This document shows positions 1 through 64,000 of a stretch of 64,000 nt of DNA, piece after piece. Positions within the stretch are counted from its first letter, which is position 1, and each line of letters starts with the position of its first letter. Under the pieces are notes generated by a model. That model was not told where the DNA came from, did no database searches, and saw only the letters and a program-made list of their open reading frames with translations. This DNA is from Chalara sp. BL73 (lineage: Eukaryota > Ascomycota > Leotiomycetes > Helotiales): positions 806,001 to 870,000 of the forward strand of contig CAKJVC010000150.1 of the NCBI GenBank assembly GCA_918026815.1, given 5' to 3'. A program made the position numbers and the translations under genes.

Positions 1-2047
1 AAACCAAATCATAGTTAGTAGGGGTTGAAGTTAGGGTTAAGTAGGTGAGTATAGAGTCGACTACTCCACTGATCGCTTTTGTAAGGGCAGGTCCGCCCAT
101 TTTGACTTTGTTCCCTATCTCGACCAGCCATTATCCCATTTTAACAGACCACTATATAGCTAAAATGTATTTTTGATTAACTAATTAATTGTACAGATCT
201 GTTTATGAGCACCACCGCGGCACCGACGACCGCCAATTGAGTAAGTAGGATTCACACGTAACATAGCCAATAAGAGAATTAGAATATAACCGTAACCCAC
301 AAACCTTACGCATCAACCTTGTCTATCATACTGATGTTGAGCAAATTTAGTATCTACTTTAGCACCCGTCGGTACTTCTACTAACTGTTGTTTTTCTCGA
401 TTCAAGTGGTAACCGTTAGTGCTCTAAAGGCTTCGTGTTCCCGTTATTAGATACTATTACAAGTATATTCTTAAAATGGTGCCCTAACATTGGTGAAAAC
501 ATATCGTCAAAAATGTGAGTATTGGAAGTTGTTCAAGGAAAATTAGCCTAGAACATCGCTTCGGGTAAACGAAGGAGATTAACTCGGCACTGTGCTTTAT
601 CGGCAGTTGTGAATACCTTAACCAGAACACAACCCTAGATTATGCCCCCTCAGCATTATGGCCGGTATATACTGCCGATATAAATATGCCTCACCTGCTC
701 AGCATCATGTGGCGTCCTCACTCTCTGCTTGACCTGATCACTGTCCGCCGCAAATATATTACCCGTAGCATCCCTAGCATTTAGCGCATGTAGAAGTTCT
801 GCACCGCAGGTACCTTCGTCTTACTCTTCACAGACTATCCTCCTCGATCCCGTCCGTCTACGCTAGCCGTCCATTATCATCAAGGATTGGGTCACACGTT
901 GTTGCTATTGGCCTTTCGGTGCCATTGTAATCGCTATTTGATCGAGAGCTTCCAAGGTTGCAAAGTTGAGGTTTGTGGATGACTAATGCCAAAGGAAGAG
1001 AATTGATGGCCGAGGTGGTTATGTATGAAGACACTCTAGTCAAGAGTGCTAACACCGGCAAGACCTCAGCTTTGGGACCTCCATTAGGGCAGTGAATATG
1101 TGGAGGGTCCGAAAGTAAGCTACGCGATCAGCCTTTGCAAGAGCCAAGTTGATTCAGGCTACCTGGTTGGGTGACAAGTAGAGCTCTGGAAGCATACACG
1201 GAATTGAACGGGACAGTCTCAAGTGCTTTATCTCTGGATAGACAATTTTATAATAGAGCACCAGGCTCAATTTCCATAGGCATTAGCAGATTTCGAGACA
1301 TTCTTGGAAATTAGAAAATTGAATATTAGCTCCAACTTATCCAATCCCCCATCCTATCGTCCTCCTTAATACTGTCTCCTGATCAGCCTTGGCACCCCTG
1401 CAGCTCTTCCGAATCGCGACGGCATTCCGTGCTTTGGGACCATACAGTTCGAGCTGTTGTGGCAAATACTTGGCGGTTGGCTGAAGAGGAGGATGAGGAG
1501 ACGTAGGTTAAGTGGAGAACCGAACAGGATTGAGTGGGAAGACAGACGGGAAGTCAAACTCCTACTGGCAGATGTCGAACGGCTCAGGAGAGAGTTGGAA
1601 GCCAAATGCGTAGAGATATAAAGCCTCAGAGAAAATGAAGACTTGAATAATTAGGCTGGGGAAAGTCTAGGAGATACTTCCACCATCGATAACCTCACCT
1701 CCTTCGAGTCGTAGGGTTAGTCGTGTTAAGGACGTTATATAGAAGCCTGGAGTGTAGTTTAGAGGCAGCGTAAAGTTAGCAATATGAGATTGTATGTGCA
1801 TTAACTGGTAAACAAAGCATTGTTTAGATACTAAGCAATTTGAAGGAGCTTTCAATATTTCATCTTATTGTCACTTCTTCTTTCCAGATGTTGGTGGCGC
1901 AAGAAGGCTTGAGGCTGAGCATCCCAAATTGGATTAGCCAATTTCATCCTAACAGCCTTGTCGTAGAGATGTCTTCATCTTCATCTCTTACTTCAATGCT
2001 GATATCAATCCTTTGCCCCATGACTATTTGATAGTTATATTAACGGC
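1..2047. other. Gene-poor left edge, decayed sequence
   Basis: No intact gene is visible. Around 1090-1620 on the + strand there are protein-like stretches in shifting frames, ending in a charged, coiled-coil-like segment (about 1480-1620), which suggests a decayed gene rather than random sequence, but I do not recognise the family. The last few hundred bases before 2048 are presumably the original promoter and leader of the HeLo-Ras gene. One TTAGGG-like word near 51 is isolated and not a telomere array. Confidence 0.4.
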
Positions 2048-3955
2048 ATGTCTGGAGCCGCGGAAGGTATTGCGGGTGTCACGGCACGCGCTGTGGATCT
2101 ACAGATACAGAGGGCAACGGTGGTGCAATACGAGAATCTATAGCTAAGGAAGGAAGAGGGAGCTCGAGGAGAGCAGGCTATATATACACGAGGAGCTCGG
2201 GGAGCTCGCCTAATATGGATCACGTGTGCTTGGGAGCACGCGACGTGACAGCGGGGTTGGCTCTAAGCGCCGTTAGCGTAGCCTCGCTCTTCACCACATG
2301 CATTGATTGCTACAATCTCGTTGTTGCAGCACGGGACTTCGGCCATGACTACGAGCTTCTTTGCACACAGTTAGAACTCCAGAAGCTTAGATTCTTCTTA
2401 TGGGGAGAATCAGTGGGCCTAGCAACCCGAGAACCAGAGGGACAGCCTCATCCGAATCCTGGCCTGTACGATCCTTTTATCCAGCCCGTTCTGATTCGTA
2501 CTTTGAGTACTATCAAGAATCTCCTTAGTGAAACGCAAGAGTTTGATGAGAGATACGGCTTTAGGTCGGAGCAATCGATTCAAGAGTCGGGATCTCGCGG
2601 TTTGAGTATTTTCCGAGCAACATTCGACCAGTTTAAGAGTCAAGCGCGGAAGAATCAGAAGCAGAAACCCGTTGGAACCATCATGAGATGGGCGATATTT
2701 GATGCGGATCATTTCGAAAGTAAGATAGCCCACCTGAAGGGTTTTGTTGACGCTCTGGAGAGTGTTACTAGGTCACTAGTAACACTCGAAGCCCAACGAG
2801 ATCGACTCCGCCAAGAAATCGAGTCTATATCTGATGTAGACAGTCCTCGTCTGCTTCGGGAAGCGGCAAGCCCCGAGATTGAGGATGTTTCGAACACCGC
2901 TAGTCGAAGATTGACTTATATCGAATCTTCGGACGCAAATGAAGCAATGTCTCTGATTACTAGAACAGAATCATCCGTCACTTCTCAGACATTCTTCTCG
3001 GCACGATCTCACTTCACCAATGAGAACCGGGTGTCAGAAGATAGTACCAGAACAAGTGGTGATTTGTACTCAGCAGGTGGTACACCTCCAAGACCACTTG
3101 CTCCAGCGAGTGTTGACTTGGTACCGGCACGATTTAGGTTTCAGCGTCGTAACAACTCCATATTGAAGCGAATTACATCCCCCACCACCACAGGTGCCAT
3201 TACCCCAAACCCTCCTGTGTCCATTCCAAAACCTTCCGTCACTCCTAACCCAACTTGGGTGGGTCGTGCTGCCGGTAAGATGGTACTATATAAACTAGCA
3301 GTTCTCGGTGATGGAGGAGTTGGCAAGACTGCCCTTACCATACAAGTCAGTAATCCTTTTTAAGTCCCCTAGGCCTTCGTATATTAACATCTAGCAGTTG
3401 TGTCTTAATCACTTCGTTCAGACCTACGACCCCACCATAGAGGACTCTTATCGCAAACAAGTAGCAATAGATGGCCAAGTTTGCATGTTAGAAGTTCTTG
3501 ATACAGCTGGGCAAGAAGAATACACAGCTCTTCGTGATCAATGGATCAAAGATGCCGAAGGCTTCGTCATCGTGTATAACATTTACAGTAGGATGTCATT
3601 CGCTCGATGCCGTAGATTTTACGATCAAATCTGGAGAGTGAAGGAAACGCCTACGGATAGTCGTTCTCCAATAATGTTAGTTGGACATGATTATATTGAG
3701 GACGAAGAGGTAGAGTCGAGGGGGACGTGGGAACGTCAGGTTTCTTGGGAGGAAGGCAATGCTCTCGCTCGAGAATTTGGGTGTGACTATGTAGAGGCCT
3801 GTGCTAAGACTTGCGTGAATGTCGAGAAAGCATTCTATGATGTTGTGAGGGAATTGAGGAAGCAGAGAGCCGCAGCCTACCATGGGTCACGTGCTATGCC
3901 AGGTATTTCCGGAGGATTTACCAGATCCCGCGCCATGCCAGCTACTTCTGAATAA
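2048..3955 (+). CDS. HeLo domain-Ras-like small GTPase fusion, 5' end disrupted by a solo LTR
   Basis: The open frame runs 2215-3345, then a 52-bp intron (3346-3397, donor GTCAGT, acceptor AGCAG), then 3398-3955, giving 562 aa from the ATG at 2215. The N-terminal ~200 residues look like the HeLo/prion-inhibition-and-propagation domain (hydrophobic N-terminus, then TCIDCYNLV, ELQKLRFFLWGE and a final helix LEAQRDRLRQEIES), known as a membrane-targeting cell-death domain in HET-S. A low-complexity linker follows. The C-terminal part is Ras-like: P-loop GDGGVGKT (365-372), switch I YDPTIEDS (387-394), DTAGQE (412-417) and ACAKT. The G4 motif NKxD is replaced by GHDY (473-476) and there is no CaaX box. 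The original start is probably the ATG at 2048: its frame reads a HeLo-like leader up to 2076, where the LTR begins, and then stops inside the LTR. The ATG at 2215 lies within the LTR. The gene may be active through either start. Confidence 0.8.
2072..2255 (+). mobile_element. Solo LTR (174 bp) with 5-bp target duplication GCGGG inside the HeLo-Ras gene
   Basis: The element is 2077-2250. It starts TGTCACG and ends CGTGACA (TG...CA ends), and GCGGG occurs on both sides at 2072-2076 and 2251-2255. A TATA-like TATATATA sits at 2179-2186. A second copy, also exactly 174 bp and with its own 5-bp duplication, lies inverted at 61895-62068; I count 5 differences, so about 97% identity. These are the marks of an LTR retrotransposon reduced to a solo LTR, although a very small non-autonomous element cannot be excluded. 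It supplies the in-frame ATG at 2215. Confidence 0.9.
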
Positions 3956-4165
3956 TACTGATTATTTCTCTTTTATTGAATCCATAAAAGTGAACTTTGT
4001 GTTGTCTTTCTTTTCAGTACTTATTCCATGGGAATAGCGTCCAGCAGTCCTGTCTAGGATGCTCCCCGCCCAGCACCCGCAAACTTGTCTCCATCACCTG
4101 CACCTCCAGCTGTGCACGAGAAAGCCCAACCCTGCTGGCTGATGTTAGATTTTCAAATTAAAAAA

Positions 4166-4735
4166 TTAGCAAGTAGTAACCACTACCGATCGCCCACCGT
4201 CCAGTCCCGGTGCGAGTTCGTCCCTATAGGTGCGAAGTGGGGTCGGTCGCACAAATATAATATCATCGCATATATCATATCCTCTCCCTCCTGCCTGCTC
4301 CGTGATCGTCATTCGGAAAATGGTAGCACCCTTCGCGAAACCTGTGATAGCAGCGGCCATTCCCAAACATGTAGCCCCTAGCTCTCGATGTCGACACCGT
4401 ACCATCACTAACTGTACCGTAGCCTAGATCACTCATGCCGCTAGCTGTGCAGCATGCTCTCCTTCGGGCGGGATGGTAGACATGGCGGGGTCGTTTAGGA
4501 GGGCAGTCATTAAGGCGTCTGCAGCGAGATATCCTCCTTCATGGACGTATAGAGAGCACACATTGGAGGGGTGGAGGATTGATGCAATGCGTCCAGCATT
4601 GTTCACGCAAATTATCACTCCGCGTCTCTGTGCGCTTCTATGGCAGACGGAAATCCCCAGGATTTGAGGATAGCAATTACTGAGCCCTATGCTCAGGGCC
4701 AAAATTGGTGTATGGCGGCGTGGGAAGTGAGACAC
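4166..4735 (-). pseudogene. Possible MFS permease fragment (allantoate-permease type), decayed
   Basis: Two minus-strand open stretches (4735-4433 and 4408-4166) read in the same direction. The first contains RRGVIICVNNAGRIASI followed by an HPS and a GGYL segment, which resembles the transmembrane region of DAL5/TNA1-type transporters (pattern RGVIIA-NAGGI-AS-IYPS). The second has a hydrophobic segment near CLGMAAAITGFAKGA. There is no start, and the stops and frame changes make it a remnant at best. The assignment rests on a short motif only. Confidence 0.3.
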
Positions 4736-5808
4736 GGTGAATTGCGAGTCTGTCGAAAAAGTACAGGCTAGTTTGTGGAGGTCGAAATGACGGCAGAACC
4801 TAGCTTCCTCGGATCGACCTCAAAGTCTCATCCCTCTTAACACCACTACACCTTCTTTTAATTCGACAGTTATTATAATATATTCAGCACTCACACAAGC
4901 TCTTAATTGCATAAATACTTTATGACCAGATAGCTTTCCCCACGTCCCAGAAATGTTTTCGGCTCAGACCCAATCTAAAAAGTAAAACCTATGCATTGGA
5001 TCCGGATGATTGCGAATTGGGTCTTCTGGCTAATACCAGCCTCTTTCCTCACGAGCCTCTTAATCTTCGAACCAGCGTTTGACTATAATGGCAAATACGA
5101 GAAAAAAAGCTATTAATTACTGCTTAGGGTAAAAATCCTTTCTAGAGCTCAGACAGTTTCACAAATCAGATTCTGATTACTTTAACTCAAATGACCCAAC
5201 CAAATTTAAGATCCACAAGGGTTTCTTCCAAACAGTGACAAGACTCGGTGGTGCACTTCATTCCCTACCATGTCGACTTCCTGGAAGGCACGGGCGGCAA
5301 GGTGTATTATGTCAAGTATCAAAGGTACAGTCTTTCAGGGGAGATGAGGCTAACATGAGGCCGAATAAAAGGTATATATTATGGCAACCAGGTAAGTTGT
5401 AATTCAACGATCTTGGGGGTGGATTGTTCTACGCATCACATAGCCTAACATGTTGGTGAATGGTTCTAGGCCGTGATACACCCTTGCGCCAAGGTTTCTC
5501 CCTTGCACGGTTGTCTTGGCGGCAGCAGCCCGGCGGGTAGGGCTTCATTACGCATATTCGTTGGTGGTGGAGGCGTCCTCTGATGTCATAAAATCCGTGA
5601 GGTCGCCAGCGTTTGCCATCAGAGGGGTTAAACATTGCAAATACCATGGATTCTTTAAAAGTGGTATGAGCTCGTAAGCGCCCTAGACGTGTAATCACGT
5701 CAAGCTTGCAGTATTAGCTAGAACTTCAATGCTTATAACTATCTGTTGTCTTACAATAGTTAGATATCACGGGCTCGAACGGAATATTCGAGGTTCTCTT
5801 CTTATGAC

Positions 5809-5836
5809 CCCGGCGGGGGTTCTCGCCCCGTTGGGG
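5809..5836 (+). promoter_or_regulatory. Candidate regulatory motif upstream of the permease
   Basis: CCCGGCGGGG lies at 5809-5818, about 280 bp before the permease ATG. It shares CCGGCGGGG with the GH31 and GH39 promoters, in the same orientation. It is followed at 5826-5836 by CCCCGTTGGGG, a near-palindrome. CGG-type triplets are typical targets of Zn2Cys6 factors, one of which is encoded at 11101-14347. That the factor binds here is inference. Confidence 0.45.
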
Positions 5837-6099
5837 TTCAGGTCAAAGCTGGACATTACCTCCTCATACGCGCTCCAACCATTTCGATGCACACCTGTCT
5901 CTCCGTGCTCCGTCGCACGGGTGCGGGATCCCCGCATCAAGTCCTGAACTAGGTCGGCTCATGTCGAGAGTTTTCGTCTCCGCGATTCTTCGCTTAGCGA
6001 AAAGGGCTCCATATTGATATATATACTCGCACTACGCAGAATCCAAGGGGAAGTAGATTACTACCACTATTTCTATGTGCAACCGAACTGTCATGGAAT

Positions 6100-7716
6100 A
6101 TGGCGAAGTTAAAGTCATCTGAAGTCCATGAATTGGAACGGGTCAACACAACACAAGGCAGCAAAATCAATGATCTTGCTGAACAAGCTGCGGCAGATGA
6201 GCACCAGCTCAGCGTCAAAGATGCCATCCATCGATACCCCAAGGCCATTGCATGGTCCATACTCGTCTCCACCGCAATTATTATGGAAGGCTACGATATC
6301 GTGCTCATATCTTCCTTCTTCAGTCTGCCATCTTTCACTAAGAAATACGGATCTTTCCTGAACGATACATCTGGGTACCAAATTACTGCGGCATGGCAGG
6401 CCGGTCTTAGCAACGGCACATCCATCGGAACATTCTTTGGCTCAATGCTGAACGGATATTTCGTGTTCAAATTTGGATATCGCAAAACATTACTTGGCTC
6501 TCTGTGTCTGATCGTCGCATTCATCTTCATTCCTTTTTTCGCACCGTCTCTACCAGTCCTCTTGTTGGGCCAGATATTGTGCGGCATCCCCTGGGGAGTT
6601 TTTGCGACCATGGCACCGGCATATGCGTCAGAGGTCTGCCCAATGGCCCTTCGAGCATATCTCACAGTCTATGTCAATCTGTGTTGGGCATTTGGACAGC
6701 TTGTCGCAGCAGGAGTACTTTCCGCATTCTCGGGAGTCGCATCACAATGGGCTTATCGCATTCCATTTGCCATACAATGGGCCTGGCCAATCCCACTTTT
6801 CATCATACTCTTCTTTGCGCCTGAGTCTCCATACTACCACGTTCGCAGAGGGGAAATTGAGAAAGCAGAATTGTCAGTGCGACGGTTGACGAATGCAAGC
6901 TACCAGCACCTCGCCACTCAGAGCGTGGCTTTGATGGTTCACACCAACGAACTGGAAAGGGAAATCAATGCAGGGACTAGCTATCTAGACTGCTTTCGGG
7001 AGACTAATAGAAGACGAACAGAAATTGTCTGCATGGCCTTTTTGACTCAGCCATTTTGCGGATCTGCTATGGGAGGTACACCCACCTACTTCTTTCTTCA
7101 AGCTGGGTTGCCAACATCCATTTCGTTCAAGATGTCTGTGGGGGGACTCGGACTTGCAAGTGTTGGCACATTAATATCCTGGAAACTCTTGCACATGTTT
7201 GGACGTCGAACCCTCTATGTTGTTGGACTCGGCGGCATGACGGCTCTCCTCTGGATTGTCGGTTTTATGAGCGTGGGTGCAGGAAAATCACAAGGCGGAT
7301 ATTATGCTCAGGCGGCACTTATGCTTCTGTGGATGTTCGTGTACTACATGACAGTTGGCCCCATCTGCTATGCGATCATTGGCGAAATACCTTCCACTAG
7401 ACTTCGTAATAAATCCATCTCTCTAGCTCGCAGCGCTTACTATATTGGTCAGATTATCTGTAATGTTGTGAACCCTTATATGTTGAACCCGACAGAAGGC
7501 GACTGGAAAGGCAAGACAGGATTTGTCTGGGGAGGCTGCGCATTTGCCTTTTTCCTCTGGAGTTGGTTCCGCTTGCCTGAGAGCAATGGGCGGACATTTG
7601 AGGAATTAGATCTACTGTTCGCTCGAAAGGTCAGTGCTAGAAATTTCTCGAAGACAGATGTCAATCCTTATGCACAAAATGATGAGGTGGGAGTCGGTGG
7701 GAAGACTAAGGGGTGA
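6100..7716 (+). CDS. MFS sugar/H+ symporter, maltose (alpha-glucoside) permease type
   Basis: The frame encodes 538 aa without introns, the usual size for fungal MAL-type permeases. The N-terminus is a cytoplasmic tail, followed by about 12 membrane segments. Family signatures are visible: GYDIVLISSFF in TM1, PESPYYHVRRG in the central loop, a long loop before TM7, FGRRTLYV after TM8, and the C-terminal PESNGRTFEELDLLFARKV, which marks the alpha-glucoside transporters of the sugar porter family. It sits at the plasma membrane and imports a sugar with protons. The neighbouring GH31 enzyme has no signal peptide, so an imported alpha-linked disaccharide (maltose-like or isoprimeverose-like) is the likely cargo; which one cannot be read from the sequence. 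An upstream ATG at 6093 opens a nine-codon frame that overlaps the start and may dampen translation. Confidence 0.9.
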   Translation: MAKLKSSEVHELERVNTTQGSKINDLAEQAAADEHQLSVKDAIHRYPKAIAWSILVSTAIIMEGYDIVLISSFFSLPSFTKKYGSFLNDTSGYQITAAWQAGLSNGTSIGTFFGSMLNGYFVFKFGYRKTLLGSLCLIVAFIFIPFFAPSLPVLLLGQILCGIPWGVFATMAPAYASEVCPMALRAYLTVYVNLCWAFGQLVAAGVLSAFSGVASQWAYRIPFAIQWAWPIPLFIILFFAPESPYYHVRRGEIEKAELSVRRLTNASYQHLATQSVALMVHTNELEREINAGTSYLDCFRETNRRRTEIVCMAFLTQPFCGSAMGGTPTYFFLQAGLPTSISFKMSVGGLGLASVGTLISWKLLHMFGRRTLYVVGLGGMTALLWIVGFMSVGAGKSQGGYYAQAALMLLWMFVYYMTVGPICYAIIGEIPSTRLRNKSISLARSAYYIGQIICNVVNPYMLNPTEGDWKGKTGFVWGGCAFAFFLWSWFRLPESNGRTFEELDLLFARKVSARNFSKTDVNPYAQNDEVGVGGKTKG

Positions 7717-8501
7717 GTTCTCTTGATTGCAGCAGAACTCCAACAGGCTATGTCAAGTGGGGAAAGGAATGGGATGGGTCTTGAGCAGATCCATGCTATG
7801 CTTGTATTATGGAAAGATATCGTGATGATGGGCAGGGGGGTTGCGAAATAATTACCACTTCACTTTTACTTTTTGGTTGCACGAATATATGAATATATAC
7901 TTTGGCTCATCACACCTCCACCTTTAGTGAAAGACACCTGGCCGAATTGTTTTATCTTGTAAATTCAAACGCTCTAAAGAAAAGGCCGACTACGAAACCG
8001 ATCAGTTTCATAACTTGCTGTGCAAATAATGTTGACTAAGTGGTCGGCAATTCCAAGTCGCTCGAAGGATTCATCTCTTAGCTCATGCTCTGCAAATCTA
8101 CCATAGCCGAGCCATAGTCTCATGAGCAGCAAGGATCCAATGCCCCAAAGCAGCTCCCCAAAATTTTCTTCCCCATCTCAGGAGGCGTGCCCTCCGGCGG
8201 GGTTTTGATGGGGTCCGGCGGGGTCTGACAAGCAAAACGAGTGCTCACCCACCTGACTCTCCGTTTGGCACAGACTTTCCAGGCCCAGTCACAGCCATTG
8301 CGTCCGTCCTCGGCTCGTTCCTAATTCGGCACCAAAAGCCCAGTGTCAATTCTGATCACCACAGTTAGCAAGTCCCAGGTACTTCTACAGACATATGTGC
8401 AGCATACCAGTCGATTTTACAAGAACAGAATCTCATCGTTATACTCCATATTTTGCATCCGAAGCCAGGAAAACATATCCGCGGGTAGATCTTTTGTCAA
8501 G
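7717..8501 (+). other. Intergenic region, permease 3' end and GH31 promoter
   Basis: There are no coding signs. The part nearest the GH31 gene is GC-rich and holds two copies of the shared promoter motif (8193-8223). An open frame continues upstream of the GH31 ATG to 8343, but it begins with a GTG and looks like leader sequence. Confidence 0.5.
8193..8223 (+). promoter_or_regulatory. Two direct copies of TCCGGCGGGG upstream of GH31
   Basis: Identical 10-bp copies lie at 8193-8202 and 8214-8223, start to start 21 bp apart, about two helical turns, and about 280-300 bp before the ATG at 8502. The same word occurs before the GH39 gene, and a nine-base match lies before the permease. It is a candidate binding site for the local transcription factor. 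Confidence 0.55.
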
Positions 8502-10723
8502 ATGTTGTACAGCGAGGCCAATCGCCTTGTATTCCGCTATGATGCTGAAGAGCTCTGGATCGAAGCTTGGGGCACAGACTCCCTTCGGGTCCGTGCGACG
8601 AAGGAAAGCTCAATGCCAAATCAAGACGAGCTATGGGCTTTGCAAACCGTCTCTACCCAGCTTCCTAAAATCGACATTTCTCAGAGCCAAGGGGTCATTG
8701 TAAATGGAAAAATCAAAGCGACTGTGAGCGTTCACGGGAAGCTTATGATCTGGAATTCTGATGGGAAGGTATTGCTTGAGGAATACATGCGGAATCGAAA
8801 GGACCTCCTTGATCCGAAATGCAGCGCCATTGAGGTGGAAGCCCGGGAGTTCAAACCAAATCTCGGCGGTGACTACCATTTGACAGCGAGGTTTGAGAGT
8901 TTAGACAAGAGCGAGAAGATATTTGGAATGGGTCAATATCAGCATCCTCATCTCGACCTGAAAGGACTGGATCTTGAAATGGCACATCGTAATTCACAGG
9001 CCAGCGTCCCATTTGCTGTTTCGTCCCGTGGATATGGCTTTCTTTGGAATAACCCTGCGATTGGCCGCGCTGTATTTGGTAAGAATATCACCAGTTTCGA
9101 AGCATACTCAACAAACATCCTGGATTACTGGGTTGTTGCTGGCGACAGTCCAGCCGAAGTTGTAGAAAAGTATGCAGGCGTCACGGGGAAAGTCCCAATG
9201 ATGCCAGAGTATGGCTTGGGATATTGGCAATGCAAGCTGCGATACCAGTCACAAGAGGAACTCCTGGGTGTTGCCAGGGAATACAAGCGACGGCAATTGC
9301 CCATTGATTTGATCGTCATCGATTTCTTTCATTGGCCAAAACAAGGAGATTGGAAGTTCGATGCCAACTTTTGGCCAGATCCTGGTAAGTCACCGCGGAA
9401 GCGCTTCGTTGAACAGGATGCTAATCTCGGAAAGACGCCATGGTGGCAGAACTCTCGCGAATGGGAATCGAGCTTATGGTGTCGATTTGGCCGACGGTCG
9501 ATAAAAAATCCGAGAACTTTCAAGAAATGCTCGAAAATGGCTACCTGATTCGTGTCGATCGTGGATTCAGGGTAGGACTCGATTTCGAAGGTCCCACGAT
9601 CCATTACGATGCCACAAACCCAAAGGCGAGAGGATACCTCTGGGAGAAAGCAAAGTCCAACTATTACTCTAAGGGCATCAAGGTGTTCTGGCTTGACGAA
9701 GCGGGTAAGTGAAAACCTAACAAGTGAAGTTGCTTCCGTCTTAGCAAGCCCTAGTATTTTTTCGAAGTCGACATGGTGAGATTTTCAAGGAAGGTCTCCA
9801 ACACAGCTTCGTCTAAATGCCTCCTGATTCCTTTGCTGCGCTGCACGTATGCACCCCTCTGAACCTGCCGCTAACTTGCTTGATTTGCAGAGCCCGAGTA
9901 CACAGCCTACGACTTCGACAATTATCGGTATTGGCGCGGCACAAATCTCGCAATCGGTAACATCTATCCAGTCGACTACGCTCGCACATTCTTCGAGGGC
10001 ATGGAGGCATCAGGACAGCAGAACATCGTGAACCTGCTTCGCTGTGCCTGGGCTGGATCGCAAAGATATGGAGCTCTCGTGTGGAGTGGCGACATTGCTT
10101 CTTCGTGGTCGAGCCTCCGTAATCAGTTGTCAGCTGGATTGAACATGGGCCTGGCAGGTTTACCCTGGTGGACAACAGACATAGGTGGGTTCCATGGCGG
10201 TGATCCCAACGATGAAGCTTTCCGAGAGCTCTTTGTGCGATGGTTCCAATGGGGCGCCTTTTGTCCTGTCATGCGCTTGCATGGTGATCGTGAGCCGCGT
10301 CAACCACAAGTTGGGGAGGGGGGTGGTGCAACTTGTTGCAGCGGCGCTGCCAATGAGGTCTGGTCGTACGGGGAAGGTGTGTATGAGATTTGCAGAACCT
10401 ACATGAATCTGCGCGAGAGCATGAGAGACTACACCAGAAAATTGATGGAAGAAGCGCACCAGAAGGGGTCGCCGGTCATGAGACCATGCTTCTATGATTT
10501 CCCGGGTGATGCCCGTTGCTGGGAGATTGACACGCAGTACATGTATGGATCGCGATATCTAGTCTGTCCGGTGCTCAATGCTGGACAGCGATCCATAGAG
10601 GTGTATTTGCCGGCGGGTGCATCGTGGAAAGCGTTGCAAGGAGGTAATGTTTATGGTGGGGGTGAAACGGTCGAGGTGGACTGTCCCATTGAGATGATGC
10701 CAGTGTTTGAGAAAGAAGGTTGA
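8502..10723 (+). CDS. Glycoside hydrolase family 31, intracellular alpha-xylosidase/alpha-glucosidase type
   Basis: There are three exons: 8502-9384, 9435-9704 and 9891-10723, with 50- and 186-bp introns bearing GTAAGT donors and gctaat/gctaac branch points; all junctions keep the frame and give 661 aa. GH31 landmarks are the N-terminal beta-sandwich start (MLYSEANRLVFRYDAEELWI), YGLGYWQCKLRY, the nucleophile Asp382 in FWLDEAEPEY, the general acid/base Asp452 in VWSGDIASSW, and GAFCPVMRLHG. The DEAEP context is that of YicI-like fungal enzymes acting on alpha-xylosides, but an alpha-glucosidase is possible. No signal peptide is seen, so it should act in the cytosol on sugar brought in by the adjacent permease. 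The ATG at 8502 was chosen because the frame upstream begins with GTG and reads unlike the family. Confidence 0.9.
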
Positions 10724-11100
10724 CCAGTAGAGCCATGGATATCAGCAGCCATTGAATGACCAAAAATTATAGCTATCCTTTTTTCTTCCTTTTTTCTTTC
10801 CAACTCTGGTGTTATTGTAGTTGCACCACGTGACGATGATGTGAGCCTTTTTAGGGGTGGACAATCTCGGAAGAGCAGCCCCGGATTCCAGGTTACATAC
10901 AGTAGAAGCCGAACTAGCTAACTACCCCGGCCTATCTAATATTCCCGTTTCATCCCCGGTTGTCTCCTTAGAATCCCCTGCACTCAAATTTCTCACATCG
11001 GAAACATTTATATATCACCGCCTTTTCCGCCGAGCATCTGCTTCGCTCGCTCGCTGCTGTATGCCACCCTCATGCCTTCAGCACTTTGCCTTGTTGGGAC
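10724..11100 (+). other. Intergenic region, GH31 3' end and transcription factor promoter
   Basis: A T-rich stretch near 10775-10800 may belong to GH31 transcript ending. CCCCGG words occur near 10870, 10925 and 10955, but no full copy of the cluster motif was found here, so autoregulation through that motif is not supported. Confidence 0.4.
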
Positions 11101-14100
11101 ATGGCGAGTAAGCTTAAGTCTCGCGCAGCGTCAGTGTCAGCACAATGCCACCTATGCGATAAATCATTCTCTCGCCAGGAACATCTGAACAGGCACATTC
11201 TAACTCACACAAACGAAAAGCCTTACGGGTGCACAACATGTCGCAAACGTTTTGCAAGATCGTGAGATTAATTGAGGTACTCCGAGCAATCATGTTTCGA
11301 TGCTAATGCTGCACAAGTGACATTCTGTCTCGTCACCAAGCTTCCCACCGGTCTGGAGGTGCTGCGAAACTGAGTCGGCGTACAATTGGTGCTGGCTTTC
11401 GGGCGTGTCTCTCATGTGCTTCTGCGCGTGTAAAGTGCTCGGGTTCGGATCCATGTAACAGATGCTCAAATCGAGAAATCGACTGCCAGTATCCTCCACC
11501 TACGGGGAAGAAGGTTAAAACACGGGATCACCAACAAGTCGCCCAACTCTCAGCAAGCAATGGAGAATCAATTTTATACTCGAGCCAGACTATTGTCCTC
11601 CAAAAATCATGTAACGGCACTCCCGCTCAATCAGAGCAAGATGATACATCAACCGAAATGTCGAATTACCCCACAAATGATGCTGTAGCAAACCCTTCTC
11701 AGGAGAGAAGCACGGATATTTCCACCTCTAGCCATCAATCCTCGTTTATCAGCAGCAAATCTTTAGCATATAGTGCCCAACATCAAGTTCAAGATTTAAG
11801 TTACCCGCAAGTCATGCTCGAAAATGGCTCAACAGATCCATATGACTTTACACAACAAGCCAATCAAGACTTCCAGGAGCCTCCGTTTCCAAATTTCTAT
11901 TCTACCTCAATCAATTGGCTGCCACTAATAGATTATGGTTATGACAATTTCAATTTCGACGACACTAGTTTGCAGATGTATGCGATTCAGCCGATACCTG
12001 CAGTCTCAGATCCGCAACCTGGTACAATCGTTGCTGTCAGCGGCTTTGAAGCAGCTTATGAAGGTCTTGGAGAAAGCAACGAAGATATGAACCATCAAAG
12101 CGGTGGCAGAAGTCAAGTTTCTGAGAGTTCTCATACCACTCCAGCCGACTATGTAGCGTCTCCCAAAGGATCAGAGTCCCTCAGCAGTAAGACGTCAGGA
12201 GCACGATCATCTGCTCACTATGTAGACGGTGCAGGCTCTCGAGATGCTCGTTACGGGAAGCTTAGAAGAAAACACATATCACATCGGCATCACAGAGCAC
12301 GAGATGTCGATTCCGCCTATCAAAGCACCGCCGGCGATGTCTCGTTTCCGTCGGCATTGGACACTGGCGCCGGCCAACATTATCAGCAGGAGCTATGTGG
12401 AATATCGCCTCGAATATATGAAAAGCTTTTTTCCAAATTCAACGCTCATTGCATCAATACTATTCGCCCATTCACAGCCCCATACTTTCCGTCACTCGAT
12501 GTTTTCCATCTTGGTGTTACACTTTACTTTGAATATTTTCATGAGGTCTACCCCATTTTGCACAAAGCATCAATTCTTGCTTGCCAGGATGAGAATGCTT
12601 TTGTTCTCTTCGTCGCAATTTCAGCAATTGGTATCAAGTACCTTGGAACAAGCAACGCAAACAAATGTAGTGAGGCGTGGCTAGAGTTTCTCTCAAGACT
12701 CGTGGAGTATCACGATTTCAATCTCGTGTCACCTGGAATCAACATATTTAGCAATCGTCCATCTCCGCAACTGAACCCAGAGGACCATTACCCCTTGCAA
12801 GCCCATATCTTAGGCATCCTTGGTATGTTCAACAGTTGCAACGAGAGTTTAGTTCAACGGGCACTTGACTGGCGAGCCAAGCTCGTCAACAGGTGCCTCA
12901 AGATGGAATTACTTCAAGATGACAACCAAAAGCTGGAACTAGACGCTGTCCTGAACCAGCCGTCGTGGCGACAATGGATCTTAAGAGAAAGCAGGCGTCG
13001 AGTGGGGTATTCTATCTGGGTGAGTAACCAACTAAAAATTGTCACCACATGCGAAGCTAATTCTCAGAGACAGTTACTTGACACTATTATTGCATATCAA
13101 TCGGACTACCGACCACAGTTGTTACTTTCAGATGCCAAGGCTTCACTTCCATGTCATGAAGATCTCTGGGAGATTTCGGATGACAATGTTTGGCATGAAG
13201 TGCAGGCCAAATCAGGTGGTATTGATGTCTAGATTTCCCAAAGATGAAGCTAATTATAACAGGCTGTCCATCGCTCTTAGGTGCGCTTGAGGCTATTTAC
13301 AAGAATAAATTCGTGGATCTCAATCTTGGCGAGCTTGGGCGAACAATCCTCATTCATGGTCTTTATAGACGTACGTGGGAAGTGGCCAGTTATCATATGA
13401 ACACTCTTTCAAGCTGGGTTCCTTCAGCCCCAGGAACCAGACCTAGTTCTCCGTCCAGTACCGTGGAACCTGAAGACTGGTTACCTGGAATCCCGACTTT
13501 CGCGAAATGGCGAAACAGTGCTTGTGATTGTCTCGATGTTCTTCATTGGGAGGCAAATAGCACGGTAGCTCAAAGGGTGGGCTTAGAGCACCCGTTAATT
13601 CTTCACCTGCATCTGGCGAGACTCATTCTCCTCACTCCGGCTGCTATAATCCAGAACTTTGCCACCGTTTTGATACAACATTCAAAGACCACAAATCCCC
13701 TGGTTTTGGATTCTCCGACATCCCAATTTCAGAGTTACAGAAAAGAAGTCGTACGATGGTTCCTCCAAGACCAATACAAAGCTCGCCTTTCACTCGTTCA
13801 TGCCGGTGCAATCTTTTGGCATGTTCGGAGGTACAGCCACGATAGTATGTTGGAGCCTTTTGCTGTGTTACTCTCAACGTTGGTCATTTGGGCCTACGCA
13901 ACTTCGTCTCAAGCCGTGGACCAGCAACCTCGTCAAGCCCCAGAAGGCAACGGAGCTGCGGCACGCAATCAAATTGATCTCCGAGGTGTGGTTGTGGATT
14001 CAAATGACGCCGTAGATCAAGAGGCGAACTCCGCAACAGAGGACATCTCGATTGATTCTCCATATATAAACTTGGACAGACCATGCGACGATGAACTCAT

Positions 14101-14347
14101 CCAGACCTTCGTTCGCCATGGTACCAGGATGACAGGTTACATGGCAAGCATTGGTGACATCTGTCAAGTCGGTAGTGCTGGCAAGATTTTGAGAGAAGGG
14201 GTGAAGATTCTTCTCAACAGCGGCACGAATTGCCAATCGACGGAGACGGAAAACAACCCATCGGAGGTGCCAATTCCTACTTGGAGGATGGCAGCAAAGC
14301 ATGCAGCTTTTCTTGAGGAGCTTGCCAACATCCGTGATGCGCGATAG
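11101..14347 (+). CDS. Transcription factor with two C2H2 fingers plus a Zn2Cys6 cluster
   Basis: Four exons, 11101-11261, 11318-13019, 13068-13218 and 13263-14347, encode 1032 aa. The first intron (11262-11317) splits the second zinc finger, and splicing restores the His residues of [10 protein letters not shown]. The protein begins with [17 protein letters not shown] and [11 protein letters not shown], followed by [20 protein letters not shown], the Zn2Cys6 pattern. The large C-terminal part is a fungal-specific regulatory domain ([38 protein letters not shown]). The 48-bp intron at 13020-13067 has no stop in frame, so its retention would simply add 16 residues; the donor of the last intron could also be 13216. 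Placed inside the sugar cluster on the same strand, it is the natural candidate regulator of its neighbours. Confidence 0.88.
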
Positions 14348-14983
14348 CCAAAGGGGAATTGGACCACGATTCTTCGCCGTGACTTCTCCTTTGTGGCCTC
14401 CGCGGATGTGGTGTTCCACTCAGAACATAGCGCTAAAGGGATCGGCGGAAGATTATCCCCTTGTACACTTTACACCTTCGAAGAAGCCTTCGTACTTCGC
14501 TACAAAGACTTGCGAAGCCCACATGAGTGGCATACAAGTCCCGCTCGGGCCCAGGCTCTGGAGCAGACATGGGCACCCTTGTCAATTCACAGGGGCATGT
14601 TTCACGTCCCTCGAAAGAGGAGGGGTGGAGAAATACGACCATTTCCTTCTACAGGTGCGGGATTGGGGCCCCGCAATGCAATCATTTCTCTTTCTCCACT
14701 CCTCACCCATGACATCGGGGAATTATTCTACTTTGAGGCGTCATGCACGGTTAGACTTTCGTTTTCCGGCGGGGCAGGCAATTGGGAACTGTTTTTCATA
14801 TCAACAACTTGGGATGAATTTCCTTTCTCCGGCGGGCGAAGGAAACTTGGCGAAGAAGAGTCAAAACACAACATGTTAGTATTTTGCTCAACTACATAAC
14901 AATGAGGCAGCTGGCAACGATATCAACCATCAGCACAATTCTCTGTTCAATCTGCCGCTTCCTATAATCAAAGTCCAAACAAT
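14348..14983 (+). other. Upstream region of the GH39-like gene
   Basis: Two overlapping + strand open stretches (14301-14879, 14393-14899) cover this region but match nothing and look like chance openings in GC-richer DNA. The region carries two copies of the cluster motif (listed separately). Confidence 0.45.
14765..14837 (+). promoter_or_regulatory. Two copies of the cluster motif upstream of GH39-like gene
   Basis: TCCGGCGGGG is at 14765-14774 and a one-mismatch copy TCCGGCGGGC at 14828-14837, about 210 and 147 bp before the ATG at 14984. Orientation is the same as in the GH31 and permease promoters. Confidence 0.55.
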
Positions 14984-16486
14984 ATGTTCCTGAGGGTACT
15001 CACTTTCGTACTGTCTGTCACGGCAGCTGCCACCATTCGAAAGAAAGATGTAACGGGTCATGCGATGGTGTATCTCGCGGAGAACACTGGTCAACCATTA
15101 CATCGAGCATCCGGAATTCTCTATGGGTTTCCTGAAAACGAAACTCAGATTCCAGATCAGTTTTTTACAGATATTGGCTATGGACTTGCTGGGACACGAA
15201 CTGGAGGGGGTCAGCTGCCGGAGCCTCTACGTGGCTGGACGTGGGGTTATGATGAGTTCATGGTATCTATATTGATAAAGGGACTGGAACCATGTATTGA
15301 CTGTCTTCAGGGCCGATACAACTCATTTGTTCATAATTACCACACCAGTCGTCGTTTTGGTGGACCAGTCCAGCTTCTGATTCATGACCTCTGGGGCGTC
15401 GACTTTTACTCTTCTTTCGAAGCGACACCTCTTCCGGGTGACAACGGAGACTGGGCGCCATACGACTCTTTCCTAACAACTCTTTTCCAACATCTCATTG
15501 CTGACAATGTCATCGATGGCTTGTATTGGGATATCTGGAACGAACCTGATGGCTCTTCTTATTATGGCCGAGGACTAGATAGATATCTAGATGTCTTCGG
15601 TCATACCTACCACCGAATTGTGCAAGTGCCGAACTTCCCCTAATTACACAATTCTCTTAGTATCGCACTAACAATCTTCAGGAATGAGTTTCCAAACCCA
15701 AAGACCGTGGGGCCGTCTTTCGGATATCTACCCAACAAGGGTAAGCAAGATTGGTATGTGGCATGGGCAAATTTCATCGTGGCCAACAACAGCGTCCCAA
15801 CCTGGATTTCAATGCATTTTCTGGAGGATTCGGGTGATCTAGCTGAGTCCATCGCCGCTTTCCAGAGTTTCCTACAGCCTGCCGGCATCAGCTATAACGG
15901 CCCATTCATGATCAACGAATATGGCTCAGTCAATCAGCAACCCCGTCCCGCCAATGTCGCTTGGAGTATTGCCCAGATTGAAAGACATGATGCACTTGGT
16001 CTTCGGGCTAATTGGCGTGGCGGGTATGAACTTCACGATTACATGGCAAATCTGCTGGGAAAGCCTCACACCTATCCCGATGTCATCCCAGACGAAGCTG
16101 GCTACTGGCCAACGAGCTCCTACCAGGTCTACAAGTACTACAATCTCAACATGACCGGGCACAGAGTTGAGACCTCGATGACGGATGATGGGTTGGGTGA
16201 TGCATATGCAACTGTAGGCCCTGACAAGGTCCGAATTCTTTCCGGAGTTCGAACTGGGACAGGAGAGTGGGGAGTAGGTGTTAGATGCCTTTCTTGCATT
16301 GGCCTCCCAACAAGTGGAAACATTGCTGTGCACACTTACAGCTTCAATGCTGGCGGTCTGTACGAAAGGTTCGATGCGCCGCAAGATCTTGGCGTGTACG
16401 TTCATTCATATGAAGGTGACGATCTATGGATTATCATCGGCCAAAATGATGAATGGGTCTCATATGCCTTCGAATTTGAGATTTAG
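14984..16486 (+). CDS. Secreted GH-A clan glycoside hydrolase, GH39-like
   Basis: Exons are 14984-15625 and 15689-16486, giving 479 aa. An N-terminal signal peptide (MFLRVLTFVLSVTAAA) sends it outside the cell. The acid/base is Glu187 in YWDIWNEPDG and the nucleophile Glu291 in FMINEYGS, the arrangement of the GH-A clan, and overall flavour is that of fungal GH39/beta-xylosidase-like proteins; the exact substrate is not readable. The intron acceptor needs comment: the first CAG after the branch point (15681) breaks the frame, whereas the AG at 15688 keeps it and restores a family-like sequence. It could provide the oligosaccharide that the permease and GH31 enzyme then use, and it shares their promoter motif. 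Confidence 0.8.
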
Positions 16487-18701
16487 GTTGCATCGCAACG
16501 CCAAAGCAAAGAGCATAGGGTGGTGGGAGACTAACTAGTGGCGGAGACGAAGACGAGGGGCCTGGTTGTAAAGGAGATTGTGAGATTTTTATCATTGTGG
16601 AACATGATGGCGTGGGAGCGAAAAGGAAAATTTCTTTATCCGAAATTATTCAGCTTTTCTCTCATTTTTCCCCTCTTTCATATAACCTTCTATCTTAAAA
16701 CATTTTCCGATCCGTGGCGATGTTAAGCCCGACAACACGCCTTTCGGGTGCTTTTGTTGCCAAAAACTTGTTGCTCCCTTGTTCTCTCTTTATCATTTCA
16801 TCATTCCATCGCTTTCTCGCCCATTCAACATAAGAATCCCAACCCAGATGCCACCCGCTGCTAGCGTTAACATACCTTCCTTTCCCTGTTCTTTCGTTCC
16901 CCTCTTCAACATGTTCTTCCGACTTAATTAAGACGTTACCAAAATGTCGGCTCCGCGTTGCAAGAGATAATGGGTCCAATTCACAACAGTAGGAGCGGCA
17001 GCACCCACTCTTCGCAATGATATGCAGACGTCTTTCATCCGTGGTTTCTGACTAGCTAAAATCTGTTGAAAATTAAGTTGTGGCGGTAGTAGCAGCGCTA
17101 ATGAAAGGTAACTACATTTTGTTATTCATGTTCGTCCCTGATTGGAGGAGACACTCCGATGTATGCGCCCACAACGAGCCTAGCTTCGGCAGCAATGGGG
17201 AACCTTAACTTATTGTTTGATTCATGCACAGTTCCAGCCTCCAATACGGGTGGCTATGCCGGAGAACGCAGGTTGGCCAAATCACCAAAGCGCGCTTGAT
17301 CTCGTCCAACGCACCCTACTTCACCATGCCTCAGCATGACCGGTGATCCTCTTCCTACGCGTGTCCTATCTACGCATACATAAATATCCGCTGACAGAAG
17401 TGCCCTGTCCGTGACTTAGTATAAGGCTCTATTTCGGTGACCGGCTGTCCTCCTGTATCTACGCCGCGCCTGGATACCTGATGGGCTACGGCGACAATGA
17501 AGCCATGTTGCAACTCCACTGACCACAGCAACCGTGACTCCACAACCCCCTGGCCCTCTCAAGGAAAACCCTTCCCAGCAACGCTCTCTCTCTCTCTACA
17601 CTACAGCGGCAGAGAACAGTTACGAGTTTGGACGTAGCTAAAATAGGCTTAGCGGATCTCGTGTGCCTCTGGGACTTGCTTCCCCAGCGTTAATGAGTTA
17701 CTACTACCACACACGCTTTCACTGGTTGTAGGTGTTGCATTAGTGGCCAAAGCCACATGTGATAGCAAAATTATAAAGTATGCAGTTGCAGGATATGCCA
17801 TTGCTTCCCTTTCATAGCATTAAATAAGAAATGAAATAGGCTTGATTATATCTTGGCGTTGGAGTGTTTGACGACAGGATCTCAAAGACAGGATCGATGT
17901 AAATGCTATGCAATGCTGCACCGATGGGATTGCTGTGTGAGAATGATGAGTACAAAATGCTTGATTTTCTGGTTGACACAGGGGAGAAGAGTGGTTGTTC
18001 ATTTCAACAGTCAAACTTTTCGCACACATATTCCCTACTACTCGCCTTCATACCACATGACATAACGACCAACGTGCAACAACGCAAAATAAGGTAATAG
18101 AATATAATATTTGATCAAATTTCAAATCGCAATTAGAAACTGTCTATTAGTTTAGGGAAAGTAGTATATTTCTTATAAGCAAGCCTGTAGTGTGAGTCCT
18201 TGTATGTGACGTTATTTCATTTCAATTTCTATTGCAACTAATTGACTCCGTACACTTTCTTAAACTTTGTAAAATACCGAATCTCGGAAAGCAAGTCGAC
18301 AAAGTAATATTCTTCAAAAGGCTCGCTGTCGACGTTTGAAAGCTCGTCGTCGCTGTCGAATAAAAAGCCTGGAGTTACTTTATTAACGTCTTTTTGTGTT
18401 ATACCCAGCTCGCGATCAAAGCGTTGCAATTCTTTTTCATTACTACTTTCCTTTTTTTTACTAAGCTCTTTTTCGTTGTTTACAGCTTTCTGCTTTATAT
18501 TACTTGTATACTAGTACACTATTATTTTGCGTGTTTTTGACTTAAATATCACTGTTTTCTGACCAATACAAAATTGCGGTATTTCAGTCATATTGCAACA
18601 CAAAGTATGGTAATCTAGGGTTTTGGGCAAAAAAGTATGGTATTCTAGTCATTTGCCGGCCAAAAAAATTCAATGCAATACGTTTCCAGCTGACTTTCCT
18701 A
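16487..18701. other. Gene-free, repeat-poor then AT-rich region
   Basis: No supported gene. A CT microsatellite lies near 17581-17597. From about 18060 the sequence becomes AT-rich. The minus-strand stretch 18429-18238 (acidic, ending in an aromatic segment) could be the tail of a decayed gene, but I do not recognise it. Near 18605-18655 the word AAAGTATGGTA recurs about 30 bp apart. Confidence 0.4.
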
Positions 18702-19039
18702 GCCGACTTGATTAATCTAGCTGGCATAACTAACATTCCTGGCTATGTTTCTAGCAGCCATCATAGTTATATTAAAATACAGCTGCATTGTAAAAATTTG
18801 TTGTATTATAACAATAAAAATCAAGATACTTTCGAACAGAGGGGTAATATGTACAGGAAGTAAAGAAAAGTCATGTAAGGGATAGTCACGTGTAGCTTTC
18901 CCTTACTTCCTGCACATATTAACCCTCTTCTTGAGATTATTTCTTTTATTCCTTATTGTTACTCAATTACAATACAACGAGCTAGAAGCGTTAGCCAGAA
19001 ATGTTAGTTATGCTAGCTAGGTTAATCAGGTCGGTCGGC
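18702..19039. repeat. Large imperfect palindrome (fold-back), LTR-like halves
   Basis: The arm 18702-18756 pairs with 18981-19039 in inverted orientation (about 55 bp, differing by a few transitions and a 4-bp indel), and inside it 18838-18866 pairs with 18898-18926. The two halves share a U5-like tail (attgtta...atacaac), so this may be two head-to-head copies of one LTR, or a fold-back transposon. No target duplication could be fixed. Confidence 0.6.
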
Positions 19040-19691
19040 CAGGATGGCCATCCCTCGAGTCTCTCTCAGTATTTTGTGATGACACAAATGAGTAATATCC
19101 GAAACAGAATTATTAGTGCTAGCCTTGGTAACAGTTGCACCTGCACAATTCTCTTCATCGGAACAAGTTTTCGCAAACGGCGGACTGTCCTTTTTGGTTG
19201 CGTCGAACACCAGCTAACCATCTAGGCGTTGGGAAAACGTTATTATATCGAGAAATACGTCAATGGGTATCGCGATTCTCGAAAGATGGGTATTTTGCAA
19301 AGTTTTACAATATTTCTTGGACACGTTCTAATTTTTTCTTACAAGACATAGTTTCTTCGATGACAGGTGTTGATTTAAGCCATCTTCAACTTCGGAGATC
19401 TCCTGAGAAGCCCTCAGTCCGCAGGCAGCGTAAACCTTGCCATGATCCTTTGAGATCAGCGAGCGTGCTTCCTCAGTTGCTCCGCGATCGTCTGGTTTTC
19501 ATATGCTACCATTCAGTCACCCAACTATCCATACCCATCTGCTTCTCTGTCTGCGCTCTCCTCCCTTCCCTCTGATCACTCCTCAGTTTCAATTCCCATT
19601 CTACTAGCTAACCTTCCCGAAACTAAGGCATGTATATTAACATCTCAACAAAGTCCTGCAATGTCATGTCACTCTCACTTCCATCATTGAT

Positions 19692-21058
19692 TTAGAACTC
19701 GCAGAGTCCCGGTGCTAGTCTGCGGACCAATTGCTCAGCGAGCTCGCTAGTATTTTTATACGTGTGCTCGACCTCATCGGGAAGATAGAAATGCATATAC
19801 GCCATGGATGGTAACGGTACATCTCCGATTTTCTTGAGACCTTCAATCAAATCAGGCATGGAAACATCGGCCGTGATATGGAAGTAGCCCAACTCTGGAC
19901 AGTGGCGCGCCAGAGAAATAATGGCCTCGTGAGTAAGTGCCTCACGATTTTCAAGGCCAATGCAGAACGTATTGAGATTCGGCAGAGCGCGTGCAAATGC
20001 CTCTATAGTTACATCATTGATGCCTTCGCCGCGCGGACAGGGGTCCCCCATGACGAGCACAGAAGGAGAAGGAAGATATACTGTTGTGAGATGGGGACAT
20101 CCGTGCGCCAGTGCGATTAAGTTCGGTCCTGAGAAAGTGCTGTCCTCAGCAAACGTAAGATCCAGGTACGTCAAACAAGAAAGATCGGCAAGTCTACCAA
20201 ATCCTTCATCAATTGATTCTGATAATTCTAGTTTTAATACCGAAAGATGAGAGAACAGTGATGGTAGTACAGGTATAGCGCCAGCGTACCCTGTAGCAAG
20301 TTCCTTCAGAGCTGGAAAAGAGCCCTCCGGCAGATTTTGCAGAAACTTTGCACTCAAATTTTGGCCCTGGAGCTTGCGGAACACAGGAAGCACAGCCAAG
20401 GAGCTGAGAACGCCTGGTTGCCAGATGTTATTGGGAATATCTTTTCCATCGTGGTGAACGAAAGAAAAAGAAAGAGAAGATAATGCCGGCGTAGACTTGA
20501 TGAATCTAATAGCTTCTTCTTCTATATCCTAGAAGAAATCTGGTTCGTCCAAAGCCAAGTCGATAGTCTTCAATTTCGGGCTACTGTTGAGTATATGCCA
20601 GAATAGCCCAACACGTTCAGTGGAGCGGAAGTCATAAAATGGGCCTGTCCTTTTGAGGGCATCAAGTTCTGAATTATCTTTTGTGCACGCATCGCTTGTG
20701 AAGGATTCGAGAATGGGAAAATGTAGGTTCAGCAAGTAGTTATGCCATCGCTCCCTTTCTGTGATCTTGGGCCAGTCCTCTTGGCTGCGAACGAAGCGAA
20801 GCTCGCGAATACGGCTGGCATAGTACTGAGCGCGCGACACGTCGCGGGCGGCGATATTGGCCAGAGCATGCACTGTAGGCTCTTTGTTGCGCGAATTCCT
20901 GATAGGAATTCAGTTCCACATCTGTCCCACAAGATCCGGATAGCCTCGTGAGAAAACAGGCGGTTGACTTGGAGGCAGTTTTGGAGCAAGGCATGCTCAA
21001 CCGTGCCTGTCATAAGAATGGCGGCAACTATCTCCGGAATATTGAAGAGGTCATGCAT
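19692..21058 (-). pseudogene. F-box-like/leucine-rich repeat protein, broken
   Basis: Reading from 21058 the protein begins MHDLFNIPEIVAAILMTG, a fungal F-box-like start, continues through RIRELRF, and then through leucine-rich repeats (LSCLTYLDLTF, CPHLTTVYLPS, LPNLNTFCIGL, CPELGYFHI) to 19692. Two lesions break it: a one-base frameshift near 20870 and an in-frame TAG at 20529-20531, with similarity continuing on both sides. The TAG could come from CAG by one transition, as expected from repeat-induced point mutation or ordinary decay. When intact it would have been an SCF-type substrate adaptor or an LRR-only protein. No splice signals explain the frame changes. Confidence 0.7.
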
Positions 21059-21176
21059 TGCGAGTACGTCCAGGAAAGGTGTTGTTGTTAAAGTTAAGTT
21101 ATTGTAAGGTATGTTAAAGTTAGGCAGCAGGTTGCAGTTTTCACTTAACTGATATCCCGTGACAAAGCATGCCCCG

Positions 21177-21930
21177 CATCAAAGCACTGGTCAAGGCCAG
21201 TGTAAGCGAGGCCCTGTGGCGTCAGGGGCCGAGCCCCTGAGGGCTCTAAGCGAGATAGGGCCAGGGCCGTGACAGCTAGTAATTCGCTTAGCTCAAAAAA
21301 GTGGGTTTATTAAAAGCGTGTTAATGAAGCTTGTACTGTGCGCACGGTCTGCTCTATTGCAGTAGTTCAGGGAGGCTGTATTGACTTTATTAAGAACTAT
21401 TTTGGAAGTCACTCAGTAAAAAGGTCGAGAACCTTTTACTGGTAACTAAGCTTATTACATAAAGTTACGGCTCGTATTACAGCTGTTACATGACTTACAA
21501 GTGGGGTCACTACTAATTCTCAACAGAGTCTGTATTTAATCCAACGTTTTACCTAAGGCATACAAGGCAGCCGAATAAAAATATCACGGGCTCAAGAAGA
21601 AGTACGCGAACAAAAAGGCGCGGTGAAGCTTCAAATTGCCACTACAGCTGTTGCTGCTGTTACTGAGTGAGTAAGTTTCTTCTTCGTCGGCTAGTTTTCA
21701 AATCAAGGGCGAAGTGAAGTTATACAGATGCTAAAAAACGTGTAGAGAAGTCGCAGGTCGAACAAATGCACAGCCAGTGTGGAAGGAGATGGGTAGAAGT
21801 GCGACAGACATTGCCAATTATCAAAAAGAGTTAGATACTACGAAGTCATGTCTTGCAAACTGGAGTAAGAGAAAGTCCGATGCTTCTAAGAAAGTTGCAA
21901 ACGCCGCCGGTGGTAGTGGTGACTACTAGG
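21177..21930 (+). mobile_element. Relic of an LTR retroelement related to the solo LTR at 39.6 kb
   Basis: The segment 21203-21274 matches the 3' end of the solo LTR at 39581-39821, including the final CGTGACA. No left end or target duplication is visible, so it is truncated. Downstream, 21756-21928 reads as a helical, charged peptide in one frame, perhaps a gag remnant. The assignment of the internal part is weak. Confidence 0.4.
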
Positions 21931-23830
21931 GCTCCGGAGCCTGAGAATGTTACTCGAGTTGATGACTGAAATGTAGATCCATAGAAGCTGCTTTTTAGGC
22001 CACAGGACACGCAAGGTCTTAGGCGTACAAACGTTATTTAGAATGAATTTTTTGTTTTGAAATATTTTTCTCGAGCCCAATTTTAAAATGGTCCGGTGGC
22101 AGAGCCGCACCAACGTCACCTCGTGGCTGCCCCGGGCACAACCTATTACTGCAGACTGTTCCAGCCTCTCCTCACTTGCCTGAAGATATCCACCGAAGAA
22201 CTGTCTCATGTGAATCTGTGCTGACAATTTGTTAGGGTCCTGTGTTCATAAATCGACAACCGGAGGACACTGCGGTCGCATCCATCGAATCACCCCTTCA
22301 GCGGCTAGCGCCACTTGGGCTAAGACGAGCATAATGGAGAAAAACGGTTGATATTTGTCCAAGACGTTGAGCAACTGGATAGGTTCTGTCCTTATTTTGA
22401 GCAAACTTGAACCTCGAGCGAAGGGATATCACCCGCGCGATATTCCAAGATGATGAGCTACTTCCCTGGTCTCTCGAAATTTAGGAGGCGTTTCGAAGTT
22501 GGCAAGCATATTGGATTGGCAAAGGTCAGGGAGTAAGATCTGTGGAGGCTCAATGAAGAGATCCAGGTGATTCTATAGCTTCTCTACCCAAGAGATTACC
22601 ACAAATAGTGACTTTGCGGGGAAGGACGAAAAGCTGACCGAAGGTATCCAGAGGATAATGCTCTGTCCGGCCTTGATGTTGATTGGTTTCTGAAGTTGTA
22701 CACGGAGTTTCACCTCACCATGTTCGTATGTGAGATAGGCTTGCGCCTGGCCATATCAGAAGGCTTTATTCCGATAGGTGGTAACAATGTCTTGAACGAT
22801 GAACGTAAATAGAAACAATCCACCAGAGATATACGGGTAGCAGCGAGAAAAGGTCTTGTTAGATGGAAGGTGCAGCCATAAAGAGTACACAAACAGCACC
22901 GCCAAAGCCTGATATGTACGGAAGAAAATTTTAAATGAGAGTCGGCGGAAAGCAGAAAGGAGAGCAGGATGATACCACACAACGCTAATATCCCTTTCGC
23001 CGACTTAGTTACTAAACCATTACTAATGGAACATCGACTTACGATAGCCGCAAATAGGTTCTAAGGTAAAGCCAAAGCAAACGACGGCCCTCGAGGCAAC
23101 TGTAGTGAGCGCATGGAAGAGGGCAAGTAAAACTGATATTACGCTTGCTGAACGATGGACCTGCCAGACCGTGGCGAGCGTCACGCCTAGCATATCAGCG
23201 AAGAAGCTAAGGTGGGGACCGGCGAATAATGGTATCAGGTTAATGACTGACAGCGTTCTGGCAGCTTCCGACATGATAAAAATTCGAATAGTGAAGTCAA
23301 ATACCCCTGAGCAAAATGTATTCCCGATAATATAGATTATTTGTAAATGGTACCGGCTCGACTCCACCGGCCTGGAAGCTGGTGATGATTCAGAAAGTAG
23401 CGGTATATTAGATGCTTTGATATACGAGGCCAAAAATATCTGAAGAAGCATATCGTGAAAGAAAGAGCGCTGATTATCGGAAGGAGGCAGAAGCTATCGC
23501 CAATGGCAATGGCATATGCTAGACTAGTATCCACGATGATTACGTATGAGGTTATTTTCAGGGATACAACGACCGCTGTAGATAACACTGGCGTAATGTC
23601 CAAGAGCAGGACAAACGAGAAAGAACATGAAGGGGAAGAAGGAAAAGGGGAAATAGAAAATAAGTTGTAGTGACGACTTTATAAGGGGAATCAAAAAGAA
23701 GCGGCTGGAATTGCATAGAGATAGGCCCACTCACAAGACTGAGGCTTTTGGTAAAAGGTAGTTGCTCGCTTTGTCGTTCGAAAATCGTAGGTGGTGGTAG
23801 CTATCCGAAAGAGAATGCTCGTGGTCGAGA
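21886..23830 (-). pseudogene. Ferric reductase-like (FRE/NOX family) relic
   Basis: On the minus strand, 23451-23023 carries FIMSEAARTLSVINLIPLF followed by GPHLSFFADMLGVTL and WQVHRSASVISVLLALFHAL, the heme-binding transmembrane core of fungal ferric reductase-like proteins, with the His in VHRS and FHAL. Further segments 23730-23337, 22982-22710 and 22380-21886 read on in different frames, consistent with the N-terminal membrane part and a decayed FAD/NAD-binding part. There are many stops and shifts, so it is not functional. The intact protein would reduce extracellular iron chelates at the plasma membrane. Confidence 0.55.
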
Positions 23831-24234
23831 TGCCTGAAGGGGAGCTAGGAGGCTGATCCTAATTATAATTCCGTAGGAGGTTCCCTTTAAGCTTATGTGA
23901 AACGTAGCTCACTTAAGCAGACTGTAGAAATTTATCTTTTGGCTTCGACATGAAAACTGTCCGAGGTGGGGACCTATTTCAGCGATTACCTCTCCTCCTC
24001 TGTCGGTCGGTTTGAGCACGTTGAGAATTTACCCTAACAAACCCCGTCCATCCCCACATTTGGCAAAACGGACGGTGGCTTCGCTGTTTCTTTCCCTTAA
24101 CAACCACAGGCAAAATGTAAGAGGAACCTTCTTGGAATCCTGCGAATTAGAACCTCCAAGAGCTCTTGTTGTCATGGAAGCACATCATGAATGCTATCAT
24201 CTCTACCATCCATGCAGTAGAGCTGCAAAGGGAA
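23831..24234. other. Intergenic region
   Basis: I see no gene, repeat or RNA here; the open stretch 24012-24251 looks like chance. Confidence 0.4.
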
Positions 24235-24858
24235 TTAGACGCCACCTATAGAAACCACTGCAAAGAACGGGCTTCTAACACGCAATCGGCACAAGAATAT
24301 CCTCTCATAAATCAAGTATGAGGGCAGTGTAATAGCTCCCTCTTCGCCCAACTCGGACTCGGCGGTGTAACGCATATGCTGGCTACTATCTTCAACAACC
24401 CTCAAGAGCTGAAGCCCAATCATGTTGGCTAGGTTGTTCTTCTCGACGTGGTTGACAAAACCGCTGACAAAGCTGGCAAGATTGTCAACCGTATCACTCT
24501 CGGACACCGGTATTGGGCCTTCTGCAAACTCACAAGGAATCAAACGATTTCCCTTAGGGTCAAGATTGAAGACAATTGCGTGGGTTTTATTCAGGTCAAG
24601 AGAGTCAGTCTGGGCAGGCTTCATCCATTTGCCAGACACAGCCTTGAGCGTTGCATCGAGCTTGCTCGGTTCAACGGTTTCGGCAAGGACAAACTTGATC
24701 AGCTCGGCAGACATTATGCTGATATCTGGCTCGAGCCTGACCTGTCCCATCGGAGTGTCTTCGTGCTTGTGGGGTAGTTCAGCGGTGAACTTTCCAGTCA
24801 TCCCGTGCTGACCAATGATAGCAGCAAGGTTCTTGATGTGCTCTTGACAAATGCCCAT
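24235..24858 (-). CDS. Conserved fungal hypothetical protein, probably 5'-incomplete
   Basis: The 207-aa frame contains ICQEHIKNLAAIIGQHGM, LPHKHEDTPMGQVRLE, a WMKP segment, THAIVFNLDP, IPCEFAEGP and VNHVEKNNLANMIGLQLL. I recognise this as a widespread uncharacterised fungal family but know of no function. An upstream segment near 24975 (ATG then ELPNT, followed by GTAAGT) looks like a first exon, but I could not join it in frame to the CGCAG acceptor before 24864, so either the gene is damaged or it uses another site. The last ~25 residues look less conserved. Confidence 0.5.
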   Translation of the reverse strand: MGICQEHIKNLAAIIGQHGMTGKFTAELPHKHEDTPMGQVRLEPDISIMSAELIKFVLAETVEPSKLDATLKAVSGKWMKPAQTDSLDLNKTHAIVFNLDPKGNRLIPCEFAEGPIPVSESDTVDNLASFVSGFVNHVEKNNLANMIGLQLLRVVEDSSQHMRYTAESELGEEGAITLPSYLIYERIFLCRLRVRSPFFAVVSIGGV

Positions 24859-25440
24859 ATCGTTCTGCGTTCGAGGGAGTTCATTATACCTTCATTCGGG
24901 AATATTGGGTTAATATGACTTACCGAGAATAGAAGAAGTGAAGCGCTAACTTACAAAGTGTTAGGCAACTCCATGTCACCCCAGGTAAGTGAACCTGAAG
25001 CCCTGCATTGGCGGAGTATTCATAATGTCTACGGCTGCCACTTTGCTCGTGGTTCAGTGGGTGCGTGATAGTTAGAAGTCAAAGATGAGCGAAGTGTTGA
25101 CAATGTAGCGAGTGCTGGATCCAGACGAGTGGATAGATTTGTAGCTGCAGCGGATTAGTGTTGAGAGCATTGAATAAGAGAGCCAAACTAGTAGGTACAG
25201 AGAGCTCACTTATGCTAAGTAGAAATTCTGCTCTGGCAAAGCTCCTTATCTTAGGGTGCAGGGGAAAGCCCAACATTCCAAGCCCAGTTGGGAGCTGTGT
25301 AGTAGAATGAGGTATTTTTCCTTTTGCGGGGTAGGCGGTTGTAGAGGTTGTTGGTGGGCTGTCTCGTACATCTTGACTATTTGCGGGTTGTTCTCAAATT
25401 CGCTTATCAACTTTTACTGTCCTTGTTCTAGAGACAGTCG
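24859..25440. other. Intergenic region
   Basis: Apart from the putative upstream exon of the 24235-24858 gene near 24975, no feature was recognised. Confidence 0.35.
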
Positions 25441-27476
25441 TTTGCCGGCGGGAGTAGGGGTAGCCTAATTGACGGATACCCTTCAATTGGGACCATTGCC
25501 CAGTGTCTCCATCTGCATCCTTGATGAGAATTTGCAGCCGGTTTCGACTGGATTTCTTGGAGAAATCTACGTTGCTGGAGCCAGCAACAGCCTTGGGTAT
25601 ATCGGTGATAATGAGCCGACAGAAAGGAAGTATATTCCAAATCCATTCGTTTTAGGAGAAGATGCAAGTCGCGATTGGGTCCGGCTCTACAGAAGCGGTG
25701 ATGAAGGTCGTATTCCTCGGCCGGGTGGAAGGAGATTCACAGATAAAGCTTAGGGGCTTCCGCATCGAGCGTGGTGATGCTGCGAACACTATCCTTCACG
25801 CGGCAGGGGATTTTTGGCCGACGCAGTCGCCTCAGCCAGAGGAGACCCACAGTTTCTCATAGTTCGTTGTCTTCTCGCAGGATAACATGCCAAGCGATCC
25901 TGAGGGGTTTCTGAAGAAATTGTTGTCGGATATCCCACTGCCAGCTTATTTGTGACCATCGATGATAATTCCCGTGCACCATCTTCCAATGACCACAAAT
26001 GGAAAGAGAGATAGAACCGCTCTTGATACTATCCCACTTCCAGTATCTTGTTTGCAACAGGAAATTCAAATTTTTGTTATGGAATCAAAATTAAAAGGTT
26101 TGTGGATGGAAGCGCTTTTATCTGTAATGGATACACTGACTTTTTCCACTTCGAGGGCAGCTCAATTCGTATGAAACTACAAGGCCCGTCTATGAATCTA
26201 TTGAAGTTCAAGTCGCTCTTGCGGAACTGTTTCATTTTAGTAGATTAGGCAGTATGGCTTCAAGATTAGAGGCCAGGAGAAATGAAAGCGAGAGCAAGAT
26301 CCGTGCATGGATTAGATAGCATGTCGCCTCATGTGGTATGCTACCTCGACCAGTTCGCTCAAATTTTATAAACTAATCGGCATGTAGGGCAGCGTTGAAC
26401 CAATTATTAGTAAGGAGACAAACCCTGCAAATGACTGGGAAAACGAAACCGCCGTCTTGGAGGAGCTACCCATGCCAATGGAACATTCAAAGACGCCAAT
26501 AGCGCCACACAAAGGCACAGTAGTTCTACTTACGGGTTCAACCGAATATGTTGGAAGGCCATCCTGAGCGGGTTGGTTGAGGATCACATGGTCACCAGAG
26601 TCCACTGCATCGCCGTACCCAAGGCAGACGAATTTAGTCCTGCAAACAACATGCCGGATTACGCCAAGGTAGAGGCATATGTCGGCACCTTATCCATGTT
26701 GAATCTTGGTCTTAGTAAAGCGAAGGTCGAGCTATTATCCAAAGAAGTCGATGTGATCGTTTACGTTAGCGTGAATGGATTGTTCTTAAATTCATATTAA
26801 CGCTGCGCCACAGATCCCTCGGAATTACGAAACATCTCGTTAGGATTGCTGCACCACTACGAATCCCCATACATTTTTATGTCCAGCAGTCGCGCAGTAC
26901 TATTTGCGGGCGTTGCCAGCCTTGAAGGAATTTCTGTAGCTCGATTTCATCCAACTATAGATGGGACCGACGGTTTGACTGCAGCAAAATGGGCGTGTTA
27001 GCGGTATCTTGAGAACGTCGCCGAGAAGTTAGGGTTGCCAATCTGGATCCATCGTACTTGCTCTGTGGTTAGCGAAGAGGCTCCCCAACGGACGTGGTGA
27101 ATGCCTTTGAAGTACAGTAGATTGCTGAAGGCAGTCCCAGCCTTGGAAAAGGCCGAGGGTTCATTGACTATGCGCCAGTAGAAATCATTACTAGGGAGCT
27201 CCTACTCGACATCATGAACAATACTCTATTTCCCTCCGATCCATAGAGGCTAGTGATTTCGTCCATCATACTAGCGAGAACAGGGTCACCCCGAGAGATC
27301 TGAAGAAACACTTTAAGGATCAAGAGGCGTGTCTCTTTGAAGAACTCCCCTTGACCGAATGAGTGTATCGAGCGAAGATGGGAATCTCTGAATTTATCAC
27401 AGCCGCCTTGGAAGCTCTTCCAAGTCGGGAAGATCCTTTTTATTTTCCTCTTCTCTTGAAGGCGAAGAGATAGCAT
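25441..27476 (+). pseudogene. 3' relic of an NRPS-type synthetase: adenylation tail and terminal reductase domain
   Basis: From about 25456 the adenylation domain appears in shifting frames: DGYPSIG, then PLPSVSICILDENLQPV, GEIYVAGASNSLGYIGDNE, LYRSGDEGR and IKLRGFRIE, which are the A6-A8 core motifs. The carrier-protein region (about 26000-26350) is no longer recognisable. At about 26400 a terminal reductase (thioester reductase) starts: ETAVLEELPMPMEHSKT, VVLLTGSTEYVG (Rossmann nucleotide loop), TRVHCIAVPKAD, LNLGLSKAKVELL, then a C-terminal helix region to about 27476. Many stops and shifts are present. The upstream modules are missing, so this is the tail of a lost biosynthetic gene, either an NRPS, an NRPS-like reductase or a PKS-NRPS. 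Confidence 0.7.
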
Positions 27477-28310
27477 AATCGCAGGGGCTAGATATGTTAA
27501 AGTTTTGAGTTTATTTACTATAGGAGAGATTGGGCGGGTCCCTTTAGGGCTTCGGCTCTAACTGTAGAATAGTAACTGTAATCAATACGAGAACTATATC
27601 CGCTACCCAATCATTCCTTTTAATACTCATCTAGAATTCTCAAGATGGATGTATTGAGTTATCGACGGCCAAGGCTCTGGTTCAGTGTTTGAGGTGTGGC
27701 GATGTTCGTGCGCATGGCTCCCACAGGCATGACCAGCACGCGGCAGGCAGGGCCACAAGCGACAGAGCCGCATTCTTACCATTGTCTCCAACCAATATGC
27801 GCATCCAGCCCCCATAATCATCATTATCACGTCTTCCACCTCTAAAGTGCTCATGATCTCTCCACCTCGAGAGTCTTCGCATCTACAAAGCTCTCGGTAC
27901 CGTTTCGCTTCGAAGCCTTCCAACTGGTCCTGCGATGTCGTCTCATCAACAGCGTCTCCAAAACGATAAGATGTAGGCTAGCGCGGCTTGATAGCCAGTC
28001 GGATTGCAAACCACGCTGTCCACCAGCAAACTCCAGTCCCAGTCAAAATTCATTTGACGCACTGTGGATACATGCAGAGTGACGAATCTGTACACAAAAA
28101 ATAAAATGATTCTTGTATTTAGATCAGCCACTGCCGGCGTTGGCAGATCAGCGCGTCACGAACTACGTGGGGATGCACCTCTCCTGTCACCTCCGTCGTC
28201 AATTTAATTACTTTCAAGTTTCGACGTAATTATTCGACGACCACACGCCCGACACCGCTTTGAAACGAACTTAAGAAACGACCAAAGCAAAGCAGAAAAC
28301 CAGTATCGAT
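27477..28310. other. Intergenic region
   Basis: No gene recognised. A minus-strand opening 27923-27627 is rich in Cys, His and Arg in a way that suggests chance. Confidence 0.35.
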
Positions 28311-30756
28311 ATGGGCCGCCCATTCCTGTTGGATTTCCCCAAAGGCGCATTTGCTGGGTGTTACAATGATGCAATCCAACCCGAACTTGAACCGGGTGGA
28401 TCTTGCCCTTTTTCCAGACTAGCAGATGATATTCCCAGGCTCAATCTACGAACTTGCCAAAATCCGGCATGCTTGAAGGAAAAGAAGAGGATGGACCGCA
28501 ATGCTCCAGCGTGCCAGTGGACGGTCTTTCGAGAATGGCACCGGTTGTTATGTCTTGCCTAAGCTGCCAGTCGTCCATCTCCTATGATAAATACCTGAAA
28601 GAAACCTGTTGGTTCCGTAGGATACCTATCACGTAGCAAAAGGCGTAGTAGCTATTGACTACGCTCTTGCTGGTGTGATTATGGTTCCTTGATTGATTGT
28701 TCTACTCAGATTCTACGCTACGGCTATGGAAGTGTGCGAGCATGCCGCATGTCACGTGCCGACATGGATGGCATACCGACAAAACCCATTCTCTTTTAAG
28801 CGCAGTTCGCCTCTGCTGGGAAGTATATTACGGTTGTAGGAGGCGTCACTGGAAGGAAACCGAAGGAGTTGATGTGTTTGGAACTTGTGAAGTGATATTC
28901 TGGATGATGCCTGATTACGCAGAAAATGGGTTCGAAGATTTTATGCTCAAGTTTTTGAGGGGAAGCGAGCTCGATGTGCCAGCAATTTACAGTGCGGTTA
29001 ACTCACCAGACCAGAGTGTTTGTCAACACCAACTATGGAACCTGGTCATTGCTAGTTCACACAAATTTGTTGATCTACCGGTGATTTTGTCCATGATAGA
29101 GCAGCGGTTTCCTCCAGGCCACCAATGGCTGCACCGGGACTGCACCGCTGAAATATGTCATTTTGACGACAATAATACTACGACAGTTCGCAACTACACA
29201 AGTGTGAAAGACTCGACTGCCATCAAGTGTTCTTCAATCCTAAAAATATCGAGGATGTTGTCACTACCGAACTAGAGTTTGTTTCGACCAACTGGACAAT
29301 TCCAGCTGAAGATTCTCAGATTGGATGTGATCGCTACATGGCAATCTCACATGTATGGTCGGATGGAACAGGGGTGGGCTTAACGTCTCCAGGACATGTT
29401 AGTGGCTGCCTCTTCGATTTTTTCGCAAAATTCGCAAGAGATTTGGGCCGCGATGGAATTTGGTGGGACACGATTTGCATTCCTAATAAGCGCGAGAAAA
29501 AGACGCTCGCTCTGAACTGGATGAATAAAAATTACAAAAAGGCCGCTTACACACTCGTCCACGACCAAGAGTTAGTCAACTTCAACTGGAAAGAAGATGG
29601 CAGCCCATGCCTTGCCCTGGTTCTCTCAAGGTGGTTCACGCGTGGCTGGACTGCTTTAGAGCTGAGGGAATCTGAATCCGTTAAAGTTCTCTTCCGCGAC
29701 CCTGAGACTGGCAATCCTATTCTCAAAGACCTTGACGATGGTATTATTGCCAAAAGAAGCAATTTATCGACCCACCCCGCACAACGAGCCGCTTTCGCAG
29801 TCATTCAAAGAGTGCGAAGCACTAGCAGCCAAACGCAACTGGGGGAGTCGCGAATAACCCAAATCATGTCAATTCTGAAGGCGAGGCACACTTCTTGGAC
29901 AAGAGATCGCATGATTATTGCTAGTCTTATGGCAGGTGTGGAAAATTTCCAATCATCCTGGTCCAAATCGGAAATCACCAAATCCATTCTCAGAGAAGCC
30001 GGCTGCATAACGGGGTCGGCTCTGTTGCATGGCCGGATTACCATGTGCAATTCGGGGCCTTGGTCGTGGTGTCCAGTCTCGCTTCTCGATCTAAATGAAG
30101 ACGCATGCCTCGCTAGATCCCTTCATGTAGAGGAGAGCGGAGCAGTTACCGGAGAGTGGAGAGCCATGCCTTTAAACCATGCAAAGATAGCTCACTCGCT
30201 GAATTCCCACATATCGGTCAGTTTACGGATAGAAGCTGCTCTGCGTAATCAGAAAAAGTGTCTGTTATTGTCTCCACTTGAGCAGGATCCTAAGGAAGCG
30301 AAACAGCGATGTCTTCTGGTGATAAATTTGGGAGTAAAACATTTGGGAGGAAGATTGTCGAGACAGTGTAGCTATGTTGGCGCTGGTGTTGCACATTACC
30401 AACGCCGGGGCATCCTACAAACTATACAGTTAGGTTCTGACGAGACCATGGAGCCTCTTACGGAACACGAGGCAGATACCGAAGCTAAGGATTGGGGCGG
30501 ATGGACACCGCTGCATTGGGCGGCGTTCGAAGGCACAAAGAAATTTGCTAAAAAGCACTTGAGCAAAGGCGGGGACGTGAATTCGAAAGATGATATGAGA
30601 TGGACACCGTTGCACTGGGCGGCGTCGAAAGGCCACTTGGAAGTCGCTACGACCTTGATAGCGAAGAAGGCGGATATTAACGCAAAGGACCGGAATGGAC
30701 AGACGCCGTTAGACGTAGCAAATTCGGATCGTATCCGAAGATTGCTAAGCTCCTGA
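28311..30756 (+). pseudogene. HET-domain protein with C-terminal ankyrin repeats, frameshifted
   Basis: The frame 29227-30756 holds the HET core: YMAISHVWSDGTG, IWWDTICIPN and WFTRGWTALELRES, then a variable middle, and two ankyrin repeats (WTPLHWAAFEG, WTPLHWAASKGHLEVATTLI). Upstream 28697-29190 reads on in another frame with family-typical sequence (GVDVFGTCEVIFWMMPDYAENGFEDFM, QWLHRDCTAEICHFDD). The join at 29190/29191 lacks one base: the 28697 frame would flow into the 29227 frame if one base were present there, and no splice signal lies nearby. The first part (28311-28620: DIPRLNLRTCQNPACLKEKK) also changes frame. HET proteins trigger incompatibility cell death in filamentous fungi. It is a recent pseudogene or carries a sequencing error. 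Confidence 0.75.
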
Positions 30757-32800
30757 AAAACAGCGCCAGACATCATTGTTGAGGTTTATAACGAACCTGC
30801 AGTTTACATTGGTTGACTAACAATTTTTATAGCTTACCGGGTCCCCAGGAGGATAGGAAGAAGCTGGAGAGGGAAGGTTCTTGGGTTCATGGTGTGTGAA
30901 TCTACCGGGAAATTCTTGGCTAATTTAACGTTGTATTATTGATATTTTTATTTGATTTGCACGATCATCGATGTCAACAAACAAAAGGCCTGTTGTAATC
31001 AGGCGGGTTCGCGTTGGCGGCCGTATGAGTTGAACACGGCGTTGGTTGCAGCTTACTAGCCAGCTCTTTATCATGAATGATAATACAATGGTTAGCGTCT
31101 AAAATAGGCCCGGAGAGATATAACTATCAAGTTTACGAACGCTTTCTGGCTCTTTTGTGATTCTACAGCGTGTCGCTCACTTCCGGAAGTCCGAAGCCGG
31201 ATGGAAGCCATTTTTGGCCCAATCCCTTAACACAAGCCATTTCTTTGACATTGTGTTCTATTATGTGAGTTGTAGATTCAGCACATAAGTACCTTTACAT
31301 ACAGTAGATTTTCGAAATCGGCTTCACAGTTTGGCAAACTCTGTTATTTATTAATAACCCCACTTTCGTTCCCATCAGCTGAGATTTGCGGTTCCTACAA
31401 TCAAAACTACACCACAAATAGGGGGTTACCTGACCTCCTGTTCGCTTTTCCAGAATCAAAGAACACGTATCTTATTACAACAAATTTCTTGAGCTAATTC
31501 GGGCAGATCCTGAAGTCAGCCCAAGGTTAGAACAGAGACACTTAGAATAAGCAGGTATTGGATCCCATTTCGCTATTTGAACAGATGTCCATGTACAGTC
31601 CCCATAGAAGACTGATTACCATGACAGGTATTCTCATGGGTACGGCACCCCATGCTGCAACATCGGCGAGGAGATTTTCATTTTACGCGGGGCAAGAGTT
31701 CCTTTCGCTTCTACAAATATGGAGAGTGGTCTGATCGGCTGGTTAGTGAGGTCTATATTCATGGGCACATGAACGGAGGAGCGCTTATAATGGGCGGCGG
31801 GAGGTAGAGGGTATAGTTGCGGTAGGCTTGGAATGAGTTAAGGAAGGAGAACCGTTAACTAACATCTAAGGATTCGGGGAAAGCACAAAACGAATGAGGC
31901 AATCAAAGGAGGGGCAAGATGCCGTTAGCCGAAGAAGGCGAGGTTGGGCTGCAGGGTTGTAGAGACTATATCAAAAGAACATCACCTACTTCGAGGCTAA
32001 CGCGGGGACTTGTAAATGGCGCCTGGATGAATTCATATCATGCGGTGAAAACAAAGAGCAAAGAAAAGAAGGAAAACATATCCATATCCCAAAATCTCCA
32101 ATATTCCCCTTGAAAGAGAATGCACTTATTCGCACACATCCAAACACCAAACAGGTACTCCCCAGTGATCCTCTCAACCCTACTGAGACAATAGGTCCGA
32201 ACTATGTACCCAAATTCTTCTATCATATTATCACACCACTCGCATCACAGAACGGACAACCGTTCGGAGCCTCCGCTCAGTGTGCGATTGCAAAACCTTT
32301 TTTTAGGGGATCTTGTTCGCTCTATAAGATGCCAACAACAAGCAACAACCTAATTCTCGTTACAAGGGCGCAACTCAAATGGTTCCCTGGCGGATGCCTC
32401 ATAGATTGTTCGTCCCTTAAATGGAAGATCGAGACTCACTCTGGCTCAATCCACAACCGTCGTGTCAATGTTCACACCCGTGGCGTCGCCAATCAATGGG
32501 TTTCTTGTGTGTCATTAGCCTGCGAAATTTATTACTCGCCCTTTGGTGTTAACGTGGTCCATGATTTCCATTTTCTTTGCTAACGCTAAGACCGCGTGTA
32601 TATCAGTTGGCTACTCCCACGGACTTACCCTGCACTCTTGGCTGCTAATCAGCTCACCGAACCTGGTATGGAATCTCACCCTTGGACAGTTTTGGTAGTT
32701 ACTCCAAGTTATTGTGAGATTATCTAGGGGCAAGGATAAAAGCACTAGCATAATATAATGACTATGCCGAAAACCCGCACGACTTGGACAGACAGCCAAT
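30757..32800. other. 2-kb intergenic region between HET-ankyrin and CHAT genes
   Basis: No supported gene. The longest opening, 32110-32583 on the + strand (157 aa), matches nothing and has no clear start context. No repeat ends with target duplications were found. Confidence 0.4.
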
Positions 32801-35800
32801 CTAACGACACATGATCCAAGACCCGTTCAAAGTAAAAGAAGCCCAATGATACGGCGTCATATTCCTATATTGGGTCCTCAGCTCGAGAATGCTCTTTTGC
32901 AAAATAATTGCGAGGTCAATGACCTGTGATGCCGATGCTCTCGACAAATTCTGATGAAACAAGTGGGCAAATATAGCAGCGGTCGGCACATGGACATTCC
33001 ACATAGTACCCACTACAGAGGAGACGCCTCCGCAGAGAAGGGCGGAAGTCATTCCCCTCGGCTCATCCAGGTTGTCAAGGCTCCCAATGGCGGATCCGCA
33101 TGCCAAGAGGAGCATAGTTGATGTCTTTACATTGATGCTAAAAACGTCCAAGGCCGTGAATCTAGGCGATGGCTGGGCTAGTCCCGCAATTCGCTCACCC
33201 GGCGCAACTGCCTTGGGTGATAAGCGAATCCCCTGCAGCAACTTGTTGTCATGGTCATCGCAATGCCCGATAAAAGATACAACATCCGTCGAGCCCAGCT
33301 CATTCGTGATACGGTCCTTTCCAATGTTTTTTCCATGGATCAATCCTTTCTCGGTTATGCCCAGGGTCTCTAGAATGCCCCCATATACATTTTTCGTGGC
33401 TTGATCAGACAAGGCGCGACCCTCATCAGTCTCTTCGAATACGGCTATAAAAGACCGAGACAATTGGGGCCGCTGGTTCCTCCGCTTGAGCTCTCTCAAA
33501 ACACACTGGTGAAGCGTTGTCATGCTGTGGGTGTATACAACCGGGTTTCGCTCTATGACTGTTTCCTTCACATTTTCTGACACAGTCGCAGCGTGTAATG
33601 GCATCCCAAACAAATCCTGGGTAGGCGAAAATACAAGGAGGTCTCCTGGCTCCGATAGCCAAATTGCTGGATAGACCAGCCTCGACAGAGCCCAAAAAGG
33701 TGTCATGTCAGATTCGTCCAAGCGAGATCGTGTGCGGCCGTCTTCCTTCTTTGCGAAGTGGGCTTTCCATGCTTCCGAGTCCTCCACCCGGAAGTTGGTT
33801 GTATAGTTGTGTACTTGACCCCTCGCCAGGATAATGAGACAATAGTACTGGTGTGTGACGACCCAATCAACGAAAACGATCTCTTTCTTATCAGCTTTTG
33901 GGATGGCAGTCTTTAGCCACTGCAAATTTTCGATTGAAACTGGTTGACCCTCTCTGAGATCGAGCAGCTCTTGCAATACTGGCCTGCTCCGCATTCGCTG
34001 CCTGTGAGTATTAAGCTCCCATTTGATAAGGCTGCTAGTGTCGGGGGTGTTTGGGTCCAACTTTGCGACGATAGTCTCCTCCTGCTTTAGTAACTCTCTT
34101 GCCACTGCGTCCTGGTTCAGTCGTTCTTTCAAGAAACAAGGTATGTTTATTCCAAGTCCTAGGGTGTCAGAGGTGCTTCGAGCCTTCGATTTCTGGACCC
34201 AGCGCCACAGTGTTCCCAACTCCTTCAGCTCACCATACAATCGAAACGCCACTTCGAATACCTCACGGCTGCCGTTGGCCTGGCCGATGGTTTGTCTGAC
34301 TATAATCGCTTGTTTGGTGTCCTTGAGGGCCGAAAGGTGATTTCTATCTAAAGCTGCCATATCGTCAAGTTCATCGAGACCTCTTCGGGCTTCTTCTACA
34401 GGAGAGAAGCTTTTGACGCTTCGAATACCAAAGAGCCTCGACTCCTTCACTCGCACATAGTTAAGGCCATTTAAGAATCCAGACATCCAGAGTCCCAAAA
34501 GGAGCCTGGCGTTCAACGTAGTTGCCGCATGGTTGCCATACTTTTCTAAAAGCTCTCTGGCTTCTTGGTACAAGGTGATAGCTTTGGAGAAGTCTGAGTG
34601 TTCCGACCCGGAGTTGTCTTCCTTGATCCGCCAGAGCTTCTCATGAAAGACTGCAAGCTGTTGCCGAGCAGTTCCTGCGAGGTAAGAATGAGACTCGGCA
34701 CTATATAACTTTATGACTTCCTCGTTCAATTGTACCGCCGCTCCTAAGTGTTGGAGCTTCACCTCCATCATCAGGGCGTATTCGCTTCTGAGGAATTGGA
34801 GTCTTGCCCGGATCTGCCCGGCATGACCGGCCCAGATACTCGAGGCGGGCCACCTTAGCTGCTGTGAGTAAATATCAACAATATATAAAACTTGTTTAAG
34901 AAGGTTCTCAGTATCATCGATGTTTCTCTTGTGATTTTCCCCTTGCTGGACATACAGGTTGCACAAGTTGCAGAGTCGTTGAACCTGAACAGCTTTGTCT
35001 TCGGGGTCATAAGAACTCTCGATAGTGCATCTAACCCTTCCTAAATCTGTACCCAAACTATGGCACTCTGACAAATAAGTGGTCACGTTTGCCGAATCGG
35101 TCTCGCCTTTTACTCTGGCGAAGAATGGGTCGAGCCCCAATATCGCAGCCATGCGTGGTGGAACGGCGTAGGGATGCTTGGATACCAAATCTGCCGCCTT
35201 TTCCGAGTCCCCAAGATTGTTGTAGCTTTCTATTAAGACTTGAATAACATGGCTGTGGAGATTTGGCGCCTCCATCTCGAAAATGTCATTCCGCAGACTT
35301 TTAAGACCACCAAATATCGCTCCCATGTTGCCCCCGCCTTGCAGCCAGAGCTTGTAGTTCAATATGCTGATGGCAGCCCAGATAATGGAGTTTTGGCATC
35401 GATTTCTGATCGACTGAAGGGACCCTTCCACCCTTATCTGAAGAGAACGGTCAGCCCCAAGACCTCCGCGTGCATTCAGCTTGATGATTCCCTTAACACA
35501 ACTAATCGCCTCAGTCCAGCTACCACGAACCTCTAATCTCCCCTTCATTGTGAAAAGCTCCTCCGTTCGCTGCGTCAAGTCACCTTCGCAGAGTCCGTGT
35601 TCGAGCAGTCTCGCTCGTACGACATCTGGGCCGTAGGCATGAGATACCTGCATGAAGAGAGCCGCTGACTCGTTCAAAATTTGCCTGTAAGTATCTGGAG
35701 CATGTTGCTGCGTTGATGCTAGCATGTGCTCCGCCTTACAGAGAAGTGAATATGCACGAGTCAAGCTCGGAACGGTAGGGTTGGACAGTAGTTGCTCGAG

Positions 35801-36440
35801 CATCCCTTGCGAGTCCAGCTCCGCATCGGAGAAGTTTGGCATGGTTGCAATAAGCCTCGCTTCATCATATCGGCCGGCTTGGACCAAGCAATTAAACAAT
35901 AAGGGAAAGAAGGGCAATGGGAGGGTTGGCAGTGTATGTTGAAAGCCGACAAGTTTGAACAGGCTACACAGACCGTGATAGAACAATATTGACTCAATCT
36001 AGAAGCATCAGTGGCCTGCCAGGAAGTAATAATACAAGTTAAACTTGAACACGAACCATTTTCGAGTCAATATTAGCATATGTGGTGTAATTCGCAGATG
36101 CCAGCCATGCCAGCTTTTGCTGGAAAATGTTGCCAGCATCTTGTGACGGCTGAGTTAACTTGCCTGTAGTCAGGGCCAGAACGAAAGCATTCAAAAGTGA
36201 AAACAACCCGTAGCTGTGATTATCGTGAAATTCTCTGCCTCCGGAATGTTCAATTAATCCAAGACGTTGGCGGCAATCATGTACAAGACCTTGCTCCAAC
36301 GCCATAGCAGCAGCTTCGATTGCCGCATAAGGCTGATGAATAACCGCGTCCAAGTACTCAATCGCTTGGCCATAGTAGCCAAGGTCTCTGAGTCTCCGTG
36401 CCTCGCGAATTCGCCAATCAACTGCAGCATTGTGGTCCAT
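32801..36440 (-). CDS. TPR-CHAT protein (caspase-clan peptidase-like), 1193 aa
   Basis: Two exons: 36440-36057 and 35998-32801, separated by a 58-bp intron with acceptor TTCTAG. The N-terminal and middle ~800 residues are helical with TPR-like motifs (LGYYGQAIEYLDAVI, AGRYDEARLIATM, FSKAITLYQEARELLEKYG). The C-terminal ~300 residues form a CHAT domain: the catalytic pair is His1040 in VSFIGHCDD and Cys1095 in LLLACGSAIG, followed by SALLCGGVSSVVGTMWNV and a C-terminal MTPYHWASFTLNG. Both catalytic residues are kept, so it should be an active cysteine peptidase or a close relative. In bacteria TPR-CHAT proteins are effector proteases of immune systems; in fungi CHAT proteins are abundant but poorly known. 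The ATG at 36440 is the first true ATG; the frame upstream starts only with TTG. Confidence 0.85.
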
Positions 36441-36881
36441 AATGGATTCGTATCTAGACTGGCGCGAACGATGTAAGGAGGAAAGACAAAATACTGGAAG
36501 AAAATTCAAGGCATGATCAGATTTATGTGACGAGGCCGCTTCTCACAAGGCGGGGTTTTTGACATTTGTACCAATCAAGGTTAGGCAATACACGTCGGCC
36601 GTCTGTACCACGGTGGCGCTCTCACCTGAAGGGACCTACATCAATGCTGAATCCTAGGCATTGGAGCTAAGAACGAAACTGAAACACGTACGTGGCCTCG
36701 AAGCATGGCATTTATACTCTTCCACTGGTAGGCTCTATATAATCAAGTGGGGGAGGCTGTTTCCTAAAGAGTTTTGCTCTTGACTTCTGCACCATATCGG
36801 AATTCTCGTTGTACCTTGTCTTCCCTAAAGAGAAAGGCTACCTTGCTTCCTCCACGCAACTCCAGTCCCCAAACTATTACC
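36441..36881. promoter_or_regulatory. Divergent promoter region
   Basis: The CHAT gene and the orphan gene at 36882 start back to back with about 440 bp between their start codons. A TATA-like tctatataatc is at about 36732-36742 for the + strand gene. No shared motif was identified. Confidence 0.4.
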
Positions 36882-37750
36882 ATGGCAGCCAGCCCTTGTG
36901 CCAATGACGTGCCCGATGAGAAAGCTGTCTTCTCACGAAACGTTGACCTAGAGATCGACCGATTCGGTATGGAACTCGGTCCTACCTTTCCAAAGCCACC
37001 GCAAGAGATAAACAAATCTTCCAGCCGTTTCGGTGGCGTTAAAGTAAATGGCTGACGCATTAATGGCGAGGTCATTGCAATATCCCAAAAAATATATCAA
37101 GAACAACAATGTACATTTATGCTGTTTCGATTTCGATTTCCCTGGGAATTTGGAGCTTCCGAGAGGCTCACAAGTGCAAATATCGAGGTACGTTTCCTGC
37201 CTGATGTTGGAGGTGAAGCGAAAAGACTAGTTGTGCTTGACTTTTCCCCAAGGACCATCGAGTCAAATGTGGCGACTAGGCAGGTCTCACAAACCGCCAG
37301 TCATAACCTCTACACATCCCTGTCGCCAGGTTTAGGGCCCTACCAGTTGGTTTAGGAGCCAGTTTGAATAGGCAAACGGAGACGAACTATGAAAAGCAGT
37401 TCGAAGTGTCAGTGAAAGGGCAGTCAAAGCAGAGTCGGAAAGCCGAGGTAAATAACGACCCAGATGACTTGGTAGATTGGATGCTAAGAGAGAATGAGAC
37501 TCAAAAAAAAGCAATACCAAGAGAAACCATAACAGCCGTCGTTGTTCAGCCAAACCCCACATCCCTTCGGGCTATCGTGAAGACAATGGGGACCAGCTCA
37601 GGAGTTGGCTGATTCGGGACACTATGGTCAAAGAAGTCTCCGTTGTTGATTGCAAATCTGAGCGGGACAGAATTCGCGGCGAGTCCGAAGCAAGATGGGC
37701 TTGAACGATTGACGGAGGAGAATTGGAAAGCTTATGCTGGGATCAATTAA
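36882..37750 (+). pseudogene. Conserved fungal hypothetical, beta-rich, apparently frameshifted
   Basis: Coding-like segments follow each other in changing frames: 36882-37050 (MAASPCANDVPDEKAVFSRN...), 37119-37350 (FGASERLTSANIEVRFLPD, VVLDFSPRTIESN, RQVSQTASHNL), 37364-37580 (NRQTETNYEKQFEVSVKG, VNNDPDDLVDWMLREN, ITAVVVQPNPTSLRAIVKTMG) and 37615-37750 (LLIANLSGTEF...WKAYAGIN). The pattern is that of an uncharacterised beta-sandwich-like fungal family. One intron after 37044 (GTAAAT) is plausible, but the changes near 37340 and 37600 lack clear splice sites, so I treat it as broken. Function unknown. Confidence 0.5.
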
Positions 37751-38560
37751 CCATCCTTCCAGTATCTTAAAAGGATTAGTATTTAGATAGCCGGAATATC
37801 CACAATTAATTTACGAGTCCGTTTAAGATTTCCTTTTACGTAAATATAAAAGACAGTTTCCGAGGTTTTCCAAGGACTTCACCGGTTACAGTTACGAGCT
37901 AATTAAAGATTGCTGCGTAGCTCAATTACACGCTTTAATACCGTATTCTTTTTCGCAAATGCTTGAAACGGCACATGTACGTAAAGAAATCAAACCAAAA
38001 TTTTATTTCTTGAATATTCACTTAATAATTTGCTTTATTACGCTGATAGTGCTTCTAAGAACGTAACCCCTTTTCTAGCTTTAGATGCAAGTTTATATTT
38101 TCACGGAAATGACATGTTGGTTTCTATCTTGCAGAGTATGGCAATGACATACTACTTGTTTTCCAAATTTAATTAAAACGAGTCAATGCCAATGCTAAAG
38201 ACGAAAATGCTACAATTACTCTATCGTGGGCTGCCACAACGAGGAATTATTCCGTGGCTTAATTGCTGCTAGAGAACGAACACGACGTCAATGCTCAAGG
38301 GGGTAAATACAGCAATGCTCTCCAAGCTACTGCTATAATAGGACATGAAACAATTGTCAAGATGCTCAGTCGTGTGACTACGCAGGAAATCATAGTCTTA
38401 TTGCTACCACAATATGGTATTCGGCAACCCTCAAGAGCGAAACACTCATCAGTAGCTACCACGAATCTTTCACTCCTACTTCAACCCGTATGTGGTGAAT
38501 CTATACATAGCCTAGCTGAACTCTGTAGAATATAGAGCTAGCCAGATCTAGACATTTGAA
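37751..38560 (+). pseudogene. AT-rich ankyrin-repeat relic, RIP-like
   Basis: The segment 38185-38365 reads VNANAKDENATITLSWAA followed, after a stop, by LLLENEHDVNAQGGKYSNALQATAIIGHE, the repeat pattern of fungal NACHT- or HET-linked ankyrin proteins (DVNAQGG-YGNALQAAS). The sequence upstream to 37800 is AT-rich with similar broken coding. The A+T bias and stops suggest repeat-induced point mutation of a former multi-copy gene. Confidence 0.55.
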
Positions 38561-38994
38561 TATTTGCAATCGTACAATATAGATAAAGCAGAGCCGAGCT
38601 GAATGTGGATCTGAGATCCATATCTATTAGGGGTGTGTCTTTCTAGAACCAACAAACAAGTCACACAGACCTCACACGATATTAATTTAAGATTGATAAG
38701 GTTCGTGGTTCAAACATCTCAAAAAGGTCCAGTTATCATCCCCAATCAGCAACATTGAAGAGGATAACTGGCTTGGTGGTGTCCACTCAGCTGCAATTCT
38801 GACCCTCCCAGATCGTCCAATCGGAGCTCGCCAGATTCAGCTCGCCCCTCAAAGGCCTCCCCTCGTAAGAAGGATGGGTAACCACACTATTAAAGCAAAC
38901 GAAGTGGTGAACTAATCTGCTTTCCCAAACATGAGAGGACAGAGTAACTCGTGACTTGGCCCCAGCCTTTTATCCCCTCTTATGATTATTCCTC
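38561..38994. other. Intergenic region
   Basis: No feature recognised beyond the presumed promoter of the 38995 frame. Confidence 0.35.
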
Positions 38995-39360
38995 ATGCCC
39001 GACTTGAGCCAGTTTCGCATGGCAGGCCAACCATGGAACCTTCGACTCCACAAGGCAGCCCTCCTTCTTAGTCTGATTACCCGCATCCGGCGCGTTGGCC
39101 TCCTCTCCCTCACCTCCCTCCTTGCGAGCGGCATCGCCATCATCCTCTTTGCCCGAAACATCTACAACACCAGAGCGGGCCGCTCCGGTGAAGCACCCAA
39201 CGACGCCAATCAGGCCATTTTCCGTGTCAGCTCGGAGCTCAGCGTACAGTCCTGGCTTGCAGTGCTGGGTGTAATCTTTGGCACGCTATCCTATGGCTTG
39301 GCTACGACATACGTCCACGCCTTCGTTTTGGGGCAAATACTCTATCGATACTTGTATTAA
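38995..39360 (+). pseudogene. Truncated N-terminus of a fungal membrane protein
   Basis: The 121-aa frame starts at a good ATG, has two hydrophobic segments (VGLLSLTSLLASGIAIILF and SWLAVLGVIFGTLSYGLAT) separated by a short polar loop, and then stops at the edge of AT-rich sequence. The pattern fits the start of large plasma-membrane proteins of unknown function common in ascomycetes, like the relic at 44.8-46.6 kb. It may instead be a real short protein. Confidence 0.4.
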
Positions 39361-40048
39361 ATTAGCAAAAAAGAGCTGTTCGTGCTAGGTTAAAAGTAGT
39401 ACAAATAAAATATTAGAGCAAATTGTATTTTGTGTGAAAGTCTGATCAAATAGCTATAGCAGATTTATTAATAAGTCGGCATAAGTAATCGGCTGGCACA
39501 GAAGGTCAGTTTGTACAAGAAATTAGCTTGTACTGGTTTATAAATTGTGCTTGTTAGTGCTAAAGCGTTATTTATACTAATGTAACAACTCAAGGCGAAC
39601 AGGGATCTCGATCCGTGCATCTCAGAAAGAAGGACTCAAAAGTATGAACGGCTATCAATTGTTCTAACAAAAAAAACAAGCTACTGATAGGAGAAAAAAA
39701 AAAGAAAGCAGCTCTTTATATACAGGAAACTATACAGGCCAGGGGCCAGTGTAAGCGAGGCCTTATAGTGTCAAGGGCCGATTCCTAAGGTGCTCTAAGC
39801 GAGACAGGCCAGGTCGTGACAACTAAAAGCTTTTTTATACAGGCAATGTATAAATATAAACGGTGTATTAGTACAAACAATGTACCAGTACTATGAACAC
39901 ACTAGTCCTAATGTACTGCTTGTACTAATATGTTACAAAGTTACAAATTGCTCTCCGTTTATTGATTGTGTTATGGAAACCTCTTAGATTGCCTGGCTAG
40001 TTGTTGATCATGTTCGAGAAGGCGATCGACTATGAAGTATTCAAAATT
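39361..40048. other. AT-rich intergenic region around the solo LTR
   Basis: Apart from the solo LTR nothing was recognised; base composition is strongly AT-biased. Confidence 0.4.
39576..39826 (+). mobile_element. Solo LTR (241 bp) with target duplication ACTAA
   Basis: The element 39581-39821 starts TGTAACAACT and ends GTCGTGACA, flanked by ACTAA at 39576-39580 and 39822-39826. A TATA-like tttatatac lies near 39716. Its last ~80 bp match the relic at 21203-21274; several differences between the two are C-to-T or G-to-A, as expected from repeat-induced point mutation. It is a different family from the 174-bp LTR. Strand is set by the direction of the TATA and of the matching end. Confidence 0.8.
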
Positions 40049-42214
40049 CTACAGGGTAATTCTCTCCTCGATAGCCTCTTTCATTATGCTCACTATTCCT
40101 TTATGGCTGTTTCCCTTACTCTCCGCCAGCTGCAATGCTGTTAACCCCTTCGCATCAGCAAGCCTGACATCTGCTCCCCTCTCTATCAATACCCTCACCA
40201 CCTCGGGGCGGTTGAACATCGCCGCTGCATGGAGCGGAGTGTATCCACCTACATTCGGCTCCAGCTTGGCGTTGATGTCTGCTCCTTTATCCAGGAGTAA
40301 GTTAATCATCCTGACATTATTGCAATTCGCCGCCCAGTACATGGCGGTATAACCTCTTGGATCCTGTACCATAACGTCGGTACCTGCATTGATCAACTGC
40401 TCTGCATAGACCAAATAGTTGCCAGCGCACATTCCTAAAAGATGAACATTCGATTTTGCGCGGCCAAACTGCGGATCTTCTCCGTTGTCTAGCAGAAGGC
40501 GGAACATGGCTGGCCCTTGGTTGCTCTTGTAGTCCCGAGAAACTCGAAGCAGTGATACCCAGCTATTCTTTCGAAACCATTCACTTTTGTGATATTCGCG
40601 ATCGTGATATGGCTGAAACGAGTGATTTTTGTTAGGAGATATGTCTATATTCAGCAAAGCTCCGTGCTTCAGTAAGAGTTTCACGTGGTCTACCCGTTCG
40701 AGAATAACTCCTACTTGCAGTAGAAATATGTCTAAAGTCAGATAATTTTAGCTACGCTACTGATCATTAAAACTGATAGACAGGGGTTCCTACCCGTTTC
40801 AGCTTCAGGTGTATTTGCATCAAAACCTTCCTCCAAAAGTAAAGCGAGACACTTGAGATTGTCATTCTGTATTGCAAGATGGACCAAAGGGAATGGATCT
40901 GGGTTGTTGCTGAACCTCTTAGCAAGAGCGTGAATCACTGGTCGGATACCAGAGAAGTCGCCAGTATGTTGTCGTACTGCATCAAACAGCACCCCTGAAA
41001 AGCCTTCCATGCTACACCCTCGTTCAATGAGCAGAGAAGCCAGAGACCATGACTGTTTCTGCATAGCCATTCGAATCGGTGTAAGGCCGTCCATGTTCGT
41101 AATGTTGATTGTGCTTGAGTTGTAATTTAATAAAAGCTCTGCGATTGCCCGGTCGTTGTATATTATGCAAACATGTAGCGCTGTCTGTCCATCCGGAGAC
41201 CGCGGAGTCAAGGGGCTACCGCTTGACAGCAATTCTCGTACAGCGTCCTTATCACCCGCCGAGACTGCTCGTATCAAGGTACTGTGAGATCTTGGATCAG
41301 GTAGATTATCGAATTTCGATGTATTATCAAGACTATGCGCTTGCTGTCAGCCATATCTATCCCAACACTTTGAACTGCTTCTTAACTTACTTATGGGGGT
41401 CTCGCAGATGCTGCTCGTTTTCTTACAGAAAGTGATTAGCGTATGGCCGACGGTAAAGAAGATAATCATGTGTTTACCTGTTAGAGAATTCTGGATCTCT
41501 TTCCTGAGCCGTTTGAACGCGTGCTCTCTCCCTTCGCCATAGATGGGCGTAAATAAATGCTAAACATGCCTAATAGTGAGTACGCTTTGTCTTCTGCGCG
41601 CGTGGTCTGTCGATTTTGCGCCCACGATAATCGCTCATCGACTCCGAATTGAGACAAAGGGGCTTTTTCAAGCACTGAAATTGGAATCCCCGTTATCTCG
41701 TGGATCTGTCGCTTTAGAGTTATCTTATCTCCTAGTGGCTTGCTATGTCGGGAGAAGAACTCAAGTGAAGTTGGGGCGAGGAGTTCTTGAAGGGTCCACC
41801 CCGCGTGAACCATCTGCTTTGCCGAAAAGCTAGTTCCCAGGGCAGCAGGTGAGAGTTATTGTCAATGTCGGAGGTAGATCCCGGAACATCTGATAGATAG
41901 ACGTAGCATTTCGCAGCATCGCGGTACCAGCGAAACATTGAGCTGATAGCCTCTGCAAGCTCAGTGCTATTCGTTTTGTCGATGCAACAGGTATCAACCC
42001 AGAAATATTGTATGTGATCCCGGCCAGCCTGTTCTCCGCAGAATCGGATCTTTTTGTAACCAGCCTTATCTTCGCCCGTGCCAGCCATCAAGTCATTAAA
42101 GGTAACTTCCTCCGCTTCCCATGTGTGCGAAAGTATAGCATACTTGGGTACATCGCTTTCAAAGAACTCGATCAGGCTGAAATCACCACCGTTGTTATGC
42201 TGTAGCAGACGCAT
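40049..42214 (-). pseudogene. HET-domain/ankyrin-repeat protein with two frameshifts
   Basis: From the ATG at 42214 the HET domain reads MRLLQHNNGGDFSLIEF, YAILSHTWEAEEVTF, FWVDTCCIDKTNSTELAEAI and MFRWYRDAAKCYVYLSDV up to RWFTRG; the expected GWTLQELLAP continues one frame over at 41798. One base is missing in a run of four G (41799-41802). A second shift lies near 41541-41548, between SLLGMFSIYL and IYGEGREHAFKRLRKEI. Then come introns (first donor GTAAAC at 41477) and ankyrin repeats: 41277-40738 (TALHVCIIYNDRAIAELLL) and 40684-40049 (YTAMYWAANCNNVRMINLLLDKGADINAK, YTPLHAAAMFNRPEVVRVLIERGADV). The ankyrin part is fully open, so the damage is young. Allorecognition or heterokaryon incompatibility is the family role. 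Confidence 0.78.
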
Positions 42215-43009
42215 TATTCGACTAGGTTCGACGACCGCGCGAGAGAGGGTTCTCGGTAATTATTGAGTCGTCGGGTTGACATAGATGCGAAGTTTAAGGT
42301 GAGATTTGGGAGAATCTATCGGGTTGAGGCTGGCGCGCTCAGCTGAACGACACCCTTGTGGCAATGACATCGTGCAGCACTGTAAACGCGCAAGACCGCC
42401 AATTGACCGGGCTCACCGCAGGATATTCGAAGTCACTCGATTGAGCCACGAGCTGTTCTTGTCTGTGAAGGGGAAACTGGGGAACATGAAAGTGGATGAC
42501 AGAAATCTAACTTCCAGAATCTACCTTCGATCAGCCATTTAGGTGGTGTCCCAGCGTCAACTTCTGGCATTTTCCGGATAGTGTAACCTTGCACCTTACG
42601 CAGATATTTATTATCGATCCAGCGCTTGCTTGTGTCACCAGATGCGGGGAAGTGCGGGAAAGACTACTGTAAATCTGTAGTTGTCTACGTATTTACTTGT
42701 AGCCACAGGCTTGGTCGAACTTTGGATACTCTTGATTACATAAGAAAGTTTACGAGGGGAAGCAGCGCACAGAGCCTGCCAAGCCCCTGCCCCGCACAGT
42801 ACATTTTTTTATTGTCCCAAGCCTGAGCAAATCCACTTGCCAATACTTACTTGTACTGTAGGTTATCGCTCGGCCCGCCCCGCACTCACCACCACCTATT
42901 CACCTAGCCGCGGAATCCAAGTCGTCAGTGCACAGCCCCCTAACCTCCTCTGCTGACAATTGAACACATCCTGCATTTGATCCAGCTATTACCACCAGGA
43001 CTATTTTCA
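42215..43009. promoter_or_regulatory. Divergent intergenic region, HET-ankyrin and DUF6601 genes
   Basis: The two genes start back to back about 800 bp apart. No specific elements were identified. Confidence 0.35.
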
Positions 43010-44062
43010 ATGGACGGACGGAGACTACAGTGAGTGAAGCAAGACATTATATCAAAAGCTGGGAGTAACGCTTATCGTAGACGCCCGGCTTTAGAAAAGC
43101 TCACCCCGCCGATACCGAAGATAAACCCAGCAGGGGTTTCATCTTGGATAACGCATGAACCTAAGTTGCTCCATCGTGCAATAGCTTTCGAAAAGTACAA
43201 ATACCTACGACCAAATAGCGACGCTTGTACTTACCTAGCCCTTGACCTGAAAACGCCAAGACTCAACGATATCCATCAGCACCTTTGGCTTGCTGGGCTT
43301 CCAAGTGCTGCACGTCCTTTGCACCGACAAAAGCTCATTGGTCGTAGTATTTTAATCACCGAAGACCCAGACGAGCATCTTGTCTGGTTCGAAGCTCAGA
43401 TCTTCATCAAGCCGCTACCCGACTTCCTTCTCGACTACGGCTATTGGAACAACAATCTATGTTCAGATCAAGAGTTACACGGGTCTGCATGTGGCCTTCT
43501 CCTTTCCTATGCATGGCTCGTACGCCATAAGAGCGATCTCGACATTGCGAAAGAATCTAGGCTAGTATCAAAGGATATCGAATGGCCCGACTGGGTCGAG
43601 TTTCTGGAAACCTTTCTCGATAATATCAATCTCGAGACGTTGAGTGACATCAATAAACGATACAAGTATGGGGAGTTGCGCTTGAGCCGGCTCAACGCCA
43701 TCTACAGGTTCATCCCACCTGCATATTCCATCAATAATTTTATTCGGGGATATAGAGCTGGATCAACCTGGTATAATGCATTCTTCGAGCGCCATTTTAA
43801 ATGGATGCTAGCCGTATTTGCTATCATCTCAGTTTTCCTATCAACCCTGCAGGTTGGCCTTGCAACGACGAGATTGCAAAGTAATGGACCCTTTCAAAGC
43901 GTATCATATGGATTTGTTTTGGCCGCGTTGGCTTCTCTTGTGGCAAGTGTGACTCTGATCACCTTGGTATGGCTGGGCTTGTTCTGGTATTACTTGCTAT
44001 CTACTTGGCGGAATGACAGAGTGGTGGACTGTAAGAGATGTGCCGGGGTGCCGTCACCGTAA
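43010..44062 (+). CDS. DUF6601 membrane protein
   Basis: A 20-bp first exon (43010-43029, starting at ATG) joins through a 51-bp intron (43030-43080, GTGAGT...TCGTAG) to 43081-44062, giving 333 aa. Family landmarks are HLWLAGLPSAARPLHRQ, ILITEDPDEHLVWF, IFIKPLPDFLL, GLLLSYAWLVRHKSDLDIA and YKYGELRLSRLNAIYRF, ending in two membrane spans (MLAVFAIISVFLSTLQVGL; a second at about residues 287-315). The architecture resembles two-TM CorA-like folds but no transport motif is seen. DUF6601 proteins are common in ascomycete accessory regions and their function is unknown. Without the mini-exon the frame has no ATG near its start, which supports the intron. Confidence 0.82.
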
Positions 44063-44819
44063 GCGGACTTGAATGTATAAATGTGAGGTAATGAAACGTT
44101 AGATAGCTCTGGGTAGTAGCTAAGCATGACAAGGCGGTAGTGATGCACCGGCGAGCACCGGAAGGGGGGAGAAGGTACTTGGGTCAGAGTAACCGGACAC
44201 GCTTAGTAACGTTGCTATTTCACTAGCGAAAAAAATGCTTTCAAATGCGGAATCAGATCCTAGGCTTTCAGCATCTGTACACAGCATGATCAGGAGAATC
44301 TCTAAATGAGTAATAGTTGGTAGAGATCAGCGTTTAAGAGAACCCTATGTTATGTTTACTAGTAAAGCGGCAGGCTGATGGTAGTGCAAATGCGGAAAAG
44401 TCAATTTGCGACAGATCGCTTATGGTTGTAGAGGTCTTCGTGTACTCGGTTGGGCTGCTGAAATCGGCAGGCATGGTCGCTGTTTTATACAGCCTTAACC
44501 GCTCGCTCAAGCTGTCCAACACATGCTCTCCTTAGCTTAGAAGGTTCCATGGAGTGTCCCACCCGCACGAAGTCTATATAAGTAGAAGTAGTTTCTTAGA
44601 TAGGAACTTCATGCACAACTCAAATAGCATTCTTTCTATACTAGCAACGAGGACTCTTACGTGACGCACTTACTTCTTTCCAACCCATCCTATGGTTTTA
44701 CTTAGCCTCGAACCCGAGACTCAGGCGGAACATTACACGAGCTGCCAGGTAGGGTGATGCTAAGCGCAACTTTTGCTGAGGTCATCGTCATCAAACCGCA
44801 GGCTTATATTCAGCACTTG
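44063..44819. other. Intergenic region
   Basis: No supported gene; short openings on both strands at 44334-44535 shadow each other. Confidence 0.35.
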
Positions 44820-46594
44820 AGGCAGAAGTACCGATACTTGATCTTTTGTTTGGGAAACTTGTTTTGAAAACAAACGGACTGAGAAAAAACTATTCGAAAC
44901 ACATCTATACTAGCATTCTGTTGATGTTTGCTATACTACTGTATTTACTTGGCAGTGTAATAGTACTTTTGCAGCAGGTACTACTTGGGGCCAGCACATT
45001 ACACGTCTCGGCAGGCCCCCAGAAGGTAATAAAGCTCACGGATTTGCCCAATTAGTCCTACTTTCTATTTAATGGTGGTATTGAGATGGTTTTTCCAGAT
45101 TCCAATAACGTTGCGCTATGGACACAAGCAGCCATAAAAATGGCTATAAACACTCAAATACAAGCAAAATTGTGGATTTAGATATACTATACTTTTGCGG
45201 GAAAGGCGTAATACTTAGGAAGATGTCCAACTGCAGGACTTATTTCTGGCTAAGTTGCCTGGTAATTTCTACACTGGTCTTATTCGGCAGTTTATTCCGC
45301 GTATCAACTCGGCGGCCACATAGAAGCAGATACCGGAGGCCGAGTTTCCGCGAGGCTGCGAGAAAGCTGCTGGAGCCTTTTATGTCGACTACTATAATAC
45401 AACATTTTCAGCTGGGCAGAATACAACGTAAAAGTTTCAAGCCTGTATGCCTAATAACAATACAAACCAACTATGGAAGTCCAACCGGGACTGACAGCAC
45501 TTTACGGAGCAGCCGTATTTCAATATCACTTTCGCTAGATTCAAATATAGCACAGTCATTTACAAGATACCTACAGTTTCATATGCTAAAATAACGCTAC
45601 ATATCACGGCTGGATATTTCGAACTGCCCAACTACATGAACCAGGAGGCCGTGGGGCCGCTTCTGGATAAAGACCCATTTATAGGTGGAGCCTGTAACCA
45701 TAACTGCGTTAACGGAACAAGCCAAGTCTCGAGCCACTTCTATCCAAATGGCCATAACTCCTCAAAACGCAGGGAGAAAAATAACTCGTACGACCCAACA
45801 GGACTAGAGCGCGTCCAGAATAAAGTCCGCTTCTCACAACGGCAATGGCTCTGTTCGGGCGTGGCTCCTTCCCACAAACTCGGTTGGCCAACTAAGGGCT
45901 TAGGTCGTAACACCCGATCCCTATTCTGCAGGTACGCTACAGATAGTTTACGACACGCATAAAGTATGCGGTTATTTTCTGCCCCTGGCTGCTCTGCTTC
46001 TTGAAACTGGCTTCAACGGTTATCCAGACCCGAAAAATGAATCAAAAAGATCCCGTGTCTTCAACTCTGAAGGTGGCGGTAGCGGTGCGCTACGAAGTCG
46101 GTCGTTGGCAGGTATTGTTTACAAACTATACCGCGCCGGAGCGCCTGTCTAACGCTTTCACTACAGCTGCCTTTTTCGCGAATCAGAATTAGTTGATGAA
46201 CCAGGCAACAACATTCGGCAGTAAGCATATGTCCCTTTTTTACGACATAAGCATAGAAATACAGGCTCCGGTAATTTCTACGGCTGGCATCATTATCGTG
46301 TCAATGTTGTTGGGCTTGTATCTAACAGCGTTGTTAGCTTTGGCTATGTACGCCGCCTGGACGCGGCGTTGGACTATGGCACTTGACTCATTTGCTATGA
46401 TGCACGTCGGTGCTGCATATAAATGGCATTTTCCACTAGATGTAGGGTCTAGGATACATGACGTAAAGGAAGTGCACCGACTTTCTGGTACAGTGGGTGC
46501 AGTTAGTGGCGATGGGGGAAGTGTGCGGCGGCTTGAAATAGGTGCTAAAGGGATGATAGGACCGGGGTTATATTTGAGATCAAGGAGAGGCTAG
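44820..46594 (+). pseudogene. Large fungal membrane protein, decayed
   Basis: Pieces in three frames run in order: a hydrophobic span at about 44910-44980 (SILLMFAILLYLLGSVIVLL), a polar ectodomain-like part (45350-45960, with GPLLDKDPFIGG), and a C-terminal part at 46193-46594 with the span APVISTAGIIIVSMLLGLYL, then ALAMYAAWTRRWTMALDSFAMM and a Gly-rich tail. This is the layout of ascomycete plasma-membrane proteins with a large extracellular domain and unknown function. Stops and shifts exclude a working gene. Confidence 0.5.
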
Positions 46595-48480
46595 CGTATT
46601 ATTAGGAGGACATAGTTTGCCAATCATTTGGATGTCGAAACAATAGTTACATAGAGTTGAAAGCAGCTGTCCCATGCAGAGGTGTTGTAAATATAATAAA
46701 AAGAATATTTGCTGTTGTGTGTTTATTAATGCAGGTATAACAGCATTGTTATTTCGTCCCCTCGTTCCAGAAATCATCAGAATATCATAGGAGTTGGATT
46801 AAACATTGCTATCAGAGAGGTTCCAAGCTTATGGTATGAGAGAGTGTGATAGAAATGGAAGCAGCCTCAACGTTGCCTCGGATGGAGGTGACGTGTACCC
46901 AAAGCTAGTCAAGATAGAAGCATGTACTGCAAGACTAAGGGCGTATAGTACTATCAACGAGATATACTTTCCAGTCCAGAGGAAATATGTCATATTGCTT
47001 ACCCCAGCTACGCCACACGGAAAGTATGAAATTAAAAAGCACCAATTCAAATTCTTCTTCTTGCTTCAGGTGGACCTAATGTTGAATTTTTTTTGTTTGG
47101 CGCAAGGTACGTCTCTGTTAGCTGGTAACCCCATCCCACCGGCTAAATACCTTTCTAGCGCGGTAAGTATTTTATCCGGCCCAGAGCTGTGGAGCCTATT
47201 TAGCCTAAATAACTCTATTCTGTTTGGGATGGCTGCCGCCTCCCCTTGTTATCCTATACCAAAAAAGGTAAAGCTTCACTGAGGACGTGTGTGCCTCACC
47301 AAAATTTCCAACTGCAAAGAGGCTCCTGGTTTTGTGTGGGGAGGAGAGAAGGCGGAGGCGTGCGCATATTGTTCAAATAGAGGGAAGTAGTCACGGAGCC
47401 TTCAGAGAGTATAGGGCAATCAGTGTCAATTACTGAAGGTTGTAGAACCTAAACTATAGGAGAGAATCCCTCTACTTATAGAGGTGTGATACTCACATGT
47501 CAACACACTGATGCCTACAGGTGCCTACTGGTGCCTACAGGTGCCTACAATAGACTTTAGGTATGGTCCTTAGACCTAACCTGCTCAACACATATATCCA
47601 AGAGTGGGGAGGCGCAAATCGGTGCTCCTCCCTGAGAACTTTAAGAGGAATTGGTATTCGACTACACTTAATACTTGGTAATAACACTTTTAAGTAATTT
47701 CTTGGTAAATTGAATGCCTCCTTTTTGTTGAAAAAGGCTGTAATACATTTATTATTTATTATTTTAAGAAATAAAATTCCATGTTATTTGTAACGTTATA
47801 TACCTCTTAATCGGACTGCAACAAAGGTTTCTTGAGAACCCACAGATGTGCAATGGTGGCTTGTATTTACTTGGACATGTACAAAGTAGAACACTTTTAT
47901 TCCAATTAATGCCGAAAGCAATACGATTTGGGTTACTTACTTAATTTCAGGGTCTGGTACAACCAGGAACTAACAAGCAAACAAAGATCCAGGTTGCTGG
48001 AATTCCTGCGCTTTTATACTTTTTTCGACGTTTGAATTCCACGAGGCATCACAATGTCAACCATCAATATTTAAGCAAGAAAACTGCTGCATCTCAAAGG
48101 CATGCCAAAAGTAAAGGAATAGAAAATTGATCATATTTCCCCTTCCTTAAAGCAGGATAGATTGGCTCATCAGGAGATGGCCAACAGAATCTGGGGGAAA
48201 TCACATATTGTGTGTCTTTGGAAAGGAGGCCTGACTTTAACGTAAATGGCGTTTAATGTTGACGCTGTTTATGTTGACGGCGGAAATGTGTGAGTTCTGA
48301 GAGCCGTAATTTGGAAACACAGCATCACCATTATATTAGTTTGAGTTTTGAACGCAGATGTCTTGTAATAACTGGTTGCAGTAAATTAACATTTCTATAG
48401 CTTAGCTGCTTCTTGGCCTTCCAAGTTTCAGCTGAAGTATTAGCACAGCGTCCCTCCCCAGCGCAGTCATTTTAAACTGG
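46595..48480. other. AT-rich intergenic region with a small tandem repeat
   Basis: The + strand opening 46806-47282 (158 aa) matches nothing known and lies in AT-rich DNA, so I do not call it a gene. From 47640 the sequence is strongly AT-rich up to the pectin methylesterase 3' end. Confidence 0.4.
47512..47551. repeat. Four tandem copies of a 10-bp unit (TGCCTACAGG-like)
   Basis: The units read TGCCTACAGG, TGCCTACTGG, TGCCTACAGG and TGCCTACAAT without spacers. This is a short minisatellite, not a CRISPR array. Confidence 0.8.
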
Positions 48481-49650
48481 TTAAAAGGAGGTGTCAATCC
48501 AGCTCTTCCAGCTATCACCAAAAAGAGTGTTCTTGCTGACTGAGCCAGTCGCGGCTGTCTCATACAACCTTGCAGATGTATTACTGCCCGCTCCGCTGTT
48601 GTTCCACTCCTCGAAAATCCTGCTTCAGTATTAGCGCTGCGTCAGATGTAATATTATCGTATCTTACGGAGTGGCACCGCTCCAGAGAGTTGTCCATCCT
48701 TGAGCATTGACAACATCTGTAAGCACAGAGTTCTGGAAAATAACGCGGGAATACTGTCGCCAAGGCCGACCAAGATAAACCTTGCCAGCTAGGCTGTACC
48801 CGGTGGCAGCTGTGACCTATATTTCGTCAATACTCAAGAGGAGATAGCAGACATCACTCAAGGGGCATACCGTGCTGCTGTCAATGACATACCACGTCGC
48901 ATCCTCAGTACTTCTAGAAGTAGCTGTAATTGCGCCACCACCGATGCTTGCGATGGTGCATTCGCCAAACCAGGCGGCTGCATTCCCAAAGATGTAATCC
49001 ACCGCACCTTCAATATAGCAATTTGAATAATATTGTTTGCCAGCTTTCGCGTATAGGGTATCCTGATAACTGTAAAAGCCACACGCATAGAATCCTTGCT
49101 GGTCACCATTTGCTGTAACAGCAACAGCTTGAGCACCCACGCCATAGTAATTCTTAAAGTTGATATTGTATGCCTTGAAGTTTGCGCTCACAATGTTAGC
49201 TACTGATGATGCATCGAGACTTCCCGCCGCCGCCGAACTAATGTTTCGCTGGAAGGTAACTGTATTGAACTTTTGGTATGCCGTGCTATTATACGGAACA
49301 TGAGTCAGGAAGTGTAGACATCACAAACCGAATAAAAATACTAACTTGCTGGTATAACCATAGAGAGTTAAATTTCCTTGATAATTAATACGGACTGATT
49401 CATTGTAAGTGCCACTATACACAAAAATGCATGCTGTTGTGGTAGACGAGCCGGTTCCTATTGCAGCAAGGGCGGCCGTAAGAGTTGAATATTCCCCAGA
49501 ATTTGTTTCTGACCCACGAACAGTCAGGCAGCCGCTTGGGGTGCTCGTACGCGCTGTTCTCTTCTGAAGTAGATTGCTAGGTAGTGCCGTAGCCTCGCCT
49601 ATAGAAGCCAGAAGGCCAAATGCTAACGAAGTAATAGTTGAAATAATCAT
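48481..49650 (-). CDS. Secreted pectin methylesterase (CE8)
   Basis: Four exons, 49650-49346, 49285-48871, 48816-48668 and 48619-48481, join in frame to 335 aa; introns are 60, 54 and 48 bp. A signal peptide (MIISTITSLAFGLLASIGEATA) precedes the right-handed beta-helix. Catalytic residues are Asp177 in SYQDTLYA, Asp198 in GAVDYIFGNAA and Arg257 in YLGRPWRQYS; the 21-residue spacing of the two Asp is that of known pectin methylesterases. It removes methyl groups from homogalacturonan in plant cell walls, preparing it for the GH28 enzyme encoded next door on the opposite strand. The ATG at 49650 is chosen because it starts the signal peptide. Confidence 0.93.
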
Positions 49651-50581
49651 GGTTGGTAGTAACAGAACCCTCAAGTTGACAAAAGCCTCCTGATTGCAAA
49701 TGCTTGATATGTTATAAAGATATCTTAATGATATATAATTATGGCTAAAACAGCTTCTCGAGTCAGCAAAGAAAAGCCGCATTCTCCCCCCACATCAATC
49801 CCCTCCTCTTAGGCAGTGGGGAGATTGTGAAAACCTAATATTATATTTTGGTTTCTCCTCCAATAGGCCTTGGCGCTTTGTCAATTTGTATTTCAATGCC
49901 TCAGGCTAGCTGATGTTAAGCCTGTATTCGGCAATGAGGGTGGGGTTGGAAGACCCCGCTGGGGTCGAGCGTTGGCTGGAGATTAGGCACTACAGTAAGG
50001 GAGAAAGGTGGGGAATGTGGCGCCCTGGTTCATGGAAACTTGTGGGGATCGCACTTGGTCGGGAGGTGTAAGAAATGAAGAAAAGTCAAAATTTCAGCTG
50101 TCACACGGAGTGGAGCTCGTGACTTAATTGAGACGAGCTAGCTTAAGCAAGGCTTTGTAAATAATAATTACGTGTCGCATGCTTTTTAAGTACAGCATGT
50201 ATTATTAAATTCAATTCACTTTACTTGTATTGCCACAACGCTATACAAGTGATAATCCGCTTTGCTATACCCTTTATAGAATTCACGAATATAGTTAAAT
50301 ATCAACTATATAGATCTCAACATATTAATATTCCACTGGAGAATAATTCCTGTTAAGGCTAGATGTTTGAAATATTTTCCGCATGTTTCACTAGCTTCGC
50401 ATCCCACCCTGTTATTCGTGGATAATCTGCACGCAAAGTCCACAGTATAAACATGATTTCAAGACCGTGATCTCACAAGGCATATCCAGTGTATATACAG
50501 TTCATATACGGTAGAAGACATAAGCTTCTTAGTTCTTCTCACAGCTGCTATCATTTCCTTTCGCTCACCATCGTCTCCATC
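49651..50581. promoter_or_regulatory. Shared divergent region of the pectinase pair
   Basis: The two pectinase genes start back to back across about 930 bp. The middle (50130-50350) is AT-rich. No defined binding site was recognised, but the arrangement allows joint control. Confidence 0.4.
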
Positions 50582-51805
50582 ATGGTTTCCCTCAATATTC
50601 ACTTTGGTTTTGCCCTCGCCTTGTCAAACATAGTCCTTGCGGCTCCTTCTGATCTCACTATACCAAATAGAGTAGCTGCTCGTGCAGTTTGTACTCCTGC
50701 AAGTCTCGGCAGCACGCAATCAGATGATACACCGGCGATCAAGGCTGCGATAACCTCTTGTGGCAATGGAGGTACAATCGTTATCCCAGCAGGCACAACT
50801 TACAGCCTCCGGACCATGCTTGATTTTACTGGATGCACCAACTGCGATTTCCAGATAGAAGGCACTCTCAAATCCTCCACCGACACCGCTTATTGGGCTA
50901 CTCAATCTGGGATCATCTACATAAAAAATATTGCTGGAGCTAAAATTCGATCGTTGACCGGTACTGGCCTTATTGATGGGAATGGTCAGACTGCGTATGA
51001 CCAATTTGCAGCCAACAGCTCCCTTGCCCGCCCCACTTTATTGTATATTATTGGCGGCTCCGGTATCACCGTTACTGGCTTCACGATGAAGAATGCTCCA
51101 GGTGTCTTCATTGCCCAGAAAGGTGCTGCAACAAACATTAACTATGCAAGTGTCACGATGTCTGCCAGTTCCAAATCCACCAATGCGCCCAAAAATACCG
51201 ACGGGTTCGACATTGGCGAGAGTACCTACACCACTATCAAAAATGTCTACATCAGTAATCAGGACGATTGTGTGGCTTTCAAGCCCGGCTGTAACTATGT
51301 AACGGTTGACACAATTACATGCGCCGGCACGAGTCACGGCTTGAGTGTTGGTTCCTTGGGCAAAACAAACGCAGACACAGTCAAGAATGTTTATGTTACC
51401 AACGCTAAGATGATTAATTGTACCAAGGCTGTGGGAATTAAGGTGTATGACGGCGCATCAAACCACGGCACTTCTACAGTCTCAAATGTTACGTGGGATG
51501 GCGTCACAGTTGACGGATGTGATTATGGGGCTCAGGTCCAAAGCTGCTATGGGGCCACGGCGGCAGACTGTGCTGCGAATCCCAGCGCTGCAAGCCTGAC
51601 TGGCATTTACTTCAAAAACTTCCAAGGCACGACTAATTCCAAAGAGGCACCAGTGATTTCAAACCTCAACTGCCCAGCATCTGGGACATGCGATCTTTAC
51701 TTTACCAATTGGAATGTGGTACCACCAACTGGAACAGCAACAAACCTCTGTGCTAACATTGACAATACCCCAGGCATTACGTGCACCTCAGGCGCTTCTG
51801 GCTAA
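50582..51805 (+). CDS. Secreted GH28 polygalacturonase-type enzyme
   Basis: A single exon encodes 407 aa with a signal peptide (MVSLNIHFGFALALSNIVLAA). GH28 landmarks are KNTDGFDIGES (Asp207), NQDDCVAFKPG (Asp228, Asp229) and GTSHGLSVGSLG (His252). The fourth motif, normally RIK, reads GIK (285-287), so the substrate-binding Arg is missing, which points to an exo-acting enzyme or an enzyme for a substituted substrate such as xylogalacturonan rather than a plain endopolygalacturonase. Eight or more Cys suggest a disulfide-rich secreted protein. The frame runs further upstream to 50489, but the signal peptide and CATC-ATG context favour 50582. It works with the adjacent pectin methylesterase. 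Confidence 0.92.
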   Translation: MVSLNIHFGFALALSNIVLAAPSDLTIPNRVAARAVCTPASLGSTQSDDTPAIKAAITSCGNGGTIVIPAGTTYSLRTMLDFTGCTNCDFQIEGTLKSSTDTAYWATQSGIIYIKNIAGAKIRSLTGTGLIDGNGQTAYDQFAANSSLARPTLLYIIGGSGITVTGFTMKNAPGVFIAQKGAATNINYASVTMSASSKSTNAPKNTDGFDIGESTYTTIKNVYISNQDDCVAFKPGCNYVTVDTITCAGTSHGLSVGSLGKTNADTVKNVYVTNAKMINCTKAVGIKVYDGASNHGTSTVSNVTWDGVTVDGCDYGAQVQSCYGATAADCAANPSAASLTGIYFKNFQGTTNSKEAPVISNLNCPASGTCDLYFTNWNVVPPTGTATNLCANIDNTPGITCTSGASG

Positions 51806-52663
51806 GGGGGCAAAGGATAGTAGATTTCGTTAGGCCAATCATAATTATAAGCCATAAATGCTCCTTAGCAGTCATTGCCTATTTACGAATAGTATTAGCG
51901 ACTGTGATGTTTGTTGGGTCAAACTTCCTTTTTGGAAGTAGCTAGAGCAGCTCATTCGGTCCACAGTGATTTTACAAACCGGGTCACTCCGTGGCTAGTT
52001 TGCCGCGCGGTTAAAAGCGAAGTTAGTGTTAAAAGCCTTCAGTAAAGTCCGATTATCACAAGTTTCTCGTATAAAAAATCGTGAAATACGATAAAAAACT
52101 ATTTTCCTTAAAAGCAATTTGTAAAAAATGGTCTCACAACCTCCATTTAGTATCCAAGTTCAAAATGTGCACGTTTTAGTTGACATTTATTTTCAGCCGA
52201 CGTCAAGCACTATCAGCAGAAATTCCCTTTGCACTATATATTTTCTATACCGTAGTAGGGCTGCGTTTCTCGCGCTCGGAGTAGAAGCGACACGGCCACA
52301 GGAGAAATTAGGAGCATTGCAAATCTAGTAGGGTTAGGAATTAAATAGAGGAAGTTCTCCAATGGTACGAGTCTCTGCGCAGCTACTGTTTATATTGTCC
52401 CCTCTCTCAACAAGTCAAACTCACTATTTCTCTCCGTTATAAAATATTTATTAAAACAATGTATTAAAAAGTCCTGATTATCGCAATATATTGCAATAAT
52501 GCAAGTATACCTAGGAGTAAAGTAATTAACGTAGAAAAATAAAAGGACAAGGCGTTGAGGAGAGGTTGTTGTCCCACGATTGATCTAATTCAATGGATGG
52601 GTCCCTAATGTCTTTAAAGACCACCACTTCACCCCCTCCCAAAAGCCTACCAAACTCACAAAC
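51806..52663. other. AT-rich intergenic region
   Basis: Nothing recognised. Sequence from 52030 is AT-biased and may contain decayed repeats. Confidence 0.4.
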
Positions 52664-53460
52664 TCATATAGCAAGAGCAGCAGCACCTCCTAAAGCTGCT
52701 ACCAACCATTTTGCTGTTGCCTTGGCGGCTACTCCAGTGCTACTTAAAGTGCTTGACGATAGACTTGTAGTTGTTGTAGTTGTTGGAATATTAGTTACCA
52801 AAGAGGGTGCCAGTTTCTCTGCGCCAGCGGTGATGGTGATGGGATACCAAGTTGCATCAGAAAGGGTCGTCGTATAGGAGGATCCGACCACATTGCTTGG
52901 CCTTACGAAGGAGGCTGGAGTTCGGACCCAGCTCTCAGTCGCAGTCACTGTTACATCCAGCGTCCTAGAAAACGTATAGCTTGCGGTGAAGGTGCTACCT
53001 CGCATGTGATTAGTCTCGAATTTGGGACGAGGATGCACCTCGATTCTGAGAGGAAATGAGATGTCCCTCACAAGCTACCAATTTCATCAACATCGCTCAT
53101 AGCCCAGTGCATAGACGTGGAGCCTTGGGTGAAAGTTTGAGCGATCTCAGAGGTTGAGCACTGGAAGCTTCCCGTACGAGTGGCTGAAGAGAAGTTCAAA
53201 GTCCGGTAGAATGTTACATTGGGTCTACAGCCAATAACATAGGTAGTAGCTGTCGCATCCTGGATACAAGATTAGGTCAACCTTAGAGACCGAGTTCATA
53301 GACGTACAACCCCAACGATGGATGCTGCCATTTCGCTTGCTATGTTGGCGCCGTCATTAACCCCCGGGGGTAATTTCCACATAGGATTGATAAGATTGAC
53401 AATGTCTTCAGCATATACAACCGAGAAAAAAACCTTTGTGAGGAGCAGTCTGACGAGCAT
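52664..53460 (-). CDS. Small secreted, probably GPI-anchored, Ser/Thr-rich protein
   Basis: Exons 53460-53311, 53259-53079 and 52998-52664 join in frame to 221 aa; introns are 51 and 80 bp with gacctaatc and gagactaatc branch points. The N-terminus is a signal peptide (MLVRLLLTKVFFSVVYAED). The ectodomain contains Cys residues and Asn-X-Ser/Thr sites; a Ser/Thr-rich stretch (TTTTTTSLSSSTLSS) precedes a hydrophobic C-terminus (KWLVAALGGAAALAI) as in GPI-anchored proteins. I do not know the family's function; similar proteins occur widely in ascomycetes. It could be a cell-wall or surface protein, and an effector role is only conceivable. Confidence 0.75.
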
Positions 53461-55950
53461 ATTGAAAGCGCTATGTTGGCTTTCAGGACAAATGGCTGTT
53501 TGGGCGGGCTCGTAGCTGAAGATGCGTTCATTTTTGTACCGAATATAGAGATACTTATACAGGGACTCTCCTCGACAGATTGGAATGATTGGTTCCTTTA
53601 CTGCATTCGAGAGCTTTTGCTGTTATTGGATATATCGTAAGATAGATTGAGGCGAAGCATGTCGATTACAGAGAAACATGGCTCCAATAACGCTCCAAGA
53701 TCCCAAAAGGACTGAGAATGTGTATGAGAGGTTGCATGTTATGAAAAGAATCGCGGTTAGTAAGCATAGGTGGCGCATTTCATAGATACTTTGCATAAAG
53801 TCCTCGAAGAATCTTGGGAAAACGAAACGTTCTTTTGTTCTTCCATTTAGCCATTAAATGCAAATGGTTGGCGTATCAGCAAGGCAGACTTTTCCGAAAG
53901 GCTCGGCGCCAAGCTATCCATGATGGGTCCCAACCATTTTCTGGTGTTACAGAAAGCACTTATACGCTTGTCTTTTAACCTCAACATTAATTACTTTAAA
54001 AGCCAAATTAGGTTCCTCTTTATGAGTCCTGGAGCAGACTGATGGGTGTAGCTGCTGGGGATTGTACCCTTCAAAGAAGCCAACGTATTCCCAACGTCTA
54101 ACATCATAGAGCTAGCATTTTATGCGTTCACGCATCTAGCGTAGTCGAATTATAATTGCGTACAATGGGCCAAGACCGGTCTTCAACCTACATACACATT
54201 GAACTATCACATTTGTTCCACTTATCTGGCGCCTCGTCTACCAAGTTTATCACCCAGTCATCCGTCGTCAGGCATCTTGGCGGGGCTGAAAATGGAGAGT
54301 GTGGCGGAGCCTTGTAAACCGCCACAACGAGCATGTGCCCCCGCTCATAAGATAAGGCTCGCGCAATACCGTTTAGATGGTAAGGCGCACAAGCTTTTTG
54401 TGCTATGCAAAATCTGAGAAGCTGCTCGGCGCACCCTACATGATCGGAACTTCGAAAAGGAAGAAGGTGGGGATGGAACTCTCACAATCTCGCAAAAATC
54501 TCTACAAGTAGCATGGCCATATAACAGACGTTTGCTGGATTAATAGCCTGGCGGAAGCGCCGTGTCTCAACGCCACCTTCTGCATAGGTTGATTCTAGAC
54601 CGCACACAACACATTTACAGGTGTCTCGTCTTAGAGTACGTCCTGTTAGAAGTCGAGAGATGATTGAATTTATTTCGATATTCGCTGGGTAATTGGACTG
54701 TAATGACAGGCCTTTTCAAATATTATGGGCCTATCAATACCTGTATAAGCACAAATAAAGACAGCCGGTTCTTACACACAGAAATTTAAGCGGTGTAAAC
54801 ATTTTAGTTCGTAAAAGTAACATTGTTAGTGCCACGAATCTAAATCCTAGGCCTGGTAAGGCGACCAATAGGGAGGTTCTATTACAAGAATACTAAAGTC
54901 AGGAGGAAAGGTTAAGGATCGAGAATCATCGTGTTGATACCTAGTGAATGCACGACACGTGACAACTAGGCTAGAATAATTTGAACGCACGGATTAGCGA
55001 ATCCCGGTGCGGATTAAGTTTTATCCGCACCTGTACTGTAATGGGACCCACGGAAAATGCGCCACCCGCCGAATTAGGCAGTAAGGCAGAAATGGAAGGC
55101 TCTTATGCTTACCGCCATCAACGGCCTGACCACATTGACGCCGAATCTCGGGCTCTCCAAGCATGTTCTAATTCAAGGCATGATCACACGTCACTAGGGT
55201 AAGTTATAAAGATGGGCGTAGAGGACACCGTGTCTTTGTCCTCTACCAACTAAATGTTCTTTCCTGTCAGAAATCTGATATTGAGAAAGGTATCACGTCC
55301 ATAGAATACGGGTGGTTGGTTGGTTGTATTGTATGATGTGTAACGCTGTAGACTTGTAAGAGAATTTTCCAGTTCCTCGGCCTATTACGTAAGCCAATTC
55401 CTGACATTTCCAGGTGCGTTTGTGCGCCGTGCTCATCGCCTCAACCGGCGTAAGCATGTCAGGCTTTCCATTAGGTTGAAATTCAAGTTTTGGCTAGGAC
55501 GTGAAGAAGGATATCTTCCTGGTGGGGTTGTTAGTTTCAGCGTTTAGTGGTGCCAGCCCGAAAGGTGCGCTATATTCTAGCGATTGGGTCACGAAAACGG
55601 CTTCCTTTGCAAGGCTTACGAGGGGAAGATACAGTACACAGCGTGGGGTAGGGAGAGGTATGCGAGGTAATTGCAGCGTTGGTGCTTTGGCTCAGCGAAG
55701 AAATACTGAGATAACTCCAAGATAAAAACCTTATAACCTCACTATCTTTGTATACCAGAAGATTCTCTAAGATGTCATTCACAACCCCGTATCTATATCA
55801 TTGTCCACTTTCCACCAACAAACGCCGGTAGTGGTCGCTAATTTCATCGTCATCAAGCCGCATGCTGCATCTCTGGCATCGCTCTGCGGGTCTAATAGAA
55901 TCTGCATTAGCTTCTTTGTGTTATTTGCCGTCTGAAAGCAAGTGATTTTC
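53461..55950. other. Intergenic region, no gene recognised
   Basis: Only short openings are present. A hairpin with 9-bp arms (GGTGCGGAT / ATCCGCACC) lies at 55006-55031 and resembles ends of DNA transposons, but no partner end or target duplication could be fixed; a related word ATCCGCACC occurs near 59546. Confidence 0.4.
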
Positions 55951-58601
55951 TTACTCGTCTTCGTCGATTTCTTCATCCTCGCCAGTATCTATATCGCTCG
56001 AATAGCTTCCGTCATTACTTCGTTCTATATCATCATTCACATCCTTATCCTCATCAATGATGTCTGAACTTCTGACTATGGGCTCCTCTTTGCGACGCAA
56101 GCAGTATTCTTTGAGTGACAGCCTCGATGCCTGGCGTTCGCGAGAACAATCGTGGAATTTGGGGTCTGAGTGGGCAACAACCTCTTCGGGATCATAGCCA
56201 GCTGACTCGAGAACTTCAAGCCATTCCTTTTCGCGACAATGCCAACGAGCATACATAGATGGCGTTGAACCTTTATCATTGATGGCATATACATCTCCGC
56301 CAGCGGCAATAAACGCCATGAGAAACTCTTTGGGTTCATAGAAAGAACGAGTCCACTGCCTAACTCTACCAAGGCAGCGAGCTCGTTCCTTTGACCAATA
56401 CTGGTGGTACCGGACACCAGCTAGAATTATATGGAGAACTGTACAGCCATCACAATCGGAATAAGAGATGTTAGCGCCGCTTTCTAACAGTAGAATTGCC
56501 TTTTCAGTGATATCGACCGATTCGAAAATAAGACCATAGCCACACTGCTCCGCAAGAAAGTGCAGAGGATAGCGTTTTTTACCGTTAAAAACTTCGAAAA
56601 ATTCTTTCGGGCAAATAAATTGCTGTCCTAAATATATCATGTGCTTAAAGCTTTCCTACAGAAGTTAGCGCGTGCTATTTTACAATCGCGGAATCGCCTA
56701 CAAATGGAGCACATAGCGTCCCGAGATAGAATATAGTATGACGGGAATAATATGCACTGGCCTTAAGTGACAGATCTGCGCCACCCTCCATCATTATTTT
56801 AAAGCAGTGACACATCTGGTAATGCTCGTCGTTTGTGCGGCTAATGAAAAGAGGCAGTGTCAGACTGTATATAGGTCTGGATCCAGTTAGCATAACATTA
56901 CCCAAGGATAAGAGACAGGTAAAGGAAATAAATAGAATTGAAACCTGGACAATTGAAAGAAAGACAGGTTTTCCAAAATATAAAGGACGTATTCGCGGAT
57001 TTTACCGTATAAATTTCTCAACTTCTACCAATTCATTGACATCCGCGCCATGCTTAATCAGATATCGGGATAATTCGACATGTGAGTTCAACGCCGCATA
57101 CTATTTTGTTGTTAGCATTTGCTCAGAAGATAATTTATTTTAACCTACATAAAGAAGCGGTCGCCCCTGCTTATCACGATCTAGCAAAGACGCGGTACCC
57201 TTTCCAATGGCTCGCTGAAGGGCTTCGACTTGACCGGACTTGGCAATATCAAAAACCTCCGAGTCACTCGGGATCATTGGTTGGTATGCTATCCTTGCAG
57301 GTAGGTTGAGCCAGGGTGTCACGTCAATTACGATTCGGAATGGTGCAGTCTCCCTTGGTACGATTGATAATCTAGCAAGATTAAGTCGACTTGTATTAGT
57401 GCATTGATTGGCAAAATCGAAATGAGAACTCTTCGGATCAATCCAGTAAGTAAATTCCACGAATCCATGACGAGTTCTCTGAGCCGCGGATACACGTCTT
57501 CCTATCTGCAACTGACCTTTCGTTTTCAAAGGGTGCTGATCAATAATGGCAGCTGTAGCTTTTCATTAGCATAGTGGCCTCTGAATTCGATGTATATCGC
57601 TTACCAGACAATTCTTCATTTATAATACTGCCGGCTATAATTTCATTGACTTTGATAGTATACTCATCTACAATAGTATCCCATTTGTAGAAAGGGGAAC
57701 TCTCGACCGCCGGTGCATCGTCATAGCCAAGAATAATTTGAAGATCTTCCAACACAGCCTTTGATTCTTGAGGATCTAGTTTGGGATCTTCGTATCCAGC
57801 ATATTTGTTGAGTCTCTGGATAACGCCCCTCTCCCACTCGGCCTTGGTTACCGACTCACACTCACAAATGTGATCTGAAAGAACCGGAGACGCCGGCCCA
57901 GGTGACTGACGGAGAGAGATGCTTATGTAGCTTGGTAGTGCTATGATAATCAGCTAGTATGCTACAAAAACCTTAGTAAGTAGAATGCTTACGAGAAGGA
58001 GGGCCAAGTGGTATAGGCTGCGGAATTAGGCGGTCATCTTTCAGCCACCGGGACCACCTAGGCATATCAACATTATGGCCTCTAACCCAAACTTGTAACC
58101 TGCTTTCGAGGTTCTCAGTGGTGCATTGTAAAATCTTGATAACTCGAATAATTTTTTGCTTGTCTTCTAAGTTCACGTTTCGCTCAATTTTCAAGCGCTT
58201 AATACAATTTTTGTAATAACGCTTCCTACCAGAGAATTAGTGATTTGTCCAAAACTTGCAATAGTAAGATGACTTTGAAAGGTTTCTCTATTGTATATAA
58301 ATAGTCTTCAGCTTTCCAAGGAGGCTTTTCCTTAACTATCAATGCAAATTCTAGAAATAGAAACCTACTTTTTTGTGAGACCAAATTCGCGGTTTACAAT
58401 ATAGTGTACCTCTTCTATCGATTTGCGTTTGTCGACGTAGAGGTACCTGATCAGGGCGTCGTGAGGCCGTTCCCTTACAGACATTTTCCGGTCCTTTTTG
58501 GTTGGTGTGCCGAGAAATTGGGATAGCTTGGACGAATCATAGGCCAGATCCCTTGTCGGCTTCCTCGGGAGGAGCCATTGCTGGGTAAACGCCTTGTCCA
58601 T
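55951..58601 (-). CDS. Clr5-domain/ankyrin-repeat protein, seven exons
   Basis: Exons 58601-58369, 58225-57993, 57940-57605, 57558-57149, 57100-57029, 56944-56702 and 56655-55951 join in frame to 743 aa. Residues ~45-95 (ALIRYLYVDKRKSIEEVHYI, then YYKNCIKRLKIERN across the first intron) fit the fungal Clr5 helical domain, often at the N-terminus of ankyrin and immune-type proteins. The middle is helical without known motif (WERGVIQRLNKYAGYEDP). Ankyrin-like repeats follow (ALNSHVELSRYLIKHGADVNEL; ILLLESGANISYSDCDGCTVLHI; FIAAGGDVYAINDKGSTPSMYA), and the C-terminus is acidic (EDKDVNDDIERSNDGS; GEDEEIDEDE). The fifth intron acceptor (56945) is the least certain junction; an alternative near 56868 would change the frame. 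The gene appears intact in a zone of decay. Function unknown. Confidence 0.75.
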
Positions 58602-61290
58602 CTTGAGATCTGCCTTGAGGCTGTGAGTCCTGGCATTTCTATTGAGCGATTTCCAACTATCTATAGTATCGTATTCTTCCGTTTCGAGAGGTTAAAAGCA
58701 AAAAAAGTACACTTACGTGGTGGTACTCGAAAGCAACAAGTACCTGGCCACGTCTCACTCGCAACATATTTTGTACTTTTTTTTTACGAGAACCAAAGAC
58801 TGGAGCGTGTTCATAAAGACCGCACGGGCACAAGATTGGGCTTGAACTTGAAGCTTCCAGCTTTCGTGCATTGAGCAGGGACTCTGACCATGTAGAAGCG
58901 CGAATAAAAACCCATGTTCCTCACCTAAAAAAAGGACCTCTTCAGCATGTAGAGTACTGGGTGATAAGGTTGGTCATGACGCATTTTAGGTTCTATGAGC
59001 TGTCAGGAAAAAAGTCCATGTTTGACTAGCCGCGAATAATAGCTCACCCTTTCGGTAAACCAAACGGTAACTAGCGTGTGGGGCAACGGATATTAAAAAT
59101 AAAGTGCAACTCTGGTGACGAGGAGAGCCACGGATTGTGGCTTTCTGGTGGTGCATGCGACGTCGCCCTGATTGGTCCCAATATCTGTCTGCAGGGATAG
59201 GCGTTGATTCTTGCCGACAACTCACATGCTCAAGCATCAATACTCAGCTAGCCATAATAGGTCTAGGGTACTTGAGAATTAGAACATCATAGTGCTCAGG
59301 TGTGAAGCCGATTTGATTCCTACTGTATCAACATCTTTAGGTGCTTCCTCCTGACCATGTTCTAGATTAGAGGATCAGAACATGCTTAGAGAGCGCGAGA
59401 TTTGGAGCTACTGTGGTCAAGCCCTCGATGGTGGTAATCAGAAAAGCAGTTGCTGCATCATGACTATCTCCGCCTTACTGCCTGATTCAACCGCTGATAG
59501 CTTGTATGTGGGATTCTATAAAGTATCACGCGCGTATAAATATTTAATCCGCACCACCTTTAGCTGGTCTGTGCACTTAAATTATTCTTTAAGTGTTTGG
59601 CGAGCAAGACACCGATTTCGCTCATAGCTGTACACAAAAAAGACAAGCAAGATATTTCCGCTCTGTCCTGAAGCAGCAGAAGCACCGATGGGTGCAGTTG
59701 TATGCGGAAAACTGAATCCGTTTCTTGACTAAACCACTATACTGTACACGGATTTGTAAAGCAAAAAGATCATTAAAATTCATTATGTGCAGTTTTTGGA
59801 TGTTGGTAAGTTGTGCCACTGGCCAAAGGCCAACAAGCCTAGCAAATAATCACATAGGTGAAATTACGCAGTATATTGTAATTACTGTATAATATAGGGC
59901 GTGCGGAGCCGTTTCGCACTAACCAGGATCGTTGATCACTTGATTAGAGCTACCGCTCCGCGTGGCGACCTTGCATGATTTGCGTGCCACAACAGCCACA
60001 AAGCTGATGACGGCTTCTTTAGCGTGGTAGTGAGGCCGCCTTAAGGCTTGGAGAAGGCCCTTTTATGAGCATCGGGAGTGATAAAACGTCGATGATGGAG
60101 CTGTGTGAAAAAACTCTGTTGCGACATAAAGAGGGATTTTCCCGCAAATCAGGCGCGAGAGCGCGATGCAAATGTAATTTTCTATTAAAAGAGATTCAGA
60201 GTGTTCAAGAGTGGCCACAGAACACGACTTGTACAAAAATATACGGAATTTGAGATGTTTAAAGTCAAAGTACCTGTCATTTTTCTCGGCACGGTAGATT
60301 TCTCACCACCTAGGGGAAGACGCAACTTACTTGGACTCTCTCGATCCGCAACCTTTCTCCCTTAGTTTAGTATTCTCGTAATATAACCGCCTGATTAGCC
60401 ACTTGACCATGCCGAAGGATTGGACTCGTGACACGCAGTTTTTGGATCTATACGTAGTGTATTAACTATGCTTACAAATAATTAAAACTACGTTAACTCC
60501 GTTAAAATTTTCTAGCTTGTGGGTATTCTTACCAAAGTAGCTATTTTGGGGGGGTTTATTCGGCCTCTTTTTTTTCTTCTTCTACTTCCGCCATTCATTA
60601 TTTTAATGTTTATAGCATCCGTTGATACAATGGATCTACTGTAGAGATTAAGAGGTTCTTTATTTATATCAAATAACTTGGGAAAATAGAATCAAGCCTG
60701 GCTTAGGATTCTTTGAAAACAGTCTTTTTAAGAAGTGGAATTGTGAAGCCGAATTTGATACTTTACACCCTGGTCCATCGCACATCGGATGCCTGAACCA
60801 GCCCTTTGAGGGGAAACCAGATCTGGAGTAGACAAAAGGCAACCACTTCAAAATGTCACTTGTTCTCACGACCTCCGATTCAACAGCTCTTTATTCTGTA
60901 TGCTCTGCTTCGTTCTTTCTGGTACACTAGACAGGGGGTACTCCTGAAGTGGTCTATATATTAGCGTCGGTCCTTGTCTACCCTGTTTGTGTCCCCTGGC
61001 TTTGCATCGAGGCTCTGCCTCGGAGGAGTGGGCGACCGGTCCACTCATGGCCCGCAACATGGGAGACTGTGACCTAACATACGTCATTAGTAATATCATC
61101 AAAATCCGGCTCCCCACTTTGTGTTAGAAGAAGAATCTACCAGAATGATGTAGAGAATCAAACAACTTCACAAGAGAGCCATTTCCTTGAGGTCCTGGAT
61201 CCTAGGCTGAGCCTCAGCCTGCAGAAGTCGGAAGATAAGCACGGAACCCACTGGTCCGCGAAGCGAACGCGTCAATCCGAACGTCAACAA
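58602..61290. other. Intergenic region, no gene recognised
   Basis: There are only short openings without family resemblance. Base composition varies, with AT-rich parts at 59860-59900 and 60460-60680. Confidence 0.4.
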
Positions 61291-61679
61291 ATGAAGTCAA
61301 ATTCTACAACGAGCAAGGGACAACGAGCAAGACCCGTAAGATTATCCCAGCACGAAAGCGAGCTAGGAAAGACACAGAAACTAATGGAGACACCAACCAA
61401 AGTTCACCGGACGAGATGGAGGCAGAGGGGTTACAGCTCGGCCAGGGTAGAAAGTTTCTTGGCAAAACGCCAAGAAACGCTCCACCCTGGCCCAACTCTT
61501 TGTGCAACCTTTTGTACCCTGAGTAAACTTAAGCGAAAAACAAACTTGGTTAGAACTATATTTGGCGGATACACAACATAAGCTTAGCGTGTTAAAAACA
61601 ACATATTGTAAGTATATTGTAAACATATGCAAAGCATATTTTATTTTTTTTATTTTTACTAAAAAACTATTAAAATAAG

Positions 61680-62180
61680 AAAAACAGTTAGCTTATGTTC
61701 AGTATATGTTTAGCATATGTTTAATATATATAGTACATGTTTAGTATTTGTAGTACATGTTTAATATTTAAAACACATGCTCAGTATATGTTTAGTATAT
61801 GTTAAGTATATGTTTAGTATATGTTTAGCATATGCTCAGTATTTGTAGTATATGTTTAGTATTTAAAGTACATGTTTAATATTTGAAGCATATGTGTCAC
61901 GTCGCGTGCTCCCAAGCACACGTGATCCATATTAGGCGAGCTCCCCGAGCTCCTCGTGTATATATAGCCTGCTCTCCTCGAGCTCCCTCTTCCTTCCTTA
62001 GCTATAGATTCTCGTATAGTACCACAGCTGCCCTCTGTATCTGTAGATCCACAGCTCGTGCCGTGACAATATGCTTAGTATATATAGTATATGTTCAGTA
62101 TTTAAAGTATATGTTCAGTATTTGAAGCATATGTTTAGTATATGTTTAGCATATTCTGAACATATACTGAACATATGCTT
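61680..62180. repeat. AT-rich tandem-like repeats (GTATATGTTTA units)
   Basis: From 61690 to 61894 and again from 62069 to about 62175 the sequence repeats variants of AGTATATGTTTAGCATATG and AGTACATGTTTAGTATTT, interrupted only by the solo LTR. The array makes up much of the DNA transposon's interior. Confidence 0.8.
61890..62073 (-). mobile_element. Second copy of the 174-bp solo LTR, inverted, target duplication ATATG
   Basis: The element 61895-62068 is the reverse complement of the LTR at 2077-2250, same length, about 97% identical. ATATG flanks it at 61890-61894 and 62069-62073. It lies inside the AT-rich array of the DNA transposon, so it arrived later than the array. Confidence 0.92.
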
Positions 62181-62856
62181 TAAATAAATTTCTACTTACA
62201 CTAAACTTATTTATTTAATTACAAATTCACTTACAGTAGTTTTTATAGTTGAATTAATTAAGCAACGCAAAAGTATAAATTTATTTCAAAGTTATATTGT
62301 ACGTATTGCTATAAAAAACGCGAAACGCGTTTTTTTGCTGTGGCTTATTTTATGCTTGGCATATGCCGGAGTAAGGTTTCTACTCTGGCTGAACTCTTGA
62401 AGCTATAATTTCTACCCTGGCCAATTTTTTTTGCCAAGGAACGCTCTACACTGGCCAAGCTTTTCTCTACCCTGGCCGAGCTGGAACCCGGGAGGCAGAG
62501 GTACTTGGATGGAGGAAGTGGTCTGGCTGATTGTGGAACTCAAGAACACGATAACAATTTAGACTAAGGCTATTGAAGCATTGAAAACAGGCCAAGAGGA
62601 GTTTAAACAGGAACAACAATTGTTGGTGACCCAGAACGAGACCCTTCGAAGGGAAATCCGATTTCTGCAGGAGCAGATCAAGTCCCTGAGCCCGTCATAG
62701 GCAACTGTCGCGGCAATGCCTTCCACTACTCCTAGCCAAATCGCACAAACAAGCATACAAGGAACAGAGCATAGCTAAAATCACGCATGAGAATGACCTT
62801 GCAAGCAAAGGATTTGGCATCGAAGGGATAGCGTGGATGAAGAAGAACGCCCCATT

Positions 62857-63300
62857 ATGCCTTTGTACCGTCACAAAATGCGGCGAAACACATCTTCGTT
62901 CAGCTTCTTCCAACCCACCTCCCATCTCAGCAACACCCCATCCGCCATAGCAGATCAAGCGCCGTCGGAGATCATCAAGGAAAATCCTATTGAGAAAGGT
63001 TTTGATGCCTTACACACTTCGTTCAATTTGATCCGCGAAGGCGCGAGCGTCCCTGCATTCCAGACTCGCCAGAGCAGCCTGGCCAAGAAGGTAAGTCAGC
63101 ATAGCGCCGTTTCAGTCCTCCGTATTCCATCTAGGTAGTTGACTCACTAACTCGGCATGTAGAATGAGTCTTGTAGGATCTTGGACGCAAATATTTCATC
63201 ACCTTCCTTGAAAGTAGAGTCGATGTTGCCAAACTTTTCGAGCAGCACATGGGTATTGAGCGCCATCCTGTTCAAGTGTTTAGTCACCGTCTTTAGCTAG
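62857..63300 (+). CDS. Small two-exon hypothetical gene
   Basis: An ATG at 62857 opens a frame to 63090; a 72-bp intron (63091-63162, donor GTAAGT, branch actcactaac, acceptor TGTAG) leads to 63163-63300, in frame, 123 aa. The splice signals are better than chance, and the peptide (GFDALHTSFNLIREGASVPAFQ, LKVESMLPNFSSSTWVLSAIL) looks coding, but I do not recognise it. It could be the 3' part of a larger or broken gene. It ends 12 bp before the stop of the convergent subtilase. Confidence 0.4.
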
Positions 63301-63311
63301 CCTTTAGTGTA

Positions 63312-64000
63312 TTAGAACGAGTCCAGCTCCTTGCCCCCAAGCCCATTCTCTTTGTTCTTAGTCTCTGGATCCTGCTTGCGCAGGCGGGCCAACCTGTCGC
63401 ACGTGAGGATCAGCGAGCTCAGACCCGCCGCGAGGGCCGTCGACACGGAGCTGCCGCTAATGGAGTCGCTCGACTCGACGAAGGGGATGACGCCGGCCGC
63501 CACGTTCTGCCCCTGTACCTTATAAGTGTAGTGGTTCTTGTCGACGTCTCGAAGCATGCGCCCGTACTCGTCGCAAGCAGTAATCATGATGACCTCCTGC
63601 CCCTTCCATTTGGCCGGGTAGGCTGTCGGTGTGCGTGTTCCTTCGTTGTGGGTGCTGCGGGCGATGATGACCCCGTTCGTCCTCGCCTCGTCGACCTTTT
63701 TTTTCCCAGAACATTCTCCAGTCCAGGGTCCAGCATGGCGATGCTCATGGAAATGATGTCTACCTTCTTTTCAAGAGCCCACTCGATAGCCTGCATCGGG
63801 AAAAGTAAGTCGGGACGCCTTTTTTTCTCTAAGTGGAAAGAAAAGGAACGGGTGGGGGTGGGTGCCGACTAGACACGCCATACACTTACTGTGGCCGCCC
63901 TCTCTGGCGTGATTCCATACTTGCCCTCGGCTACTCTTGCCACATAGAGGTCACAGAATGGGTCCATAGCGCAGATAAGATTCGCCATTTGGGTGCCATG
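63312..64000 (-). pseudogene. Subtilase (S8 peptidase) 3' part, runs off the window, one frameshift
   Basis: On the minus strand the window edge (64000) begins with HGTQMANLI, the catalytic His motif. A 99-bp intron (63889-63791) follows, then AIEWALEKKVDIISMSIAM, IMITACDEYGRM and ISGSSVSTALAAGLSSLIL, the catalytic Ser motif, ending at 63312. The catalytic Asp lies beyond the window. A run of eight A (63697-63704, T on + strand) is one base short of the frame, shifting the reading between VLGKK and the following VDEARTNGV. Such S8 domains are common in fungal multi-domain immune-type proteins as well as in secreted proteases. A homopolymer sequencing error is an obvious alternative to real decay. 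Confidence 0.7.

What the first reader, a model, noticed from the sequence alone, without database searches (positions are those of the whole stretch)
2048..2255. Solo LTR split the start of a HeLo-Ras gene and now offers a replacement start codon
The ATG at 2048 opens a HeLo-like N-terminus that is cut at 2076 by a 174-bp LTR with target duplication GCGGG, after which the HeLo domain continues in the frame that matches once the LTR and one duplication copy are subtracted. In the present sequence the 2048 frame stops in the LTR, but the LTR carries its own ATG (2215) in the frame of the rest of the gene and a TATA-like box at 2179. The N-terminus of HeLo domains is functionally important, so the swap may silence or re-tune a cell-death protein.
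Basis: partly seen in the sequence, partly recalled or inferred. Interest (0 to 1): 0.88.

Follow-up and report, generated by a model that had tools for sequence, protein, structure and literature searches.

The report
Solo LTR breaks HeLo-Ras gene start
A short leftover of a retrotransposon sits inside the tenth codon of a fungal gene related to self-killing (HeLo) proteins, cuts off its original start, and likely lowers or abolishes the protein, although the insert happens to carry a new start codon in the right frame.

Summary
Window 2077-2250 is a 174-bp solo LTR (target duplication GCGGG) inside codon 10 of a HeLo-Ras gene. It is identical to 5 of 40 other copies compared, so it is young. 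Of 33 homologues, 31 keep the pre-insertion N-terminal core; the other 2 start downstream of it. The native frame now stops in the LTR (2141); the only later in-frame AUG before mid-HeLo is the LTR's (2215). Two corrections: the parent Ty3/gypsy element reads on the other strand, so the LTR is antisense to the gene and brings no known promoter for it; and the AUG is a family trait (39 of 40 other copies), expected in frame in about 1 of 6 coding insertions. Most likely this is a recent hypomorphic or null allele, with at best some N-terminally altered protein made by reinitiation. The boldest open reading: the duplication begins and ends in G, so the LTR is bounded by GT...AG, and splicing it out would keep the frame with one extra codon; Arabidopsis CMT1-Evelknievel is a partial precedent. 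No RNA data were available: splicing, translation and polymorphism are untested.

The parts
2048..2076 (+). Native first 9 codons (MSGAAEGIA) plus two bases of codon 10, left of the insertion
   Evidence: 23 of 33 homologues begin MSGAAEGIAGL
2072..2076 (.). Target site duplication GCGGG, copy 1
2077..2250 (-). Solo LTR, 174 bp, TG...CA; element sense strand is the minus strand, antisense to HeLo-Ras
   Evidence: orientation from the coding strand of L041 and L043
2141..2143 (+). TAG that ends the native 2048 frame inside the LTR after 31 residues
2179..2184 (.). TATATA motif, matches on both strands; no evidence that it serves HeLo-Ras
2210..2214 (+). CTAAT, the only YTRAY branch-point-like motif in 2080-2260
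2215..2250 (+). LTR-borne ATG and its 12 codons (MDHVCLGARDVT), leaving the LTR at phase 0
   Evidence: ATG in 39 of 40 other copies
2076..2251 (+). Candidate 176-nt intron GTGTCA...GACAG made by the LTR ends and one G of each duplication copy; frame-preserving (+3 nt). A second donor at 2067 (GTATTG) with the same acceptor is also frame-preserving (-6 nt)
   Evidence: frame arithmetic only; no RNA evidence
2251..2255 (.). Target site duplication GCGGG, copy 2
2256..3345 (+). Rest of exon 1: HeLo domain (Pfam PF14479), linker and first part of the Ras domain
3346..3397 (+). Intron, 52 nt, GTCAGT...CTAGCAG, inferred from Ras homology
   Evidence: read; exon 2 matched to Ras
3398..3955 (+). Exon 2: rest of the Ras domain and stop; open throughout

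Best explanation
A young solo LTR of a Ty3/gypsy retrotransposon, lying antisense to the gene, interrupts codon 10 of a HeLo-Ras gene and likely makes it a hypomorphic or null allele. Shown: one LTR without its element stands between GCGGG duplications, and the native AUG (2048) now opens a 31-residue reading frame that ends in the LTR. Inferred: the element's interior was lost by LTR-LTR recombination; on native transcripts most ribosomes would start at 2048 and terminate at 2141, and some would reinitiate 71 nt later at the LTR's AUG (2215), giving a HeLo-Ras protein in which MDHVCLGARDVTA replaces MSGAAEGIA. In HET-S the extreme N-terminal segment drives membrane targeting and cell death, so this less hydrophobic N-terminus, with an Arg and an Asp just before the helix core, would be expected to act weakly. 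The LTR's own promoter, if active, would point away from the gene.
For: Solo LTR with perfect TSD, one of 17 such among 42 copies examined. Identical to 5 of 40 other copies. Parent element: CCHC gag, RT/RNase H, integrase on the opposite strand (L043; RT in L041; similar unscanned frames in L042). Homologue N-termini continue from the 2048 peptide into the downstream frame. In a six-frame search of the genome only this locus matched over the full length at 100%; the other 10 matches are 23-37% identical or, in one case (86%), cover only the P-loop residues 351-378 of the query. In-frame ATGs downstream of 2048: 2215, then 2683 (scan to 2700). HeLo confirmed by Pfam (E 8.6e-48) and by the solved HET-s/HET-S HeLo structures 2wvo, 2wvn, 2wvq. 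Mean Kyte-Doolittle hydropathy of the first 21 residues: 0.85 for the LTR start against 1.27-1.51 in 7 homologues chosen of 33. HET-S N-terminal segment and toxicity: PMC3531502 (passages and sections 8, 13, 22) and PMC12881547 (passages).
Against: Everything downstream is open, so a functional protein from 2215 or from a spliced mRNA is not excluded (though the insertion is too young for that openness to mean much). The hydrophobic core AGLALSAVSVASLFTTCI is kept (best 19-residue hydropathy 1.68 against 1.83-2.09), so activity could survive. In PMC3531502 the transmembrane prediction has an exception (HET-S H33P), and Figure 2 lists an N-terminally His-tagged HET-S whose result the legend does not state, so N-terminal extensions are not shown to abolish toxicity. 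ATGs at 1969, 1996 and 2020 precede 2048, so whether 2048 is the first AUG depends on the unmapped transcript start. No transcript, ribosome or strain data.
Confidence: 0.6

Rival explanations
1. The LTR is spliced out as a newborn intron: the duplication begins and ends in G, so the TG...CA LTR is bounded by GT (2076) and AG (2251), and removal would keep the frame with one extra codon; a host GT at 2067 with the same acceptor would lose two codons and also keep the frame. The cell-death protein would then stay nearly normal.
For: Frame arithmetic: 176 or 185 nt removed from a net insertion of 179, both frame-preserving. CTAAT branch-like motif 38 nt before the acceptor. Precedent: Evelknievel in Arabidopsis CMT1, whose in-frame variant (25% of splicing events) uses the AG formed by the LTR's A and the first G of the duplication, with a GC donor in the upstream duplication (PMC6238269, section 7 part 1 and passages). 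Most genic full-length ONSEN insertions are reported as spliced out (PMC12112155, abstract passage).
Against: Both donors (GTGTCA, GTATTG) are far from the usual GTRAGT (recalled consensus); the gene's own intron has GTCAGT and a TTAAC whose A is 10 nt before its acceptor. 38 nt is long for a fungal branch-to-acceptor distance (recalled). One search also lists other in-frame donor-acceptor pairs in this stretch, so in-frame GT...AG pairs as such are common. In CMT1 the other two variants (58% and 17%) shift the frame, and full-length mRNA was very low. My attempt to build an intron model from the window failed, so the sites could not be scored.
Confidence: 0.2
2. The LTR's AUG works as an efficient replacement start and gives a re-tuned, functional HeLo-Ras protein.
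For: ATG 2215 has A at -3 and G at +4, is the first AUG after 2048 in any frame, and leaves the LTR at phase 0 in the gene's frame. The downstream frame is open.
Against: The AUG is in 39 of 40 other copies, and in the other 41 of 42 copies examined the frame opened by an LTR ATG runs at most 115 codons. The LTR is antisense, so it brings no known promoter for this gene; with the native leader the AUG lies behind a 31-codon frame. A motif search found no such N-terminus in the 33 homologues.
Confidence: 0.15
3. Assembly or collapse artefact: the LTR is not really at this place in the genome.
For: No raw reads are available here.
Against: Perfect TSD and a clean match of both flanks, each translated apart, to one homologue sequence; 174 bp is too short to confuse most assemblies (inference); 16 other examined copies show the same solo structure with different duplications.
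Confidence: 0.03

Closest known systems
Evelknievel (EK) retroelement in exon 13 of Arabidopsis CMT1 (PMC6238269; section 7 part 1 and passages read)
   Same: LTR element in a coding exon with a 5-bp duplication (GGCTG) beginning with G, so the LTR's A plus that G form an AG acceptor; one spliced form keeps the frame.
   Different: Full-length element, plant, splicing shown by RT-PCR, frame-keeping form a minority and scarce; here a solo LTR near the start codon, splicing only predicted, donor would be GT rather than GC.
ANiTA2 insertion allele of Aspergillus niger aoxB (PMC10219456; passages read)
   Same: Fungal gene interrupted by an LTR retrotransposon with short LTRs, one allele among several. 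The paper also reports a solo LTR left by recombination at another site.
   Different: About 13-kb insertion with a 7-nt duplication, assigned to Ty1/copia, not a solo LTR; alternative oxidase, not a HeLo protein.
HET-S/HET-s HeLo domain of Podospora anserina (2wvo, 2wvn, 2wvq; PMC3531502)
   Same: Homologous HeLo domain (2wvo: E 7.1e-17 by single sequence, 1.6e-20 by profile); its N-terminal segment aligns with AGLALSAVSVASLF.
   Different: [quoted passage not shown] here the HeLo domain is followed by a Ras GTPase domain, and the N-terminus is cut by an LTR.

Membership tests
Solo LTR of an LTR retrotransposon | TG...CA ends and a short perfect target duplication | tested here: met
   TGTCAC...GTGACA, GCGGG/GCGGG
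Solo LTR of an LTR retrotransposon | Same sequence flanks full-length elements elsewhere in the genome | tested here: met
   L041, L042, L043 carry paired LTRs about 6.0 kb apart; LTR pair differences 2, 2, 0 of 174
Ty3/gypsy (Metaviridae) | Order gag - RT - RNase H - integrase on one strand between LTRs | tested here: met
   L043: zf-CCHC, RVT_1, RT_RNaseH, Integrase_H2C2 and rve in that order, then SH3_Tf2-1
HeLo domain protein (PF14479) | Pfam HeLo model above its cut-off | tested here: met
   163.3 bits, cut-off 23.2
HeLo domain protein (PF14479) | Extreme N-terminal hydrophobic helix intact | tested here: inconclusive
   Native residues 1-9 are severed from the rest in DNA but the hydrophobic core is kept; the structure model (mean pLDDT 58.6, residues 1-23 below 50) cannot judge it
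HET-S-type cell death effector | Membrane permeabilisation and cell death on activation | not testable with these tools
   no experiment possible
HET-S-type cell death effector | C-terminal prion-forming domain or adjacent NLR partner | tested here: inconclusive
   C-terminus is Ras; amyloid motifs were not searched for. Of ten other long window frames scanned none is an NLR, but only 2 kb upstream of the gene is in the window
Ras-family small GTPase | Ras fold with P-loop and G3 | tested here: met
   PF00071 E 9.5e-38 on exon 2; GDGGVGKT, DTAGQEE
Ras-family small GTPase | G4 motif NKxD | tested here: not met
   LVGNKC of H-Ras is LVGHDY here; also LVGHDY in P0003, P0004 and P0017

The most novel reading that the evidence does not exclude
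A solo LTR with a 5-bp duplication that begins and ends in G is a ready-made, frame-preserving intron: GT and AG arise from the TG...CA ends plus one G on each side, and 5 minus 2 leaves exactly one extra codon whatever the LTR's length. Here it would let a fungal cell-death gene survive an insertion in its tenth codon, and would be a rule testable on every LTR family with RNA-seq.
Probability: 0.17. Interest if true: 0.65.

Novelty: new member of a known kind. Interest (0 to 1): 0.42.

Why it matters
If the allele is reduced or null, it is a clean natural lesion of the part of a HeLo protein thought to attack membranes, and a young one that may still be polymorphic, so strains with and without it could be compared. 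If the LTR is spliced, it gives a simple length-independent rule by which LTR insertions with G...G duplications become in-frame introns. The HeLo-Ras fusion did not turn up in two searches of an open-licence library (the one paper listed has 'ras' only as author initials), and its Ras part lacks the standard G4 motif.

Tried and rejected
LTR promoter driving HeLo-Ras: rejected as unsupported, because the element's coding strand is opposite and the TATA motif matches on both strands.

LTR start codon as a selected feature: rejected; ATG in 39 of 40 other copies, and only one of the two LTR orientations offers an ATG that stays open, so about 1/2 x 1/3 of coding insertions would show it (my arithmetic).

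Other LTR copies feeding genes: of 42 copies only the HeLo-Ras one gives a long frame from the LTR ATG (382 codons, with a few read into the intron; next 115 in L022 and 82 in L019). I ran no family search on those two.

Paralogue or second, empty allele in the same genome: none found (six-frame protein search, counts are lower bounds).

Intron model of this genome from the window alone: led nowhere; with strict thresholds no junction, with loose ones 101 clusters that I judged to be mostly noise.

Structure model of the LTR-start HeLo domain: mean pLDDT 58.6, residues 1-23 below 50, not used as evidence; made from an alignment of the window with 22 of the 33 homologues. The first profile search of solved structures was swamped by the E2 domains of some homologues and was repeated with an alignment of the window plus 8 of the 33.

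Organism name: not settled. The named hits among the best 120 of 428 DUF6601 relatives are, by recalled taxonomy, mostly Dothideomycetes, with some Leotiomycetes, Eurotiomycetes and Sordariomycetes; the two named HeLo homologues are from Mollisia and Puttea. 'Filamentous ascomycete' is my inference.

Full report
What is there. At 2077-2250 there is a 174-bp sequence with TG...CA ends between two copies of GCGGG. Search of the whole genome gave 43 matches, 40 of them spanning essentially the whole LTR, as a lower bound. Of 42 distinct full-span copies that I examined, 17 are solo LTRs with perfect and mutually different 5-bp duplications, 10 border an element interior by their flank sequence, and 15 have no matching duplication. 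A second solo copy is at 61895-62068 of the window.

The parent element. Three pairs of LTRs about 6.0 kb apart were fetched (L041-L043). The best preserved, L043, carries a CCHC gag, reverse transcriptase with RNase H, integrase and a Tf2-like C-terminal domain in Ty3/gypsy order. The Pfam-recognised frames of L041 and L043 lie on the strand opposite to the LTR as it stands in the window; the frames of L042 look similar and lie on the same side but were not scanned. Next to one LTR of each of the three, the flank reads TCAC followed by a C-rich run, which is a polypurine tract on the coding strand (my reading). So the LTR is antisense to HeLo-Ras. The two LTRs of each full-length copy differ at 2, 2 and 0 positions of 174; the window copy is identical to 5 of 40 other ungapped copies, and 34 of the other 35 differ at 1-5 positions, one at 9. 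The insertion is therefore young on this family's scale; I give no age in years.

The gene. Downstream of the LTR one open frame encodes a HeLo domain (PF14479, 163 bits) running into the P-loop of a Ras domain; after a 52-nt intron (3346-3397, inferred from homology) exon 2 encodes the rest of Ras to the stop at 3953-3955. The solved HET-s/HET-S HeLo domains match it. In the genome no other locus matches over the full length. Of 33 homologues, 3 carry precomputed Ras domains and 6 carry ubiquitin-conjugating (PF00179) domains. P0003 and P0004 read straight through the intron position and P0002 ends there, so they look like unspliced open frames read from DNA (inference), which would mean that their N-termini are continuous in DNA. 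Of the 33, 31 have the core G[IV]AG[LV][AT]LS, 23 begin MSGAAEGIAGL, the two without the core start downstream of it, and a search for two LTR-encoded motifs found none. In the window MSGAAEGIA plus two bases of codon 10 stand left of the LTR and the continuation stands right of it.

What the insertion does to reading. The native frame now runs 31 residues and stops at 2141. The next AUG in any frame is 2215, in the LTR, in frame with the gene; the next in-frame one after that is 2683, beyond much of the HeLo domain. Three ATGs (1969, 1996, 2020) precede 2048; whether they are transcribed is unknown. The LTR's ATG leaves the LTR at phase 0 and is present in 39 of 40 other copies; on the other LTR strand there is no ATG. 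A coding insertion would thus gain an in-frame LTR start in about one case of six, so this is luck and not evidence of selection. HeLo-Ras protein with a nearly whole HeLo domain would need reinitiation or initiation at 2215, or splicing, or an unmapped transcript start.

Likely effect. In HET-S a ~34-residue N-terminal segment is exposed and goes to the membrane, and transmembrane prediction of this segment correlates with toxicity, with one exception (PMC3531502; passages and sections 8, 13, 22 read). A 2025 paper states that HeLo domains rely on an extreme N-terminal helix (PMC12881547, passages read). The LTR start keeps the hydrophobic core but replaces the first nine residues by thirteen that include His, Arg and two Asp; hydropathy of the first 21 residues falls from 1.27-1.51 in 7 chosen homologues to 0.85, and of the best 19 from 1.83-2.09 to 1.68. 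I judge a hypomorphic or null allele most likely. The structure model is too poor to add to this.

The intron reading. With a duplication that begins and ends in G, the LTR boundary reads G|TG...CA|G. Donor 2076 to acceptor 2251 removes 176 nt of a net insertion of 179 and leaves one extra codon; donor 2067 removes 185 nt and drops two codons; both keep the frame. In general 5 minus 2 is 3, so the rule does not depend on LTR length. Against it: the donors are weak by recalled consensus, the only branch-like motif is 38 nt from the acceptor, and other in-frame GT...AG pairs exist in the same stretch. The precedent is close on the acceptor side: in Arabidopsis CMT1 the AG that lets Evelknievel be removed in frame is made of the LTR's A and the duplication's first G, although that form is 25% of splicing events and the other two forms shift the frame (PMC6238269, section 7 part 1 and passages read); most genic full-length ONSEN copies are said to become introns (PMC12112155, abstract passage seen). 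Among the 17 solo LTRs here only this one has a G...G duplication. No RNA was available to test it.

Literature. Searches for HeLo with Ras or small GTPase listed one paper, in which 'ras' is only author initials, and none; for solo LTR with incompatibility or allorecognition, one paper on spore killers, seen as a listing; for retrotransposon null alleles in vegetative incompatibility, none. These cover only the open-licence library.

Verdict. A confirmed, ordinary kind of event (a solo LTR allele) in an interesting place; the promoter claim is not supported, the replacement start is real but fortuitous, and the splicing possibility is the part most worth an RNA experiment.

Noticed in passing
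window 61895-62068 (-): A second solo LTR of the same family with duplication CATAT, 97% identical to the one at 2077-2250.
   Followed up: partly
window 3398-3955 and P0003, P0004, P0017: The Ras domain of the HeLo-Ras family lacks the G4 motif NKxD (LVGHDY instead of LVGNKC) in all four proteins seen; P0004 also has variant P-loop and G3 stretches (GDQKVGKT, DTTGAEE). Possibly altered nucleotide binding.
   Followed up: partly
P0027-P0032: Six HeLo homologues carry a ubiquitin-conjugating (PF00179) domain in place of Ras: HeLo fused to two different signalling modules.
   Followed up: no
window 29176-30753 (+): Reading frame with a HET (heterokaryon incompatibility) domain and ankyrin repeats, in the same window as HeLo-Ras.
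   Followed up: no
window 32804-35998 (-): 1065-codon open frame with a C-terminal CHAT domain.
   Followed up: no
window 2077-2250: The LTR's frame 0 is free of stops on both strands over all 174 bp, so the gene's downstream frame is open back to 2044.
   Followed up: partly
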